Below are positions 1 to 64,000 of a DNA stretch of 64,000 nucleotides, piece by piece. Origin of the DNA: Arthrobacter pullicola (lineage in GTDB: Bacteria > Actinomycetota > Actinomycetes > Actinomycetales > Micrococcaceae); assembly GCF_014836875.1 (NCBI RefSeq), contig NZ_JACSQC010000004.1, positions 372,001 through 436,000 on the forward strand. Reading direction: 5' to 3'. Every line of letters begins with the position of its first letter. Position 1 is the stretch's first letter. Under the pieces are notes generated by a model that saw nothing but the letters and a program-made list of their open reading frames with translations, was not told where the DNA came from and made no database searches. The position numbers and the translations under genes were made by a program.

Positions 1-87
1 CCGCACGGCGGCAGTGGTTATGGTTTGCACCGGCGGCGTCAACCTGTGCCGCCCGGGACACCACCAGGGAAGGGGCGGAAGCAAGGA

Positions 88-861
88 ATGGCGAATATGC
101 TGCTGGACCCCGGGGCGCAGGCCCCCACGGACCAGCCCCGCTTGCTGCTACGCACGCGGCCCTTAGACTTGAACTTGATGAGAACTGATGTGCCGGAAGG
201 CAGCCCACAGGTGGAAGATCCGGGCCTGGACGTCACGGCAGAGTCCGAGCAGGCCCGCAAGCTGAGGTTCGAGCGGGACGCAATGCAGTACGTGGACCAG
301 CTCTACTCGGCTGCCATGCGCATGGCCAGGAACCCGGCTGACGCGGAGGACCTGGTCCAGGAGGCCTACACGAAGGCCTTCTCGGCGTTCCACCAGTACA
401 AGCCCGGGACCAACCTCAAGGCCTGGCTCTACCGCATCCTGACCAACACGTACATCAACCTGTACCGGAAGCGGCAGCGGGAACCGCTGCAGTCCAATTC
501 CGAAGGCGTCGAGGACTGGCAGCTGGCGCGTGCGGCGGAACACAGCTCCTCCGGCCTGCGTTCGGCAGAGGCCGAAGCGCTGGATCACCTGCCCGATTCC
601 GACGTCAAGAGTGCGCTCCAGGCCATTCCGGAGGAGTTCCGCCTGGCGGTGTACTTCTCCGACGTCGAAGGTTTCGCTTACAAGGAAATCTCGGAAATCA
701 TGAACACGCCCATCGGCACGGTGATGTCGAGGCTGCACCGCGGACGCAAGATGCTCCGCGAGCTGCTGGCCGAATACGCCCATGAGCGGGGCATCAAAGC
801 GAAGGTACGGCCGGCAGCAGCTGGTGCCGGTGACAAGAAGAATCAGGGGAACACACTATGA
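88..861 (+). CDS. sigH: ECF RNA polymerase sigma factor SigH (SigR), thiol/oxidative stress
   Basis: Directs RNA polymerase to disulfide- and heat-stress promoters and is held inactive by the zinc anti-sigma factor encoded just downstream. Region 2 is visible in [14 protein letters not shown] followed by [16 protein letters not shown]. Region 4 is visible in [20 protein letters not shown] and [15 protein letters not shown]. The body resembles mycobacterial SigH and Streptomyces SigR very closely. The ATG at 88 follows a purine-rich AAGGGGCGGAAG stretch. The frame stays open upstream to a TTG at 25, and another ATG lies at 178, which would give an N-terminus of about the usual length, so the start is uncertain. 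The stop overlaps the next start by 4 nt, showing translational coupling with the anti-sigma gene. Confidence 0.95.
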
Positions 862-1118
862 GCGATTGCCAGAGCCTGGGCGATTGCGAGGACGCACGCA
901 TCGAGAGGTTGTACGAATACCTCGACGGCGCGCTCTCCCATGACGATCTGGTCGAGATTCAGGACCACCTGCGGGGCTGTCCCGAGTGCGCGGAGGAACA
1001 CGACCTGGAGTGCGTCATCCGCTCAGTGGTCAAGCGGTCCTGCACGGAGGCTGCTCCGGCGACGCTGAAAGCCAGCATCCTGGCGAGGATCAGCCAGATC
1101 CAGGCCGTGGACCACTAA
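858..1118 (+). CDS. rsrA: Zinc-associated anti-sigma factor RsrA/RshA (mycothiol-system type)
   Basis: An 86-residue redox-sensitive anti-sigma factor that binds SigH under reducing conditions and releases it when its cysteines form a disulfide. The ZAS signature H-x3-C-x2-C is present as His37, Cys41 and Cys44. Cys10 sits where Streptomyces RsrA has its fourth ligand/redox cysteine. Further cysteines occur at 4, 52 and 62. The start overlaps the sigH stop (ATGA), so the two proteins should be made in stoichiometric amounts. A strong terminator follows at 1142. Confidence 0.93.
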
Positions 1119-1141
1119 ACCGGTTACCAAGCTGAGTACAC

Positions 1142-1177
1142 AGAAACCCCCGCCGCCGTGAGGCTGCGGGGGTTTCT
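1142..1177. terminator. Strong hairpin terminator after sigH-rsrA
   Basis: Twelve-base perfect arms (AGAAACCCCCGC and its complement) around a 12-nt loop, followed by TGTTTGG. It lies between convergent rsrA and the bL37 gene and could serve both. Confidence 0.85.
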
Positions 1178-1211
1178 GTTTGGTGCGGCCTGACCGCACA
1201 AGTGTCCTGAC

Positions 1212-1286
1212 TTAGGTGTTGGGACGCTTGCCGTGGTTTGCGCCACCGCGCTTGCGGTCCTTGCGCTTGCGTGCTCGCTTGCTCAT
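1212..1286 (-). CDS. Ribosomal protein bL37 (24 aa, actinobacterial)
   Basis: A very short gene encoding 24 residues, starting MSKRARKRKDRK and ending ANHGKRPNT. It contains 11 Lys/Arg. The length, basic composition and C-terminal ANHGKRPN match the small actinobacterial large-subunit protein bL37 seen in mycobacterial ribosome structures. The ATG is preceded by a near-perfect Shine-Dalgarno, AGAAGGAGG, six nucleotides upstream, which strongly supports translation. It is convergent with sigH-rsrA, a neighbourhood I recall as typical in actinobacteria. Identification rests on sequence resemblance from memory. Confidence 0.85.
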   Translation of the reverse strand: MSKRARKRKDRKRGGANHGKRPNT

Positions 1287-1453
1287 GGCTGCCTCCTTCT
1301 ATTTGACAACAAGTTTTGCCCTTCAGTCTCCCACAGACTGCACCATTGGCGTAAATGGGGCGGCCTGCACCGCAGGTGGAGGGCAGGCCGGATCCGGCGG
1401 TCTTCCGGGGCTGTCCCCTAAGATGGTCCAACAAGCGACCAAAGGAGTTCCGC

Positions 1454-2419
1454 ATGCGAGCGGTGTACGCACAGTCCCAGTCCCAGGAGGATCCGCTCAG
1501 CGGCCTGGTGGTCGGTGAACTCGACCGCCCGGAAGCTGTCCCGGGGTTCCGCCGGGTCCGGGTCCGTGCATCAGCGCTGAACCGGCACGACCTGTGGTCC
1601 CTGCAGGGTGTTGGGCTCCCTGCCGGCAGTCTCCCCATGGTGCTGGGCTGCGACGCAGCAGGCGTTGACGACGACGGCAACGCCGTCATTGTCCATTCCG
1701 TCATTTCCAGCCCGGGCTGGGAAGGGGACGAGACACTGGATCCGCGCCGTACCCTGCTGTCCGAACGCTACCCGGGGACGATGGCGGACGAGGTGTGGGT
1801 GCCGGCGCGCAACCTGGTGCCCAAGCCTGCCCAGCTGAGCTTCGAGGAAGCCGCCTGCCTTCCCACCGCCTGGCTCACGGCGTACCGGATGATCTTCACG
1901 GTTTCGCCGGCGGCTCCGGGATCGACCGTCCTGGTCCAGGGCGCAGGGGGAGGGGTTGCCACTGCCTTGGTGTCCCTGGCCTCGGCTGCCGGATTCCGCG
2001 TCTGGGTCACCGGCCGCAGCCAGGAGAAACTTGAGCAGGCCCGCCGGTTGGGCGCGGACGAGGTGTTCGAGGCCGGTGCGCGGCTGCCTGAGCGTGTGGA
2101 CACGGTCTTTGACTCAGTGGGGGAAGCGACGTGGGCGCATTCCCTGAAGGCGTTGAAGCCCGGCGGAGCCCTGGTGACCTGCGGTGCCACCAGCGGGCCG
2201 AATCCTCCCGCGGACCTGAACCGTGTCTTCTTCCTGCAGCTCAAGGTGCTGGGTTCCACCATGGGAACGAAGCCGGAGCTGCAGCGGCTGGTTCAGTTCC
2301 TGCTGGCCACAGGGGTACGGCCCGAAATCGACTCGGTCCTGCCCCTGGAGGACGCTGCCAAGGGCTTCCGCCGGATGCACGACGGCGCGGCAGCAGGCAA
2401 AATCGTCTTCCGGCACTGA
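1454..2419 (+). CDS. Zinc-type alcohol dehydrogenase-like / quinone oxidoreductase (MDR superfamily)
   Basis: A 321-residue medium-chain dehydrogenase/reductase. The N-terminal GroES-like half contains the substrate-pocket segment RVRASALNRHDLW. The C-terminal Rossmann half contains the nucleotide-binding AXGGVA-type segment VLVQGAGGGVATALVSLA, then VWVTGRSQEKLEQARRLGADEVF. The cysteine ligands of a structural zinc are not evident, so an NADPH-dependent quinone or enone reductase is more likely than an alcohol dehydrogenase. Start chosen at the ATG at 1454 because of AAAGGAG seven nucleotides upstream. The substrate cannot be told from sequence. Confidence 0.85.
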   Translation: MRAVYAQSQSQEDPLSGLVVGELDRPEAVPGFRRVRVRASALNRHDLWSLQGVGLPAGSLPMVLGCDAAGVDDDGNAVIVHSVISSPGWEGDETLDPRRTLLSERYPGTMADEVWVPARNLVPKPAQLSFEEAACLPTAWLTAYRMIFTVSPAAPGSTVLVQGAGGGVATALVSLASAAGFRVWVTGRSQEKLEQARRLGADEVFEAGARLPERVDTVFDSVGEATWAHSLKALKPGGALVTCGATSGPNPPADLNRVFFLQLKVLGSTMGTKPELQRLVQFLLATGVRPEIDSVLPLEDAAKGFRRMHDGAAAGKIVFRH

Positions 2420-2451
2420 GATTCGGCCCGCACCGGCTCCGTGGAGACGCG

Positions 2452-2481
2452 AAAGGCGCCCGCAGTGTGCGGGCGCCTTTT
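2452..2481 (+). terminator. Intrinsic terminator after the MDR oxidoreductase
   Basis: Arms AAAGGCGCCCGC and GCGGGCGCCTTT, 12 bp perfect, with a 5-nt loop and a TTTT end. It lies 33 nt after the stop codon and just ahead of the convergent hydrolase gene. Confidence 0.85.
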
Positions 2482-2507
2482 CAAGCGGGTGAAATGCTGT
2501 CCACCGG

Positions 2508-3107
2508 TCAGTTCATATCCGGCAGGTCCAGCCAGCGGAACCAGCCGCGGTGCAGGACCAGCCAGGCAATCAGCCCATAGCCGGCCTGGCCGGGGGCCCC
2601 GCCGTTGGAAGCCAGGTCCGTGCGCCACTGCTCGTGGTTAAGGAGCGGAGTCAGCGTGTCCACGTAGACATGCTTGCGCCGGGTTGTGACATCCCCGAAA
2701 GCGGCTGACAGGTCGGCCAGTTTCCGGTTGCGTTCCTGGTCCAGGCCAGGGGGAGGTCCCACCACAAGGACCTTGATGCTCATCTGCGCCGCGCCGTCCA
2801 AAATGTTCGCCAGGTTCAGCCGGCTGCGCGCAGTGGAAAGTTCCAGGTCAAGGTCCCGGTCGGAAAGTCCAATGACCAGACGGTTCTCACAGGTTTCGTC
2901 GAACCTGCGGCCGGCTTCCATCAGCCAGCGGTTGGCAAGTGCTTCAGTGCCTTCGCCCGGGGCAGCGAGGCTGTACGCCTCGAGTTTCGCGTGTTCCGGC
3001 GTCGTTCGTGCCAGCACGCGTCCCAGCCAGCCCAAAGCGCGGGGATCGCCGTGGCCGGCGAGCAGTTCGTCACCGACCGCAGCAAGCCTGATTCTGCGTT
3101 GTTCCAC
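2508..3107 (-). CDS. GDSL/SGNH-type hydrolase-like protein
   Basis: A 199-residue protein from a GTG start (VEQRRIRLAAVGDELLAGHGDP) preceded by AAAAGGGAA. The N-terminal VGDELL block corresponds to the GDS(L) nucleophile block, but the serine position reads Glu (GDE), so catalysis is not assured. The central VIGLSDRDLDLELS and IKVLVVGPPPGLDQERN resemble later SGNH blocks. The usual C-terminal DxxH block is replaced by NGGAPGQAGYGLIA, similar to SGNH members ending in xGxxPxxxGY. Family membership is likely; activity and substrate are unknown. It sits downstream of kgd on the same strand, 92 nt apart. Confidence 0.65.
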   Translation of the reverse strand: MEQRRIRLAAVGDELLAGHGDPRALGWLGRVLARTTPEHAKLEAYSLAAPGEGTEALANRWLMEAGRRFDETCENRLVIGLSDRDLDLELSTARSRLNLANILDGAAQMSIKVLVVGPPPGLDQERNRKLADLSAAFGDVTTRRKHVYVDTLTPLLNHEQWRTDLASNGGAPGQAGYGLIAWLVLHRGWFRWLDLPDMN

Positions 3108-3199
3108 GAGTTCCCTTTTCCAATAGCCGAAAAGTCCAGATGAAGGGTGCGTTAAAAGCCGGGTGGGGCACCAACGGTGCCCCACCCAAACCTAGCCTA

Positions 3200-6100
3200 C
3201 TATCGGCGCTCGAAAGCCTTCTTGACCAGGATGTCCTGCTCAACGGCGTGGCGCTTGGCCGAACCGGTAGCGGTCGAGGCCGAGGCCGGCCGCGAGACCA
3301 GCTTGAGCGGGCGGTCCAGCTCCGGCGGCAGGTTCAGTCCGATAAACGGCCAAGGACCCTGGTTTGCCGGTTCGTCCTGTGCCCACACCAGCTCGGCGTT
3401 CGGGTACTTGGCAACCGCTTCGTTGATCTCCCTGGAGGGCAGCGGGTAAAGCTGCTCCACCCGGATGATCGCCGTCTTCTCGTCACCGGTTTTCTGGCGG
3501 TTGGCCAGCAGATCGTAGTAGAGGCGGCCGGAAACCAGCAGCACCTTCTCGACCGCGTTGGCATCGAGTTCCGCATGCTCGCCGATGACGGGCTGGAACG
3601 AACCCTGGGTGAATTCCTCCACCCCGGTGGCAGCTGCCTTCAGGCGCAGCAGCTGCTTGGGTGTGAAGATCACCAGAGGCTTCCGCGGCCGGCTGTAGGC
3701 CTGACGGCGCAGCAGGTGGAAGTGGGAGGCACCCGTGGTCGGGTTCGCCACGATCATGTTGTCCTCGGCGCAGAGCTGCAGGAAACGCTCGATGCGCGCC
3801 GACGAGTGGTCCGGACCCTGTCCCTCGTAGCCGTGCGGCAGCATCATGACCAGCGAGGAACGCTGGCCCCACTTCTGCTCGGCCGAGGAAATGAATTCAT
3901 CGATGATCGTCTGCGCGCCGTTGACGAAGTCGCCGAACTGGGCTTCCCAGAGCACGAGTGCGTCCGGGCGTTCCACGGAGTAGCCGTATTCGAAGCCGAG
4001 GGCCGCGAATTCAGAGAGCAGGGAATCGTAGATCCACAGCTTGGCCTGGTTCGGGTCCAGATCGCCAAGCGGCATCCACTCGGCGCCGGTGGCGCGGTCA
4101 TGGAAGACGGCGTGCCGCTGGGTGAACGTGCCGCGCCGGGAGTCCTGGCCTGCCAGGCGGACCGGGACACCTTCCATCAACAGGGAGCCGAAGGCCGCGA
4201 TCTCCGCGAAGCCCCAGTCGATGTTGCCCTCGCGGGACATCTGCTCACGCTTTTCGAGCAGCGACTTGAGCTTCGGGTGCACGGTGAAGCCTTCCGGCAC
4301 AGCCACGTGGGCCTTGCCGATGCGGGCCAGCGTGTCCGGGGAGATGGCAGTGCTGGCGGGCGCGACGACGGTCGAGCCCTCCTGCTGCGCGACCGGACGC
4401 TCCAGGTCGGAGACAGCTTCCGAGTCCTTGGTAATGACCGGGATCGGTGAGGTCTGTGCGGCATGGGTCTCGGCGAAGACCCGCTCCAGCCGGCTCTGGT
4501 AATCGCGCAGCGCCTGCTCAGCCTCTTCCTGGCTGATGTCACCGCGTCCGATCAGGGACTCGGTGTAAAGCTTGCGCACGGAGCGCTTGGCCTCGATCAG
4601 CGAGTACATCATCGGCTGCGTCATCGAGGGATCGTCACCCTCGTTGTGCCCGCGGCGGCGGTAGCAGACCATGTCGATGACGACGTCCTTGTTGAACCGC
4701 TGGCGGTAGTCGAACGCCAGCTGGGCAATCCGGACAACCTGCTCCGGATCGTCGCCGTTCACATGGAAGATCGGAGCCTGGACCATCTTGGCGACGTCGG
4801 TGGCGTACACCGAGGAGCGCGAGGAGGACGGCGCCGTGGTGAAACCAACCTGGTTGTTCACGATCACGTGGATGGTGCCGCCGGTGCGGTAGCCGCGCAG
4901 CTGGGAGAGGTTGAGCGTTTCCGCCACCACGCCCTGACCGGCGAAGGCTGCGTCGCCGTGAATCAGGATCGGCAGGACAGGGAACTCATCGCCCCGGTCC
5001 AGGCGGTCCTGCTTGGCGCGGACAATGCCCTCAAGGACCGAATCCCCGGCTTCGAGGTGGGAGGGGTTGGCAGCCAGGTAGACCTTCGTCTGGTTGCCGT
5101 TATCCGACGTGAAGGTTCCCTCGGTGCCGAGGTGGTACTTCACGTCGCCTGAACCCTGCACGGAGCGCGGATCCTGCGTGCCTTCAAATTCGCGGAAGAC
5201 CTGGGCGTAGGTCTTGCCGGCGATGTTGGTCAGCACGTTCAGGCGGCCGCGGTGGGCCATGCCGATTCCGACTTCTTCCATGCCGTCATCCGCGGCACCG
5301 GAAATGATGGTGTCCAGCAGCGGAATCAGGGATTCGCCGCCTTCAAGGGAGAACCGCTTCTGGCCAACGAACTTGGTCTGCAGGAACGTTTCAAACGCTT
5401 CGGCCGCATTGAGCTTGCCCAGGATGCGCAGCTGCTCCTCGCGGGAGGGCTTGCTGTACGGTGCCTCGAGGCGGTCCTGGAACCAGGTGCGCTCTTCCGG
5501 ATCCTGGATGTGCATGTATTCGATGCCGGCCGTGCGGCAGTAGGCATCACGCAGCACGCCGAGGATCTTGCGCAGCTTCAGCATCGGCTTGCCGCCGAAA
5601 CCGCCGGTGGGCCATTCGCGGTCCAGGTCCCAGAGGGTCAGGCCGTGGGTGAGTACGTCAAGGTCGGCGTGGCGGCGCTGGACGTATTCCAGCGGGTTGG
5701 TGTCCGCCATCAGGTGTCCGCGGACCCGGTAAGCGTGGATCAGCTGCTGGATGCGGGCAACCTTGTTGATCTGCTCATCCGGGTTGACCTGGATGTCGGG
5801 GCTCCAGCGCACGGGCTCGTAGGGGATGCGCAGCGACTCGAAGACGTCGTCGTAGAAGTTCTGCTCACCCAGCAGCAGCTGGTGGATGATGCGCAGGAAC
5901 TCGCCGCTGCCGGCGCCCTGGATGACCCGGTGGTCATAGGTGGAGGTCAGGGTGATGACCTTGGAGATGGCATTGCGCGCCAGGATTTTCTCATTGGATC
6001 CCTGGAACTCGGCCGGGTATTCAAGGGCGCCGGCGCCGATGATGCAGGCCTGGCCCTTGGACAGGCGGGGAACCGAATGGACCGTGCCGATGCCGCCGGG

Positions 6101-7039
6101 GTTGGTCAGCGAGATGGTGGTGCCCTTGTAGTCGTCCGCGGTCAGCTTGCCGTTGCGGGCGCGCTTGACGAGGTCTTCATAGGCGTGCCAGAACTCCGAG
6201 AAGTTCAGCGTTTCGGCCTTCTTGATGTTCGGAACCACCAGCAGGCGCGTGCCGTCGGGCTTCGGCATGTCGATGGCAAGGCCGAAGTTCACGTGGGCAG
6301 GCTGGACGGCAACGGGCTTGCCATCCACCTCGTCGTAGTAGACGTTCTGCGACGGGAACTGGGCCGCGGCGCGGATGATGGCGTAGCCGAGCAGGTGGGT
6401 AAAGGAAATCTTGCCGCCGCGTGCACGCTCGAGGTGGCTGTTAATAACGATGCGGTTGTCGATCAGCAGCTTTGCCGGGACCGCGCGGACGGTGGTGGCC
6501 GTCGGGACGCTCAGGCTGAGGTCCATGTTCGTGGCGATGGCCTTTGCCGGGCCGCGCAGCACGGTGACCGTGTCGTCTTCGGTGTCGGCACTGGGCTTGG
6601 TCTTGGGCAGCTGAGCCGGAATGGGCGCGGACTTGGTCTCCGGCTTGGTGTCGGCAGCGGGCTGCTTGGCAGCGGCGGCAGCGGACTTTGGCTCGTCCTT
6701 GGCTGAGGCTGCTTCCTTGGCTACGGGCGGCTTTCCGGACTCCTGCGACGCTGCAGGGGACTCGCCGGAGGCCTTGGGAGCCGGGGTCTCCGCGTTCACG
6801 ACCGGCAGCTGCCGGGTTGCGGGATTGGCGCCGAGCTCACTCGGGGGAGTGGAGCCGTTGCCCGAAACGGGGCTTCCGGAAGCGTGCTTGGCGTCCTCGG
6901 CCTTGAAAGACTCGAAAATGCTCCACCACTTCTTGTCGACAGAATCCTTGTCCTTGAGGAACTGCTCGTACAATTCGTCGACAAGCCATTCGTTGCCGCC
7001 GAATTCCTCCGGCAGGCGGTGGTTGGGTTGGTCTGGCAC
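3200..7039 (-). CDS. kgd: Multifunctional 2-oxoglutarate dehydrogenase/decarboxylase (Kgd/OdhA)
   Basis: A 1279-residue TCA-cycle enzyme of the actinobacterial fused type, combining an E2-like acyltransferase domain with the thiamine-diphosphate E1o. Residues 1-45 form the E1o N-terminal helix (NEWLVDELYEQFLKDKDSVD). Residues about 50-165 are an Ala/Pro/Lys-rich linker with no lipoyl domain. The E2 catalytic core has LTNPGGIGTVHSVPRL and the active-site TYDHRVIQGAGSGEFL. E1o follows with GMAHRGRLNVLTNI, HGDAAFAGQG and NNQVGFTT for ThDP/Mg binding. Translation starts at a GTG behind GGAAGAGG. In relatives the GarA/OdhI FHA protein inhibits this enzyme; no such gene is in the window. Confidence 0.97.
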   Translation of the reverse strand: MPDQPNHRLPEEFGGNEWLVDELYEQFLKDKDSVDKKWWSIFESFKAEDAKHASGSPVSGNGSTPPSELGANPATRQLPVVNAETPAPKASGESPAASQESGKPPVAKEAASAKDEPKSAAAAAKQPAADTKPETKSAPIPAQLPKTKPSADTEDDTVTVLRGPAKAIATNMDLSLSVPTATTVRAVPAKLLIDNRIVINSHLERARGGKISFTHLLGYAIIRAAAQFPSQNVYYDEVDGKPVAVQPAHVNFGLAIDMPKPDGTRLLVVPNIKKAETLNFSEFWHAYEDLVKRARNGKLTADDYKGTTISLTNPGGIGTVHSVPRLSKGQACIIGAGALEYPAEFQGSNEKILARNAISKVITLTSTYDHRVIQGAGSGEFLRIIHQLLLGEQNFYDDVFESLRIPYEPVRWSPDIQVNPDEQINKVARIQQLIHAYRVRGHLMADTNPLEYVQRRHADLDVLTHGLTLWDLDREWPTGGFGGKPMLKLRKILGVLRDAYCRTAGIEYMHIQDPEERTWFQDRLEAPYSKPSREEQLRILGKLNAAEAFETFLQTKFVGQKRFSLEGGESLIPLLDTIISGAADDGMEEVGIGMAHRGRLNVLTNIAGKTYAQVFREFEGTQDPRSVQGSGDVKYHLGTEGTFTSDNGNQTKVYLAANPSHLEAGDSVLEGIVRAKQDRLDRGDEFPVLPILIHGDAAFAGQGVVAETLNLSQLRGYRTGGTIHVIVNNQVGFTTAPSSSRSSVYATDVAKMVQAPIFHVNGDDPEQVVRIAQLAFDYRQRFNKDVVIDMVCYRRRGHNEGDDPSMTQPMMYSLIEAKRSVRKLYTESLIGRGDISQEEAEQALRDYQSRLERVFAETHAAQTSPIPVITKDSEAVSDLERPVAQQEGSTVVAPASTAISPDTLARIGKAHVAVPEGFTVHPKLKSLLEKREQMSREGNIDWGFAEIAAFGSLLMEGVPVRLAGQDSRRGTFTQRHAVFHDRATGAEWMPLGDLDPNQAKLWIYDSLLSEFAALGFEYGYSVERPDALVLWEAQFGDFVNGAQTIIDEFISSAEQKWGQRSSLVMMLPHGYEGQGPDHSSARIERFLQLCAEDNMIVANPTTGASHFHLLRRQAYSRPRKPLVIFTPKQLLRLKAAATGVEEFTQGSFQPVIGEHAELDANAVEKVLLVSGRLYYDLLANRQKTGDEKTAIIRVEQLYPLPSREINEAVAKYPNAELVWAQDEPANQGPWPFIGLNLPPELDRPLKLVSRPASASTATGSAKRHAVEQDILVKKAFERR

Positions 7040-7337
7040 TAGTTATACGCCTCTTCCATGAATTGCCGTTTGCCCTGATGGCACCATGATCTGGGCGCTT
7101 CCGCCTCAAGACTGGCTGGTGCGGCCCGGTGCGCAGTGACCGAGACTTGGTTGCAAGTCTAGTTACAGATGGACGGAAGTGGCCAATCTCGGCGCCGTGT
7201 GGTTGTGGGATGCGACACATATTGGGCGCTGCGGGCATCCCCCCAGGGTGGACCCCCCCCCGGGAGACGCGGTTCCACTTCAGGGTGCCGGATGTTCCTC
7301 TGGTGCAGTGAAGCGAAAGCTGTAAACTGAAACTTCT
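7040..7337. promoter_or_regulatory. Intergenic control region between kgd and the CNNM/CorC operon
   Basis: No convincing gene. On the minus strand a possible -10 TAGACT lies at 7161-7156 for kgd; it overlaps an inverted repeat AGACTT-N6-AAGTCT at 7143-7160. A CRP/GlxR-like palindrome TGTGG-N6-ACACA lies at 7204-7219. On the plus strand TAAACT at 7323-7328 may be the -10 for the CorC operon. A run of nine C lies near 7252. All assignments are by eye. Confidence 0.4.
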
Positions 7338-7559
7338 ATGGACAGCAACTCTAGGCGCCGGCCTGCCTCCTCGTCCGCGGTTACCGCGGCGAAGACGCAC
7401 AGAGCCGGCAACGCCCGCACCCGTTCCCCGCATTCTCCGGCAGAGTCATCGGAGCCTTCCAGTCCGGCCTCAGCCGACCATCCTCCGCCAGGCGCTAATC
7501 CGCCTACCCGCTTCCCCGGAAACCTAAAGCCCAGCCCCGCTGAGGGGGTGGCCTGCTGA
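7338..7559 (+). CDS. Possible small Ser/Pro/Ala-rich protein upstream of CorC genes
   Basis: A 73-codon open frame starting MDSNSRRRPASSS and ending one nucleotide before the next gene's ATG. The composition is low complexity and probably disordered, with no recognisable domain and no Shine-Dalgarno. A TAAACT hexamer at 7323-7328 would place a transcript start almost at the ATG, so it could be read as a leaderless message feeding translation into the CorC gene. Third-codon GC bias is weaker than in neighbouring genes, so it may be non-coding leader. Confidence 0.3.
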   Translation: MDSNSRRRPASSSAVTAAKTHRAGNARTRSPHSPAESSEPSSPASADHPPPGANPPTRFPGNLKPSPAEGVAC

Positions 7560-7560
7560 T

Positions 7561-9012
7561 ATGGAGTGGTTATTCCTCTGTGCAGGCTTGCTGCTCATCT
7601 GCGGAACCGGGTTCTTCGTCGCCGTCGAGTTCGCCCTTGTGGCCCTGGACCAGCCCACAGTCCGCCGTGCGGTTGAAGATGGCGACCAGAAGGCCGTGCC
7701 CCTGCTGCGCTGCCTCACCACCCTGTCCACCCAGCTCTCCAGCTGCCAGCTCGGCATCACCATAACCACCCTCCTCACCGGGTATGTCATGGAGCCGTCG
7801 GTGGGCCGCCTGCTGCAGGGCCCCCTGGCGGTCCTGGGCTTGCCCCCGGCGGCGGCCCTCTCGGTTTCGGTGGTGGCCGCGATGCTGCTGGCGACCCTGC
7901 TCTCGATGCTGCTGGGCGAGCTGATTCCGAAGAACATGTCGATTGCGCTTCCCTTTAGGGTCGGCAGGGCTCTGGCCCGTCCCCAGCTCGCCTTCACCTT
8001 TGTTTTCAAGCCGGCCATCCTGCTCCTCAACGGGTTTTCCAATAAGGTCCTGAACCTGTTCGGCCTCGAAGCCAAGGAAGAGGTCTCCGGGGCGCGGACG
8101 CCGGCGGAGCTCTCGTCGATGGTGCGCCGTTCGGCTGAGATGGGCACCCTGGACCGCGGAACCGCGAACTTCCTGGCCCGCACCCTCTCCTTCTCCGAAC
8201 GGACCGCCGCGGATGTTATGACTCCCCGCATCCGCCTGGAAACCATGGACTCTGAGCAGCCCGTCTCCGATGTGATCGAGGCAGCCCGCCGGACCGGGTA
8301 CTCCCGGTTCCCCGTCCTGGGCGATTCCCCGGACGATATTCGGGGAGTGGTGCACGTCAAGAAGGCCGTGGCCGTTCCGCGGCACAAACGCAGCGGACTG
8401 CCCGTGGCGGCCATCATGAGCGAAGTCCTGCGTGTGCCGGAAACGGTGCATCTGGACTCCCTGCTCTCGGAACTGCGCGGGGCAAACCTGCAGCTCGCCG
8501 TGGTGCTTGACGAGTACGGCGGAACAGCGGGCGTCGCCACGCTGGAGGACCTGGTCGAGGAAATTGTCGGCGAGGTGTCCGATGAGCACGACAAACTGAA
8601 GCCCGGAGTTCTGCAGAGCGCTTCCGGCTACTGGTACTTCCCGGGCATCATGCGGCCGGATGAGGTCAGTGAGCTGGTCCCGTCGCTGCAGGTGCCGGAC
8701 GATTCCGGCTACGAAACAGTTGGCGGCTACATCATGGCCGGGCTGGGCCGGATCGCCGAAGTGGGGGATACCGTGCCGGTGCCGGGTGGAACGCTGGAAG
8801 TGGAACGGATGGATGGACGCCGGATCGACCGTGTCTGTTTTGTCCCTGACGGAGATGAAGAGCCGGCAGCTGGGCGGGACGCCGGCGAAGGTGCGGACCG
8901 GAAACCGTCCGCTCCCGTGTCCACGGCCCGGGAGCCAAAGCCGTCTGCGCCCACCGGCCAGCCGGTCCACGGTTCGACGGCGGCACCGCTGCGGAAAGAA
9001 GGTGCCCGATGA
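7561..9012 (+). CDS. CNNM/HlyC-CorC family membrane protein with CBS domains (first of pair)
   Basis: A 483-residue protein of the CNNM/CorC family, implicated in magnesium/cobalt homeostasis and often annotated hemolysin. Residues 1-190 form the DUF21/CNNM transmembrane domain (FFVAVEFALVALDQPTVRRAV, then GELIPKNMSIALP). Residues about 205-335 are a CBS pair (DVMTPRIRLETM, TGYSRFPVLGDSP, AVVLDEYGGTAGVATLEDLVEEIVGE). Residues about 345-425 are the CorC_HlyC domain. A Pro/Ala-rich tail of about 50 residues follows. The next gene starts within its stop (ATGA), so the two form one operon. The direction of ion transport cannot be read from sequence. Confidence 0.92.
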   Translation: MEWLFLCAGLLLICGTGFFVAVEFALVALDQPTVRRAVEDGDQKAVPLLRCLTTLSTQLSSCQLGITITTLLTGYVMEPSVGRLLQGPLAVLGLPPAAALSVSVVAAMLLATLLSMLLGELIPKNMSIALPFRVGRALARPQLAFTFVFKPAILLLNGFSNKVLNLFGLEAKEEVSGARTPAELSSMVRRSAEMGTLDRGTANFLARTLSFSERTAADVMTPRIRLETMDSEQPVSDVIEAARRTGYSRFPVLGDSPDDIRGVVHVKKAVAVPRHKRSGLPVAAIMSEVLRVPETVHLDSLLSELRGANLQLAVVLDEYGGTAGVATLEDLVEEIVGEVSDEHDKLKPGVLQSASGYWYFPGIMRPDEVSELVPSLQVPDDSGYETVGGYIMAGLGRIAEVGDTVPVPGGTLEVERMDGRRIDRVCFVPDGDEEPAAGRDAGEGADRKPSAPVSTAREPKPSAPTGQPVHGSTAAPLRKEGAR

Positions 9013-10079
9013 ATGACCTCGCAGGGATTTTCTGGCTTGTGGTCCTGCTGATGGGCAATGCGTTCTTTGTTGGCGCCGAGTTCGCCGTGATGTCCGCCCG
9101 GCGCAGCCAGATTGAGCCCCTTGCCGACGCCGGTTCCAAGCGGGCGAAGACCACGCTCTGGGCGATGGAGCATGTCTCCCTCATGCTGGCGTGCGCCCAG
9201 CTGGGCATCACCGTGTGCTCACTGCTGATCCTGTACGTCGCGGAACCGGCAATCCACCATCTGCTGGCTGCACCGCTCACGGCGGTCGGCGTGCCGGTGG
9301 AAGTGGCTGATTTGGCCGGGTTCCTGGTGGCGCTGCTGTTTGTGACTTTCCTGCACGTAACGATCGGCGAAATGGTGCCCAAGAACATCTCGGTGTCAGT
9401 GGCCGACCGCGCCGCCCTGGTGCTGGCTCCGCCGCTGGTGATGATTTCGCGTGTGGTGCGTCCGGTCACCGCAAGCCTGAACTGGGTCGCCAACCATGCC
9501 CTGCGGATGGTTGGGATTACCCCAAAGGATGAGGTCACGTCCTCCTTCACGCTGGAGGAAGTGCAGTCGATCGTGCAGGAGTCCACGCGGCACGGACTGG
9601 TGGCGGACGACTCCGGCGTCATCTCCGGGGCTCTGGAGTTCTCCGGCCAGACCGCCGGTGAGGTGATGATTCCGCTGGATGAGCTGGTCACGCTCCGCAC
9701 CGACTGCACTCCCGCGGAGTTCGAGAAGGCCGTTGGCCGGACAGGTTTTTCCCGGTTTGTGCTGATGGATGACGACGGGAACTTCACGGGCTACATGCAC
9801 CTGAAGGATGTCATGGCGATTCCGGAGGAGGCTTTCGAGCGGCCGATCACCGAGAACAAGGTGCGCACGCTCGCGAATCTGCGGCTTCAGGACGGCATCG
9901 AGGACGCGCTGGCAGTCATGCAGCGCACGGGCTCCCACGTAGCCCGTGTCCTTGGTCCGGATTCGCAGACCCGCGGAGTCCTCTTCCTTGAGGACATCAT
10001 TGAACAGCTCATCGGAGAGATCCGGGATGCCACGCAGGCCCAGGGGTTCCGCCGCTCCGGGGAGAGCTTCGCCGGGTAG
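9009..10079 (+). CDS. CNNM/HlyC-CorC family membrane protein (second of pair)
   Basis: A 356-residue paralogue of the upstream gene, overlapping it by 4 nt. It has a CNNM transmembrane domain (NAFFVGAEFAVMSARRSQIEPL, GEMVPKNISVSV) and a CBS pair (GEVMIPLDELVTL, TGFSRFVLMDDDGNFTGYMHLKDV, GVLFLEDIIEQLIGEIRDA). It lacks the C-terminal CorC_HlyC domain that its partner carries, being about 80 residues shorter after the second CBS motif. The paired arrangement of a full-length and a truncated member suggests a heteromeric complex, which is inference. Confidence 0.9.
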   Translation: MNDLAGIFWLVVLLMGNAFFVGAEFAVMSARRSQIEPLADAGSKRAKTTLWAMEHVSLMLACAQLGITVCSLLILYVAEPAIHHLLAAPLTAVGVPVEVADLAGFLVALLFVTFLHVTIGEMVPKNISVSVADRAALVLAPPLVMISRVVRPVTASLNWVANHALRMVGITPKDEVTSSFTLEEVQSIVQESTRHGLVADDSGVISGALEFSGQTAGEVMIPLDELVTLRTDCTPAEFEKAVGRTGFSRFVLMDDDGNFTGYMHLKDVMAIPEEAFERPITENKVRTLANLRLQDGIEDALAVMQRTGSHVARVLGPDSQTRGVLFLEDIIEQLIGEIRDATQAQGFRRSGESFAG

Positions 10080-10099
10080 CCGCAAAACCCCGGACGAAA

Positions 10100-10126
10100 C
10101 GCATATGCGAATGATTCGCGTTTGCG
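10100..10126. promoter_or_regulatory. Zur-type operator upstream of znuACB
   Basis: A 27-bp inverted repeat centred on GCGAATGATTCGC, with only two mismatched base pairs outside the central base. It lies 64 nt before znuA and directly upstream of TATGCT (10128-10133), a plausible -10. The AATGATT core fits Fur/Zur-family operators. Occupancy would block the promoter when zinc is sufficient. Confidence 0.8.
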
Positions 10127-10190
10127 TTATGCTGGGGATCTCCGGCTTTCCGGAACTTCCATTGACACCTGAAACGGGGATTTTGACTCT

Positions 10191-11174
10191 ATGCGCCGTC
10201 TGCCCATTCGACTCACCGGTTACCTCATCGCCGCCGGACTGGCACTCACCGCGTGCTCTTCGGACAGCGGGGGGAACGGTGCAGGCACGGGCACCGGAGA
10301 CGGCACCATCCGTGTCGTGGCCTCGACCGACGTTTACGGCAGCATCCTCGAATCCGTAGGCGGAGAGCACGTGAGCGTGGAGTCGATCATCAACCGGCCG
10401 TCCCAGGACCCGCATTCCTACGAAGCCACCGCCCGGGACAAGCTCGCCGTCTCCGAGGCAAGCCTTGTGGTGCTCAACGGCGGCGGGTACGACAGCTTCA
10501 TGGAAAGCCTGGTCAAGGATGAAGGACTGCCTGCCGAGGACGTGCTGAACGCCGTGGAGATTTCCGGTCTCGGTGAGGAATCCGGCCACACGCACTCCGA
10601 TGAGGAATCCGGGGCGGACGAGGCCCATGACCACGCCGGACACTCGCACGGTGAATTCAATGAGCACGTCTGGTATGACCCGGCAGCCATGGGCCAGCTG
10701 GCCGAAGCGGCCGCGCAGCGCCTGGCCGAACTGGATCCGGCCAACGAAGCGTCCTTCCGGGACAACGCAGCAGATTTCCGTGCCGGGATCAGCGAATTGG
10801 AGACCAGGCTGGAAGCCCTTCGTCCCGCAGCCGACGGGCGCGGCGTCGCGATGACTGAACCCGTTCCGGCCTACCTCCTCGAGGATGCCGGGCTGCACAA
10901 TGACACTCCCGAGGACTTCACCCAGGCGGTGGAGGAAGGCTCGGACGTGCCGCCCGCGGTACTCAAGGAAATGCAGGACCTGATGTCCTCTGCGGACATC
11001 GCCTTCCTGGCCTACAACGAGCAGACTTCCACCTCACAGACTGAGGCTGTCCGGAACACCGCGGAATCCGCCGGCATCCCCGTGGTGGACTTCTCCGAAA
11101 CCCTTCCGGAAGGTGAGGACTACCTCGGCTGGATGGGACTCAACATCGATGCCATTGAGGGCGTCCTGCAGTGA
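10191..11174 (+). CDS. znuA: Zinc ABC transporter substrate-binding lipoprotein (ZnuA/AdcA-like)
   Basis: A 327-residue cluster A-I metal-binding protein. It starts with a lipoprotein signal (MRRLPIRLTGYLIAAG) and a lipobox ending LTACS, with Cys22 as the lipidation site. A His/Asp/Glu-rich loop at about residues 130-160 contains HTHSDEE and HDHAGHSHGEFNEHVWYD, the hallmark of zinc rather than manganese binders. Further conserved elements are IINRPSQDPHSYEAT with a likely His ligand and AFLAYNEQTSTSQTEAV. The operator and the downstream ATPase and permease make zinc import the natural function. Confidence 0.93.
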   Translation: MRRLPIRLTGYLIAAGLALTACSSDSGGNGAGTGTGDGTIRVVASTDVYGSILESVGGEHVSVESIINRPSQDPHSYEATARDKLAVSEASLVVLNGGGYDSFMESLVKDEGLPAEDVLNAVEISGLGEESGHTHSDEESGADEAHDHAGHSHGEFNEHVWYDPAAMGQLAEAAAQRLAELDPANEASFRDNAADFRAGISELETRLEALRPAADGRGVAMTEPVPAYLLEDAGLHNDTPEDFTQAVEEGSDVPPAVLKEMQDLMSSADIAFLAYNEQTSTSQTEAVRNTAESAGIPVVDFSETLPEGEDYLGWMGLNIDAIEGVLQ

Positions 11175-11986
11175 ACCGCCCGGTTGTCCAGCTCCGCGGC
11201 GCCTCGATGGCGTTCGGTGACCGGACACTGTGGCAGGGACTTGACCTCGACATCCATGCCGGCGAGTTCCTGGCCGTCCTGGGCCCCAACGGCACCGGCA
11301 AGACCACCCTGTTGAAGGTGCTTCTGGGCCTGCAGCCGCTGAGCGCCGGGTCCGTCACTGTCAACGGCCGGAAGATCGAGCGCGGAAGCAGCGACATCGG
11401 ATACATCCCCCAGCAAAAGTCCTTCAGCCCGGGCACGCCGCTGCGCGCCCGGGACCTGGTTGGCATGGGTGTCGACGGCGACAAGTGGGGGCTGCGGCTG
11501 CGGCGGGCACCGGTCCGCCGGCGTGTGGACGAACTGCTGACCCAGGTCGGTGCCACCGGCTACGCGGACGAGCCGGTCGGCAAGCTCTCCGGCGGTGAAC
11601 TCCAGCGGCTGCGGGCCGCCCAGGCGCTGGCAACGGATCCGGACCTGCTGCTCTGTGACGAGCCCCTGCTCTCCTTGGACCTGCATCACCAGAAAGCCAT
11701 CAGCGCGCTCATCGATGAGCGCTGCCACGTCCAGGACTCCGCCGTCGTGTTCGTGACCCACGAAATCAACCCCATCATCGACTACGTTGACCGCGTCCTC
11801 TACCTGGCAGGCGGTCAGTTCCGGACCGGCACGCCGTCCGAGGTCCTGCGCTCCGAGGTCCTCTCGGACATGTACGGCTCCCATGTAGAGGTACTGCGCA
11901 GCCACGGCCGGATCGTGGTGCTGGGCGTCCCCGATGCGACAACCCACCACCACGGTGAAAGTGAAGACGACCTTGGACCTTTCTGA
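11171..11986 (+). CDS. znuC: Zinc ABC transporter ATP-binding protein
   Basis: A 271-residue ABC ATPase energising the zinc importer. Walker A is GPNGTGKTTLLK (about residues 38-49), the signature is LSGGELQRLRAAQAL, Walker B is LLLCDEPLLSLD, and the switch histidine is in VFVTHEINPI. The GTG start overlaps the znuA stop by 4 nt (GTGA). The C-terminus contains HHH and overlaps the start of the permease frame. Confidence 0.93.
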   Translation: MNRPVVQLRGASMAFGDRTLWQGLDLDIHAGEFLAVLGPNGTGKTTLLKVLLGLQPLSAGSVTVNGRKIERGSSDIGYIPQQKSFSPGTPLRARDLVGMGVDGDKWGLRLRRAPVRRRVDELLTQVGATGYADEPVGKLSGGELQRLRAAQALATDPDLLLCDEPLLSLDLHHQKAISALIDERCHVQDSAVVFVTHEINPIIDYVDRVLYLAGGQFRTGTPSEVLRSEVLSDMYGSHVEVLRSHGRIVVLGVPDATTHHHGESEDDLGPF

Positions 11987-12857
11987 TTTCTTCTCCTCCG
12001 TCTTCGACTTCAGCGACTACGGGCAGCTGCTGCCGCTGGTGACCAACTCCCTGTGGGCTGCAGCCATCCTGGGTCTGGTCGGCGGGCTGATCGGCATCTT
12101 CGTGATGATGCGGGACCTGGCCTTCGCCGTGCACGGCATTGCTGAACTGTCCTTTGCCGGCGCAGCGCTGGCGCTGCTCATCGGCGCCAATGTTGTCCTG
12201 GGATCGCTGGTCGGCTCCATTACGGCGGCGCTGCTGCTGGCCGTGCTTGGCCTGCGTGCCCGGGACCGGAACTCCATCACCGGCGTCATCATGCCCTTCG
12301 GGCTTGGCCTGGGCATCCTCTTCCTGGCCCTTTACGAGGGACGCTCGGCCAACAAATTCGGCCTCCTGACCGGACAGATCGTTGCCGTGGACAGCGTCCA
12401 GCTGAACCTGCTCGCCATCTGCGCGGCAGTGGTGGTCATCGGCCTTGTGGTGGTCTGGCGGCCGCTCACCTTCGCCAGCGCGGATCCGGACCTGGCGGAG
12501 GCCCGCGGAGTTCCCGTGGGTGCCCTGTCGATCGTCTTTATGTTCCTGCTGGGACTCTCCGTGGCACTGTCCATCCAGGTGGTTGGCGCGCTTCTCGTGC
12601 TCTCGCTGCTGATCACTCCGGCAGCCGCCGCACTGCTGGTCACCTCTTCGCCGAGGCTGGTGGTGGCGCTAAGCGTGGTCTTCGCCCTGGTTTCGGCTGT
12701 GGGTGGGATCCTGCTGGCGCTGGGCGGACGAATTCCGATCAGCCCCTACGTGACCACGATTTCCTTCGCCATCTACGTTGTCTGCCGCGTGATTATGAAA
12801 GTGCGCGGGCGCAGCCGGAGGTTCAGCGCGGACACCTCCACGGTGTCAGCCCGCTAA
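11934..12857 (+). CDS. znuB: Zinc ABC transporter permease
   Basis: A 307-residue ABC-3 family permease with about eight hydrophobic segments. It contains family landmarks such as IFVMMRDLAFAVHGIAELSFAGAALALLIGANVVLG and ALLVLSLLITPAAAALLVTSSP. The ATG at 11934 overlaps znuC by 53 nt. Internal GTG codons (11955, 11961) or the TTG at 11970 (after GTGAAG) may be the real start, since the hydrophobic region begins only afterwards. It ends 38 nt from the convergent zur gene. Confidence 0.9.
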   Translation: MRQPTTTVKVKTTLDLSDFFSSVFDFSDYGQLLPLVTNSLWAAAILGLVGGLIGIFVMMRDLAFAVHGIAELSFAGAALALLIGANVVLGSLVGSITAALLLAVLGLRARDRNSITGVIMPFGLGLGILFLALYEGRSANKFGLLTGQIVAVDSVQLNLLAICAAVVVIGLVVVWRPLTFASADPDLAEARGVPVGALSIVFMFLLGLSVALSIQVVGALLVLSLLITPAAAALLVTSSPRLVVALSVVFALVSAVGGILLALGGRIPISPYVTTISFAIYVVCRVIMKVRGRSRRFSADTSTVSAR

Positions 12858-12894
12858 ACCCGGTTGCCGGAATGCTCCAGGAGACCGGCTGCGG

Positions 12895-13314
12895 CTAACG
12901 TGAGCAGTCGGGGCAGAGTCCGAAGACTTCCACCGTGTGTGCAACGTCCGTAAAACCGTGTTCCCTGCCGAGCCGTGCAGCCCAGCTTTCGACAGCAGGA
13001 GCTTCGACTTCCACTGCTTTTCCGCAGTTCCGGCAGACCAGGTGATGGTGGTGGTGGGCGGCCTCGCAGCGGCGGTACAGGACCTCGCCGTCGGCGCCCC
13101 GCAGCACATCCACCTGCTCCTCATCCGCCATGGACTGCAGGATCCGGTAGGTGGTGGCCAGGGACACCGGTTCACCGCGGTCCTGCAGCAGGCGGTGGAG
13201 TTCCTGGGTGCTTACGAAGTCTTCCAGCGAGTCCAAGGTGCGGCCCACCGCGAGACGCTGACGGGTGACCCGTGGCTCGGCCGTCCGCCTTGATGGCGAT
13301 GGCTGCGCTGACAT
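12895..13314 (-). CDS. zur: Fur-family zinc uptake regulator Zur
   Basis: A 139-residue Fur-family repressor. The N-terminal winged helix includes RQRLAVGRTLDSLEDFVSTQELH and the recognition-helix segment PVSLATTYRILQSM. The C-terminal metal domain has CEAAHHHHHLVCRNCGKAVEVE and a terminal FGLCPDC, giving the two CxxC motifs of the structural zinc site and a His-rich sensor site. The ATG at 13314 follows GCAGGAGG. Its position facing znuACB, and the presence of a matching operator there, support Zur rather than Fur or PerR. Confidence 0.92.
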   Translation of the reverse strand: MSAQPSPSRRTAEPRVTRQRLAVGRTLDSLEDFVSTQELHRLLQDRGEPVSLATTYRILQSMADEEQVDVLRGADGEVLYRRCEAAHHHHHLVCRNCGKAVEVEAPAVESWAARLGREHGFTDVAHTVEVFGLCPDCSR

Positions 13315-13417
13315 GGGAGCCTCCTGCGGCTTCGGGTAGATGGGCTGCCCCCAGATTATCAGCGATGCGCCTTCCCGGTCCCGCCGCCTCCGTGGCCTGC
13401 CGGAGTATCGTGACCGT

Positions 13418-14077
13418 ATGAAGATGACGAAGTACAGCCACTCGTGTGTCCGATTCGAAAAGGCCGGCGCCGTCCTGGTCCTTGACCCCGGGAACTTCTC
13501 CGAGGTGGAGGAGGCGCTGGAAGGCGCCGACGCGATCCTGGTGACGCATGAACACGCTGACCACATAGACCAGGAACGGGTGCTTCCGATCCTCTCGGAG
13601 CGGGAGGACCTGCGGCTGTACGCTCCGGCGCCGCTGGCCGCGTCCCTGCGCGAAGCCGTGGAGGAAGAGGTCCGCGGCCGTATCCTTGATGTCCAGCCCG
13701 ACTCCGCGTTTGAGATTGCCGGCATCGGGATTCGTTCCTTCGGCGGGCAGCACGCCCTGATTCATCCGCTGATCCCGATGGTCCGGAATCTGGCCTACCT
13801 GATTGAAGGCGGTATCTACCATCCGGGCGACTCCTTCATTGTTCCGAACGGCCTCAAGGCCACAACGCTCCTGCTGCCGATCCACGCACCCTGGTCGAAG
13901 GTCGGCGAAGTGATCGACTTCCTGATCAGCTGCGGTGCCGAAACGGCCTACCCCATCCATGACGCACTCCTGAACGGCAACGGCCGGAAGATCGTGGAGA
14001 AGCACCTGGAACGGTTCGGTGGAATGTACGGCACGCGGTATGTGTCGCTTGCCTCCGGCGACGTGGTGGACGTGTGA
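13418..14077 (+). CDS. Metallo-beta-lactamase-fold hydrolase (UlaG/YtkL-like)
   Basis: A 219-residue MBL-fold protein. The N-terminal MKMTKYSHSCVRFEKAGAVLVLDPG and the metal motif VTHEHADH (HxHxDH) are clear. Further ligands probably come from GGQHALIH, YHPGDSF and PIHDALLN. It lacks substrate-specific insertions, and the substrate is unknown. The ATG at 13418 is chosen over the upstream frame because homology starts there, with GGAG about 12 nt upstream. The stop overlaps the sulfurtransferase start (GTGTGA), so the two are coupled. Confidence 0.85.
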   Translation: MKMTKYSHSCVRFEKAGAVLVLDPGNFSEVEEALEGADAILVTHEHADHIDQERVLPILSEREDLRLYAPAPLAASLREAVEEEVRGRILDVQPDSAFEIAGIGIRSFGGQHALIHPLIPMVRNLAYLIEGGIYHPGDSFIVPNGLKATTLLLPIHAPWSKVGEVIDFLISCGAETAYPIHDALLNGNGRKIVEKHLERFGGMYGTRYVSLASGDVVDV

Positions 14078-14913
14078 ACGGCGTGCTGATCAGCGCGGGG
14101 GAGCTGCAGGAGCTCCTCGCAGGGAACCGGCCCGTGCGCCTGCTGGACGTGCGGTGGGAACTGGGCCGCACTGACGGGCACAGCCAGTACCTTGCCGGCC
14201 ATCTGCCGGGCGCGGTCTTCGTGGATCTGGATACGGAGCTCTCCGCTCCGCCCGGACCCGGTGGGCGGCACCCGCTGCCGGTGCCGGAGGACTTCCACAC
14301 TGCTGCCCGTGGCTGGGGAATCAACGACGGCGACCTGGTGGTTGCGTACGACGCCGCCGGAGGAGCCGCCGCTGCACGCGCCTGGTGGCTGCTGCGCCAC
14401 GCCGCCTTCCCGGAGGTCCGGCTGCTGGACGGCGGCCTGCCCGCCTGGCAGGAAGCCGGTGGCAGGCTTGCCGAGGGCAACGAGGTTCCCGTCCCGGGCA
14501 CTGCCGTCCTTTCCTGGGGACACCTGCCGGTGGCTGACATGGAAACTGCCGGCGAACTGGCATCCTCGGGGGTCCTGATCGATGCCCGGGCTCCGGAACG
14601 GTTCCGCGGCGAGCACGAACCCATCGACCCCCGGGCCGGGCATATCCCCGGAGCCGTCAACATCCCCGCAGCCGGAAACCTGGAGGCCAACGGCCGGTTC
14701 GCCGATGCAGGCGTGCTCCGCTCCCGGTTTGAGGCGGCCGGCGTCGACGGGACCAAGCCGGTTGCCGCCTACTGCGGCTCCGGAGTGTACGCCGCCGCGG
14801 CAGTGGCTGCCCTGGCTGTTGCCGGCTTCGACGCCGCCCTGTACCCGGGCTCGTGGTCCGAGTGGTCGTCCACCCCCGGAGCGCCGGTGGCAACCGGCGC
14901 CGGTGACGGGTAG
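14074..14913 (+). CDS. Rhodanese-type sulfurtransferase (thiosulfate/3-mercaptopyruvate)
   Basis: A 279-residue tandem-rhodanese protein. The inactive N-terminal domain contains LLDVRWELGRTDGHSQYLAGHLPGA. The catalytic domain contains LIDARAPERFRGEHEPIDPRAGHIPGAVNIP and the active-site loop AAYCGSGVYAA with the catalytic Cys. A loop CGSGV- resembles 3-mercaptopyruvate sulfurtransferases (SseA) more than classic rhodanese CRKGVT. The GTG start overlaps the preceding gene by 4 nt. Confidence 0.88.
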   Translation: MNGVLISAGELQELLAGNRPVRLLDVRWELGRTDGHSQYLAGHLPGAVFVDLDTELSAPPGPGGRHPLPVPEDFHTAARGWGINDGDLVVAYDAAGGAAAARAWWLLRHAAFPEVRLLDGGLPAWQEAGGRLAEGNEVPVPGTAVLSWGHLPVADMETAGELASSGVLIDARAPERFRGEHEPIDPRAGHIPGAVNIPAAGNLEANGRFADAGVLRSRFEAAGVDGTKPVAAYCGSGVYAAAAVAALAVAGFDAALYPGSWSEWSSTPGAPVATGAGDG

Positions 14914-15007
14914 CGTCAAAGCCATGTTTACCGGCCGTCCCGTTCCGCCGCCGCTGCACGTGCAGCGCAGCGGCCATGACGCCAGCAGCTTTCACCGAGG
15001 AGAACGA

Positions 15008-15436
15008 ATGAGCACGCTATTCACCAAGATCATCGAGGGTGAGATTCCCGGCCGCTTTGTCTGGAAGGATGACGACGTCGTTGCCTTCCTCAGCATCGGG
15101 CCCCTCGCCGACGGGCATACCCTGGTCGTTCCGCGCCGGGAAGTGGATAAGTGGACGGACGCCCCGGCTGACCTGCTGGCGAAGCTGACCGCCGTCGCGC
15201 AGGAGATCGGCAAGGTCCAGGTGGAAGTGTTTGGTTCGGAGCGGGCCGGGCTGACCATTGCCGGCTTCGAGATCGACCACCTGCATCTCCACGTGTGGCC
15301 GGTGAACTCCCTCCAGGACTTCGACTTCAGCCGTGCCGACACGAACCCCGACCAGGACCGGCTGGCAGCCAACGCGGAGAAACTGCGCGACGGGATGCGG
15401 GCCGCCGGGCACGCGGAGTTCGTGCCCGGCGCGTAG
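15008..15436 (+). CDS. HIT-family nucleotide-binding hydrolase
   Basis: A 142-residue histidine-triad protein. It begins STLFTKIIEGEIPGRFVWKDDDVVAFLSIGPLADGHTLVVPRREVDKW and carries the triad HLHLHVWP at about residues 95-102. Such proteins hydrolyse nucleotide phosphoramidates. The ATG at 15008 follows CGAGGAGAACGA, a good Shine-Dalgarno. It lies 94 nt downstream of the sulfurtransferase and convergent with hrpA. Confidence 0.92.
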   Translation: MSTLFTKIIEGEIPGRFVWKDDDVVAFLSIGPLADGHTLVVPRREVDKWTDAPADLLAKLTAVAQEIGKVQVEVFGSERAGLTIAGFEIDHLHLHVWPVNSLQDFDFSRADTNPDQDRLAANAEKLRDGMRAAGHAEFVPGA

Positions 15437-15458
15437 CCAGGTCCCCAGGCTCTTCGCC

Positions 15459-15482
15459 GGCCCCGGCAGCTATGCCGGGGCC
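15459..15482. terminator. GC-rich hairpin between HIT gene and hrpA
   Basis: Ten-base perfect arms GGCCCCGGCA and TGCCGGGGCC around GCTA. It overlaps the last codons of hrpA and lacks a T-run, so its role as a bidirectional terminator is only plausible. Confidence 0.4.
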
Positions 15483-18400
15483 AGCGCCTGGTTAAGTGCG
15501 GTCCGGATCCGTTTCTCCGAAACGGACCGGGCCGTTCCCAGTTCCTGGGCGAAGAAACTGATCCTGAGCTCCTCGATCATCCAGCGGACCTCCCTGAGGG
15601 CCGGGGGAGTGCCGGCCCCGGGCAGCAGGGCCGCGACGGCGTCGTCGTAATCATCTTCCAGCCCCTGGACCACTGCCATGTTGAGGGAATCGCGCTGGAT
15701 GTTGGTGGGCAGCTTCTCCAGCCGCCGCTCAATTCCGGCAAGGTAGCGCGGCAGCTGGGCCAGCTGGGCGTAGCCGGTGCGGGCCACAAAACCGGGGTAG
15801 ACCAGCTGCTCCAGCTGCGCCCGGATGTCGTTCAGGGCCGAGATCAGGGCCAGGGACGTGGTGCCCTTAAGCTGCTTCTGGATGCGCCGCGTGCTGGAAA
15901 GCACCTTCTCCACGATGGCCGTCACGGTGAACACGGTGTCTATCAGCTCTGCCCGCACGCTCTCGTAGAGCGCATCGAACTCCAAGCGCGACCAGGGCAG
16001 TTTTTCCGGCGTCAGCTTGTCGATCGCCGCGAGCGTGCAGTCCTGGATCAGGGCAGCCACGCTCCCGTGCGGGTTTTGGCTGAACGTCAGCTTCTCCGCA
16101 TTGCTCAGGTGCTCAAGGACGTATTTCGCCGGGCTGGGCACCCGCAGTGCGAGGAGGCGGATGACGCCGGCGCGCATGGCGGCCTCCTGCTCGGGGACAT
16201 TCTGGAACACCCGCAGGCCCACGCTGGCGCCCTCATCAACCAGGGCGGGATAACCGGTGACGGTGTGCCCTGCCACCTCCCGGGCGACCTGCCGCTCGAT
16301 GGTGCCGAAGCTCCATTCGGTCAGACCGGTTTGTTCCCGGAACGACGGCGGCCCGCCGTTAGGGGACGCAGGAAGGGCCGCGCCCCCGCCGGAGCCCCTG
16401 CCCGGCTTTCCGCGTGCCGGTTTGTCCCGCTTGACGGTACCCGGCGTGGCGCCCAGCGATTCGGCGATGGCACGGCGGTTGGCCGGTGCCAGGGATTCCT
16501 GCAGAGCCGCCAGGTCCTTGCCCTCGTCCAGGATCCGTCCGGCGGAATCGACAACGGAGAAACTCATCCGCAGGTGTTCAGGCACCGCATCCCAGTTCCA
16601 GGAACCCGGCGGAATGATGTGCCCCTTGAGCCGGCGCAGCGCCAGCTCCAGGGACGGTTCCAGGGGATCAGAGGCCGGGTCGAAGTCGGCGGCCAGGGCG
16701 GCCGCTGCCGCGCGTGCCACGTCCGGTGCCGGTATGAAGTTCTTCCGCACGGCCTTGGGCAGTGACTTGATCAGGGCGGTAATGAGTTCGGCGCGCAGGC
16801 CCGGGATCTGCCAGCGGAACGGTTCGGGATCCAGCTGGTTCAGGAACAGCACCGGAACCTGGACAGTCACGCCGTCGTTCGCTCCCGGAACACCGGGCGT
16901 GAACTCGTAGGACAGCGGCAGGTCAAAGTCAGCGAACCGGAAGGCCTTCGGGAAATCGTTCTCATCCAGGTCCGCGGCATCGTCCGTGCGCAGGGCATCG
17001 GGATCAAAATCCAGCAGCCCCGGATTCTCGTGGCGGGCGTGCTTCCACCACTTGTCGAAGTGGCGTTCCGAAACCACGTCGGACCCTACCCGTTCGTCGT
17101 AGAACTCGAAGAGGGTCTCATCATCAACCCGCAGGCCGCGGCGGCGGACCCGGGTTTCGAGTTCCTCCAGCTCTTCCAGCAGGGCACGGTTGCGGTGGAA
17201 GAACTTGTGGTGCGTGCGCCAGTCACCCTCCACCAGGGCATGCCGGATGAACATTTCGCGGGACAGCACAGGGTCAATGCGGCCGTAGTTCACGCTGCGG
17301 CGCGGAATGACCGGAACACCGTAGAGCGTGACCTTCTCGTATGCCATGACGGAGCCGTTGCGCTTGGACCAGTGCGGCTCGCTGTAGGTGCGCTTGATCA
17401 GGTGCGGAGCTACTTCCTCCACCCAGAGCGGGTCAAATTTGGCGGCGATCCGCGCCCAGAGCCGGGAGGTTTCCACCAGTTCGGCAGCCATGACCCAGTC
17501 CGGGGACTTCTTGAACAATGCAGAGCCGGGGAAGACGGCGAACCGGGTGCCGCGGGCGCCGGCGTACTCACGCTTGCGCTGGTCGTAGAGGCCAATGTGG
17601 CTCAGCAGTCCAGCGAGCAGGGAAATGTGCACGTCTTTTTCGCGGCCCACCGGATCAACTTCACCGGGGGTAAGCGTGATGCCCAGCGGCTTGGCCAGCT
17701 GCCGGAGCTGGGCGAACAGATCCTGCCACTCGCGGATGCGCAGGAAGTTCAGGAACTCGTTTTTGCACAGTTTCCGGAACTGGGAGGAGGAGAGCTCCTG
17801 CTGCTTTTCCTGGATGTAGCGCCAGAGGTTGAGGAAGCCCGTGAAGTCCGAGTTTTCATCCACGAACCGCTTGTGGAGTTCGGCCGCTTTTTGGGCCCGG
17901 GCGGGGTCGTCCTTGGACGGGCGTTCCCGCGGATCCTGAATGGTGAGGGCGGCCGCCAGGACCATGACCTCGCGGACGCAGCCGCGCTGGCCGGCTTCCA
18001 CGATCATGCGGCCGAGCCTCGGATCAACGGGCAGCTGGGCCAGCTTGCGTCCGACGGCGGTGATCCCGCCCTTGGGTTCCAGGGCACCCAGTTCTCGCAG
18101 CAGCAGGGCGCCGTCGTTCACGGCCTTGGGATCCGGAGGCTGGACGAACGGGAAGTCCGCCACGTCCTTGGGGCCCTGCGCCACACCCATGGCGGCCATC
18201 TGCAGGATGACGGCAGCCAGATTGGTCCGCAGGATTTCCGGGTCGGTGAACTCGGGCCGTGACTCGAAGTCCTCCTCCGAATACAGGCGGATGGCGATGC
18301 CGTCCGAAACCCGGCCGCAGCGTCCGGAGCGCTGGTTGGCCGAGGCCTGGGAGATCCGTTCGATCGGCAGGCGCTGGACCTTGGTGCGGTGGGAGTACCG

Positions 18401-19378
18401 GGAGATCCGTGCCGTGCCGGTGTCAATGACGTACTTGATGCCGGGAACGGTGAGGGAGGTTTCGGCAACGTTGGTGGCCAGCACGATCCGGCGCTGTTTG
18501 CCGGGGGAGAAGACCCGGTGCTGCTCGGCCAGGGACAGGCGGGCAAACAGCGGCAGGATTTCGGCGTTCGCCAGCCTCGGATTGCGCTGCAGTGTGCCGC
18601 GCAGGGCGTCGGCGGCGTCGCGGATTTCCCGTTCGCCGGAGAAGAAGATCAGGATGTCGCCGGGTGCCTCCCGGGAGAGCTCGTCAACGGCGTCGCAGAC
18701 CGCGTCGAGGGGATCGCGGTCCTCCTCGAGTTCATCCTCATCATCCTCCAGGGCGCCGAGGGCGGGCTGGTTCAGCGGCCGGTAGCGGATCTCCACCGGG
18801 AACGTGCGTCCGGAGACCTCGATGACGGGAGCCGGGGTGCCGTCCGGTGCCGCGAAATGCCGGGCGAAGCGCTCCGGGTCGATGGTCGCGGAGGTGATGA
18901 TGATCTTCAGGTCGGGACGTTCCGGCAGCAGCCGCTTGAGGTAGCCCAGGATGAAGTCGATGTTGAGGCTGCGCTCATGGGCCTCGTCAATGATGATCGT
19001 GCTGTACTTCTTCAGCTTCCGGTCATGCTGGATTTCGGCGAGCAGGATGCCGTCGGTCATGACCTTGACCTTGGTGCCGCGGCTGACCTGCCCGGTGAAC
19101 CGGACCTGGAAGCCCACCTCGGCGCCGATCTCGACGTCGAGCTCCTCGGCGATCCGTTCAGCAACGGTGCGGGCCGCGAGCCGGCGCGGCTGGGTGTGGC
19201 CGATCATCCCGTTCTCGCCGAGCCCCAGTTCCAGGCACATCTTGGGAATCTGGGTGGTCTTGCCGGAGCCGGTGGCGCCGGCGATCACGGTCACCTGGTT
19301 GGCCGCGATGGCCGCCATGATGTCTTCGCGGCGTTCCGAGACGGGAAGCTGTTCGGGGTAGGAGATTGTCAGTGCCAT
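15470..19378 (-). CDS. hrpA: ATP-dependent RNA helicase HrpA (DEAH box)
   Basis: A 1302-residue DEAH-box helicase. Motif I is GATGSGKTTQIPK (about residues 33-45), motif II is IIIDEAHERSLN, motif III is TSATID, and motif VI is QRSGRCGRV. A helicase-associated and OB-fold region follows, then the long DUF3418 C-terminal region typical of HrpA. The length matches the family (about 1300). In E. coli HrpA acts on stalled ribosomes. The ATG at 19378 (MALTISYPEQLPVSERRED) is used because the 25 codons upstream look non-coding. It is adjacent to and co-directional with the WYL regulator. Confidence 0.95.
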   Translation of the reverse strand: MALTISYPEQLPVSERREDIMAAIAANQVTVIAGATGSGKTTQIPKMCLELGLGENGMIGHTQPRRLAARTVAERIAEELDVEIGAEVGFQVRFTGQVSRGTKVKVMTDGILLAEIQHDRKLKKYSTIIIDEAHERSLNIDFILGYLKRLLPERPDLKIIITSATIDPERFARHFAAPDGTPAPVIEVSGRTFPVEIRYRPLNQPALGALEDDEDELEEDRDPLDAVCDAVDELSREAPGDILIFFSGEREIRDAADALRGTLQRNPRLANAEILPLFARLSLAEQHRVFSPGKQRRIVLATNVAETSLTVPGIKYVIDTGTARISRYSHRTKVQRLPIERISQASANQRSGRCGRVSDGIAIRLYSEEDFESRPEFTDPEILRTNLAAVILQMAAMGVAQGPKDVADFPFVQPPDPKAVNDGALLLRELGALEPKGGITAVGRKLAQLPVDPRLGRMIVEAGQRGCVREVMVLAAALTIQDPRERPSKDDPARAQKAAELHKRFVDENSDFTGFLNLWRYIQEKQQELSSSQFRKLCKNEFLNFLRIREWQDLFAQLRQLAKPLGITLTPGEVDPVGREKDVHISLLAGLLSHIGLYDQRKREYAGARGTRFAVFPGSALFKKSPDWVMAAELVETSRLWARIAAKFDPLWVEEVAPHLIKRTYSEPHWSKRNGSVMAYEKVTLYGVPVIPRRSVNYGRIDPVLSREMFIRHALVEGDWRTHHKFFHRNRALLEELEELETRVRRRGLRVDDETLFEFYDERVGSDVVSERHFDKWWKHARHENPGLLDFDPDALRTDDAADLDENDFPKAFRFADFDLPLSYEFTPGVPGANDGVTVQVPVLFLNQLDPEPFRWQIPGLRAELITALIKSLPKAVRKNFIPAPDVARAAAAALAADFDPASDPLEPSLELALRRLKGHIIPPGSWNWDAVPEHLRMSFSVVDSAGRILDEGKDLAALQESLAPANRRAIAESLGATPGTVKRDKPARGKPGRGSGGGAALPASPNGGPPSFREQTGLTEWSFGTIERQVAREVAGHTVTGYPALVDEGASVGLRVFQNVPEQEAAMRAGVIRLLALRVPSPAKYVLEHLSNAEKLTFSQNPHGSVAALIQDCTLAAIDKLTPEKLPWSRLEFDALYESVRAELIDTVFTVTAIVEKVLSSTRRIQKQLKGTTSLALISALNDIRAQLEQLVYPGFVARTGYAQLAQLPRYLAGIERRLEKLPTNIQRDSLNMAVVQGLEDDYDDAVAALLPGAGTPPALREVRWMIEELRISFFAQELGTARSVSEKRIRTALNQALAPA

Positions 19379-19391
19379 AGTTGGCACCAGT

Positions 19392-20372
19392 CTAGTGGGT
19401 TGGCGGTGCCTGACCGGCGGCCCTGGCCAGGCGCCCTGCGGCGTCCCGGGCACGCTGGCGCATCTCCTCCGGTTCGAGGATCTCGAACTCGATCCCCAGC
19501 GCAGCCATGCGGATCAATGGAAGGTCCAGGGAATCCCAGCCGCTGCGCAGCATCGTGTGGCCGGGGCCGTCGGCTGTCAGGACCGCCACCTCCGCCGGCA
19601 CCTGTTCGGAAACCGTGCCCAGGGGAGCCGCGATCCGCAGCACGACGTCGTACCGGTAGGGGCTGCGCGTAATGGCGTCCTGGACGTAGGCGGCGAGGTC
19701 CCTGGCCGGCAGCGGCCGCGGCACAAACCGTTCGCGGGGCACCGGGATGGACTGGCACCGGTCCACCCGGAAGGTCCGCCAGTCATGGCGCTCCAAATCC
19801 CAGGCGACCAGATACCACCGCCGGCCGGTGCTGACCAGTTTGTAGGGCTCCACATTCCGGCGGCCCTCGGCGGACTCGAAGGCCTGGTAGCGGAAGGCGG
19901 AGACCCGCCGCTCCGAAATCGCCGTGGAGAACGCGGTGAGGATGTCCGGATTGACCGCAGAGACGGTGGCCGCGGGACCGGCGAGCACACTGACCGACTG
20001 GCGCAGTGCGGAGAACTTCGGCCGCAGCCGGCCGGGCAGGACCTGTTCAAGCTTCACCAGCGCCCGGATGGATGCCTCGCCGATGCCGGAGACCGGACCG
20101 GATGCGACGGCGGTGAGGCCCAGGGCGACGGCCAGGGCTTCCTCATCGTCAAGCAGGAGCGGAGGCAGCTGCGCGCCGGCGCCCAGCTGATAGCCCCCGG
20201 CAATTCCGGGGGAAGCCGAAATGGGGTAGCCCAGGGTGCGCAGCTTGCCTATGTCGCGGCGTACCGTCCGTTCGGTGACGGCCATGCGGTCCGCGAGCGC
20301 CGCGCCGGTCCACTCGCGGCGCAGCTGGAGCAGGGAGAGCAGGTGAAGCAGCCGGGCGGATGTTTCGAGCAT
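19392..20372 (-). CDS. WYL-domain transcriptional regulator (YafY type)
   Basis: A 326-residue regulator. The N-terminal HTH_11 winged helix reads LLHLLSLLQLRREWTGAALADRMAVTERTVRRDIGKLRTLGYPI. The WYL domain follows at about residues 140-220, with the name motif in RRWYLVAWDLERHDWRTFRVDR. A WCX-type C-terminus follows. These proteins sense ligands, often nucleic-acid or nucleotide related, through WYL. It ends 13 nt before the hrpA start. Target genes are unknown. Confidence 0.92.
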   Translation of the reverse strand: MLETSARLLHLLSLLQLRREWTGAALADRMAVTERTVRRDIGKLRTLGYPISASPGIAGGYQLGAGAQLPPLLLDDEEALAVALGLTAVASGPVSGIGEASIRALVKLEQVLPGRLRPKFSALRQSVSVLAGPAATVSAVNPDILTAFSTAISERRVSAFRYQAFESAEGRRNVEPYKLVSTGRRWYLVAWDLERHDWRTFRVDRCQSIPVPRERFVPRPLPARDLAAYVQDAITRSPYRYDVVLRIAAPLGTVSEQVPAEVAVLTADGPGHTMLRSGWDSLDLPLIRMAALGIEFEILEPEEMRQRARDAAGRLARAAGQAPPTH

Positions 20373-20510
20373 GCACTCAAGCTACTCCGATATGCGGACA
20401 GTAGCTGTCCTGAATTGGAAAAAGGCGGATTCCGGAAGCGGCGGCGCGGGGGATGAGCGCGGCACCCCGGCGATTGGCCGCAGGTGCCGTGGCGGAGCGG
20501 GAGCGGAGCA

Positions 20511-20711
20511 TTACCGCAGCCGCGGCTGGTACGGCTGATCGAGGTAAAGGTCCCGCGGGTCATTGACGTCCCAGAGTGCGTTGCCATGCCAGGGACGGCC
20601 GGAATGGACCGGCGGAAGATGGCCGCGTCCGTCATTGCGGATGCTGTGGACGACTGCGGCGATGCTGGCGAGAAGGAGAGCGGCTAGGAGGCTGATCAGA
20701 AAGATTTCCAT
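20511..20711 (-). CDS. Small single-pass membrane protein, unknown function
   Basis: A 66-residue protein with one N-terminal membrane segment (MEIFLISLLAALLLASIAAV) and a hydrophilic tail rich in Arg, His, Pro and Asp, ending YQPRLR. The N-in/C-out order cannot be fixed. The start follows CTTGAGGT. Similar short proteins with a conserved VHSIRNDGRGHLPP-like segment seem familiar from Arthrobacter genomes, but I cannot name a family. It is divergent from the GlxA-type regulator, 80 nt away. Confidence 0.6.
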   Translation of the reverse strand: MEIFLISLLAALLLASIAAVVHSIRNDGRGHLPPVHSGRPWHGNALWDVNDPRDLYLDQPYQPRLR

Positions 20712-20791
20712 ACCTCAAGGTTCGTCCTGGACGCCGGAAAAAAAAGTGGCAGAAATGACCATGACCGACAAAAAACTGCCATACTTTAGGC

Positions 20792-21781
20792 ATGCTCAAA
20801 TCTGTGGCAGTCATCACATTGGATACCGTTGGAATCTTCGAACTTGGCCTGCTGGGGGAGGTCTTCGGAATCGACCGCTCCGACCGCGGAACCGGGATTC
20901 CCCGTTTTGAACTCACCGTGGTGACCCCGGAGCCCGGCCCGGTGCGGACCGCGGCAGGGTTCAGCATCGACGTCGCCCATGGTCTGGACGCTGCCAGGGA
21001 TGCCGACCTGGTGGTCATGGCACCGTTTGGCAGCACAGAAGCCCATAAGATGCCGGATGCCGTACTGGACCTGCTGCGCGAATCCCTGCAGCGCGGCGCC
21101 TGGGTGATGTCCGTTTGCACTGGTGCCTTCGCGCTGGCCGAAGCCGGCATCCTGGACGGCCGCAAAGCAACCACCCACTGGAGGTATTCGGACGAGCTGG
21201 CGGCGGCCTATCCCGAAGTCATCGTCGATGAGAATGTGCTCTACGTTCAGGACGGCAATGTGATCACGAGTGCTGGAACAGCCGCTGGAATTGATGCTGC
21301 CCTGCACCTGATCCGCCAGGAACTCGGTGCCAAAACGGCTGCCGCCATCGCTCGGGACATGGTGGTGCCCCCTCACCGGGACGGAGGCCAGGCGCAGTAC
21401 GTCGACCGTCCGATGTCGATCACCGGATGCGACACCTTGGAGGAGGTGCTCGTCTGGGTCAACTCCACCCTGGAAGAGGAGCATTCGGTGACCGCGCTCG
21501 CCGACCGGGCGCATATGTCCGAGCGGACCTTTGCCCGACGGTTCAAATCCGAGACCGGAACCACGCCGTCCGCCTGGATCAATGCGCAGCGGGTGCTCCG
21601 GGCCCAGGAACTCCTGGAGGAATCCGAGCTGTCCGTAGAGGAAGTGGCCCGGGCCGTCGGATTCGGGCAGGCCGTCCTGCTGCGGCACCACTTCAACCGC
21701 GACGTTGGCATCAGCCCGGCCGCGTACCGCCGGGCGTTCCGGGGCGCGGCCGCGGCCGGTGCCCGCGTCCAATCCGCGTAA
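20792..21781 (+). CDS. GlxA-family AraC-type regulator with DJ-1/PfpI domain
   Basis: A 329-residue regulator. Residues about 1-175 form a class-I glutamine-amidotransferase-like DJ-1/PfpI domain with the elbow VMSVCTGAFALAEAG. Residues about 215-320 form an AraC DNA-binding domain with two helix-turn-helix units (VTALADRAHMSERTFARRFKSETG and LSVEEVARAVGFGQAVLLRHHF). FtrA/GlxA relatives control amino-acid, quaternary-amine or stress catabolism. The ligand here is unknown. Repeats of TGGCAG around its promoter may be its own operator. Confidence 0.9.
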   Translation: MLKSVAVITLDTVGIFELGLLGEVFGIDRSDRGTGIPRFELTVVTPEPGPVRTAAGFSIDVAHGLDAARDADLVVMAPFGSTEAHKMPDAVLDLLRESLQRGAWVMSVCTGAFALAEAGILDGRKATTHWRYSDELAAAYPEVIVDENVLYVQDGNVITSAGTAAGIDAALHLIRQELGAKTAAAIARDMVVPPHRDGGQAQYVDRPMSITGCDTLEEVLVWVNSTLEEEHSVTALADRAHMSERTFARRFKSETGTTPSAWINAQRVLRAQELLEESELSVEEVARAVGFGQAVLLRHHFNRDVGISPAAYRRAFRGAAAAGARVQSA

Positions 21782-21796
21782 TGCCGGGAAATACGG

Positions 21797-23545
21797 TCAG
21801 GACCGGGGGATGTTGCGCAGATTGCTCCGCGCCATGCTGACAGCCTGGCCGGCTCCCTTGTTCAGTACGACCTTTGACATTGCCGTGGCAAATCCCAGCA
21901 CCTGATCCGTGGTGATCTTGGGCGGTATGGACAGGGCATTCGGATCGGTAATCAGCTCCACCAGGGACGGGCCCGGATGTTCGAACGCCGCCCGGTAGGC
22001 GTTCATGATCTCAGCGGGGTCGCTGACCCGCACTGAATGGATACCGATGGCGGCGGCAATCTCCGCATAGTTGGTGTCCGGGACGTCCACCGCGTAGTCG
22101 GGCAGTCCGTCCACCAGCATTTCCAGCTTGACCATGCCCAGGGTGGAGTTGTTGAACAGCACCACGTTCAGGGGGAGGTTGTACATGCGGGCGGTGATGA
22201 GCTCTCCCAGCAGCATGGACAGTCCGCCGTCGCCGCAGACGGCCACTACCTGCCGGTCCGGATGCGAGAACTGGGCGCCCAGGGCATGGGAGAGCGCATT
22301 GGCCATGCTGCCGTGCAGGTAGGAACCCAGGAGCCGGCGGGTCCCGAGCGGGTTGATGTACCTGGCGGTCCAGACATTGCACATGCCGGTGTCGGCTGTG
22401 AAGATCGCGTCCCTGGACGCGGCTTCGTCGAGGAGCGAGGCGGCGTATTCCGGATGGATGGGACGCAGCTTCTCCGCCTTCTGCGTGTAGGCGCCCACCG
22501 CCTTGTTCATCAACCGGTCATGCTTTTTCAGCATCTCATCCAGGAACCTGTGGTCCTGTTTCTCCTCGACCAGGGGCAACAGTGCTTCCAAGGTGGGCAG
22601 GATGTCGCCGTGGACGGCTATGTCCACGTCGGTGCGCCGGCCCAGGTGCTCGGCGGCACGGTCCACCTGGGCTGTCTTGGTGTCCGGAAGGAACTGGTTG
22701 TACGGGAAGTCGGTGCCCAGCAGGACCAGCAGATCGGCGTCTTTGATCCCCTCGGCGGCAGCCCCATAGCCCAGCAGTCCCGTCATGCCGACGTCGAAGG
22801 GATTCTCATATTGGATGAAGTCTTTTCCCCGGAGCGAGTGGCCGACCGGCGCGTTGACCTTGGCCGCGAATTCCACCACCGCATCGTGTGCACCCTCGAC
22901 GCCAATCCCGACGAAGACCGCCACTTTCCGGGCCTCGTTGACGGCCGCGGCCAGCTTTCGAACACTCTCGGCTGCGGGCACCACGGAGGCGGGGAGGAAA
23001 TCGGCGGGTGAAGGGGTCGGGGCCGTTGCCTCCTGGCCGGCAATGTCGCCGGGAAGCGTGACTACCGATACCCCGCGCAGGGCAACCGCATGCTGGATGG
23101 CGCTGTGCAGGACGCGCGGGGCCTGGTCGGAGGTGCTGACCAGCTCCGAATACACCGAACATTCGGTAAACAGCCGGTCCGGGTGAGTCTCTTGGAAAAA
23201 GCCGCTGCCAATCTGGGAGCTGGGAATATGCGAGGCAATGGCCAGGACCGGGGCGCCGCTGCGGTTCGCGTCGTACAGGCCGTTGATCAGGTGCAGGTTC
23301 CCCGGGCCGCAGGAACCGGCGCAGACGGCCAGCTTCCCGGTCAGCTGGGCCTCGGCGGAGGCGGCCAGGGCGGCGGCTTCCTCATGCCGGACGTGGATCC
23401 AGTCGATCCCGCCGCGCTTGGAGCCTCCGGTGCGGCGGACGGCATCCACGATCGGGTTCAGGCTGTCCCCGACAATGCCGTAGATGCGCTGAACTCCGGC
23501 GGCGCGAAGTTGATCGATCAGTTGGGTGGCAAGCTGCTTGGCCAT
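21797..23545 (-). CDS. poxB: Pyruvate:quinone oxidoreductase / pyruvate oxidase PoxB
   Basis: A 582-residue thiamine-diphosphate flavoenzyme that decarboxylates pyruvate to acetate and CO2, passing electrons to quinone. The N-terminal PYR domain has YGIVGDSLNP and WIHVRHEEAAALAASAEAQL with the catalytic Glu. The FAD/central domain follows. The C-terminal PP domain has VVAVCGDGGLSMLLGE and VVLFNNSTLGMVKLE, the GDG-N ThDP/Mg motif. A basic amphipathic C-terminus (MSKVVLNKGAGQAVSMARS) fits the membrane-binding tail of PoxB. The ATG at 23545 follows GGGAGCG; 37 upstream codons are discounted. Confidence 0.92.
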   Translation of the reverse strand: MAKQLATQLIDQLRAAGVQRIYGIVGDSLNPIVDAVRRTGGSKRGGIDWIHVRHEEAAALAASAEAQLTGKLAVCAGSCGPGNLHLINGLYDANRSGAPVLAIASHIPSSQIGSGFFQETHPDRLFTECSVYSELVSTSDQAPRVLHSAIQHAVALRGVSVVTLPGDIAGQEATAPTPSPADFLPASVVPAAESVRKLAAAVNEARKVAVFVGIGVEGAHDAVVEFAAKVNAPVGHSLRGKDFIQYENPFDVGMTGLLGYGAAAEGIKDADLLVLLGTDFPYNQFLPDTKTAQVDRAAEHLGRRTDVDIAVHGDILPTLEALLPLVEEKQDHRFLDEMLKKHDRLMNKAVGAYTQKAEKLRPIHPEYAASLLDEAASRDAIFTADTGMCNVWTARYINPLGTRRLLGSYLHGSMANALSHALGAQFSHPDRQVVAVCGDGGLSMLLGELITARMYNLPLNVVLFNNSTLGMVKLEMLVDGLPDYAVDVPDTNYAEIAAAIGIHSVRVSDPAEIMNAYRAAFEHPGPSLVELITDPNALSIPPKITTDQVLGFATAMSKVVLNKGAGQAVSMARSNLRNIPRS

Positions 23546-23934
23546 GAGGCGCTCCCGGCTACCGGGGCCCAGTTCTCCGGCTGGCACCCGGTGGGTGATG
23601 TAGGCGGAATAAGGAAAAACTCCGGCCAGCACCGCAGCCGTTCGAAAAGAAAGCATGCTGCCGACCGGACTTTCATGCTACGCACCGCCGCAGCGCCCTC
23701 CAAGTCCGCCCGTCCGGCGCGGCTCAGCCCAAAGGATGAAAGCGCTCAACCCCGGGGAGGGGAAACGCCGTCCTGCGCCGTTTCATCGCTGAAGTGCCCG
23801 GGGAAGCTGGTAGCGTCCATCCCAGTCAAACCGGGACCACGGCACGCCTGCACGGTGTGCGGAGTGGGTTCTCGGACAAAGTACGCGGCTGGCCCCACCC
23901 GGCAGCGGTCTCTATCCACAATTGGAGAGCCCCT

Positions 23935-24981
23935 ATGGGTGTTGCCAGGCGCATTGTTTTCCCTGTTCTTTGGCTGGTGGTCTTCGCCGTCATTGCCGCA
24001 GCTCTGTTCAAATTGGCGTTCCTCGATGGGCTTAGTGCCCAGGCTGAAACCCAGGTTCCCTCCGCCGCGCTGCAGACCGCAACGGTGCAGGCAGTCCGGG
24101 GGAGCATCACCAACACCGTGGATGTCCAGGGATCCGTGGTGTCGGATCCGGCTGTACCTGTCCGGAGCACCAGCGACGGGTTGGTCGTTTACATCGATGC
24201 TGAGCAGGGTCAGCGGATTGAAAAGGGGGAAAGGCTCTTCCAGGTGCGCAAGCCCCTGGAAGAGCAGCCGGCACCGCAGCCGGCCGCGGAGGAGGACTCT
24301 GCGCCGGTCCCGGCGGCCCCGCGCTACACATATGTCGATGTCACTGCGGCGGCATCCGGAACCCTGGCCAGCTTTCCGGTGCTGCTCAACCAGCAGGTGA
24401 GCGTGGGTACGGAAATCGCGTCGATCGACCCTGGCACCTTCTCCGTCCAGGGCGGGCTGACCACTGACCAGCAGTTCCGCATCCTGGACCGGCCAAACAC
24501 GGCAGAGGTAACCATCAACGGCGGTCCCGCGCCGTTCGCCTGCAGCGACGTCACCATGGGCAAGACCACTCCGGCAGCTGATGGCATCTCCACCCAGGCC
24601 CAGTCCCAGGCCCAGCCCGCCGTCGGGCAGCCGGCTGCCGGGCAGGGCCCGGGTACCGTGAGCTGCTCCGTCCCGGCGGATGTCTCGGTCTTCGCTGGCC
24701 TCGGAGCCGCCATCACCATTACGGCGGGCCAGTCACTGGATGCGGTGACGGTGCCAACCACGGCGGTGCAGGGCGCGGTGCAGAACGGCGTCGTCTGGGT
24801 TGTCACGGCTGCGGGTGCCTCGGAGGAACGGGCCGTCGTCCTGGGCCTGACGGACGGCCAGTCCGTGGAAATCTCCGAAGGGCTGAGCGAGGGGGAGGAG
24901 ATCCTGTTGTTTGTTCCGGGTGCGGAAGCGCCGCAGGACGGATCCCAGGTCGTGTACGGCCCCGGAGTGATGGGCGGATGA
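23935..24981 (+). CDS. Membrane-anchored adaptor of a MacAB-like ABC exporter
   Basis: A 348-residue membrane-fusion-type protein. The N-terminal anchor is VFPVLWLVVFAVIAAALFKLAF. A biotinyl-lipoyl-like split domain follows (VQGSVVSDPAVPVRSTSDGLVVYIDAEQGQRIEKGERLFQVR ... AAASGTLASFPVLLNQQVSVGTEIASI), then a beta-barrel with two cysteines (PFACSDVTMG and VSCSVPADVSVFAGL) that could form a disulfide outside the membrane. A short Gln/Ala/Pro-rich insert separates the cysteines. The ATG at 23935 follows TTGGAGAG. It forms an operon with the ATPase and permease through two ATGA overlaps. The substrate is unknown. Confidence 0.85.
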   Translation: MGVARRIVFPVLWLVVFAVIAAALFKLAFLDGLSAQAETQVPSAALQTATVQAVRGSITNTVDVQGSVVSDPAVPVRSTSDGLVVYIDAEQGQRIEKGERLFQVRKPLEEQPAPQPAAEEDSAPVPAAPRYTYVDVTAAASGTLASFPVLLNQQVSVGTEIASIDPGTFSVQGGLTTDQQFRILDRPNTAEVTINGGPAPFACSDVTMGKTTPAADGISTQAQSQAQPAVGQPAAGQGPGTVSCSVPADVSVFAGLGAAITITAGQSLDAVTVPTTAVQGAVQNGVVWVVTAAGASEERAVVLGLTDGQSVEISEGLSEGEEILLFVPGAEAPQDGSQVVYGPGVMGG

Positions 24982-25748
24982 GCGGGGTAACGCTGCCCCG
25001 CTCCGAACGGCGCGCGGACACCGGGTGGGCAGGACAACGGGTGCCGGAAGCCGGGGCGCTCGTCTCCATGGAAGCAGTCACCCGCAGCGTGCAGCTGCCG
25101 GATGGTGCCCTGTTGACGATTCTGGACGGCGTCGACCTCCGGGTCCACCGCGGTGACCACGTGTCCGTCGTCGGCCGTTCCGGTTCGGGCAAGTCCACGC
25201 TGCTGAATATCCTGGGCATGCTGGACCTGCCCACCACTGGCAGGATGGACTTCGACGGGATTCCCGTCGAGTCCATGAGCGGAAATGCCCGGGCAGTAAA
25301 ACGGGGGAGCTCGGTGGGGTTCATTTTCCAGCAGTTCAATCTGCTGGCCGAACGTACCGCGCTGGAAAATGTGATGACACCGCTGCTTTATGCCAAGGGA
25401 CGCTCCTTCTGGCAGCGGGAGAGGATTGCCGCGGACATGCTGGAGAAGGTTGGCCTGGGCAACCGGCTTAGCGACAAGCCGCAAAAGCTCTCCGGCGGTG
25501 AGCAGCAGCGGGTGGCAATTGCCCGGGCACTGGTGCGCAGGCCGGCGCTGATCCTGGCCGATGAACCCACCGGGGCGCTGGACATCACCACCGGGCAGGC
25601 AGTCATGGCGCTCCTGGCCGATGTTGTGGCCGAATCCGGTGCCGCGCTGGTCACGATTACCCACGATCCGGGCGTGGCTGCGCTCGCTGACCGGCATTAC
25701 CTGCTGGACGGCGGGCACCTTCGTCCCGGGGCGGAGCCCGCGGCATGA
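24978..25748 (+). CDS. ABC transporter ATP-binding protein (MacB/LolD type)
   Basis: A 256-residue ATPase. Walker A is GRSGSGKSTLLNILG, the LolD-type Q-loop is VGFIFQQFNLLAERTALENVMTPL, the signature is LSGGEQQRVAIARAL, and Walker B is LILADEPTGALD. The first about 30 residues are a variable extension and the true start may be the internal ATG at 25070 (MEAVTRSVQLPDG). It pairs with the overlapping FtsX-like permease and the adaptor, forming a tripartite efflux or lipid/peptide export system. Confidence 0.92.
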   Translation: MSGVTLPRSERRADTGWAGQRVPEAGALVSMEAVTRSVQLPDGALLTILDGVDLRVHRGDHVSVVGRSGSGKSTLLNILGMLDLPTTGRMDFDGIPVESMSGNARAVKRGSSVGFIFQQFNLLAERTALENVMTPLLYAKGRSFWQRERIAADMLEKVGLGNRLSDKPQKLSGGEQQRVAIARALVRRPALILADEPTGALDITTGQAVMALLADVVAESGAALVTITHDPGVAALADRHYLLDGGHLRPGAEPAA

Positions 25749-26950
25749 GCCTTTCAGGAATTACGGCCACCCTGGTGGAGGCCTGGACCGAACTGCGGAT
25801 CCACAAGGCCAGGATCCTGTTGGCCCTGGTGGGTGTGGCCCTCTCCGTGGCGGCCTTGACCGCTGTGGTGGGGCTGGCGGATATGGCCAGGGCGGCCATG
25901 GCCCAGGGGTCCGAGTCGCAGGGCGGACGCCCGGCAACCTTGAATGTTTCCGCCTATTCCATGGACGGATCCGAAACTGACGCCGCCGGGCTAAGGGACG
26001 CCTATGTAAATGTTGCGGAACGCTACTCCGTTGAACACTCGTCCTTGTTCCTGCCCACCCAGATTCCCTTCCAGTTCCCCGACGGCGTAGCGCAGACCGA
26101 CGCCCTTGTTGTGGATGCTGACTTCGGCACCATGCGCCGCGTTAATCTGCAGACTGGAACCTGGTTTACGGAGGCGGACACCCAGCGCATGGCACCGGCA
26201 GTGATCGTCAATGAGGCGTTCTACGCCAGGATGGGTTCCCCGGACCTGGCATTGGATCCCGTGGTGGAAATCTGGAACGGCGCTCCGGTGGACGCTGTCA
26301 TCACCGGGGTCCGGGCCAACACCTGGGAGCAGGAAATGCCCGCTGTCTACCTGCTGACCGCGGCGTACGACAGGCTCGGCCTGACAGGAGGGGGCATGGG
26401 CGCTTCGCCGATGCTGGAACTGTGGGTCCCGGAGGAGATTGCGCTTCCGCTGCAGGAAGCCATTACCGCTGACCTCACGGCGCAGTTCCCAAACTTCCAC
26501 GCCAACGTTTACCGGAGCGACTACGCCGCGTGGGGTGACCCGTACGCGGTGATGGAACTTGTTGTCGGCGGAATCGCGGCCATGGTGATGGTCCTGGGAG
26601 CCGTTGGTCTGCTCAACATCTCCATGGTGACTGTGAAGTACCGGGTACGGGAGATCGGTATCCGGCGCAGTTTCGGCGCAACGTCCGGCAGGATTTTCTT
26701 TGGCGTGATGCTGGAATCCGTGGTCGCAACCTTCGCCGCCGGCGTGGTGGGAGTCATGGCCGCTATCGCCCTGGTCAAACTGCCGATTGTGCAGCAGCAG
26801 ATCGCCTCGGGTGTGGCCGAACTGCCGCCGTTCCCCATCGAAGCGGCCCTGCTCGGACTGGGGGCGGCAACCGCCGTCGGCACGCTCGCCGGACTGATTC
26901 CGGCACTCGTTGCCGTCCGCGTGAAGGTCATTGACGCCATCCGCTACTAG
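25745..26950 (+). CDS. MacB/FtsX-type ABC permease
   Basis: A 401-residue permease of the type VII ABC fold. One N-terminal membrane helix (ARILLALVGVALSVAALTAVVGLADMA) is followed by a large extracytoplasmic MacB_PCD domain (about residues 50-270). Three C-terminal helices form the FtsX domain (ELVVGGIAAMVMVLGAVGLLNISMVTVKYRVREIGIRRSFGAT ...). These act mechanically on extracellular substrates rather than forming a classic pore. The start overlaps the ATPase stop by 4 nt. The gene ends 12 nt from a convergent lipoprotein gene. Confidence 0.9.
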   Translation: MSLSGITATLVEAWTELRIHKARILLALVGVALSVAALTAVVGLADMARAAMAQGSESQGGRPATLNVSAYSMDGSETDAAGLRDAYVNVAERYSVEHSSLFLPTQIPFQFPDGVAQTDALVVDADFGTMRRVNLQTGTWFTEADTQRMAPAVIVNEAFYARMGSPDLALDPVVEIWNGAPVDAVITGVRANTWEQEMPAVYLLTAAYDRLGLTGGGMGASPMLELWVPEEIALPLQEAITADLTAQFPNFHANVYRSDYAAWGDPYAVMELVVGGIAAMVMVLGAVGLLNISMVTVKYRVREIGIRRSFGATSGRIFFGVMLESVVATFAAGVVGVMAAIALVKLPIVQQQIASGVAELPPFPIEAALLGLGAATAVGTLAGLIPALVAVRVKVIDAIRY

Positions 26951-26962
26951 CCGGACACGGCC

Positions 26963-27379
26963 CTAGCACCCGAGTTCGGATTCCAGGCCGTCCCGGGCGT
27001 TGCGGATCTGCTCGATATCGTCGGACAGCGAGGCCGCTGCCTGGGGCACTGTCATGGACTCATCGATGTTCGCGACGGCGTCGTCGAAGTTCGTCCAGGC
27101 ATCGTCGAGGGCGGTCCGGCGGTCCTCGGCCACCGATTCCAGGGCAGGCCCCAGGTCCTGGTAAGCGTTTTCGATGGTGTCGCGCTCGGCCTGGATCTCC
27201 TCGATGGTGGAGGACGAGTCGATCGAGGCGCGGGCATCGGAGACAGCGCCGGAAAACTCTGCGTAGGCGTCGCAGGCCGACTGGGTGTTCTCCGCGGGGG
27301 TCTCGCTCCCGCTGCAGGCCGCTGCCGAGAGGGCGGCAGCGGCGAAAATGACGGTAAGGGCGAGTCGGCTGCCGGACAT
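26963..27379 (-). CDS. Small lipoprotein with helical domain, unknown function
   Basis: A 138-residue secreted lipoprotein. The signal MSGSRLALTVIFAAAALSAAACSGSE has a lipobox with Cys22. The mature part is Ala/Asp/Glu-rich and predicted helical (TIEEIQAERDTIENAYQDLGPALESV, then DDIEQIRNARDGLESELGC). One cysteine in the early mature part (SACDAY) and one at the very C-terminus could pair. The ATG at 27379 follows CCAGGAGGCACC. No family is recognised; similar acidic helical lipoproteins are common in Arthrobacter. Confidence 0.75.
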   Translation of the reverse strand: MSGSRLALTVIFAAAALSAAACSGSETPAENTQSACDAYAEFSGAVSDARASIDSSSTIEEIQAERDTIENAYQDLGPALESVAEDRRTALDDAWTNFDDAVANIDESMTVPQAAASLSDDIEQIRNARDGLESELGC

Positions 27380-27534
27380 GGGTGCCTCCTGGGGAACCGC
27401 GGATTTCAGCTGGGCGCGGCGCTGCAGGAACCGTACGCCGGAACTACATTCTCCGTAACACCGGAGGGAAGTGGAAGGCAGCAGCCACGGTGCCGCGGAA
27501 TCTGCGCTGAAAAAGGCCTGCACTGAAAAGCCCA

Positions 27535-27583
27535 CAAAAAAGCCAGGCCCTGACTTCCCCCTGGGGGAAGTCACGGCCTGGCC
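27535..27583 (-). terminator. Intrinsic terminator after tRNA-Arg
   Basis: A long hairpin with outer arms GGCCAGGCC/GGCCTGGC and inner arms TGACTTCCCC/GGGGAAGTCA, followed on the minus strand by TTTTTTTG. It lies 13 nt downstream of the tRNA gene. Confidence 0.85.
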
Positions 27584-27595
27584 GTTTCACATGCG

Positions 27596-27668
27596 TGCCC
27601 TCGATAGGATTCGAACCTACGGCCTGTTGCTCCGGAGGCAACCGCTCTATCCCCTGAGCTACGAGGGC
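27596..27668 (-). tRNA. tRNA-Arg (anticodon CCG)
   Basis: A 73-nt cloverleaf without encoded CCA. The acceptor stem is GCCCTCG/CGAGGGC with discriminator A. The D-arm begins AGCTCAGGGGATAGAGC. The anticodon stem GTTGC/GCAAC holds loop CTCCGGA, anticodon CCG. The T-arm contains GGTTCGAATCC. Confidence 0.96.
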
Positions 27669-27796
27669 GGGACACCGGTGAGAATGATCAAAATCTCGAT
27701 TGATTGTTGATCGCATCGAACCGGTATGTCCTGCAGGGACTAAAGAAGCTTAGCAGGTCCGGGGCGGTGCCCGGAAACCCGGACGGAGGCATGCGC

Positions 27797-29332
27797 TTAA
27801 TAGCCCAGGAACGGGTCGGTATGGATACGCCGGATGCCCGCCCTGCGGGCTTCCCGCCGGGTGAAGGAGACCGCCGACGGTGATCCGGCCACGAACGCCG
27901 ACCGCTCGGCTGCATCCGGCACGGCCTCCAGCAGCCGCGCCGCGTCCGGGAGGCCGGGGCCGAGCCAGGTCCATCCCGGCAGCTGGGGGTCGGCTGGCGT
28001 GCATGCGAAGAGCTGCACGCCCAGATCCGCCAGTTCGTGTGCGTAGGCCAGCTCCTGCGGCGAGGAGGCGGCGTAGATCAGCACGATGTCCCGGCCGTGC
28101 ATCCCTCCGGTGTGGTTGGTGCCGAGGGACCGCAGCTGGCCGGCGAAGGGCGTGATCCCGATTCCCGAGGCCACCATCAGGATTTTCCGGGACACATCGC
28201 GGGGGAGCTGAAAATCGCCGCCCACTGTCGTGGCAGTGATCCGGGTCCCCGGCTTCGCGCCCAGCAGCTTTGTCTTGAAGGAGCTTCCGGGTGAGGCAAC
28301 CCGCATGGCCACGGACACCGTGCCCGCATCCGCCGGGTCCGAGGTGATGCTGAAGATCCGCCGCAGGCCCCGTCCATCCGGGTTCGGATGGGGCAGGCTT
28401 AGTTCCAGATACTGACCGGCCCGGTAACGCAGGGGACGTTCCGGAACGAACACCAGTTCCCGCGACGTCGGGGTCAGTTCACGGGTTTCGCGCAGGCGCA
28501 GGCTGATGCCGCCGCGCTGGCCGGCTGCGAAGGCCAGCAGGTTTCCGATCAGCAGCGCCAGCTCGGGGGACATAAAGACCGGTCCCACGGAGAGTGGGGT
28601 GGTGAACAGGACTCCGACGACGGCGGCCTCAGCGAGCCGCTGCCAGCGCAGGGGCGGCAGGGTCAGCGGCTCCGACAGCATGAAGCCGGCGAAGAAGATG
28701 ATGGGGTAGGAAGTAAAGGCGGTGGCCAGCCCTTCCAGGGCCGGCTCGCCCGAAACGGTGAAGCGGAGAACCACAATCCCGACTGTGACGAGGACAAATA
28801 CTCCGGCCATCGGCAGCAGCCGGCTCCGGTAGAGCACCAGGAACGCGGCGGGCAGCACCACGATGAGCATCAGGGGAGCGGCGGCCCACCAGACCGGCGT
28901 GTTGAGCCCGGTCAGGCCAATCACGACGGCGCCGAGAGCCGCCGGATTAAAGATGTGCCGGCGGCGCCAGACGAGGAGGTACTTCGATGCCGTGGCCGCG
29001 AACGCAGCCAGGGCAATAGTGCCGAGCTCGGGACCGCTGGTGGTCGGCCAGAAGAGGAAAAACAGCAGCAGCCCAGTGATCAGCGCCGAGTCGGTCTGCG
29101 GGAAGGTGCGGAAGAGCAGCCCCATGACGCGGCTGGCAACCAGCGTTGAAATGATGGCGGTGGCAAGAGTTGCACCCAGTTCTGCCGGTGTATAGAAAAG
29201 TGCGCCGGTCAGGGAAAGCACGAATGACCAGGCCGCCATGGCCAGCAGCAGCACCACGAGCATCCGGTACATGCTCGTTTTGCCGAGCAGGCGCTGCAGC
29301 CGTGCGGTGGGGGGACTCAGGGATACGGTCAT
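27797..29332 (-). CDS. RnfD/NqrB-like membrane domain fused to FAD/NAD(P) ferredoxin-reductase module
   Basis: A 511-residue fusion. Residues about 20-265 contain some eight hydrophobic helices with the RnfD/NqrB-like element FNPAALGAVVIGLTGLN. Residues about 275-511 are a ferredoxin-NADP reductase-like module: flavin site RAGQYLELSLP and RRIFSITSDP, NAD(P) site VASGIGITPFAGQLRSL, and C-terminal FVAGSP followed by DPFLGY. It should take electrons from NAD(P)H in the cytoplasm and pass them across the membrane. An SGAT flavinylation motif is not apparent in the membrane half. ApbE overlaps its start by 4 nt, and an FMN-binding lipoprotein precedes, together forming a flavin electron-transfer operon. 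Confidence 0.85.
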   Translation of the reverse strand: MTVSLSPPTARLQRLLGKTSMYRMLVVLLLAMAAWSFVLSLTGALFYTPAELGATLATAIISTLVASRVMGLLFRTFPQTDSALITGLLLFFLFWPTTSGPELGTIALAAFAATASKYLLVWRRRHIFNPAALGAVVIGLTGLNTPVWWAAAPLMLIVVLPAAFLVLYRSRLLPMAGVFVLVTVGIVVLRFTVSGEPALEGLATAFTSYPIIFFAGFMLSEPLTLPPLRWQRLAEAAVVGVLFTTPLSVGPVFMSPELALLIGNLLAFAAGQRGGISLRLRETRELTPTSRELVFVPERPLRYRAGQYLELSLPHPNPDGRGLRRIFSITSDPADAGTVSVAMRVASPGSSFKTKLLGAKPGTRITATTVGGDFQLPRDVSRKILMVASGIGITPFAGQLRSLGTNHTGGMHGRDIVLIYAASSPQELAYAHELADLGVQLFACTPADPQLPGWTWLGPGLPDAARLLEAVPDAAERSAFVAGSPSAVSFTRREARRAGIRRIHTDPFLGY

Positions 29333-30204
29333 GAAAAGAGGACTCCAGCCATAGCGTTGGAAAACTGTGCCCTGCCGTCGGAGAACATCCGGATGTACTC
29401 GAAGCTGAACTCGGCAGCGAGCAGGGCGGGATCGGTGATGAACAGTGCGGTTGCCAGGCCATCGGCGGTCATCGCGTCGGCGGCGAGGACCCAGGTGGCG
29501 GCTACGGCGTCCACCGGGCGGCCGGTGGACGCGTCGAGGACGTGGTGCAGGCCTTCGCCCCAGTTCCGGCGGTTGGCTGCGGAGGCGCAGAGTGCGCGGT
29601 CCTGAAGGTCAAGAACGCCGACCGCGGCGGCGGGGTCGAAGGGGTGTTCCAGAGCAACCCGGAGGCTCCGGGGCCCGGAATGCCGCATGTCGGAACCGGC
29701 GTCAACCACTACGGCAGCATATCCGCGTGCGGTGAGCAGCTCCCAGACGAGGTCCACCAGCTGGCCCTTTCCGGCGGCACCCACATCCACGGTGGCGGGC
29801 TGTGCCAGGGTCAGGGCCACGGCATCCGGCGGTCCCTGGCGCTGCCATGAAGCGGTGGACGTCCAGTCCGGCGCCGCAGCCGGAGGACCCTGGGGACGCA
29901 GCGGGTAGCCGGGTCCGTAGCCCAGCTGCTCCAGTGATCCGCCGACCAGCGGGTTCAGCCTGCCCTGCGTCAGCTTTTCCAAGCTGTCGAACAGGCTGAA
30001 CAGGGGTGCCGTGTAACCCGGGAGGAGGCCGGTGCCGCCGGTGTGGCCGAGCGCGGACACCACGGAGTCCGGGCGAAAGCGGGACAGCGCGGCGTCATAC
30101 TGATCCACGAGCGCGCGGACCTCACTGCGGGCAGCAGCGTCCAGCGGCACCTCGGTGGTGATGTGCCATTGCGTGCCGATCGCCTCGAACGCGAAGGACT
30201 CCAT
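29329..30204 (-). CDS. apbE: FAD:protein FMN transferase (ApbE)
   Basis: A 291-residue flavin transferase that attaches FMN covalently to Thr/Ser of FMN-binding domains, using FAD and Mg2+. It shows FEAIGTQWHITTEVPLD near the N-terminus, FRPDSVVSAL, the conserved VDVGAAGKGQLVDLV, VDAGSDMRHSG and the metal-binding C-terminal AADAMTADGLATALF. No signal peptide is obvious, so the site of action (cytoplasm or outside) is uncertain. The start at 30204 (MESFAFEAIG) lies 13 nt after the FMN-binding lipoprotein stop, and its stop overlaps the reductase gene. Confidence 0.92.
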   Translation of the reverse strand: MESFAFEAIGTQWHITTEVPLDAAARSEVRALVDQYDAALSRFRPDSVVSALGHTGGTGLLPGYTAPLFSLFDSLEKLTQGRLNPLVGGSLEQLGYGPGYPLRPQGPPAAAPDWTSTASWQRQGPPDAVALTLAQPATVDVGAAGKGQLVDLVWELLTARGYAAVVVDAGSDMRHSGPRSLRVALEHPFDPAAAVGVLDLQDRALCASAANRRNWGEGLHHVLDASTGRPVDAVAATWVLAADAMTADGLATALFITDPALLAAEFSFEYIRMFSDGRAQFSNAMAGVLFS

Positions 30205-30217
30205 TGCCGCGGATCCC

Positions 30218-30694
30218 CTAGCTGGCCGCCTCGCCCTTGACCATCTCCAGGGCCTTGTTGAAGCCCTGGCTGGTGAGGGAGGAGCCGGCCACCTTGCCGA
30301 CATCCAGACTGTCCAGCGGCTTGCCGACGACCTGCTCCTGGATACCGTCGGTGAACTCCGCCTGATAGCGCTTCGACGTCGGGTTGTTGCCCGACGGCGT
30401 TACCTCCAGGGCGGTCACGGTGCCGCCGGAGAGCGTCACCTTCACAGTGACTTCCTCCTGCTGGTTCGACGGCGGGATATAGGTTCCGGTTCCCGTGTAC
30501 TCGCCGTCCGCGTAGGTGCCGGTTCCTGCAGCCGCTCCGGACTCCAGCGGGGCCGATGCGGGGGAGGAGGCCGGAGTGGAGGAGGGCGTGCCGGCCGGGT
30601 TGTCGGCGGCTCCATCAGACCCGCAGCCCGCTGTCCCCAGGAGTGTCAGCCCTGCAACGACGGTCAGGATGGGCTTCTTGGCCTGCGGTTTCAC
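30218..30694 (-). CDS. FMN-binding domain lipoprotein
   Basis: A 158-residue extracytoplasmic lipoprotein (MKPQAKKPILTVVAGLTLLGTAGC, Cys24). After a Ser/Pro/Ala-rich linker comes one FMN-binding (NqrC/RnfG-like) domain with TYADGEYTGTGTYIPP, VKVTLSGGTVTALEVTP and the flavinylation region DVGKVAGSSLTSQGFNKAL. The motif reads AGSS instead of the common SGA(T/S), making Ser the likely acceptor of FMN. It is first in an operon with ApbE and the membrane reductase, and would be its terminal extracellular electron carrier. Confidence 0.88.
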   Translation of the reverse strand: MKPQAKKPILTVVAGLTLLGTAGCGSDGAADNPAGTPSSTPASSPASAPLESGAAAGTGTYADGEYTGTGTYIPPSNQQEEVTVKVTLSGGTVTALEVTPSGNNPTSKRYQAEFTDGIQEQVVGKPLDSLDVGKVAGSSLTSQGFNKALEMVKGEAAS

Positions 30695-30914
30695 GGGTTT
30701 CTCCTTGGTCTTTGGCGGAACGTCCTGGGCGCATCCGGCCGCGGCGGCGGCCGGTCGGCCACGCGGGACGGAAAATGAGCTCCCTCTTTATTACAGCGCA
30801 TGAACCCTGCAGGTTTCCTCCGGGCACCGGGAGCCCCCCGGCAGGACAAGACCCTGCGGCGGAGCCAAACGGGAGGAATAAAGGCGCGGTGCCTGTCCCC
30901 GCTATGCTTAACCA

Positions 30915-32564
30915 GTGACTCCTGAAGAACTCTCCTCCGCCGTAACTGCCTGCCTCAAAGACGCCATCGATGAGGGTGATTTCAGCATTGAGCTGCCCTC
31001 CGAGGTCCGCGTGGAGCGGCCGAAGAACCGGGAGCACGGCGACTGGGCCACAAATATTGCCCTCCAGCTTTCGAAGCAGGCCGGCATGAACCCCCGCCAG
31101 TTCGCGGAAATTCTGTCCTCCCGGCTGGAGAAAATCGATGGTGTGGCCAAGGTCGATATTGCCGGTCCCGGGTTCCTGAACATCACTCTCGACGCCGCTG
31201 CTGCCGGTGAACTGGCGAAGGCGATCGTGGAATCAGGCCCCGCCTACGGCCGCTCCGATGCGCTGTCCGGCACCCGGATCAACCTCGAGTTCGTTTCTGC
31301 GAACCCCACCGGTCCGATTCACCTCGGCGGTACCCGCTGGGCCGCCGTCGGCGACGCGCTGGCCCGGATCTTCGAATCCCAGGGAGCGGACGTCACCCGG
31401 GAGTACTACTTCAATGACCACGGAGCGCAGATCGACCGTTTTGCCCGGTCCCTGCTCGCCTCCGCCAAGGGCGAACCCGCCCCGGAAGACGGTTACGCCG
31501 GTGCCTACATCGAGGACATCGCCGCACGCGTCCTCGCGGCGGAGCCGAACATCATGGAACTTCCTGAGGCAGAGGCCCAGGAGCGTTTCCGGGCCATCGG
31601 CGTGGATCTTATGTTCGGTGACATCAAGGAATCGCTGCACAACTTCGGGGTCGACTTCGACGTCTACTTCCACGAGGATTCCCTCCATGAGGACGGCCAT
31701 GTGGAGAAGCTGCTGGAGCAGCTCAAGGGCTCCAAGAACCTGTACGAGAAGGACGGAGCCTGGTGGCTGAACTCCACGGAGTTCGGGGACGACAAGGACC
31801 GCGTGGTCATCAAGTCCGACGGCAACGCCGCCTACATTGCCGGCGACATCGCCTACATCCAGAACAAGCGCGAGCGCGGCTTCGACCTGAACATCTACAT
31901 GCTGGGAGCGGACCACCACGGTTACGTTGCGCGCCTGAAGGCCGCCGCCGCAGCCTTGGGGCATGACCCGGAGTGCGTCGAAGTACTCATTGGCCAGATG
32001 GTGAACCTGGTCAAGGACGGCAAGCCGGTCCGGATGTCCAAGCGCGCCGGCACCGTGGTCACGCTCGAGGACCTGGTCGACGCCGTTGGTGTGGACGCCG
32101 CCCGCTACACGCTGGCCCGCTTCTCCGCCGACTCGAACATCGACGTCGACCTGGACCTGCTGACCAAGCGCAGCAACGAGAACCCGGTGTTCTACGTCCA
32201 GTACGCCCACGCCCGGACCTACGCCCTGGCCCGCAACGCCGAAGCCGCCGGAGTGGACGACTCCGCGTTTGATGCCGCGCTGCTTACGCACCCCACTGAA
32301 AGTGCGCTGCTGGCAGCTCTCGGCCAGTACCCGGGGGTGGTGGCCCAGGCCAGCACCTTCCGCGAACCCCACCGTGTGGCCCGCCACCTGGAAGTCATCG
32401 CCGGCACCTACCACCGCTGGTATGACGCCTGCCGGATCGCCCCGCAGCACGGCGAGGAGATCACCGATGTCAACCGCACCCGGCTGTGGCTGAACACTGC
32501 GGCACGCCAGGTCCTGGCCAATGGGCTGGACCTGCTCGGTGTCTCCGCTCCGGAACGGATGTAG
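30915..32564 (+). CDS. argS: Arginyl-tRNA synthetase
   Basis: A 549-residue class I synthetase. The N-terminal additional domain is followed by [27 protein letters not shown], where HLGG stands for the HIGH motif. A KMSKS-like [18 protein letters not shown] follows, then the DALR anticodon-binding domain with [25 protein letters not shown]. The GTG start lies in a region with no strong Shine-Dalgarno. lysA starts 6 nt after the stop. The argS-lysA-hom-thrCB-rho order is typical of actinobacteria. Confidence 0.97.
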
Positions 32565-32570
32565 GCAGCC

Positions 32571-34001
32571 ATGACCGCATCTAAGCTGGCACCCGCGTGG
32601 CTGAGCTTCCCCGGGGACGCGAACGCACTGTCCGAAGACATCTGGGCGCGCGATGTGAGCCGCAGTGCCAACGGGGAACTGGAAATTTCCGGTATTCCGG
32701 TCTCGGCCCTGGCCGAGGAATTCGGTACGCCGCTGTTCGTGGTTTCCGAGGCCGACTTCCGCGCCCGTGCCCGGGACTTCAAGGACTCCTTTGACGAGGC
32801 ATTCGCCGAATTGTGCGGGGGAGTGGACGTCTATTACGCAGGCAAGTCCTTCCTCTGCACCGAAATTGCCCGCTGGGTAGCGGACGAGGGCCTGCGCCTG
32901 GACACCTGTTCCGGCGGGGAACTGGCCGTGGCGAAGCGGGCGGGCATTCCCGGCGCCCATCTGGGCCTGCACGGGAACAACAAGTCGGATGCCGAACTGA
33001 ACCGCGCCCTGGAGATGGAACTGGGCCGGATCGTCGTCGACTCACTTCCGGAACTGGACCGGCTGGGTGCCATCGCCCAGGACCGCGGCGTCCGTGCCAA
33101 CGTGATGCTCCGCCTGACTCCCGGTGTCCATGCGCACACCCACGAGTTCATTGCCACGGCGCATGAGGACCAGAAATTCGGTCTGTCCATGGCACCGGAC
33201 CCGGAAACCGGAACCTCGCCCGCAGCAGCCGCTGTCGCCGCGGCGCTGGCGAACCCGGGAATCCAGCTGCTCGGACTGCACAGCCACATCGGCTCGCAGA
33301 TCTTCGATCCGGCCGGCTTTGAACTGGCCGCCCGCCGCCTGCTGGCCTTTATGGCGGAGATCAAGCAGGCGCACGGCGTCGAACTTCCCGAGCTTGACCT
33401 GGGCGGCGGCTACGGCATCGCCTACACCGAAGCCGACAGCCCGCGTCCCGCGGCGGAAATCGCCCGGGCCATGGCTGCCGTGGTCGGAGCCACCTGCGCC
33501 GAACTGGAGCTGGCGGTCCCGCGGATCTCCATCGAACCCGGCCGTGCCATCGTCGGTCCGACCACCTTCACGCTCTACAGGACGGGAACCATCAAAACCG
33601 TCCGCGTTGACACCCCCGGCGGCGGCAGCGCCCCGCGCCGCTACGTTTCAGTCGACGGCGGGATGAGCGACAATGCCCGGCCGGTCCTGTACGACGCCGA
33701 CTACTCCGCCGTGCTGGCCTCACGCGCCTCGAATCATGACGCGGTTATGTCGCGCGTGGTTGGCAAACACTGCGAGAGCGGGGACATAGTAGTCAGGGAT
33801 GTTTACCTGCCCTCGGATGTAGACCACGGGGACCTGCTGGCCGTTCCCGGTACGGGTGCCTACTGCTGGGCGCTCTCCAGCAACTACAACTACATTGCCC
33901 GCCCGCCCGTCGTCGCTGTCCGCGATGGTGCTGCGCGGCTGATCATCCGCGGCGAAACCGAAGACGACCTGCTGGCGCGGGACGTCTCAGAACCGGCATA
34001 G
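32571..34001 (+). CDS. lysA: Diaminopimelate decarboxylase
   Basis: A 476-residue fold-III PLP enzyme for the last step of lysine biosynthesis. The PLP lysine is in GVDVYYAGKSFLCTEIARWV. The phosphate-binding segments are LGLHSHIGSQIFD and LDLGGGYGIAY. The catalytic cysteine region is GKHCESGDIVVRDVYLP. It ends 13 nt before hom, with GGAGAAGG between. Likely co-transcribed with argS and the threonine genes. Confidence 0.96.
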   Translation: MTASKLAPAWLSFPGDANALSEDIWARDVSRSANGELEISGIPVSALAEEFGTPLFVVSEADFRARARDFKDSFDEAFAELCGGVDVYYAGKSFLCTEIARWVADEGLRLDTCSGGELAVAKRAGIPGAHLGLHGNNKSDAELNRALEMELGRIVVDSLPELDRLGAIAQDRGVRANVMLRLTPGVHAHTHEFIATAHEDQKFGLSMAPDPETGTSPAAAAVAAALANPGIQLLGLHSHIGSQIFDPAGFELAARRLLAFMAEIKQAHGVELPELDLGGGYGIAYTEADSPRPAAEIARAMAAVVGATCAELELAVPRISIEPGRAIVGPTTFTLYRTGTIKTVRVDTPGGGSAPRRYVSVDGGMSDNARPVLYDADYSAVLASRASNHDAVMSRVVGKHCESGDIVVRDVYLPSDVDHGDLLAVPGTGAYCWALSSNYNYIARPPVVAVRDGAARLIIRGETEDDLLARDVSEPA

Positions 34002-34014
34002 GAGAAGGCACGAA

Positions 34015-35313
34015 ATGAAGACCCTCAAAGTAGCCCTGTTGGGATGCGGCAATGTGGGATCCCAGGTGGCACGAATCCTCCTTGATGATGCCGCTGACCT
34101 GACTGCTCGCACGGGTGCCCGCCTGCAACTGACCGGCATTGCGGTGCGTAACCCGGACGCTCCGCGCGACGCGGACCTGCCCCGGGACCTGTTCACGACC
34201 GATGCCGAGAAACTGGTGGAGTCCGCGGACGTAGTCATCGAACTGATGGGCGGGATCGAACCGGCCCGGTCGCTGATCCTGCACGCCATCGGCCACGGCG
34301 CTTCCGTCGTCACCGGCAACAAGGCGCTGCTGGCCGCTGACGGTGCCTCGCTCTACGGGAAGGCCGATGCCGCGGGCGTCCGGCTGGCCTATGAAGCCGC
34401 AGTGGCCGGTGCCATTCCGATCCTAGGGCCGATCCGCCACAGCCTTTCCGGCGACCGGATCACCCGGGTGCTCGGCATTGTCAACGGCACCACCAACTAC
34501 ATCCTGGACCAGATGGACACGACCGGTGCGCAGTTCGCTGACGCACTGGCCGAGGCCCAGCGCCTGGGCTACGCCGAGGCTGACCCGACGGCCGATGTTG
34601 AGGGCCACGACGCCGCCGCCAAGGGGGCAATCCTTGCTTCCCTGGCCTTCCACACCACCTTCGAGATGGAGAACGTTTCCTGCGAGGGCATCTCCGCTAT
34701 CACCGCCCAGGACATTGCCGCAGCGAAGGATGCCGGGTTTGTCATCAAGCTGCTCGCGATCGCCGAAAAGTTTGAGTCCGAGGGCGCCGAGGGCGTCAGC
34801 GTCCGCGTGCATCCCACGCTGCTCCCGCGCACCCACCCGCTGGCCGCCGTGCACGGCGCCTTCAACGCCGTCTTCGTCGAAGCCGAGAACGCCGGCGAGC
34901 TGATGTTCTACGGCCAGGGTGCCGGCGGAACCCCCACCGCCTCCGCCGTGATGGGCGACGTCGTTACCGTCGCCCGCCGCCTGGTCCTGGGCGGACACAT
35001 GGGCGTAGAAGCTGCCTCCGGGCATGTTCCGGCCCTGCCGCTGGAGAAGGTCACCACCAGCTACAGCATCGGGTTGGACGTCGCCGACGCCCCGGGCGTG
35101 CTGTCCGCCGTCGCGCAGGTCTTCGCTGACCATGGGGTCTCGATCGAAACCATGCGGCAGACAAGCCACACCGACGCGGCGAACGCGTCGGCTGAACTGC
35201 GTTTTGTCACGCACCGCGCACCCGAGGCCGCCCTGGCGGCCACCGTCGAGGCCATCAAGGGCCTGGACGTCATCAATTCCGTCACATCCGTCCTGCGGGT
35301 AGAAGGAGTCTAG
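34015..35313 (+). CDS. hom: Homoserine dehydrogenase
   Basis: A 432-residue NAD(P)-dependent enzyme of the threonine/methionine branch. The Rossmann motif is [14 protein letters not shown]. The catalytic domain has [12 protein letters not shown] and [41 protein letters not shown]-terminal ACT domain (about residues 350-425, [32 protein letters not shown]) indicates threonine feedback inhibition. thrC starts 4 nt after the stop. Confidence 0.97.
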
Positions 35314-35317
35314 AACC

Positions 35318-36442
35318 GTGGCTCATCAATGGCGCGGCGTTATCCGCGAGTACGCCGACCGTCTGCCGGTTACCGACAGCACCGAGGTCATCACTCTCGG
35401 TGAGGGCGGCACACCGCTGGTTTACGCAAAGGCCCTCTCCGAGCTGACCGGCAACGATGTCTATCTCAAGGTCGAAGGCATGAACCCCACCGGGTCCTTC
35501 AAGGACCGCGGGATGACCATGGCCATGACCGCCGCTGTGGAAGCGGGAGCGAAGGCCGTTGTGTGTGCTTCCACCGGCAATACCAGCGCTTCCGCCGCTG
35601 CCTATGCCACCCAGGCCGGGATCACCTGTGCCGTTCTGGTTCCGGACGGCAAGATCTCCATGGGCAAGCTGAGCCAGGCTATTGCCCACGGCGCGCAGCT
35701 GCTTCAGGTCAACGGCAACTTCGACAACTGTCTCGAGGTGGCGCGCAAGCTGGCCGAGGCGTACCCGGTGTTCCTGGTCAACTCCGTGAACCCCGCACGC
35801 ATCGAAGGCCAGAAGACCGCTTCCTTCGAGGTTGTGGACTTCCTCGGCGACGCCCCTGATTACCATCTGCTGCCCGTCGGCAACGCAGGCAACATCACGG
35901 CCTACTGGCGCGGCTACCAGGAGTACGCCCAGCCCTGGACCAATAACGCCGGCACGGAACTTCCCCCGGTCGCCACCAAGACCCCGGTCATGTGGGGCTT
36001 CCAGGCCGAAGGCGCCTCCCCGCTGGTCAAGGGACATCCGGTGACTGAGCCAGACACCATTGCCACCGCCATCCGGATCGGCAACCCCGCGTCCTGGGAC
36101 CAGGCGATCGCCGCCCGCGACGAGTCCGGCGGTCTGATCGAAGCGGTGACCGACACCGAAATCCTCGAAGCCCACCGCTGGCTGTCCTCCCGCGAGGGAG
36201 TCTTTGTGGAACCGGCTTCCGCGGCCGGCGTCGCGGGTCTGCTGAAGAAGCACGCCGCAGGTGGTGCCCCCACGGGCAAGAAGATTGTCATCACCGTCAC
36301 CGGACACGGCCTCAAGGACCCGCAGTGGGCGCTTCGCACCGCCGACGGCTCGGATGTTGAACCGACCAAGGTGGAGTTCGACGTCGTCAGCGTCGCCGCA
36401 GCGCTGGGCCTCGAAGAGGCCGCTCCTGCGGCAGCCAGCTAA
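35318..36442 (+). CDS. thrC: Threonine synthase
   Basis: A 374-residue PLP enzyme converting O-phosphohomoserine to threonine. The PLP lysine is in [15 protein letters not shown]. The phosphate-binding and substrate loops are [15 protein letters not shown] and [17 protein letters not shown]. It belongs to the shorter actinobacterial/Bacillus class of the family. The GTG start follows GAAGGAG, whose bases overlap the end of hom. It ends 9 nt before thrB. Confidence 0.96.
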
Positions 36443-36451
36443 GCGAAGCCG

Positions 36452-37447
36452 ATGCAGGTGAAACAGGTAGACCAGGTCAGCCAGGGTGCACAGGGCACGG
36501 CATCCGCCGCGCAGGTTGCCGCCGGGCAGGACATCACCGTTCGTGTGCCGGCGACGAGTGCGAACCTGGGTCCGGGCTTCGACAGCCTGGGAATGGCCGT
36601 TGGACTGTTCGACTCGGTGCGGGTCCGCACCCGGGACTCGGGCGGCATCAGCGTGCGGGTCAGCGGAGAGGGAGCAGACACGCTCCCCACCGATGGAACA
36701 CACCTGGTGGCGCGGACCATTGTGGACACCATCCGGAACGCCGGATACGGCGTTGGCGGCTTCGAGCTCATCTGCGAGAACGTTATACCCCACGGCCGTG
36801 GTCTCGGATCCTCGGCGTCGGCTATCGTCTCCGGAGTGCTGGCAGGCAACGCGCTGCTTCCTGCTGCAGCGCAGCTGGACGAGGCCGGGCTGCTGCACGC
36901 CTGTTCCGTGCTGGAGGGCCATCCGGACAATGTGGCTCCGGCGCTCAGCGGCGGCCTTGCGGTGTCGTGGGAGGACGAAGGCCGTTTCCGTTCCGTCACG
37001 GCCCAGGTCCATCCGGACGTCATTCCTGTAGTGGCAGTGCCGGCAACCGAATTGTCCACGGAAAGTGCGCGCGGACTCCTGCCGCAGAACGTCCCGCACC
37101 GTGACGCGGCCGCCAACTCCGGCCGTGCCGCCCTGCTGATGCATGCCATGGTTACCGATCCGTCCCTGCTGCTCGCGGGGACCGAGGATTTCCTGCACCA
37201 GTCCTACCGGGCCCCTGCGATGCAGCCCAGCGCCGCCCTCATCGAGACCCTGCGCGCGGCGGGTTTCGCCGCCGTTGTCTCCGGAGCGGGGCCGACCGTT
37301 ATGGTTCTGGCCGCGGGCACCGATCAGGCAGCCGCTGCGGAGGCCCTGATTGTGCGTCACCTGGCCGCGCAGGCGTTGGAGAATTGGCGTGTGCTGCGGC
37401 TTGGCGTAGACCGAGATGGTGCTAGAGTGGTAGTGCACCAGCGGTAA
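36452..37447 (+). CDS. thrB: Homoserine kinase
   Basis: A 331-residue GHMP kinase. The ATP-binding motif is PHGRGLGSSASAIVSGVLAG, preceded by VRVPATSANLGPGFDSLGMAVGL. The C-terminal GHMP motif is AAGFAAVVSGAGPTVMVLA. A stretch of about 25 extra residues precedes the conserved start; the ATG lies after GCGAAGCC, and GTG or internal starts are possible. The last 50 nt contain a likely promoter for rho. Confidence 0.95.
   Translation: MQVKQVDQVSQGAQGTASAAQVAAGQDITVRVPATSANLGPGFDSLGMAVGLFDSVRVRTRDSGGISVRVSGEGADTLPTDGTHLVARTIVDTIRNAGYGVGGFELICENVIPHGRGLGSSASAIVSGVLAGNALLPAAAQLDEAGLLHACSVLEGHPDNVAPALSGGLAVSWEDEGRFRSVTAQVHPDVIPVVAVPATELSTESARGLLPQNVPHRDAAANSGRAALLMHAMVTDPSLLLAGTEDFLHQSYRAPAMQPSAALIETLRAAGFAAVVSGAGPTVMVLAAGTDQAAAAEALIVRHLAAQALENWRVLRLGVDRDGARVVVHQR
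37401..37428 (+). promoter_or_regulatory. Probable rho promoter inside the 3' end of thrB
   Basis: TTGGCG (-35) and TAGAGT (-10) separated by 16 nt, followed by GGTAGTGC. It would give rho a leader of about 430 nt. Found by eye. Confidence 0.5.
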
Positions 37448-37868
37448 TAACCGTATTTGTGCTTCCACCGGCAGGTCGTCCGTTCTGTGGACCACCAAGG
37501 CTTCTTCCTGGACCGGATTGTGGACCGTTTTGCCTGGATATCAGCTCAGAAGCTGGTAACTGAGCATCGATCATAACGATTCGGACGGCGGGGCGGAGTC
37601 AGTCCGCGGAAACACAAGCATCGGTGTAGCCTTCCGGAGACTGCCAAGAAACGGTCAGTCGAATGATCAAAATGATCCTCGCGTTTTCCGACAGCGCAGC
37701 TGCCGAAACTCCCGTGGACTCTCCAAACAAGGCACCAGCAGATTCACCGTTGCCGGGACACTTCCTGCAGCAGGTGAACCCTGAACCGTATGTCGAATCA
37801 ACGGTTCCAGGGCCATTCAACGCGGCCGGCACTGCGCCGGACCGCCCGACGAGGGGGAAGGATCCTTC
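37448..37868 (+). other. Long rho leader region
   Basis: A 421-nt gap before rho. It holds a small hairpin GCTCAG-N10-CTGAGC near 37543-37565, repeats of TGTGGACC, and a 69-codon frame from 37663 that overlaps the rho start. The strong Shine-Dalgarno GGGAAGGAT sits five nucleotides before the rho GTG. In other bacteria rho is autoregulated by attenuation in its leader. Confidence 0.45.
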
Positions 37869-37872
37869 GTGA
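37663..37872 (+). CDS. Possible leader peptide ORF upstream of rho
   Basis: A 69-codon frame starting MIKMILAFSDSAAAE and ending in a TGA that overlaps the rho GTG (GTGA). There is no clear Shine-Dalgarno. Third-codon-position GC (about 60%) is lower than in flanking genes, so protein-coding status is doubtful. If translated, it would couple ribosomes to the rho start. Confidence 0.3.
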   Translation: MIKMILAFSDSAAAETPVDSPNKAPADSPLPGHFLQQVNPEPYVESTVPGPFNAAGTAPDRPTRGKDPS

Positions 37873-40025
37873 CAGATACCACCGACCTGACTGCAGGTGT
37901 GGACTCATCAGCATCCGCCGGTTCCAACGGTGAAGCAAATTCCAAGAGCTCCGGGCTCGCCGGCCTGAAGCTTGCACAGCTGCAGGCACTGGCAGGCCAG
38001 CTGGGCATCACCGGGGGATCGCGCATGCGCAAGGGAGACCTGGTTACGGCCATCTCCAACCACCAGCGCGGCGGCTCCGTCGCAGACCGCCCGGTCCGCG
38101 GCTCCAAGTCTGAAGCCCCGCAGGGCGAGAAGGCCGGGTCTGAGCATTCGGCTAAGGCATCGGCCCCGGCCGAAACCGCGCCGGCGGCCAAGGCAGATGC
38201 CCAGGACACCGCCAGCAGCGAACAGGCCACCGAGCGTCCGGCCCGCACGCGCAACCGCAACCGCCGCGCTGCGAGCGACGGCGTGGTTACTCCTGCCGGC
38301 AGCGACGCCGCAGAAGCTCCGCAGGCTGATGCACCCGCAGCTGCCGCTGCCCCTGCCGCTGCTGAAAGCGGCCGGGAAGAGGGCCAGCGGGAGCGCGGCC
38401 GCAACCGCCGCAACCGCCGCAACGACGGCGAAAACAGCGGTGACGACACCGCGAACAACGGCCAGGAAGCCGCTTCGGAAAAGCCGGCCGAAAAGCAGGA
38501 GGGCTCCCGCGAGGAAGACCGCTCCGAGCGCCAGGGCCGCAGCCGCAACCGCAATGAGCGCGGCGACCGCGAGAACAACCGCGGTGACCGTGACGGCAAC
38601 CGCAATGAGCGCGGCGACCGCGAGAACAACCGCAGTGACCGTGACGGCAACCGCAGCGAGAACAGCCGCAGTGACCGTGACGGTAACCGGAACGACGGTA
38701 ACCGCGATTCCGACGGCGATGACAACAGCCGCAGCGGACGCAACCGCCGCAACCGCAACCGGAACGACCGCAGCGAGCGCAATGACCGCAATGACCGGTT
38801 CCGCGACCGCAACGAGCGCCGCCGCAACCGCGACCGCAGCCCCGATGTCGACGACGTCGAGGTCACCGAGGATGATGTCCTGCTGCCCGTCGCCGGCATC
38901 CTGGACGTGCTGGAGAACTACGCGTTCGTCCGCACTTCCGGTTACCTGCCGGGCCCGAACGACGTTTATGTTTCCCTGGCCCAGGTCAAGAAGTACAACC
39001 TGCGCAAGGGCGACGCCGTCGTTGGTGCCATCCGCGCTCCGCGTGACGGCGAAAACCAGGGCAACACCGCACGCCAGAAGTTCAATGCGCTGGTCCGCCT
39101 GACCTCGGTCAACGGCAAACCGGCGGAGGACAACAAGGACCGCGTGGAGTTCTCCAAGCTGGTTCCGCTCTACCCCTCCGAGCGCCTGCGCCTGGAGACC
39201 TCCGCAAAGGTCATCGGACCCCGGGTCATCGACCTGGTGGCCCCGATCGGCAAGGGCCAGCGCGGCCTGATCGTTTCGCCGCCGAAGGCCGGCAAGACGC
39301 TGATCCTGCAGGCGATCGCCAACGCGATCACCATCAACAACCCCGAAGTGCACCTGATGATGGTCCTCGTGGACGAACGTCCCGAAGAAGTCACCGACAT
39401 GCAGCGCACCGTCAAGGGCGAGGTCATTGCCTCCACCTTCGACCGTCCCGCCGATGACCACACCACGGTTGCCGAACTCGCCATCGAGCGGGCAAAGCGC
39501 CTTGTGGAAATGGGCAACGACGTCGTCGTCCTCCTGGACTCCATGACCCGCCTGGGCCGTGCCTACAACCTGGCCGCTCCGGCGTCGGGCCGTATCCTCT
39601 CCGGCGGTGTCGATTCCTCGGCCCTGTACCCGCCGAAGCGTTTCTTCGGTGCTGCCCGCAACATCGAAAACGGCGGCTCGCTGACCATCCTGGCCACTGC
39701 GCTCGTCGAGACCGGGTCCAAGATGGACGAGGTCATCTTCGAGGAGTTCAAGGGCACCGGCAACATGGAACTGCGCCTTTCCCGCAACCTTGCGGACAAG
39801 CGCATCTTCCCGGCCGTGGACGTCAACGCTTCGGGCACGCGCCGCGAAGAGAACCTGCTCTCTCCGGACGAGGTCAAGATCATGTGGAAGCTGCGCCGGG
39901 TCCTTTCGGGCCTGGATACGCAGCAGGCACTGGAACTGCTGACCAACAAGATCAAGGAAACGCAGTCCAACGTCGAGTTCCTGATGCAGGTCCAGAAGAC
40001 CACCCTGGGCAACAAGAACGATTAG
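37869..40025 (+). CDS. rho: Transcription termination factor Rho (with long N-terminal insertion)
   Basis: A 718-residue hexameric RNA-dependent ATPase. The Rho N-terminal SAP-like domain (LAQLQALAGQLGI) is separated from the RNA-binding CSD by about 280 residues rich in Arg, Asn, Asp, Gly and Glu. The CSD/primary site has VAGILDVLENYAFVRTSGYLPGPNDVYVS. Walker A is SPPKAGKTLILQ, and the Q-loop/R-loop region includes TRLGRAYNLAAPASGRILSGGVD. Long polar insertions of this sort are characteristic of high-GC Gram-positives such as Micrococcus and allow termination in GC-rich RNA. GTG start with a strong Shine-Dalgarno. Confidence 0.97.
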   Translation: MTDTTDLTAGVDSSASAGSNGEANSKSSGLAGLKLAQLQALAGQLGITGGSRMRKGDLVTAISNHQRGGSVADRPVRGSKSEAPQGEKAGSEHSAKASAPAETAPAAKADAQDTASSEQATERPARTRNRNRRAASDGVVTPAGSDAAEAPQADAPAAAAAPAAAESGREEGQRERGRNRRNRRNDGENSGDDTANNGQEAASEKPAEKQEGSREEDRSERQGRSRNRNERGDRENNRGDRDGNRNERGDRENNRSDRDGNRSENSRSDRDGNRNDGNRDSDGDDNSRSGRNRRNRNRNDRSERNDRNDRFRDRNERRRNRDRSPDVDDVEVTEDDVLLPVAGILDVLENYAFVRTSGYLPGPNDVYVSLAQVKKYNLRKGDAVVGAIRAPRDGENQGNTARQKFNALVRLTSVNGKPAEDNKDRVEFSKLVPLYPSERLRLETSAKVIGPRVIDLVAPIGKGQRGLIVSPPKAGKTLILQAIANAITINNPEVHLMMVLVDERPEEVTDMQRTVKGEVIASTFDRPADDHTTVAELAIERAKRLVEMGNDVVVLLDSMTRLGRAYNLAAPASGRILSGGVDSSALYPPKRFFGAARNIENGGSLTILATALVETGSKMDEVIFEEFKGTGNMELRLSRNLADKRIFPAVDVNASGTRREENLLSPDEVKIMWKLRRVLSGLDTQQALELLTNKIKETQSNVEFLMQVQKTTLGNKND
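38550..38700 (+). repeat. In-frame tandem repeat in rho insertion domain
   Basis: A 51-bp unit encoding NRNERGDRENNR-x-DRDG recurs at 38550 and 38601 with few changes, followed by shorter degenerate copies (SDRDGNRSEN, SDRDGNRNDG). It probably expanded by slippage or unequal recombination. Confidence 0.85.
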
Positions 40026-40046
40026 CTGCCTGACCTAGCCGCTCAT

Positions 40047-40078
40047 GCCCCTTGGCCCTCTTTGGAGGGTGAAGGGGC
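40047..40078 (+). terminator. Possible terminator after rho
   Basis: Imperfect hairpin GCCCCTTGGCCCTC/GAGGGTGAAGGGGC with a short TTTG loop, 22 nt after the stop. No T-run follows. Confidence 0.4.
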
Positions 40079-40194
40079 CTGGGCGGCTTGGCGGTTAACC
40101 GGCAGGTGGTCCTCCGGGCGAGAATGGTTCAAGACAGCAACGGGATTCGGGGTCCGCAGGCGGGCCCCACGGTGCGAAGAAGGAATGGGAAACA

Positions 40195-41274
40195 ATGTTT
40201 GAGTCCATACAGGGACTGCTGGATGAGCACGCTGAACTCCAGATGCGGCTTTCAGATCCCGCTGTGCACGCGGACCAGGGCCTGGCCCGCCGCCTGGGCC
40301 GCCGCTATGCCGAGCTGAGCCGGATCGTGGATGCCTACAACACCTGGCACGGGCTGGAAGACGATCTCGCCGCAGCCCAGGAGATGGCCGGTGAGGATCC
40401 CGAATTCGCTGCCGAGGTCCCGGTGCTGAAGGATCAGCTGGGCGAGGCCCAGGAGAAACTGCGCCGCCTGCTGATCCCGCGGGATCCCAACGACGGCCGC
40501 GACGTCATCATCGAGGTCAAGGGCGGCGAAGGCGGCGACGAGGCTGCACTGTTTGCCGGCGACCTGCTGCGGATGTACACGCGCTACGCGGAAACCCGCG
40601 GCTGGCGCACCGAGATCATTTCGGCCACGGAATCCGACCTTGGCGGCTTCAAGGACGTGTCCATGGCGATCAAGGGTTCTTCCAACGACCCCGCCGAGGG
40701 TGTCTACGCCAGGCTGAAGTACGAGGGCGGTGTGCACCGGGTGCAGCGCGTCCCGGTCACCGAATCCCAGGGCCGGATCCACACTTCTGCAGCCGGCGTG
40801 CTGGTCCTGCCGGAAGTTGATGAGCCGGAAGAGGTCGAAATCAGCCAGAACGACCTGAAGATCGATGTTTACCGGTCCTCCGGTCCCGGCGGCCAGTCCG
40901 TGAACACGACCGACTCCGCCGTCCGGATCACCCACCTTCCGACCGGGATCGTGGTCGCGATGCAGAACGAGAAGTCCCAGCTGCAGAACCGTGAAGCGGC
41001 GATGCGCGTGCTGCGTTCGCGGATCCTCGCGCATGAGCAGGAAAAGATCGACGCCGCGAATTCGGACATCCGCAAGTCCCAGATCCGCACCATGGACCGT
41101 TCAGAACGGATCCGCACCTACAACTACCCGGAAAACCGGATTGTGGATCACCGCACGGGCTACAAGGCCTACAACCTGGACACCGTCATGAACGGTGATC
41201 TGGAAGCAGTGGTCCAGGCTGCCATCGAAATGGATGAGCAGGCCCGCCTGGACGCCATCGGCGACGAGGCGTAG
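40195..41274 (+). CDS. prfA: Peptide chain release factor 1
   Basis: A 359-residue class I release factor reading UAA/UAG. The peptidyl-transferase loop is [17 protein letters not shown] with the GGQ motif. The family-specific segments [20 protein letters not shown] and [16 protein letters not shown] are present. The C-terminus [20 protein letters not shown] is typical of RF1. prmC, which methylates the GGQ glutamine, starts 8 nt downstream. Confidence 0.97.
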
Positions 41275-41282
41275 TTCCGTTC

Positions 41283-42167
41283 ATGCCGGCACACTCCCTT
41301 GACCAGGCCCTGCGCGCGGCGGCGGCGGAACTGTCCGCCGCCGGTGTGCCGAGCCCGCGTGTTGATGCTGAACTGCTGGCGGCCCACCTCCTCGGAGAAT
41401 CCGTGGGCCGCGTGCGGGCCCTGGCCTTCACCGATGCCGCAGCACCGGAGGGGTATGCCGGCCTGGTTGCCGAACGCGCCCGCCGGATTCCGTTGCAGCA
41501 TCTCACCGGCAAGGCGCATTTCCGCAGGCTGGAGCTTGCGGTGGGGCCGGGCGTTTTTGTCCCGCGGCCGGAAACTGAAACCGTTGCGCAGCTGGCCATT
41601 GACCGGGCGCGGCTGGTCCCTGGCGGCGCGAAGGTCGTGGACCTGGGCACCGGGTCCGGAGCGCTGGCGGCGTCCATCGCGTCCGAGGTTCCAGATTCGG
41701 ACGTATATGCGGTGGAACTGAGCCCGCTGGCCCTGGCCTGGGCCAGGAAAAACCTCGACCCGCTGGGTGTCACCGTCCTGGAAGGTGATCTGCGCACGGC
41801 GCTGCCCGGTCAGGACGGAACGTTCGACGTCGTCGTCTCCAATCCGCCCTACATTCCTGCAGGGGCAGTCCCGAACGAACCCGAAGCGGCCGACCACGAC
41901 CCCGCGATGGCGCTTTACGGTGGGGGAGCGGACGGGCTGGAACTGCCCGGCGCTGCCGCGCGCACTGCAGCCCGGCTGCTGCGCCCAGGCGGTTACTTTG
42001 TCATGGAGCATGCCGAAGTGCAGGCCAGGGCCATCGCCGCCCGTCTGGCAGCTGACCCGGCCTGGGAAGCAATAACCTCACACAACGACCTCAACGACCG
42101 CCCCCGCGCCACCTCCGCAGTGCGTTCCGCGGCGGCGGCCACTTCGCAGAGCAGCATGAAAGAATAG
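41283..42167 (+). CDS. prmC: Release-factor glutamine N5-methyltransferase
   Basis: A 294-residue SAM-dependent methyltransferase that modifies the GGQ glutamine of release factors. The N-terminal helical domain is followed by PRPETETVAQLAIDRA, the SAM motif VVDLGTGSGALAASIASE and the catalytic VVSNPPYIPAG (NPPY). The neighbourhood (prfA upstream, tsaC downstream) is the classic one. A short Ala/Ser-rich tail ends the protein. Confidence 0.95.
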   Translation: MPAHSLDQALRAAAAELSAAGVPSPRVDAELLAAHLLGESVGRVRALAFTDAAAPEGYAGLVAERARRIPLQHLTGKAHFRRLELAVGPGVFVPRPETETVAQLAIDRARLVPGGAKVVDLGTGSGALAASIASEVPDSDVYAVELSPLALAWARKNLDPLGVTVLEGDLRTALPGQDGTFDVVVSNPPYIPAGAVPNEPEAADHDPAMALYGGGADGLELPGAAARTAARLLRPGGYFVMEHAEVQARAIAARLAADPAWEAITSHNDLNDRPRATSAVRSAAAATSQSSMKE

Positions 42168-42171
42168 TCCC

Positions 42172-42948
42172 GTGACTACCAGCTTTGACTGCACAGATCC
42201 CGAGGCCCGCAGCGCCGGCCTGGCCCGCGCCCAGCAGGCCATCGCCAACCGGCAGTGCATCGTCCTGCCCACCGACACGGTCTACGGTATTGGCGCTGAC
42301 GCGTTCTCTCCGCAGGCCGTGGCCACGCTGCTGGCCGCCAAAGGCCGGGGCCGGTCCATGCCGCCGCCCGTCCTGGTACCCCGCCTGCAGACCATGGACG
42401 GCCTGGCCGTGGACGTCAGCCCGGAGGCACGGGCGCTGGCGGAGGCTTTCTGGCCCGGCGGACTGACCCTGATTTTCCATGCGCAGCCGTCCCTGACCTG
42501 GGACCTGGGCGATACCAAGGGCACCGTCGCGCTGCGGATGCCCGACGACGAGATCGCCCTGGACCTGCTGGCCCTCACCGGACCGATGGCGGTGTCTTCC
42601 GCGAACCGGACCGGCAATCCGGCAGCTCAGACCGCGGCCGTTGCCCAGGCACAGCTGGGCGAGTCCGTCGAGGTGTACCTGGAGGCCGGACCCCGGCCGC
42701 AGGAAGGCAGCGACGGGATTCCCTCGACGATCGTGGATGCGACGCAGTCGCCCCTGCGGGTGGTCCGGGCCGGCGCCGTCGGGCTTGAGGAACTGCGTGC
42801 GGTGGTTCCGTCCGTGCTCGGCCTCGGCGAGGAACCGGAGCAGCCCGCTGCCGGCGGGTCCGTTCCGGACTCCGGGACGGATGACGATTCCGATGCCGAC
42901 GCTGTTCCGGCCGCCGGCCACGGGTCCGTCCACGGCGAGGCCCGCTAG
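42172..42948 (+). CDS. tsaC: L-threonylcarbamoyladenylate synthase (TsaC/Sua5/YwlC)
   Basis: A 258-residue enzyme making threonylcarbamoyl-AMP for tRNA t6A37. The YrdC-domain landmarks are CIVLPTDTVYGIGADAFSPQAV, FWPGGLTLIF, TVALRMPDDEIAL and MAVSSANRTGNPAAQTA. An acidic, Pro/Asp-rich tail of about 45 residues follows the core. The GTG start is 4 nt after prmC; the tight spacing supports one operon. Confidence 0.94.
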   Translation: MTTSFDCTDPEARSAGLARAQQAIANRQCIVLPTDTVYGIGADAFSPQAVATLLAAKGRGRSMPPPVLVPRLQTMDGLAVDVSPEARALAEAFWPGGLTLIFHAQPSLTWDLGDTKGTVALRMPDDEIALDLLALTGPMAVSSANRTGNPAAQTAAVAQAQLGESVEVYLEAGPRPQEGSDGIPSTIVDATQSPLRVVRAGAVGLEELRAVVPSVLGLGEEPEQPAAGGSVPDSGTDDDSDADAVPAAGHGSVHGEAR

Positions 42949-42992
42949 GCTTCCATGCCGTACCGTGCTCCGGCGCGGTCCTGTGTCTGCCC

Positions 42993-43970
42993 CTAGCCGC
43001 GCTGGCGGCGCGCCTCGCGCAGCACTTCCTCAACGCGCGGTGCGGGAACATTTCCGGTGGCCTCGGCCCAACCAGGCTCCTGGCGCTGCCCAAACCACAT
43101 CATCTCGACCCGCCGCAGCGACCCGTGGAGGCGTTCGCCGAGCAGGGAAGACACGGCGTATCCCGCTTTCAACGAGCCGCGGCAAAACCAGCCGGGCAGC
43201 CGCAGGGGCGGCCGGCCGCCGGCGGCCTCGAGGACACCGGCGGCAGTCGCACCTTCCCACGGCTGCAGGACGAGGGCCGGAACGCCGTCCGGCTGTGCAC
43301 CGACGGTCAGCACAAAGCTGGCCAATGCGTCCACCGAGCTGACCGGGCTGGGTGAATCGCCCCGCCCGGCCACCGACGCCAGGGGAGAAGCGGCGATTTT
43401 CATCAGGTTCGCTGTTGTTGCCCGTGCCGGTCCCTGCACTGAGGTCGCCCGGATGATGACTACTGAACAGCGGCCCCCAGCCCTGGCGCCCAGCGCCTGC
43501 TCGCCCAGCGCCTTCGACCGCGAATAGGCCGAAAACGGTTCCACCTGGAGGCTTTCGTCCAGGACCGGCCGGTGACCCTGCACCGAGGCACTGCTGAGGT
43601 GGACAAAGCGGCGTACCCCGGCGGCGTCGGCAGCGTTGGCCACCAGCACCGGCAGCAGTGCGTTGGCGCCGCGCAGCTCAGGGGAGTCCGCGCCGGAGGG
43701 AGTGGCCAGCCCGGCGGCGTTGACGACGACGTCAGCGCCGGTGAGCGCCCCTGTTAGGTCCCGTAGCTGGTCGGCGAGCTCCGCGGCTTCGGCCAGAAGG
43801 CCTGCTGCGTCCGTTGACCGGGCGCTGATCCGGGGGGCCTTGAGATGGCGGACAGTAATGCCGGCGCGGTCCAGTGCCGTGGCCAGGGCGCTGCCGATAA
43901 AACCGCTGGCACCGAGAACCGCCCAGACCTGGTCCTGGGAAGATCCGGCGGGGGGAGGGGTGCTGTTCAC
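42993..43970 (-). CDS. NAD(P)-dependent sugar epimerase/dehydratase family protein
   Basis: A 325-residue extended SDR. The nucleotide motif is AVLGASGFIGSALATAL, followed by VVVNAAGLATPSG and FVHLSSASVQG. The catalytic pair is in AYSRSKALGEQAL (Tyr and Lys of YxxxK). The C-terminal 60 residues are basic and diverge from nucleotide-sugar epimerases. Its GTG overlaps the preceding glycosyltransferase stop (GTGA), so it is the last gene of a three-gene glycan operon. The sugar substrate is unknown. Confidence 0.85.
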   Translation of the reverse strand: MNSTPPPAGSSQDQVWAVLGASGFIGSALATALDRAGITVRHLKAPRISARSTDAAGLLAEAAELADQLRDLTGALTGADVVVNAAGLATPSGADSPELRGANALLPVLVANAADAAGVRRFVHLSSASVQGHRPVLDESLQVEPFSAYSRSKALGEQALGARAGGRCSVVIIRATSVQGPARATTANLMKIAASPLASVAGRGDSPSPVSSVDALASFVLTVGAQPDGVPALVLQPWEGATAAGVLEAAGGRPPLRLPGWFCRGSLKAGYAVSSLLGERLHGSLRRVEMMWFGQRQEPGWAEATGNVPAPRVEEVLREARRQRG

Positions 43971-44974
43971 ATCGTGTCCTGGTTTGAAGGAGCTGGAGCA
44001 GTGGTCTCAGTGGCGCCGCCGGTTCCGAGCGCCGGCATGGGTTTCCAGCCGCGGTCATGCAGGATGCGGCGGGATTCCCGCCAGCCGCGCCACAGGCTGC
44101 CGGCCCCCCGCAGGTTATGCTCGACGGCGATGAGCCGCAGAAGTTCCTTGGCAGCGGTCAGTGCCGTGCCGGCTGCGAAGCCCACGGGATGGAACCGGCC
44201 GTGCGCCCGCAGATACCCGGCCGTATGCCCGCGGTTCCGCATGGCGCAGAACCTGCTGAGGTCGCTGGAGTCGTTGAGGTGCCGGATACCCAGGTCGATC
44301 TGCTTCTGTGGGCGGACCTTGCGCAGCACGAACTCGTTGACGTAGACGACGCGGTGGTGCAGGGAAGCCAGCCACCCGTAAATCTCGTCGTCGCCGTTAA
44401 TGAAGAAACGGGAATCGGGGAGTCCTATGTCCCGGACGACGGCGGCACTGACAAGCATGCCCTCGAAGCAGCCGACATTGGTGGCGAATACCGGACGGTC
44501 GGCGAAGATATTGCCGCGGACCGGAACATGGATACCCAGGAAGGGAAGAAACCGGTGCTGCCAGAAGAACGGGTTGCCGGCGTCGTCGAGCCGCCGGCCG
44601 TGGATGCAGTCGTACGTCGCGGTCCACTTCGCCAGGGCGCCGAGCGCTCCCGGGAGGACCTCGACGTCGTCGTCCATGAGCCACAGCCACTGTGCACCGG
44701 TGTCCAGGGCCCGGGCCACCCCCGCCGCGAACCCTCCGGAACCGCCGGTGTTCTCAGCGAGGCGCTCAATGCTGAGCGGAATCGGAAAACGTGGCTGCAG
44801 CTCGGTGAGCACCGCGGCTGTGTCATCCGTACTGGCGTTATCCACCACCACTACCCGCTCCGGAGCCGGGTCCAGGGCAGTAACCGACTCCAGCAGGCCA
44901 CGCAGATAGCCGGATCGGTTGAAGGTGACTATCACCACGGCCAGGCCCTCGATGGCAGCGCCGGATCCGCTCAC
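43967..44974 (-). CDS. GT2-family glycosyltransferase (rhamnosyl/galactofuranosyl-type)
   Basis: A 335-residue GT-A fold enzyme. It starts at a GTG (VSGSGAAIEGLAVVIVTFNRSGYLRGLL), one nucleotide after the upstream stop. The nucleotide-binding parts are VVVVDNASTDDTAAVL and the DxD-like WLWLMDDDVEVLPG. The acceptor-side motif is FFINGDDEIYGWL, and further on RFCAMRNRGHTAGYL. It is cytoplasmic with a possible membrane-associated C-terminus. The next gene upstream encodes a related enzyme sharing the RNRGH motif, so consecutive sugar additions on one lipid-linked glycan are likely. Confidence 0.88.
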   Translation of the reverse strand: MSGSGAAIEGLAVVIVTFNRSGYLRGLLESVTALDPAPERVVVVDNASTDDTAAVLTELQPRFPIPLSIERLAENTGGSGGFAAGVARALDTGAQWLWLMDDDVEVLPGALGALAKWTATYDCIHGRRLDDAGNPFFWQHRFLPFLGIHVPVRGNIFADRPVFATNVGCFEGMLVSAAVVRDIGLPDSRFFINGDDEIYGWLASLHHRVVYVNEFVLRKVRPQKQIDLGIRHLNDSSDLSRFCAMRNRGHTAGYLRAHGRFHPVGFAAGTALTAAKELLRLIAVEHNLRGAGSLWRGWRESRRILHDRGWKPMPALGTGGATETTAPAPSNQDTM

Positions 44975-44975
44975 G

Positions 44976-45875
44976 CTAATAGCCCAGATCCGATGGCGGG
45001 CCGAAGAGGGTGCCCCTGGCCCCGCCTGCGTAGGCGCGCAGCCAGGCGCGGAACCCGCGGAAGTCCCGGGTCCGGGCGAAGTGGAGGGGATAGCCGACGG
45101 CATCCGCGGCCAGGGACCGCAGGCGCTTGTGTTTCCACATCAGGTGTCCGCGGTTGCGGAAGAAGTAAAAGCGCTTGAAGTCTGTGTCCGGAACCAGCAC
45201 ATGGAGGCGTCCGCCGAGGATTTCGTTGACCTCGGACCACGCAGCCGGGTGGCTCAGGGCCACGGAGGTCAGGGTGCCAAACGGAATCCCGGCCTTGCGC
45301 AGGCGGATCATGAAGTCAGTCTCATCGCCGCGGATGAACAGGCGCAGGTCAGGAAGGCCCACCCGGAAGAAGACATCACGGCGGATCAGCGCGCCATTGA
45401 AGAAGTGCCCCACGCCGGGAAGGAACCCGGCCTTGGCGACTTCGGCCCGGTTGTGGGTGAGACGCCCGTCGATGCGGAAGTGGAAGGAGAGGGTGTCCGG
45501 CCGTCCGGGGGCCACCACCAGCGGAAGGATCACGTCCAGGTTCCGTTCCTTGGCACCATCGATCAGGGCCTGGAGGCACTCCGGATCTTCCGGATGGGCG
45601 TCGTCGTCCATGATCCAGATCCAGTCCGCACCGGAGGCCATTGCCGTGAGGATGGCCAGCGAGAATCCGCCGGCGCCGCCGAGGTTGGTTTCCGAGCGGA
45701 CATAGGTGACGTTGGCCGCAGAGGCTTCCGCAATGTCCCGGACCGGGCTCTTTCCCGAGTCAACCAAGGCCACGGAGGAGATGGCGGCCGTCTGGGCCGA
45801 AAGCGCCCCCAGCAGCGTCTTGACGTCATCCGGGCGGTCAAACGTCACAGCTGCCACGGCCACTGAATCCGGCAA
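44976..45875 (-). CDS. GT2-family glycosyltransferase, paralogue of the next gene
   Basis: A 299-residue GT2 enzyme. VAVAAVTFDRPDDVKTLLGAL and VALVDSGKSP form the nucleotide fold, WIWIMDDDAHPEDPECLQAL the metal-binding DDD, GHFFNGALIRRDVFF and FIRGDETDFMIRLRKAG the acceptor region, and RFYFFRNRGHLMWKHKR a motif shared with its neighbour. The start is set at TTG 45875, which has AAAGGA six nucleotides upstream; a TTG five codons earlier is possible. It resembles GlfT1/WbbL-type enzymes that build actinobacterial cell-wall arabinogalactan linkers, but specificity is unproven. Confidence 0.87.
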   Translation of the reverse strand: MPDSVAVAAVTFDRPDDVKTLLGALSAQTAAISSVALVDSGKSPVRDIAEASAANVTYVRSETNLGGAGGFSLAILTAMASGADWIWIMDDDAHPEDPECLQALIDGAKERNLDVILPLVVAPGRPDTLSFHFRIDGRLTHNRAEVAKAGFLPGVGHFFNGALIRRDVFFRVGLPDLRLFIRGDETDFMIRLRKAGIPFGTLTSVALSHPAAWSEVNEILGGRLHVLVPDTDFKRFYFFRNRGHLMWKHKRLRSLAADAVGYPLHFARTRDFRGFRAWLRAYAGGARGTLFGPPSDLGY

Positions 45876-45947
45876 GGTGTTCCTTTCCAAGGCTCCCCGG
45901 ACGCACGGGCTTTGCCGGGCGGGAAGGGGTGTGCAGTTAGTATGCTG

Positions 45948-45965
45948 AATAGATTCCAGTCTATT
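45948..45965. promoter_or_regulatory. Inverted repeat in divergent glycan-locus promoter
   Basis: AATAGA-TTCCAG-TCTATT, six-base perfect arms, just after TATGCT (45941-45946), a possible -10 for the rightward CapD-like gene. It sits between divergent glycan operons and may be an operator. Confidence 0.35.
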
Positions 45966-46053
45966 ACACCGGATTCACCGCACTTCCGTGCCGCCAGCAC
46001 GGCAGGACCCCCAACAGCCTAGATACGAACCGGGTGCCAACCCGTTGAGGACT

Positions 46054-48060
46054 ATGAACGATTCAAGCAGGGACACAACCACCCCGGTGCGGGACGAGAA
46101 GCCGGCGCTATGGCTCTGGTCCCAATACGTGCTGGATTCCATGGCGTGGGTGGTGGCCATCGTCCTGGCACTGGTCCTGCGCTACGAACTCACAGTTGAC
46201 CAGATCAACGTAGCCGGGCTGGCGGTGTTCTGCGCCGTGGCCGTCGTGACGCAGCTCGTGGTGGGCTATTCCTTTGCCCTCTACCGCGGCCGCTACAGCT
46301 TCGGCAGTTTCCACGAAATGCGGCTGCTGGCCGTGGTTACCATCGTGGTTTCGGCGATCCTGGTCCTGGTCAGCGCCCTGTTCGGCCTGGCCATCGACAT
46401 TCCGCGCAGCACCGGCGTGCTGGCTTTCCCGTTTGCCTGCCTGTTTATGGCGGCAATCCGCTATCTGAAGCGGATGTACGTCGAAAGCAAGACCCGCCCC
46501 GGCGATGAGGCGCAGCGGACATTGATCTACGGTGCCGGGTTCCTGGGCAACTCGCTGGTGACCCGGATGATGAACGATCCTGACTCCCCGTATTTCCCGG
46601 TGGGCCTGATCGACGATGATCCTGCGAAGAAGCACCTCCGCCTGGGCACGGTACCCGTGGTCGGCAAGCTGACAGACCTGCGGGAACTGGTGCAGCGCAC
46701 CCGTGCGACCGTTCTGATCATTGCGATCGCCGACGTCGACGCCGCGCAGGTGCGGCAGGTTTCGGACAGCGCGGAGGGACTGGACCTGCGCGTGATGGTG
46801 CTCCCGCCGCTGCGGGACATGCTCTCGAAGGGATCCGGGGCCGGGCTGACCGATTTCCGGGAAGTCGCCGTCGAGGACCTGATTGGCCGCCGTCCCGTGG
46901 ACATCCATGTGGACGAGGTTGCGGGCTACCTTACCGGCAAGCGGGTGCTGGTCACCGGCGCCGGCGGTTCCATCGGCTCGGAGCTCTGCCGCCAGATCAC
47001 GGCCTTCGAGCCGGAAGAACTGATCATGGTGGACCGCGACGAGACCGGCCTGCAGCTCACCCAGCTCTCCATCACGGGCCAGGGACTGCTCAACGGCAAG
47101 GACACGGTGCTCGCTGATATCCGGGACGCCCGGGCATTGGACGAGGTGTTCGCCGCACGCCGCCCCGACGTCGTTTTCCACGCTGCCGCCCTGAAGCACG
47201 TCTCGCTGCTGGAGCAGTATCCGCTGGAAGCCTGGAAGACGAACGTGCTGGGTACGGCGAATGTGCTGCGTTCGGCCGAAAAGGCCGGTGTCAGCCACTT
47301 CGTGAACATCTCCACGGACAAGGCCGCCAACCCCACCACGGTCCTGGGCCACTCCAAGCGGGTCGCCGAGAAGCTCACGGCATGGATGGCCGGACACAGC
47401 GGGCGGCGGTTTGTCTCCGTGCGGTTCGGCAACGTGATCGGCAGCCGCGGTTCCATGCTGCCCCTGTTCACTGAGCAGATCCGCCAGGGCGGTCCTGTGA
47501 CGGTGACGGATCCGGAGGTCACCCGGTTCTTTATGACCATTCCCGAGGCCTGCCAGCTGGTGATCCAGGCCGGAGCCATCGGCCGCGGGGGAGAAGTCCT
47601 GATCCTGGACATGGGCGAGCCGGTGAAGATTCTGGACGTCGCCCGCCGCATGATCGCGATGTCCGGGAAGGACATCGAAATCGTCTTCACCGGTCTCCGG
47701 AAGGGCGAGAAGCTGCACGAAATCCTGGTCGGCACGGGGGAGGACGATTCCCGTCCGCTGCACCCGAAAATTTCGCACACCTCCGTGGCTGTTTTGGCGC
47801 CGCAGGACCTCGACGCCGAGGACTGGCTGCGCCGCTGCGGGTTCGGGCCGGGCGAGTTCCCGGACAGCGGTACCGGGGCCGGCCCCGGGGCCCCGGCCGC
47901 GGCGCTTTTCCCGCTGCCGGACACCGCCGCGCTTCGCCTGGCCGATCTGCATAACGCCGATCTGCGCAATGCCGATCTGCGCAATGCCGATCTGCACGAC
48001 GCCGATCTGCATAAGGGCTCTCCGGCTGCCGGGCGGCATGAGGATCGGCGGACCGGCTGA
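46054..48060 (+). CDS. WbpM/CapD-like UDP-sugar dehydratase/epimerase with pentapeptide tail
   Basis: A 668-residue membrane-bound nucleotide-sugar enzyme. Four N-terminal membrane helices (WVVAIVLALVLRYELTV and following) precede a CoA-binding-like Rossmann domain (LIYGAGFLGNSLVTRMM). The catalytic SDR domain has VLVTGAGGSIGSELCRQI, DIRDARALDEVF and NISTDKAANPTTVLGHSKRVAEKLT. The position of the Tyr/Met of YxxxK is Leu, close to the Met seen in WbpM. The family makes 4-keto-6-deoxy UDP-sugars for surface glycans. After an Ala/Gly/Pro linker the C-terminus carries five pentapeptide repeats (ADLxN). The TGATG junction couples it to the next gene. Confidence 0.92.
   Translation: MNDSSRDTTTPVRDEKPALWLWSQYVLDSMAWVVAIVLALVLRYELTVDQINVAGLAVFCAVAVVTQLVVGYSFALYRGRYSFGSFHEMRLLAVVTIVVSAILVLVSALFGLAIDIPRSTGVLAFPFACLFMAAIRYLKRMYVESKTRPGDEAQRTLIYGAGFLGNSLVTRMMNDPDSPYFPVGLIDDDPAKKHLRLGTVPVVGKLTDLRELVQRTRATVLIIAIADVDAAQVRQVSDSAEGLDLRVMVLPPLRDMLSKGSGAGLTDFREVAVEDLIGRRPVDIHVDEVAGYLTGKRVLVTGAGGSIGSELCRQITAFEPEELIMVDRDETGLQLTQLSITGQGLLNGKDTVLADIRDARALDEVFAARRPDVVFHAAALKHVSLLEQYPLEAWKTNVLGTANVLRSAEKAGVSHFVNISTDKAANPTTVLGHSKRVAEKLTAWMAGHSGRRFVSVRFGNVIGSRGSMLPLFTEQIRQGGPVTVTDPEVTRFFMTIPEACQLVIQAGAIGRGGEVLILDMGEPVKILDVARRMIAMSGKDIEIVFTGLRKGEKLHEILVGTGEDDSRPLHPKISHTSVAVLAPQDLDAEDWLRRCGFGPGEFPDSGTGAGPGAPAAALFPLPDTAALRLADLHNADLRNADLRNADLHDADLHKGSPAAGRHEDRRTG
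47938..48015 (+). repeat. 15-bp tandem repeats encoding pentapeptides ADL(H/R)N
   Basis: Five consecutive units with consensus GCCGATCTGCGCAAT, nearly identical in the two central copies, encoding LADLHNADLRNADLRNADLHDADL at the end of the CapD-like protein. High DNA identity suggests recent expansion. Confidence 0.9.
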
Positions 48061-49064
48061 TGGAGCTCGCCGTTCCTGTTGCGGCAGCCTTCCTCGCTAG
48101 CCTCCTGCTGCCTTTTGCCCTGATCCCGCTGCTGCGCCGCCTGGGTGTCGTGGATGTACCCAATGAGCGCTCCTCGCACACCAAGGTGGTGATCAGGGGA
48201 GTGGGCGCCACAATCGCCGCCGGGGTCCTGCTGGGCTTGGCGGCGGCACTGCTCACGGGCTACGTGGCCGTTGACCGTTCGCTGCTGCTGGTCCTGATGG
48301 CAGTGATTGCCGCCGCCTCGCTGCTGGGCTGGATCGAGGACTTCCGTGGGCTGTCCATCCGGGTCCGCTTCGGGATGCAGCTGCTCATCGGTGCCGCCGG
48401 AACCACAGCACTGGCAGCCGCCCTGGGCCAGAGTTACTGGTGGGTGCCCGTGGGGACGCTGGTGATCGCCGGTTATGTCAACGTTGCCAATTTCATGGAC
48501 GGCGTGAACGGGATATCCGGTCTTCATGGCCTGACCGTCGGTCTTCTCTACGCGGCCAGCGGCGTGCTGGCCGATCAGGTGTGGCTGATAGCCGCCGGCA
48601 CGGTGATCGCCGCTGCCTTCGCGGCGTTCCTGCCCTGGAACCTGGGCCGCGGGTCGGTGTTTATGGGGGACGTCGGCAGTTACCTGCTGGGTGCCGCCAT
48701 TGCCGGAACTGCCGTCGCGGCATTCCTGGCCGGGGTCTACGTCGAGTACCTGCTCTTTCCCATCCTGATCTACGTGCTGGACACGTTCACCACCCTTGTC
48801 CGCCGGATCTGGCGCCAGGAGCGCTGGTACGCCGCGCACCGCCAGCATGTCTACCAGCGGTTGACCGATGCCGGGCTGAGCCACGTGCAGTCGGCGCTGC
48901 TGGTGACGTTGTGCACCGCAGCCGTCGGCGCCACCGGCCTCGTTACCGGAGGGTCAAGCTGGGGAGTTACTGCAGCAGGAACAGCTTTTGTTGCCGCAGT
49001 GGCAGCCTTCTACCTGGCTTCTCCGCGGCTGGTCGCCCGGCTGCGTGCCCGGACCCGGACCTGA
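48060..49064 (+). CDS. Polyprenyl-phosphate sugar-1-phosphate transferase (WecA/WbpL/MraY family)
   Basis: A 334-residue integral membrane transferase with about ten helices. It attaches a UDP-sugar-derived phosphosugar to undecaprenyl/decaprenyl phosphate, starting a surface glycan. Motifs are VPNERSSHTKVVIRGVG, the metal-binding NVANFMDGVNGISGLHG, FLPWNLGRGSVFMGDVGSYLLG, and the cytoplasmic HRQHVYQRL. WbpL-type members act with WbpM-type dehydratases, exactly the gene that overlaps it here, so it probably uses that enzyme's product. Confidence 0.92.
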   Translation: MELAVPVAAAFLASLLLPFALIPLLRRLGVVDVPNERSSHTKVVIRGVGATIAAGVLLGLAAALLTGYVAVDRSLLLVLMAVIAAASLLGWIEDFRGLSIRVRFGMQLLIGAAGTTALAAALGQSYWWVPVGTLVIAGYVNVANFMDGVNGISGLHGLTVGLLYAASGVLADQVWLIAAGTVIAAAFAAFLPWNLGRGSVFMGDVGSYLLGAAIAGTAVAAFLAGVYVEYLLFPILIYVLDTFTTLVRRIWRQERWYAAHRQHVYQRLTDAGLSHVQSALLVTLCTAAVGATGLVTGGSSWGVTAAGTAFVAAVAAFYLASPRLVARLRARTRT

Positions 49065-49191
49065 CATCCGGGCCCGGGGGAGGGACTGTGTCACGGAGCA
49101 GTTCTATGTGCTGTAGAATTCAAACGTCGCCACGATCCGTTATGCGACGACGCTATATTTCCTCACAAAGCACAAGGATGATCCTCCAGCC

Positions 49192-49683
49192 ATGAGCCCA
49201 GAAGACGGCCCACGCGCTTCGCGGCTCAGTGTTTCCGGCCCCACAACGGCGCCGTGGCTGGACATCCTGAAGACTTGCCTTCTTTGGACCGCTTTGCCAG
49301 CTGCCGCCGCTGCAGTGTTCTCCCTCCTGGGCCCGGGTATCGCCGGGGCAGCCAGTGTTGCTGCGGGATGGGCAATGATCGCACTGTTCTTTGGTATCAG
49401 CCTGCTGGTTGGCCACGTAGTCGGGCGGAGCAATCCATCAGGCGCCATCGGAATGTTCGCCGTAACGTATGCCATTAAAGTTGTCGGGTTCGCGGCGATC
49501 CTCCTGATCTTCGGCGTGCCTGAATGGCTCGAACGGCCCTGGTTCGCGTTTACTGCACTGGGGGCCGTCGTTATGTGGCAAGCTGCAGAGATTTTCGCTT
49601 ATTCACGCACCCGGCAGCTTATTTTCTCCGAGGCGCCCAATGGCCCGGACAATTCAGTGAAAGGTGCGCCAGGTGGCAGCTAA
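49192..49683 (+). CDS. ATP synthase-associated membrane protein (AtpI-like)
   Basis: A 163-residue protein with four hydrophobic segments (ILKTCLLWTALPAAAAAVFSLL, AGWAMIALFFGISLLVGHVVGRS, VTYAIKVVGFAAILLIFGV, WFAFTALGAVVMWQAAEIFAY). Position as first gene of the atp operon and topology fit ATP synthase protein I, thought to help assemble the c-ring. Actinobacterial members are divergent. Promoter candidates are TAGAAT (49114) and TATATT (49154). The next gene overlaps it by 11 nt. Confidence 0.75.
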   Translation: MSPEDGPRASRLSVSGPTTAPWLDILKTCLLWTALPAAAAAVFSLLGPGIAGAASVAAGWAMIALFFGISLLVGHVVGRSNPSGAIGMFAVTYAIKVVGFAAILLIFGVPEWLERPWFAFTALGAVVMWQAAEIFAYSRTRQLIFSEAPNGPDNSVKGAPGGS

Positions 49684-49951
49684 GCCAAAAAAGAATGCCC
49701 CCCAGCATGTTCCCGCAGCCTTTGAAACTCCGGTCAAAAAGCCGATCGCGGTGCTCCAATATGTCCTGTCCGGAATCCTTGCCCTGGGTTTGATAGGGTG
49801 GGGGCTGGACAGTCTTCTGGGGACCCGCTGGATTTTATTTGCAGGTATCGCCCTGGGTGGTGTCAGCGGTTATTACACAGCTGCCGCCCACGGGCTCACT
49901 TCCACCAAGCCACTACCGCCCAAGGGTGGAAAACGGCCGGATGAGGGTTAG
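49673..49951 (+). CDS. AtpZ/AtpI-like small membrane protein
   Basis: A 92-residue protein with two membrane helices (VLQYVLSGILALGLIGWGLDSLL and ILFAGIALGGVSGYYTAA), the arrangement of AtpZ/AtpI family accessory proteins. The GTG at 49673 has AAAGG eight nucleotides upstream within the end of the preceding gene. The basic N-terminus and C-terminus (PLPPKGGKRPDEG) flank the helices. It is probably an accessory to Fo assembly or Mg/Ca transport. Confidence 0.7.
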   Translation: MAAKPKKNAPQHVPAAFETPVKKPIAVLQYVLSGILALGLIGWGLDSLLGTRWILFAGIALGGVSGYYTAAAHGLTSTKPLPPKGGKRPDEG

Positions 49952-50045
49952 AGACATCAATGTCACAAAACTTAGTACACGGGTGCATGAGCTATGTGCC
50001 CGCCAATGAAATGCCCAACGATGGACACAGCAGAGAGGAAACGCG

Positions 50046-50852
50046 TTGATCGCGCTTGCGCTTCCCGCCGCCAATGAAGAGGGTTTTGTTGCTCCCACCC
50101 TCGAAGACATGCACCTCCCTGAGATCCTTCCCTGGGGCGCACCGTACGGAGACGGGTTTGGGAAGCAGATGCTGCTTATCCTCATCTCGGTCATCATTAT
50201 CGGATGGTTCTTCATAGTCGCAGCACGCAAGGGACAGATGGTCCCGGGCCGGCTGCAGTTCCTGGGTGAGGCGAGCTACAACTTCGTCCGCAACTCGATC
50301 GGCCGCGACATCATCGGTGAGAAGGACTTCCGTCCGTACACCCCGCTGCTGTTCTCGCTCTTCTTCTTCATCCTGATCAATAACCTGTGGGGCAGCATTC
50401 CGCTTGCACAGCTGCCGACCACCTCGCACGTTGGCACTGCCTACGCGCTGGCCGGCATCGTTTACTTCACCTGGATCATCCTGGGCATCAAGAAGCACGG
50501 CATCAAGTACTTCAAGTACGCGACCGTCCCTTCAGGTGTTCCCATGGCAATCCTGCCGCTGGTTGTCCTGATCGAAATCATCTCCACCTTCCTGGTCCGC
50601 CCGATCACGCACAGTCTCCGACTCTTCGCGACCATGCTCTCGGGCCACCTGATCATCATGCTCTCCGCAGCCGGCACCGAGTTCCTGCTGCTGGAAGCCG
50701 AAGGTCTGCTGAAGCCCCTGGGCGTGCTGACCCTGGTTGGCGGCGTCGCCATGTTCTTGTTCGAAGTTTTGATCCAGGTCCTGCAGGCCTACGTCTTTAC
50801 CCTGCTGACCGCGATCTACATCCAAGGCTCCATCGCGGCTGCGGAACACTAA
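50046..50852 (+). CDS. atpB: F-type ATP synthase subunit a
   Basis: A 268-residue Fo stator subunit forming the proton half-channels. It has about six helices. The essential arginine is in RPITHSLRLFATMLSGHLIIMLSAAG. A later motif is FEVLIQVLQAYVFTLLTAIYIQ. Translation starts at TTG behind AGAGAGGAAA. It lies 94 nt after the AtpZ-like gene. Confidence 0.97.
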   Translation: MIALALPAANEEGFVAPTLEDMHLPEILPWGAPYGDGFGKQMLLILISVIIIGWFFIVAARKGQMVPGRLQFLGEASYNFVRNSIGRDIIGEKDFRPYTPLLFSLFFFILINNLWGSIPLAQLPTTSHVGTAYALAGIVYFTWIILGIKKHGIKYFKYATVPSGVPMAILPLVVLIEIISTFLVRPITHSLRLFATMLSGHLIIMLSAAGTEFLLLEAEGLLKPLGVLTLVGGVAMFLFEVLIQVLQAYVFTLLTAIYIQGSIAAAEH

Positions 50853-50924
50853 ACCTCCCCTTTCCCAGGGGAAACCCCTGAACCAAACAACCTGCCTGCG
50901 GGCATCTTGAAAGGAACATCCATA

Positions 50925-51140
50925 ATGGAAATCTCCATCGACGGCAACCTGAACCTCATCGGCTACGGCCTCTCCGCCATCGGCGGCGCCATTGGTGTGG
51001 GCCTGGTCTTCGCTGCTTACATCAACGGTGTTGCACGCCAGCCCGAGGCACAGCGTGTGCTGCAGCCGATCGCCTTCCTGGGCCTGGCCCTGACCGAAGC
51101 CCTTGCCATCCTTGGTCTGGTTTTCGCGTTCGTCCTCTAA
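50925..51140 (+). CDS. atpE: F-type ATP synthase subunit c
   Basis: A 71-residue hairpin proteolipid of the rotor ring. The two helices flank the polar loop [10 protein letters not shown]. The proton-carrying carboxylate is Glu58 in [11 protein letters not shown]. Proton rather than sodium coupling is likely, as the Na+-ligand pattern is absent. The ATG at 50925 follows GAAAGGAAC. This is the target of bedaquiline in mycobacteria. Confidence 0.97.
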
Positions 51141-51184
51141 CTTCAGCGCGTTTTTCCCCACCAAGTAGATAGGACGGATGAGAA

Positions 51185-51736
51185 ATGAACGAGGCACTTA
51201 TCCTCGCCGCTGAAGAAGGCGCTAATCCTCTGATCCCAAACGTCTGGGAGATCCTGGTAACACTGCTTGGCTTCGCTGTGCTGATGTTCATCGTCGTCAA
51301 GTTCGTCGTCCCGATGTTCGAGAAGACGTTTGCAGAGCGTACCGAGGCCATCGAAGGCGGACTTGCCAAGGCCGAGGCAGCACAGGCTGAAGCCAGTGCC
51401 GCCCTGGACGAATACAAGCAGCAGCTGATTGATGCACGCACCGAAGCCAACCGGATCCGTGAGGAAGCGCGCTCTGAAGGCGCTCAGATTCTCGCCGACC
51501 TGAAGGCCAAGGCCGCCAGCGAGTCAGCACGCATCCTGGAACAGTCCCAGGTCACCATCGAGGCAGAGCGGCAGGCAGCAGTTGTCGCGCTCCGCAGCGA
51601 AGTTGGCGCCCTGGCGACCGAGCTGGCCGGAAAGATTGTTGGCGAGTCCCTTGCCGACGATGCCCGCTCCGCCCGCGTTGTCGACCGCTTCCTGGATGAG
51701 CTGGAAACCTCGCAGAACGCAGGTGCGGTTCAGTAA
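51185..51736 (+). CDS. atpF: F-type ATP synthase subunit b
   Basis: A 183-residue peripheral-stalk subunit. A single N-terminal helix (EILVTLLGFAVLMFIVVKFVVPMF) is followed by a long charged coiled coil rich in Ala/Glu/Gln. The gene is separate from delta, unlike the b-delta fusion of mycobacteria. Its stop overlaps the atpH start (TAATG). Confidence 0.96.
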   Translation: MNEALILAAEEGANPLIPNVWEILVTLLGFAVLMFIVVKFVVPMFEKTFAERTEAIEGGLAKAEAAQAEASAALDEYKQQLIDARTEANRIREEARSEGAQILADLKAKAASESARILEQSQVTIEAERQAAVVALRSEVGALATELAGKIVGESLADDARSARVVDRFLDELETSQNAGAVQ

Positions 51737-52551
51737 TGGCAGGTATATCGAGCGAGTCACTGGCAGCAGCCCAGGGTCAGTTGGAAGCACGCCTTCCGCA
51801 CGCGACCCTTGGTCTGGCTGAGGAACTCTTTGGCATCCTGGGCCTGCTGGACGGCCAGACCGGCCTGCTTCGGGCCCTGACTGATCCGGCTCGTGAAGGA
51901 CAAGAGAAGGCAGCCCTGGTCTCCAAACTGGTCGGCGGCAAGGTTTCGGCCGACGCCGAACAGATTGTTGCTTCTTTGGTTGAATCCCGCTGGCGCGCAC
52001 CGCGCGACCTCGGGGACGCTCTGGAAACCCTGGCTGCAACGGTTGTCTCCGCGGTCGCAGAAAACAAGGGGCCGGGTTCTGCCGGCCTCGAGGAACTGGA
52101 GGGGGACCTCTTCCGTTTCAACGAGACCGTGGCATCCAACCATGACGTGCAGCGTGCGCTGTCCAATCCGCAGTCAAGCGCGGACGCGAAGACCACGCTG
52201 GCACTGAAGCTGGTGCCCGGTGCGTCCGAGGCAGCACAGGTATTGATCCGCCAGGCTGTTACAGCTCCCCGCGGTCTTCGCCCCACCGCCCTGGTCACCC
52301 GGTTCCTGGAACTGGTTGCCGGACGGCAGCAGCGTTGGATCGCGGAAGTACGTACCAGCGTCCCCATGACAGAAGGGCAGCGCGCCCGGCTGCAGGCGTC
52401 CTTGAACAGCCTGTACCGCCGCGAACTGAAGATCAACGCCACTGTTGACCCCTCGATCGTCGGTGGTATCCGGGTTACGGTGGGCGATGAAGTCGTCGAT
52501 TCCACTGTGGTGACCCGGTTGTCGGAACTGCGCCGGAAGCTCGCGGTTTAG
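51736..52551 (+). CDS. atpH: F-type ATP synthase subunit delta
   Basis: A 271-residue OSCP/delta subunit joining F1 to the peripheral stalk. It is longer than the 177-residue E. coli protein, as usual in actinobacteria. The conserved C-terminal segment is INATVDPSIVGGIRVTVGDEVVDSTVVTRLSELRRKL. Coupled to atpF by a 1-nt overlap. Confidence 0.95.
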   Translation: MAGISSESLAAAQGQLEARLPHATLGLAEELFGILGLLDGQTGLLRALTDPAREGQEKAALVSKLVGGKVSADAEQIVASLVESRWRAPRDLGDALETLAATVVSAVAENKGPGSAGLEELEGDLFRFNETVASNHDVQRALSNPQSSADAKTTLALKLVPGASEAAQVLIRQAVTAPRGLRPTALVTRFLELVAGRQQRWIAEVRTSVPMTEGQRARLQASLNSLYRRELKINATVDPSIVGGIRVTVGDEVVDSTVVTRLSELRRKLAV

Positions 52552-52653
52552 CCACCCATCGTGGCTGAAGCGGGCCATGAGAAACATTTGAGAACCAATC
52601 GAAGGTCATCGGCACCAAGCGATGATCACAACATAGGAGAGCAGGGACTGCAG

Positions 52654-54291
52654 ATGGCCGAATTGACCATCAACGCCGACGACGTCCGTAATGCGTTGAA
52701 TGAATTTGCGGCGTCCTACGAACCCGGAAACGCAGAGCGCGTTGAAGTTGGCCGCGTAACCACCGCCAGCGACGGCATTGCCCGTGTGGAGGGCCTGCCC
52801 TCCGTAATGGCGAACGAGCTGCTTCGGTTTGAGGACGGCACGCTGGGCCTGGCCCAGAACCTCGACACCCGTGAAATCGGCGTCGTTGTGCTTGGCGATT
52901 TTGGCGGCATCGAAGAAGGCCAGGAAGTTCACCGCACCGGTGAAGTCCTGTCCGTCCCCGTTGGGGATGCCTTCCTGGGCCGCGTCGTCGATCCGCTGGG
53001 CGAGCCCATGGATGACATGGGTCCGATCCAGGCTGAAGCCCGCCGTGCACTGGAACTCCAGGCGCCGGGCGTTACCCAGCGTAAGTCGGTTCACGAACCG
53101 CTTCAGACCGGCCTGAAGGCCATCGACGCGATGATCCCGGTCGGCCGCGGCCAGCGCCAGCTGATCATTGGTGACCGCAAGACGGGCAAGACTGCCCTCG
53201 CCGTCGACACCATCCTGAACCAGCGGGCCAACTGGGCCTCGGGCGACACCAACAAGCAGGTGCGCTGCATCTACGTGGCCATCGGCCAGAAGGCGTCCAC
53301 GATCGCTGAGATCAAGCGGACCCTCGAAGATGCCGGCGCCATGGAGTACACCACGATCGTGGCCTCCCCGGCGTCCGACCCCGCAGGCTTCAAGTACCTG
53401 GCACCGTACGCCGGCTCGGCCATCGGCCAGCACTGGATGTACGGCGGCAAGCACGTTCTGATCATCTTTGATGATCTGTCGAAGCAGGCTGAAGCCTACC
53501 GTGCAGTGTCGCTGCTGCTGCGCCGCCCGCCGGGACGCGAAGCCTACCCGGGCGACGTTTTCTACTTGCACTCCCGCCTGCTGGAGCGTTGCGCAAAGCT
53601 CTCCGACGAGCTCGGCGCAGGCTCGATGACCGGCCTGCCGATCATCGAGACCAAGGCAAACGACGTCTCGGCCTACATCCCGACCAACGTCATCTCCATC
53701 ACCGACGGCCAGATCTTCCTGCAGTCGGACCTCTTCAACGCCAACCAGCGCCCCGCAGTGGACGTCGGTATCTCGGTGTCCCGCGTTGGCGGTGCCGCCC
53801 AGCAGAAGGCCATGAAGAAGGTTTCCGGTACCTTGAAGCTGGAACTGGCCCAGTACCGCGACATGCAGGCATTCGCCATGTTCGCCTCTGACCTGGATGC
53901 GGCTTCCCGCCAGCAGCTGACCCGCGGCGCACGCCTGATGGAACTGCTGAAGCAGGGCCAGTACGCACCCTTCCCGGTCGAAGACCAGGTTGTGTCCATC
54001 TGGGCCGGCACCAACGGTTACCTCGACGACGTTCCGGTGGAAGATGTCCGCCGTTTCGAAGCCGAGTTCCTTGACCACGTCCGCCACTCTTCGAAGGTCC
54101 TCACCGTTCTGGCTGAGACCAACAAGCTCGAAGATTCCACGGTGGATGAACTCAAGACCCTTATCACCGACTTCAAGCAGGGTTTCTTCGGCGAAGGTGA
54201 CAACCGCATGGTTGCCGCCGGACACGAGGAAGCTGCGGCTCTGGACGGGGATGCAGTCGACCAGGAAAAGATCGTCAAGCAGAAGCGCTAG
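52654..54291 (+). CDS. atpA: F-type ATP synthase subunit alpha
   Basis: A 545-residue regulatory/non-catalytic F1 subunit. The beta-barrel N-terminal domain is followed by Walker [14 protein letters not shown], and the signature [17 protein letters not shown]. The C-terminal extension ([24 protein letters not shown]) is typical of actinobacterial alpha subunits. The ATG at 52654 follows GGAGAGCAGGG. It lies about 100 nt from atpH. Confidence 0.97.
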
Positions 54292-54300
54292 CGGCTTCCA

Positions 54301-54334
54301 GGTTCCGCGGCCGGTTCACGCCGGCCGCGGAACC
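54301..54334 (+). promoter_or_regulatory. Perfect hairpin between atpA and atpG
   Basis: Fourteen-base perfect arms GGTTCCGCGGCCGG and complement around TTCACG, starting 9 nt after the atpA stop. No T-run follows, so read-through with mRNA stabilisation or attenuation is likelier than full termination. Confidence 0.7.
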
Positions 54335-54388
54335 TCTGCCCCTTGCCTTAGCCCCTAGTTCAAAACACTAGGAACCGAAAGGAAAAGT

Positions 54389-55282
54389 ATGGGAGCCCAA
54401 ATTCGGGTCTACCGCCAGAAGATCGCCTCGACCACGTCGATGCAGAAGATCTTCAAGGCGATGGAGCTGATTGCTGCCTCTCGCATTGGAAAGGCCCGCA
54501 CCCGCGTAGCCGCGGCGCTGCCTTATTCCAACGCGATCACCCGTGCCGTTTCTGCTGTGGCGTCCCAGTCGGAGATCGATCACCCGCTGACGACCGAACC
54601 GGAGCAGATCCGCCGGGCGGCAGTGGTCGTTATGACTTCCGACCGTGGTCTTGCCGGGTCGTACTCCGCAGGCGTCCTGAAGCAGAGCGAATCACTGAAT
54701 GAATTGCTCCGTGAAGAGGGCAAAGAAATCAAGACCTACCTGGTGGGACGCAAGGCCCAGGCGTACTACGACTTCCGTGACCGTGCTTATGAGCGCGTGT
54801 GGACCGGCGGTACAGATGCGCCCGAGTTTGAGACTGCCCGGGAAATCGGCAAAGCACTCCTCGATGACTTCAATACGGCCTACGAAGACGGCGGCGTGGA
54901 TGAAATCCACATCGTGTTCACGCGCTTCAAGTCCATGGTTGTCCAGGAACCCGGAGTCATCCGGCTCCTGCCGCTGGAAGTTGTCGAAGAAGAAGCAGGC
55001 GCTGAAACCGAGCTCCTGCCCCTCTACGAATACGAGCCCGAGCCGGAGAAGGTCCTTGATGCCCTGCTGCCGCGCTACATCGAGTCGCGCATCTTCGCAG
55101 CAATGCTCCAGGCCGCCGCTTCCGAGCTCGCAGCCCGCCAGCGTGCCATGAAGTCCGCAGGGGACAACGCCTCCGACCTTATTAAGAAGTACACGCGACT
55201 TCGCAATAACGCCCGTCAGGCCGAAATCACCCAGGAGCTCTCCGAGATCGTGGCAGGTGCGGACGCGCTCAGCGCCTCCTAA
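54389..55282 (+). CDS. atpG: F-type ATP synthase subunit gamma
   Basis: A 297-residue central-stalk subunit. Long N- and C-terminal helices are seen in [33 protein letters not shown] and [34 protein letters not shown]. The central Rossmann-like domain has [20 protein letters not shown]. The start follows CCGAAAGGAAA. Confidence 0.97.
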
Positions 55283-55340
55283 CCTGCAGGTCCCGGACCA
55301 AGAGGTCCACCAGTAAAAACTTAGCCCACACGCCATCTAA

Positions 55341-56822
<1,482 letters not shown>

Positions 56823-56827
56823 GCCCC

Positions 56828-57121
56828 ATGGCTGAAACTGCTGAACTCGAAGTCGAAATTGTCGCGGCAGACCACTTTGTGTGGTCCGGTGCGGCGAAGA
56901 TGGTCAAGGCACGCACCGCGGACGGCGAAATCGGGATCCTTCCCGGCCACTCTCCGGTGCTGGCGATCCTGGCCGAAGGCGAGCTGGCCATCGAGCCGGT
57001 GTCCGGCAGCCGGATCACGGTTGGGGTCGACGGCGGTTTCTTCTCCGTTGACAGCAACCGCGTGGTCATTGTCGCGGATAACGCGCAGTTGAACGACGCA
57101 GCCAACGCTGGGACCCGCTGA
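56828..57121 (+). CDS. atpC: F-type ATP synthase subunit epsilon
   Basis: A 97-residue epsilon subunit. Only the N-terminal beta-sandwich is present (LEVEIVAADHFVWSGAAKMVKARTADGEIGILPGHSPVLAILAEG). The C-terminal inhibitory helix pair is truncated, as in many actinobacteria. It begins 5 nt after atpD. Confidence 0.95.
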   Translation: MAETAELEVEIVAADHFVWSGAAKMVKARTADGEIGILPGHSPVLAILAEGELAIEPVSGSRITVGVDGGFFSVDSNRVVIVADNAQLNDAANAGTR

Positions 57122-57130
57122 CCCTAACCA

Positions 57131-57559
57131 ATGGACAGTACCTACGTGTTCCTTGCACTGGCAGCGCTCTTCGCGCTGCTGGTCCTGGCAACGGCACTTT
57201 TCTGGGTACGCCGCACACAGCTGCGGCGTACCCTGGGTACCTTTGACGCCTCCATTTGCCTCCCGCCCGGCGGGTGGCGGATGGGGGTTTGCCGTTATAC
57301 GGACACCCATCTGGAATGGCTCCGCCTGCTTTCGCTGAGCCCGCGCCCGCCGTACCGTTTCCTCCGAAGCTCCCTGGAGATTAAGGGGTGGCGCCAGCCC
57401 ACCGAGGCTGAGCGGGCCCGGATCCAGCCGGGAGCTCTGGTGGTAACGCTTGAGTACGAAGGGCGTGAACTGCTCATCGCCATGAAGTACGACGTCTACA
57501 CCGGCCTGTCCTCCTGGCTGGAGGCCGGACCGGTGATCGGTATCGGGACCTGGCGTTAG
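57131..57559 (+). CDS. DUF2550 family membrane protein
   Basis: A 142-residue protein with one N-terminal helix (YVFLALAALFALLVLATALFW) and a cytoplasmic beta-rich domain containing RRTLGTFDASICLPPGGWRMGVCRY and RIQPGALVVTLEYEGRELLIAM. The DUF2550 family occupies the same place between atpC and murA across actinobacteria. Function unknown; a PH-like fold is plausible. It starts 9 nt after atpC and is probably the last gene of the operon. Confidence 0.85.
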   Translation: MDSTYVFLALAALFALLVLATALFWVRRTQLRRTLGTFDASICLPPGGWRMGVCRYTDTHLEWLRLLSLSPRPPYRFLRSSLEIKGWRQPTEAERARIQPGALVVTLEYEGRELLIAMKYDVYTGLSSWLEAGPVIGIGTWR

Positions 57560-57579
57560 CCGTCGAATCCGGAATGCAT

Positions 57580-57611
57580 GAAGGCGCAGGGAAAATGTTC
57601 CCTGCGCCTTC
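57580..57611 (+). terminator. Terminator of the atp operon
   Basis: Fourteen-base perfect arms GAAGGCGCAGGGAA and complement around AATG, 20 nt after the DUF2550 stop. The following sequence is GCTGTATCC, without a clear T-run. Confidence 0.7.
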
Positions 57612-57665
57612 GCTGTATCCTCCCTGTGTACTTAGGCGTGGGCGGCTGCGTCCTAGTATGGAGGG

Positions 57666-58931
57666 ATGGAAGACGTCATTGTTGCCACCGGTCCCTGCAC
57701 GCTCAACGGCTCGGTGACGGTCCCCGGAGCGAAGAACAGCGTCCTCAAACTCATGGCGGCTACGCTGCTGGCCGAAGGCCGCTCCACCATCACGAATGTG
57801 CCCAATATCCAGGATGTCTGGATCATGGCGGAACTGCTCCGGCGGCTGGGCTGCGCTGTGGACTACGACGCCGATGCCGGCGAGGTGCGGATTGATGTGC
57901 CCGCCGTTCCGGGCCATCAGGCGGACTACGACCTGGTCCGTGCCATGCGCGCGTCCATATCGGTGCTGGGGCCCCTGGTGGCCCGGTGCAGGCGTGCCGA
58001 AGTCGCGCTCCCGGGAGGCGACGCCATCGGGTCGCGCGGGCTGGACATGCACCGTGCCGGGCTCGAAGCCATGGGCACCACGATCACCATCGACCACGGC
58101 TATCTGGTGGCCTCGGTGCCCCAGGGGCTGCAGGGGGCCCGCCACATCCTGGACTTTCCCTCCGTGGGGGCGACGGAGAATATTATGATGGCTGCCACCC
58201 TGGCCAACGGCACCACCGTGATCGACAATGCTGCACGGGAACCGGAAATCACCGACATCGCTGAAATGCTCAATTCAATGGGTGCCAGGATCAGCGGCGT
58301 GGGCACCAATACGCTGCAGATTGAGGGCGTGGAGAAGCTGACGCCGGTGGAACACCGGGTGGTGCCCGACCGGATCGTCGCCGGGACGTGGGCCTTCGCC
58401 GCAGCTATCACGGGCGGCAGCATCGAAGTCCGCCGCGCGGATCCGCAGGCACTGACCGTTGTCCTGGACAAGCTGGTGCAGGCAGGCTGCGCGGTGGAGC
58501 TCTCCGAGGACGGGTTTACCGTGAAGGGACCGTCCCGCCCGGAACCGATCAATGTCTCGACCCTGCCGTACCCCGGTTTCCCCACGGATCTGCAACCCTT
58601 CGTTGTGGCGCTCAACGCTGTGTCCACGGGCTCCGGGATGGTGACTGAGAATGTTTTCGAAGCCCGCTGGGGTTTCACCTCGGAGCTGGCGCGGCTGGGC
58701 GCAGTGGTCCGGCTCGATGGACACCACGCCCTGATCCAGGGGGTTCCTCTGCTTTCCGGCGCTCCGGTCGAAGCCAACGACATCCGCGCCGGCGCTGCCC
58801 TGGTGATTGCGGGCCTGGCGGCTGAAGGGACCACGGAGGTACGCGGCGTCGACCACATTGACCGCGGATATGAACGCTTTATGGAAAGCCTGCGCGGCCT
58901 CGGGGCCAACGTGATGCGGCGCCGGAGCTAA
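57666..58931 (+). CDS. murA: UDP-N-acetylglucosamine 1-carboxyvinyltransferase
   Basis: A 421-residue enzyme of the first committed peptidoglycan step. GAKNSVLKLMAATLLAEG holds the PEP-contact Lys. The catalytic loop reads LPGGDAIGSRGLDMH, with Asp119 where most bacteria have Cys. The C-terminus includes DIRAGAALVIAGLAAEG and DRGYERFMESLRGLGA. The Asp form, shared with mycobacteria, is not alkylated by fosfomycin. A TAGTAT hexamer 7 nt upstream suggests a leaderless transcript. Confidence 0.97.
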   Translation: MEDVIVATGPCTLNGSVTVPGAKNSVLKLMAATLLAEGRSTITNVPNIQDVWIMAELLRRLGCAVDYDADAGEVRIDVPAVPGHQADYDLVRAMRASISVLGPLVARCRRAEVALPGGDAIGSRGLDMHRAGLEAMGTTITIDHGYLVASVPQGLQGARHILDFPSVGATENIMMAATLANGTTVIDNAAREPEITDIAEMLNSMGARISGVGTNTLQIEGVEKLTPVEHRVVPDRIVAGTWAFAAAITGGSIEVRRADPQALTVVLDKLVQAGCAVELSEDGFTVKGPSRPEPINVSTLPYPGFPTDLQPFVVALNAVSTGSGMVTENVFEARWGFTSELARLGAVVRLDGHHALIQGVPLLSGAPVEANDIRAGAALVIAGLAAEGTTEVRGVDHIDRGYERFMESLRGLGANVMRRRS

Positions 58932-59053
58932 CTCCGCGGGCGGGGGACACCGCGGTCCGGCGGGGCGGTTGGCCCGCTGAGCGTGCCGTTACGGCGGCTG
59001 TTGTGCGCGGAGGCTGTTGTGCCCGGAGGCCCGCGGAACCGATGATGATGTGA

Positions 59054-59095
59054 CACAACAAAGGCGGAGACCAATTGGTCTCCGCCTTTGTTGTG
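59054..59095. terminator. 42-bp perfect palindrome between murA and cspA
   Basis: A perfect palindrome of 21-base arms, centred on CCAATTGG and containing GGCGGAGACC/GGTCTCCGCC. It lies 8 nt past the cspA stop and serves as a terminator for cspA, probably also for murA. Confidence 0.8.
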
Positions 59096-59103
59096 CGAAG
59101 AGA

Positions 59104-59307
59104 CTAGACGGCGGTGACGCCGGTGGCCTGGGGGCCCTTGGCGCCCTGGCCGATCTCGAATTCAACGCGCTGGTTCTCGTCGAGGGTCTTGAAGCCGTTC
59201 GACTGGATTTCCGAGTAGTGGACGAAAACGTCACCGTCGGAATCATCCGGGGTAATGAAGCCGAAACCCTTTTCGGCGTTAAACCATTTTACGGTTCCCT
59301 GTGCCAT
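59104..59307 (-). CDS. cspA: Cold-shock protein (CspA family)
   Basis: A 67-residue single-stranded nucleic-acid-binding protein. RNP1 is KGFGFI, RNP2 is VFVHY, within [20 protein letters not shown]. It acts as an RNA chaperone. A long 5' leader of about 150-190 nt precedes it, as is usual for cspA-type genes subject to cold regulation. The start follows AAGGAGACAGGCAA. Confidence 0.95.
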
Positions 59308-59501
59308 TTGCCTGTCTCCTTTATTGCTGGAACTGAACCGGCACACCGCGTGCCTGTGGTTGTTACCGAAGCGGGAAGTCCAGGTTCCCTGCCGGACGGC
59401 AGTTCCTACAGGAGCTTCACGCTCGCAACCGTCTTGCGAGCATGAAAATACACCTACACAAAGACTGCCTATAGCGTTACATACGGCCATACACCCGTCA
59501 A
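59308..59501 (-). promoter_or_regulatory. cspA long 5' leader and possible promoter
   Basis: About 190 nt with no gene. TTGACG (59501-59496 on the minus strand) is a possible -35, followed at reasonable spacing by TAACGC/GCTATA. The leader could fold into a temperature-dependent structure, as in other csp genes. From 59502 to 59646 I see nothing except a weak hairpin ACTGT-CTAA-ACAGT near 59624. Confidence 0.45.
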
Positions 59502-59646
59502 CGGATTCGGCGAAAAATCTGCAGAATCTTTTGGCCGTTTATATTCCGGGTTGCCGGCCCGTATTCGGCCGGATCAATCGGCAGGGAAAGCGCCGGTAAC
59601 AGCCGCAGGGAGCGATCAGGCAGAACTGTCTAAACAGTCAGATCAG

Positions 59647-60342
59647 TCAGAACAGGCGCGAGGCGCTGTCATCCACGCCGCGCATTTCGTCATAGTCCAG
59701 GGTGAGGCAGTCAATGCCGCGGTCGGCAGCCAGGACCTTCGCCTGGGGCTTGATCTGCTGGGCCGCAAACACGCCGCGCACGGGTGCCAGCAGCGGATCC
59801 CGGTTCAGCAGTTCCAGGTAACGGGTCAGCTGTTCCACGCCATCAATGTCGCCGCGGCGCTTCAGTTCGACCGCCACGGTGGCACCGGCGGCGTCGCGGG
59901 CCAGGATGTCCACCGGACCGATCGCGGTCATGTACTCCCGGCGGATCAGTGTGTAGCCCTCGCCAAGCTTCGTGATCTGCTCAGCGAGCAGCCGCTGGAG
60001 GTCCGCCTCCACACCGTCCTTGATCAGCCCAGGATCCGTCCCCAGGTCATGGGCAACGTCAGAGAGGTGCTCATACACGCTGATCACCAGCTTGTCGTCC
60101 GTTTTGGCGCTTTGGACGTTCCAGACCTCGACGACGCCGGCCTCGGCATCGTCGGCGCCCGGTTCGGTGATGCGCAGGGTCGCCGGCGGACTCATCCAGT
60201 TCAGCGGCTTGTAGGAGCCGCCGTCGGAATGAATCAGGACGGAGCCGTCCGCCTTCACCATGAGAAGGCGGGTAGCCAGGGGCAGATGGGCACGGAGGCG
60301 GCCGATGTAGTCAACAGAGCAGCGGGCTATCACTAAACGCAC
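59647..60342 (-). CDS. nucS: Mismatch-specific endonuclease NucS (EndoMS)
   Basis: A 231-residue nuclease performing non-canonical mismatch repair in actinobacteria lacking MutS/MutL. The N-terminal DNA-binding/dimerisation domain has [29 protein letters not shown]. The nuclease domain has [36 protein letters not shown], with the PD-(D/E)xK catalytic residues in DILARD and ELKR. The C-terminal DSASRLF resembles the beta-clamp-binding end of the family. GTG start. The location near the atp operon and murA is conserved in mycobacteria. Confidence 0.95.
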
Positions 60343-60381
60343 AGTTGCACTTTACCGGCTCCGCTGCGGCAAGATGGATTT

Positions 60382-60741
60382 ATGCCCCGTTCCAACCAGC
60401 CCCGGCGCCGGCTGCCCGCCTCTGCGACGGCTGCCGGCCGCAACGCCCGCCGCAAATGGGCTGCCCCCGCCCCGGACATTGACCTTGACCGGGCACGGGT
60501 CGGGCTGCCGGAACGTGAGAGTGCGGCCGACGGCGAGTGGTCGGTGCGCCGCATCACCGCCCGCAACGCTGCGAAGGACTACCGCTGTCCCGGATGCGGG
60601 CAGGTCATTCCGCCCGGGGTTGAGCACCTGGTGGTGTGGCAGGAGGATTCGCTCCTGGGGCGGCAGACAGCGGTGGAAGACCGCCGGCACTGGCACGCCC
60701 GCTGCTGGCAGACCCGGCCGGGCTCCGGCCGCCGGCGCTAA
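60382..60741 (+). CDS. Zinc-ribbon protein, unknown function
   Basis: A 119-residue basic protein. The N-terminal 40 residues are Arg/Pro/Ala-rich and likely disordered. The C-terminal domain has YRCPGCGQVIPPGVEHLVVW and RRHWHARCW, giving CxxC plus His/His/Cys as probable zinc ligands. Actinobacterial relatives are usually annotated hypothetical or ATP/GTP-binding protein without support. It is divergent from nucS (39 nt apart). Confidence 0.75.
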   Translation: MPRSNQPRRRLPASATAAGRNARRKWAAPAPDIDLDRARVGLPERESAADGEWSVRRITARNAAKDYRCPGCGQVIPPGVEHLVVWQEDSLLGRQTAVEDRRHWHARCWQTRPGSGRRR

Positions 60742-60755
60742 GCCGGCCGGGCCGT

Positions 60756-62066
60756 CTAGCGCCTGTCCTGCTGGGCGATGACAACTTCCTTCATCAGCAG
60801 CAGCACTGCTGCTGCCGTCGGAATGGCAATCAGGGCACCGAGGACGCCCAGCAGCGTCCCACCGGCGATGACGGCGATGACAGCTACTGCTCCGGGGACC
60901 GCCACCGCACGCTGCATCACCCGGGGGGAGACGAAGTAGGCCTCGAACTGCAGATAGGCCATGTAGAGGATGGCGAAGACCACAGCCGTCTGCCAGCTCG
61001 CCGTCAGCGCCACGAGGGAGACCAGGACCAGGGCGATCGGCGGGCCGACCAGCGGAATGAACGCCAGCAGTGCTACGACGAAGGCCAGCAGCACTGAGAA
61101 CGGCACCCCGGTAATCGTCATGATGACAAAGGCGTACAGCGCATCGAGGAGCGCTACAAAGCCCTGTCCTATGACGTAGTTGCCAACGCTCCCGGTAATT
61201 TCCTCCGAGAGTGCTTCCACCCGCCGGCGCCGGCTGCGCGGCGCGAGCCGGTAGGCCCACTTCTTCATGGACGGCAGTGAGGCAAGGAAATACAGGGTCA
61301 GGACCAGGATGATCAGCGCACCAAAGAGACCATTGGCAATCACCGAGCCGACGCTGAGTACCCCGCCGAATATCCCGCCAACGGCGTCTGCGTTGGAGAA
61401 GAACTTCTGCACTTCCTCATCGACGCGTTCCCGGATCTGGAACTGGCGCTCCACGGACACAAAGAAATCCGAGGAGAGGAACCGGTCCACATAGCCGGGA
61501 GCAGCATTGACGATCTCCGTGGTCTGGCTGACGATCGTGGGGATCAGGGTGGCGAAGAACCCGGCAACGGCACCGGCCACCAGCAGGACGGTGATGGCAA
61601 TTCCGGCTGCCCGCGGCACGCCGCGGGCACTGAGCCAGCGGACCACGGGATCAAGGCCCAGTGCGATGAAAAGCGCCGCCCCGATCCAGACCAGCAGCTC
61701 ACCGACATTGGTGACGATGAAGAACAGCAGCAGCGCGAAGCCAACACCGACAGTAAACATAAATCCGAACCGGATCGGATGCCCCTCCGGGCCGCGGCCA
61801 CCGGTAAAAGGCGCCGGAGCGCCGCCGAACCGGCGCCGTTCGTCGGAGAGCTCCGCGTCCTCATCCACCGCGGGTGCCGGTATGCGCCCCTGGTCTCCAT
61901 CCTCCGGCGGGACATCGAAGCGAGGGCGCGGACGTGCGCCGGGCACGTGGGAAAGCAGCTGCCTGAACAGGGAGCCGGGCTCCCTGGCACGGCCCGGCTT
62001 CTCGGCGTCTTTGCCGGGGGCGGGGAGTGGCTCGTCGACGGGCAGATCCCGGTCGTCCTCGCTCAT
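60756..62066 (-). CDS. AI-2E-family transporter (PerM/YdiK-like permease)
   Basis: A 436-residue membrane protein with eight predicted helices after an acidic, Pro/Arg-rich N-terminal 100 residues. Family features include GAALFIALGLDPVVRWLSARGVPRAAGI, the long extracytoplasmic segment around SDFFVSVERQFQIRERVDEEVQKF, and GVPFSVLLAFVVALLAFIPLVGPPIALVLVSLVAL. Members export autoinducer-2 or exchange Na+/H+, but most are uncharacterised. The ATG at 62066 follows GGAGAAAG; a longer frame to 62144 exists. Confidence 0.88.
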   Translation of the reverse strand: MSEDDRDLPVDEPLPAPGKDAEKPGRAREPGSLFRQLLSHVPGARPRPRFDVPPEDGDQGRIPAPAVDEDAELSDERRRFGGAPAPFTGGRGPEGHPIRFGFMFTVGVGFALLLFFIVTNVGELLVWIGAALFIALGLDPVVRWLSARGVPRAAGIAITVLLVAGAVAGFFATLIPTIVSQTTEIVNAAPGYVDRFLSSDFFVSVERQFQIRERVDEEVQKFFSNADAVGGIFGGVLSVGSVIANGLFGALIILVLTLYFLASLPSMKKWAYRLAPRSRRRRVEALSEEITGSVGNYVIGQGFVALLDALYAFVIMTITGVPFSVLLAFVVALLAFIPLVGPPIALVLVSLVALTASWQTAVVFAILYMAYLQFEAYFVSPRVMQRAVAVPGAVAVIAVIAGGTLLGVLGALIAIPTAAAVLLLMKEVVIAQQDRR

Positions 62067-62332
62067 CAGTGTCTTTCTCCCTGCATTGTGTGGCTGGTTG
62101 GGTCTGGTTCCGTGACTGTGCTGCGGCGCCAGATTATCAGTCATAGGCCGGGGAAGCGCGGCGGCCCGCTGCCGTAGGCTGGCTGGGGCCTGAGGACTGA
62201 AATGTGTTCTTTAAACGGATTTCGTTACCATAGGGTTATAAACCACCGCCATGCCGGTATCCATGGGGCCCGGAGTCCCCGTCACCGCTGCCTACAGGCG
62301 CGCGGAGGACCGTGAACGACGATAGGTAAGTT

Positions 62333-64000
62333 GTGCGAAACAAAATTGCAGTTCCGCTGATCGTGCTCGGAGTGCTGATGATGCTGGTCGGAATCGGCCA
62401 GCGGACATTCTGGGCACCCCCTGAGACCGTAACGGCCCAGGCTCCCGCTGGCTCCGGCGCGGCCCCGGTGGCAGTGCTCGATGCGGCCCTGCTGGCCTCC
62501 CATCCCGACGGCGCAGAGGTCACCATCCGCTCTGAGGATGGGGTTTTCCTGGCTGTCGGACGGGCTGCGGATGTAGATGCCTGGATCGGTGATGCTGCGG
62601 CGACGCGCATCAGCAGTGCCCCGGACGATGCCCTCTCCGCCGAGACCACCGAGGGCGAAGCCACTGTGCCTAACCCTTCCGGGTCGGATCTTTGGGTCAC
62701 CGAGGAAACCGCGCAGGGCGAGCTTTCCTACTCCTGGGCCGAGCCCGCCGAGGGGGAGTGGTCGGTACTGATCGCCTCTGACGGCACAGCCCCTGCCCCC
62801 ACGGACATCACCGTCAGCTGGGCCAATGACGAAGGCACACCGCTGGCTGTTCCGCTGATCATCGCTGGAGCCCTTGTCGCTGTGCTGGGCCTCGCCCTTG
62901 CCTTCATTGCCCGCACCGGCGGGAGGACACCGCCTGCTCCCGGAAGCCGCCGCGCCGTCCGTGATTCGGATACGGCCGCACAGAAGACGGTCGCCGGGCG
63001 CGGCCAGAGCGCCGGTGCAGTGAAGTTCAGCACGCCGGGAGCAGCCACCATCCGCCAGGGTATGGCCGGAGTGCTGGCCGCAGCACTTGCCGGCGGCCTG
63101 GCCCTGGCAGTGGTTCCGGCGGCGGCCTCGGCCACGGAATCCGGGGAGGATTCCCGCCCCGTGGTCCTGGACAGCCAGCTGACGCGCATCCTGGGGTCCG
63201 TGGCAGGAACGGTGCAGAAAGCCGACGCCGCCCGGGACGCGTCCCTGCTCAAGGACCGTGCTGCTTCCACGGCGCTGTCCCTGCGCGAAGCGAACTACGC
63301 GGCTGCCGCCAAGGCACCGGACACCAAGGCTCCCGCCGCCGTCGCCGCGTCCCCGCTCCTGACGGACATGGTTTCCTCGGGGACCGGGTTCCCGCGGACC
63401 GTCGTCGCCGTTACCCAGGGCCAGGACAACACCGTGCCGCAGGCCCTGATGCTGGTTCAGGCTTCTCCGCGGGAGAACTACAAGCTGGTCTCCGCGATCC
63501 AGATGCTGCCGGGCACCACCTTCCCGCAGCCGCCGGCCAACGGGACCGGTGTCTCCGCCGTCGCCGCGGATTCCTCCGAGGGCCTGACCATGTCCCCGCA
63601 GGGCGCCGTGGATGCCCTGGCAGACGCGCTGACCTACCCGGACGGCGTCAACAAGGAAACGTTCGCCGCCAACAGCTTCGCGGAAGCGGTCACCACGTTC
63701 CAGGCGAGCGTCACAGCCAACCCGGACAACGAATTTGCTGCCATCACCTTCCAGCACACGCCGGTCCCCTCGGACACGCGGGCGCTGCGGACGGCGGACG
63801 GCGGGGCGATAGTTTTCGGCTACATGTCCCACAGCTACTCGAGCGTGCCGCGCGAGGCGGGCGACTCGATCAACCTTGAGGGCACCATCTACGAGACCCT
63901 CACCGGCGAAAAGAACACTGAGGCCGGTATCGATGTCACCCACGGTGAAGCCGTGATGCTCTACATCCCGCCGGCCGGCAGCCCGGACCAGGCTGAGGTG
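62333..64000 (+). CDS. Large secreted/membrane protein, partial at right edge
   Basis: Open from a GTG (MRNKIAVPLIVLGVLMMLVG) through 556 codons to the window end, without a stop. A membrane helix at residues 5-24 is followed by an extracytoplasmic Ala/Glu-rich domain to about 175, a second helix (VPLIIAGALVAVLGLALAFIA), a basic linker, and a third hydrophobic stretch (AGVLAAALAGGLALAVVPAAASA) leading to a long exported region of about 280 residues. No catalytic motif is recognised. Codon usage is strongly coding. Similar proteins occur in Arthrobacter near nucS. Confidence 0.7.
   Translation, partial: MRNKIAVPLIVLGVLMMLVGIGQRTFWAPPETVTAQAPAGSGAAPVAVLDAALLASHPDGAEVTIRSEDGVFLAVGRAADVDAWIGDAAATRISSAPDDALSAETTEGEATVPNPSGSDLWVTEETAQGELSYSWAEPAEGEWSVLIASDGTAPAPTDITVSWANDEGTPLAVPLIIAGALVAVLGLALAFIARTGGRTPPAPGSRRAVRDSDTAAQKTVAGRGQSAGAVKFSTPGAATIRQGMAGVLAAALAGGLALAVVPAAASATESGEDSRPVVLDSQLTRILGSVAGTVQKADAARDASLLKDRAASTALSLREANYAAAAKAPDTKAPAAVAASPLLTDMVSSGTGFPRTVVAVTQGQDNTVPQALMLVQASPRENYKLVSAIQMLPGTTFPQPPANGTGVSAVAADSSEGLTMSPQGAVDALADALTYPDGVNKETFAANSFAEAVTTFQASVTANPDNEFAAITFQHTPVPSDTRALRTADGGAIVFGYMSHSYSSVPREAGDSINLEGTIYETLTGEKNTEAGIDVTHGEAVMLYIPPAGSPDQAEV

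Follow-up and report, generated by a model that had tools for sequence, protein, structure and literature searches.

How does a lipoprotein predicted to reside outside the cell acquire FMN when the transferase encoded beside it begins without a recognisable export signal? This question is raised by three reverse-strand genes in the window, the whole 64,000-nt stretch of Arthrobacter pullicola DNA that was analysed (contig NZ_JACSQC010000004.1, positions 372,001 to 436,000). They encode an FMN_bind lipoprotein, the FAD:protein FMN transferase ApbE, and a fusion of a membrane domain with a reductase. Among the titles listed by literature searches, none concerned this operon in Arthrobacter or flavinylation before export.

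The lipoprotein gene (30218..30694, reverse strand) has a GTG start, encodes 158 aa and matches PF04205. Its stop is separated by 13 nt (30205..30217, reverse strand) from apbE (29329..30204, reverse strand), which encodes 291 aa counted from the ATG at 30204. The apbE gene in turn overlaps by 4 nt (29329..29332, reverse strand) with the fusion gene (27797..29332, reverse strand; 511 aa). The order of lipoprotein, apbE and fusion is kept in 31 of 32 loci examined, the remaining locus (L036) being at a contig end, and the overlap is 4 nt in all 30 loci with both genes called, where starts were chosen nearest to the window's. One locus (L082) has a split in both apbE and the fusion. When compared with three congeners, the three genes show dN/dS of 0.08-0.23. 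Because order and overlap are conserved and dN/dS is low, the operon arrangement is not due to chance. A conserved TGTAAT element (30790..30795, reverse strand), which 16 of the 20 upstream regions shown in the alignment share, is a possible -10 box of the operon promoter. A preliminary description of this DNA had proposed the tight three-gene operon and its gap and overlap, and both the layout and the coordinates were borne out. So was its naming of the products as an FMN-binding lipoprotein, ApbE and an RnfD/NqrB-like fusion with a reductase, on the Pfam, profile and structure matches given below.

The membrane half of the fusion (residues 1-271; 28520..29332, reverse strand) has 12 predicted helices, some of them short. 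In the window's fusion, PF03116 was absent at E up to 1 (Pfam), so that kinship with NqrB/RnfD needed evidence from profiles and structure. Fold searches with the whole fusion were dominated by the reductase half; therefore, a separate fold prediction and structure search was made for the membrane half. Its predicted structure has a mean pLDDT of 89.7, and its best 15 PDB structure matches are RnfD or NqrB chains, with Z of 20.5-23.9, rmsd of 3.5-6.2 and 235-257 residues aligned. The next fold is a urea transporter with Z of 12.3 (rmsd 3.5, 214 residues aligned). Profile-profile comparison of the membrane half with an RnfD/NqrB alignment gave a probability of 95.7 and an E of 1e-8. When PDB sequences were searched by profile with E allowed up to 10, RnfD was the sole match (E 6e-4). 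By these profile and structure matches, the membrane half is a true, distant NqrB/RnfD homologue with the NqrB/RnfD fold, and membership in an unrelated transporter family, the counter-reading that had been named beforehand, is excluded.

The preliminary description had further placed a bound flavin in the membrane half. The RnfD/NqrB-like character stands; the flavin is presumed only. The outer loop with the covalent-FMN threonine (the SGAT/TGAT segment of NqrB/RnfD) has no counterpart in the aligned sequences of the window's branch, a loss that the description had overlooked. Basic residues occur in alternate loops, and in the inner loop 220-228 they occur only at the start of the following helix. 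On this alternation, both ends of the fusion, hence the reductase, are predicted to be inside, and the shortened loop 142-152 outside.

The reductase half (residues 272-511; 27797..28519, reverse strand) is of the FAD- and NAD(P)-binding, FNR/NqrF-like kind. The window's fusion just misses both relevant Pfam cut-offs, with 20.5 bits for NAD_binding_1 (PF00175; cut-off 22) and 17.3 bits for FAD_binding_6 (cut-off 21.1), and in both sequence and structure this half resembles FNR and the FAD domain of NqrF. The FNR-type reductase proposed earlier is supported by these matches, its position inside being a prediction. The fusion contains no 2Fe-2S domain and leaves no residues over for one. Three motifs, RRxFS, GxGxTP and the C-terminal DxFxGY, are invariant in 24 aligned fusions (the window's and those of 23 of 31 loci), and we take them to be FAD and NAD(P) motifs. 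Alignment A1 consists of the window and 23 of 31 loci, A2 of the window and 20 of 31, A3 of the window and 14 of 30, and A4 of the window and 23, with L135 left out for its broken frame.

The lipoprotein consists of a hydrophobic signal, Cys24, a Ser/Ala/Pro-rich linker and one NqrC/RnfG-like FMN_bind domain, which scores 22.1 bits for PF04205 (cut-off 22). A lipoprotein-type cysteine is present in 36 of 37 lipoproteins compared; signals were judged by script and by eye. The signal with Cys24 supports, as a prediction, the outside location claimed before. When the lipoprotein profile was searched against the PDB, only signal and linker matches appeared and no FMN_bind structure. Among the 29 genus genomes sampled, only 13 have the operon lipoprotein's FMN_bind domain above the Pfam cut-off, and the single match in G025 belongs to another locus.

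A serine variant of the flavinylation motif had been overlooked. ApbE modifies the motif D-x-x-[S/T]-G-A-[S/T] by attaching FMN to its last residue, for which Thr is preferred and Ser accepted (PMC12052999). In the window, the corresponding segment is G133-K-V-A-G-S-S139-L-T-S142 (30269..30298, reverse strand). Its SSLT[S/A] part is found in 37/37 lipoproteins and aligns with GAT/GST of NqrC. The motif takes 12 forms among the 37, the commonest being DKVAGSS (17), and the window has GKVAGSS; these two depart from DxxSGAT at two and three positions, respectively. The acceptor position is Ser in every one of the 37 lipoproteins, and the canonical Ser at position 4 occurs in one. From the motif, Ser139 (30278-30280, reverse strand) is the likely FMN attachment residue.

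The ApbE of the operon scores 132.8 bits for PF02424 (cut-off 25.6), and the Ser, His and Asp columns seen in solved ApbE structures are conserved in it. These columns, in our reading, would be the triad described in PMC12052999. Its N-terminus begins directly with the enzyme domain, a feature that the preliminary description passed over despite the exported lipoprotein target. As judged by hydropathy only, no signal peptide or lipobox is recognisable on ApbE: the first 40 residues score 0.13-1.53 in 36 ApbEs, compared with 1.65-2.79 in 12 FMN_bind proteins. In-frame upstream extensions at 36 readable operon loci contain no signal-like stretch either, the best 15-residue hydropathy being 0.69 or lower. 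Because a signal-less ApbE is paired with an exported target, how the lipoprotein becomes flavinylated is our main question.

A signal-less ApbE has been reported in Klebsiella, with a soluble target (PMC12052999). In the 2021 census, signal-less genes were removed when extracytosolic components were counted, while clusters were kept if any target gene had one signal (PMC8238504). Three readings follow: addition of FMN before export, exit of ApbE from the cell by another route, or non-covalent binding of the FMN. As a tentative proposal, which we hold to be possible and on balance doubtful, ApbE acts inside and attaches FMN before or during export using cytosolic FAD, perhaps across actinobacterial FMN_bind systems. 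If this is true, no FAD exporter would be needed, and events would follow another order than in NqrC and Listeria, for which extracytosolic flavinylation has been described. The pairing of a signal-less ApbE with an exported target makes the place of flavinylation in Actinobacteria a testable question.

Tat export was considered as an explanation for a cytosolic ApbE, and is unsupported for the operon lipoprotein, as RR occurs in only 1/37 signals (L131 and L135 are not properly readable, their starts being misplaced). Separately, RR was common by eye at MsrQ-type loci, where the Tat route may apply.

The published kind of system to which the operon can be compared is the NQR/RNF-like system, in which an FMN_bind protein and ApbE accompany a fusion of an NqrB/RnfD-like and an NAD-binding domain (Meheust et al. 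2021, PMC8238504; Huang et al. 2024, PMC10979944). In these accounts, such systems are reported primarily in Actinobacteria and the candidate phyla radiation, the covalent FMN site of NqrB/RnfD is described as not conserved in the group, and a one-way flow of electrons from NAD(P)H to the outside is proposed. The search reported for them combined PF03116 with PF00175 (PMC8238504). The preliminary description had considered the operon a candidate for a poorly described system, and this part does not hold: a kind with the same architecture and flow direction is covered in those two papers. Its overall interpretation as a three-gene flavin electron-transfer operon stands, without the novelty of kind.

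Two homologous operons connect the window with the published definition. In G149 (locus L134), a full-length fusion homologue scores 33.3 bits for PF03116 (cut-off 27.7) and 43.5 bits for PF00175 (cut-off 22), and it stands behind an FMN_bind gene and apbE. The FMN_bind protein there (36.4 bits) carries the motif DTVSGAT and a membrane anchor but no lipobox, and the apbE likewise begins without a signal. This operon agrees in full with the published NQR/RNF-like definition, and by homology the operon of the window falls within the published kind. G414 (locus L133) looks alike, with an FMN_bind protein (29.6 bits) that carries NTVTGAT and is membrane-anchored, with no lipobox; the apbE of this locus is partly unreadable. 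Because both loci have canonical GAT motifs, the serine motif is not common to all homologous operons. It marks the window's own branch, while the signal-less ApbE is shared more widely.

Within the genus, the fusion was matched in 29/29 sampled genomes, although G013 has both the fusion and apbE broken across two frames. By fusion identity, A. luteolus (91%) and A. gallicola (89%) rank as the nearest named relatives. ApbE is matched once per genus genome; the exceptions are G025, where a different contig bears an additional cluster, and G013, whose gene falls into two pieces. Outside the genus, the occurrence is patchy. Among other genomes of the family, a whole-length match was found in 1/8 (G036), three more matching through the reductase half only, and among 396 genomes of the phylum sample in 8, own genome counted, the G353 fusion carrying an internal stop. 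Many further genomes of the phylum sample match through the reductase half alone. PF03116 is above the cut-off of the current model in 0/29 genus genomes and in 0/59 relatives (own genome counted). Searches by the published Pfam definition would therefore miss this branch, and it is probably absent from the 2021 census. All sampled genomes of this common soil genus thus yielded a system of the NQR/RNF-like type, and since those searches would overlook the branch, the spread of such systems has probably been underestimated. Other actinobacterial matches to PF03116 are six RnfD-like proteins without a reductase half. Near those six, neither FMN_bind nor ApbE was found by our own profiles at E 0.01, a weak negative, since these profiles also missed the FMN_bind proteins of L133 and L134.

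We consider it probable that the operon encodes a system of the published NQR/RNF-like type that carries electrons one way across the membrane. On the cytosolic side, the reductase half of the fusion would oxidise NAD(P)H via FAD, as its family suggests. Electrons would then cross the membrane via the NqrB/RnfD-type half, probably by a non-covalent flavin as suggested in print for the group, and would reduce FMN held by the lipoprotein on the outer face. From the motif, the ApbE encoded in the operon would most likely have joined this FMN to Ser139 by an ester bond. The lipoprotein would finally pass electrons to an extracellular acceptor. Points that count against this reading are the signal-less ApbE beside an exported target, the departure of the motif from DxxSGAT, the FMN_bind domain that exceeds its cut-off in only 13 of the genus genomes, and the lack of a recurrent acceptor gene in the scanned flanks.

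The same machine could serve iron uptake, with extracellular ferric iron or siderophores as the acceptor, a choice that we judge unlikely. It would agree with the VIT1 iron transporter reported in 6 of 127 NQR/RNF-like clusters (PMC8238504), but the neighbourhood speaks against it. Pfam was run on ten flanking proteins from seven related loci, and they matched peptidase M4, an AraC-type regulator, a cation ATPase, a histidine kinase, prs, DUF1648, ROK, OmdA and HxlR, with one protein left without any match; none matched a known iron-uptake family, and none recurs. Upstream, no iron-box-like site was seen, the best candidate having 10 mismatches out of 19 to the consensus. More generally, no recurrent acceptor gene appeared in these scanned flanks. 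In 30 of 38 loci, every one within the family, the operon has argS as a divergent neighbour. A deletion test for the acceptor should be easy, given the small size of the operon and the fact that no other gene of the ApbE or FMN_bind families was found in this genome.

A different reading, which we find quite improbable, takes the fusion as a stand-alone membrane ferric (or quinone) reductase, the lipoprotein as a weak or non-covalent FMN binder, and ApbE as serving another target. NAD_binding_6, the NAD domain of ferric reductases, does give weak matches (E up to 1) in 23 of 24 fusions, yet in the window's protein it is beaten by NAD_binding_1 (14.2 vs 20.5 bits). Similarly, the marginal FMN_bind score and a lipoprotein motif without the canonical [S/T]-G-A-[S/T] would suit a protein that is not flavinylated covalently, but SSLT[S/A] is kept in all 37 and the two distant lipoproteins have canonical GAT. 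As for another target, the three genes travel together, and G000, with a single ApbE match, has a single PF04205 match and no second one. That the complex is an ion pump or a quinone-linked respiratory enzyme like NQR or RNF, as homology of the membrane half to the pump subunits NqrB/RnfD might suggest, is very improbable, given that no other NQR/RNF subunit is encoded among the operon genes or scanned neighbours, that PF03116 stays below cut-off in all 59 relatives, and that the covalent FMN loop is missing.

The one-way carrier can finally be set against known systems. The operon resembles the MsrQ-like clusters of relatives in the order, where an FMN_bind gene is followed by a signal-less ApbE (5/8 loci, those with a readable start). 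In place of the RnfD-like fusion, those clusters have a Ferric_reduct (PF01794) fusion, as checked in 4/8 loci, and their motifs are of the canonical GAT type. With Listeria-type flavin extracellular electron transfer (FmnB; PMC9973259), it shares a Gram-positive host, a flavinylated protein outside and an ApbE-like enzyme. Flavinylation in Listeria is described as extracytosolic, whereas the window has an ApbE without a recognisable export signal and an RnfD-like membrane part. With the NQR and RNF complexes, it shares the folds or motifs of three functional domains (NqrB/RnfD, NqrC/RnfG and NqrF); unlike them, it provides one electron path and has neither a 2Fe-2S reductase domain nor the covalent FMN loop. 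The closest likeness is to the NQR/RNF-like systems: a C-terminal NAD-binding domain in the same protein (PF00175 just below cut-off, fold confirmed), no conserved covalent FMN threonine of NqrB/RnfD, and a predicted exported FMN_bind lipoprotein and ApbE beside the fusion. The window's branch departs from their definition in being too divergent for PF03116, and its lipoprotein motif is a serine variant. By architecture and the features tested, the operon belongs to the known NQR/RNF-like systems as a divergent member.

Between the operon and its divergent neighbour argS (positions 30695-30914), alignment of upstream regions revealed GGTTAAGCATAGC, read on the operon strand, conserved immediately ahead of argS. 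Because TATGCT on the argS strand lies 6 nt upstream of the GTG, argS may, judging from this spacing, be leaderless.

On the other side of the operon, consecutive genes for an HlyD-like protein, an ABC ATPase and a MacB/FtsX-like permease (23794-26950) form a MacAB-type export cluster. They are followed by a small lipoprotein-like ORF (26963-27574), for which Pfam gave no match above cut-off and which adjoins tRNA-Arg(CCG) (27595-27668).

Among the sampled genomes of the genus, only G013 (94% complete) has both apbE and the fusion gene split, each into two frames (L082), perhaps by sequencing errors.

Six actinobacterial RnfD-like proteins (L190-L195) carry a motif like SKYLIR..HIFNPSN without a reductase half, and our own profiles found neither FMN_bind nor ApbE nearby; one of them (L193) runs on, by eye, into a long FG-GAP-like region. 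A free-standing protein of ~230 aa resembling the reductase half alone occurs in small genomes, mostly of the family labelled f28 (L107-L121), several of which have strong matches to PF03116, the NqrB/RnfD membrane domain, elsewhere.

At five FMN_bind/ApbE loci of relatives (L092, L094, L095, L098 and L099), ApbE lacks a signal peptide. An Arg-Arg pair was seen by eye in the FMN_bind protein signal at four of these five and at L093; such signals would suit Tat export of already flavinylated protein. The congener G025 carries a second FMN_bind/ApbE cluster on a separate contig (L096, C13; FMN_bind 40.8 bits). This cluster adjoins a Ferric_reduct/NAD-binding fusion, and is therefore of the MsrQ-like type, in which a Ferric_reduct (PF01794) fusion takes the place of the RnfD-like one.
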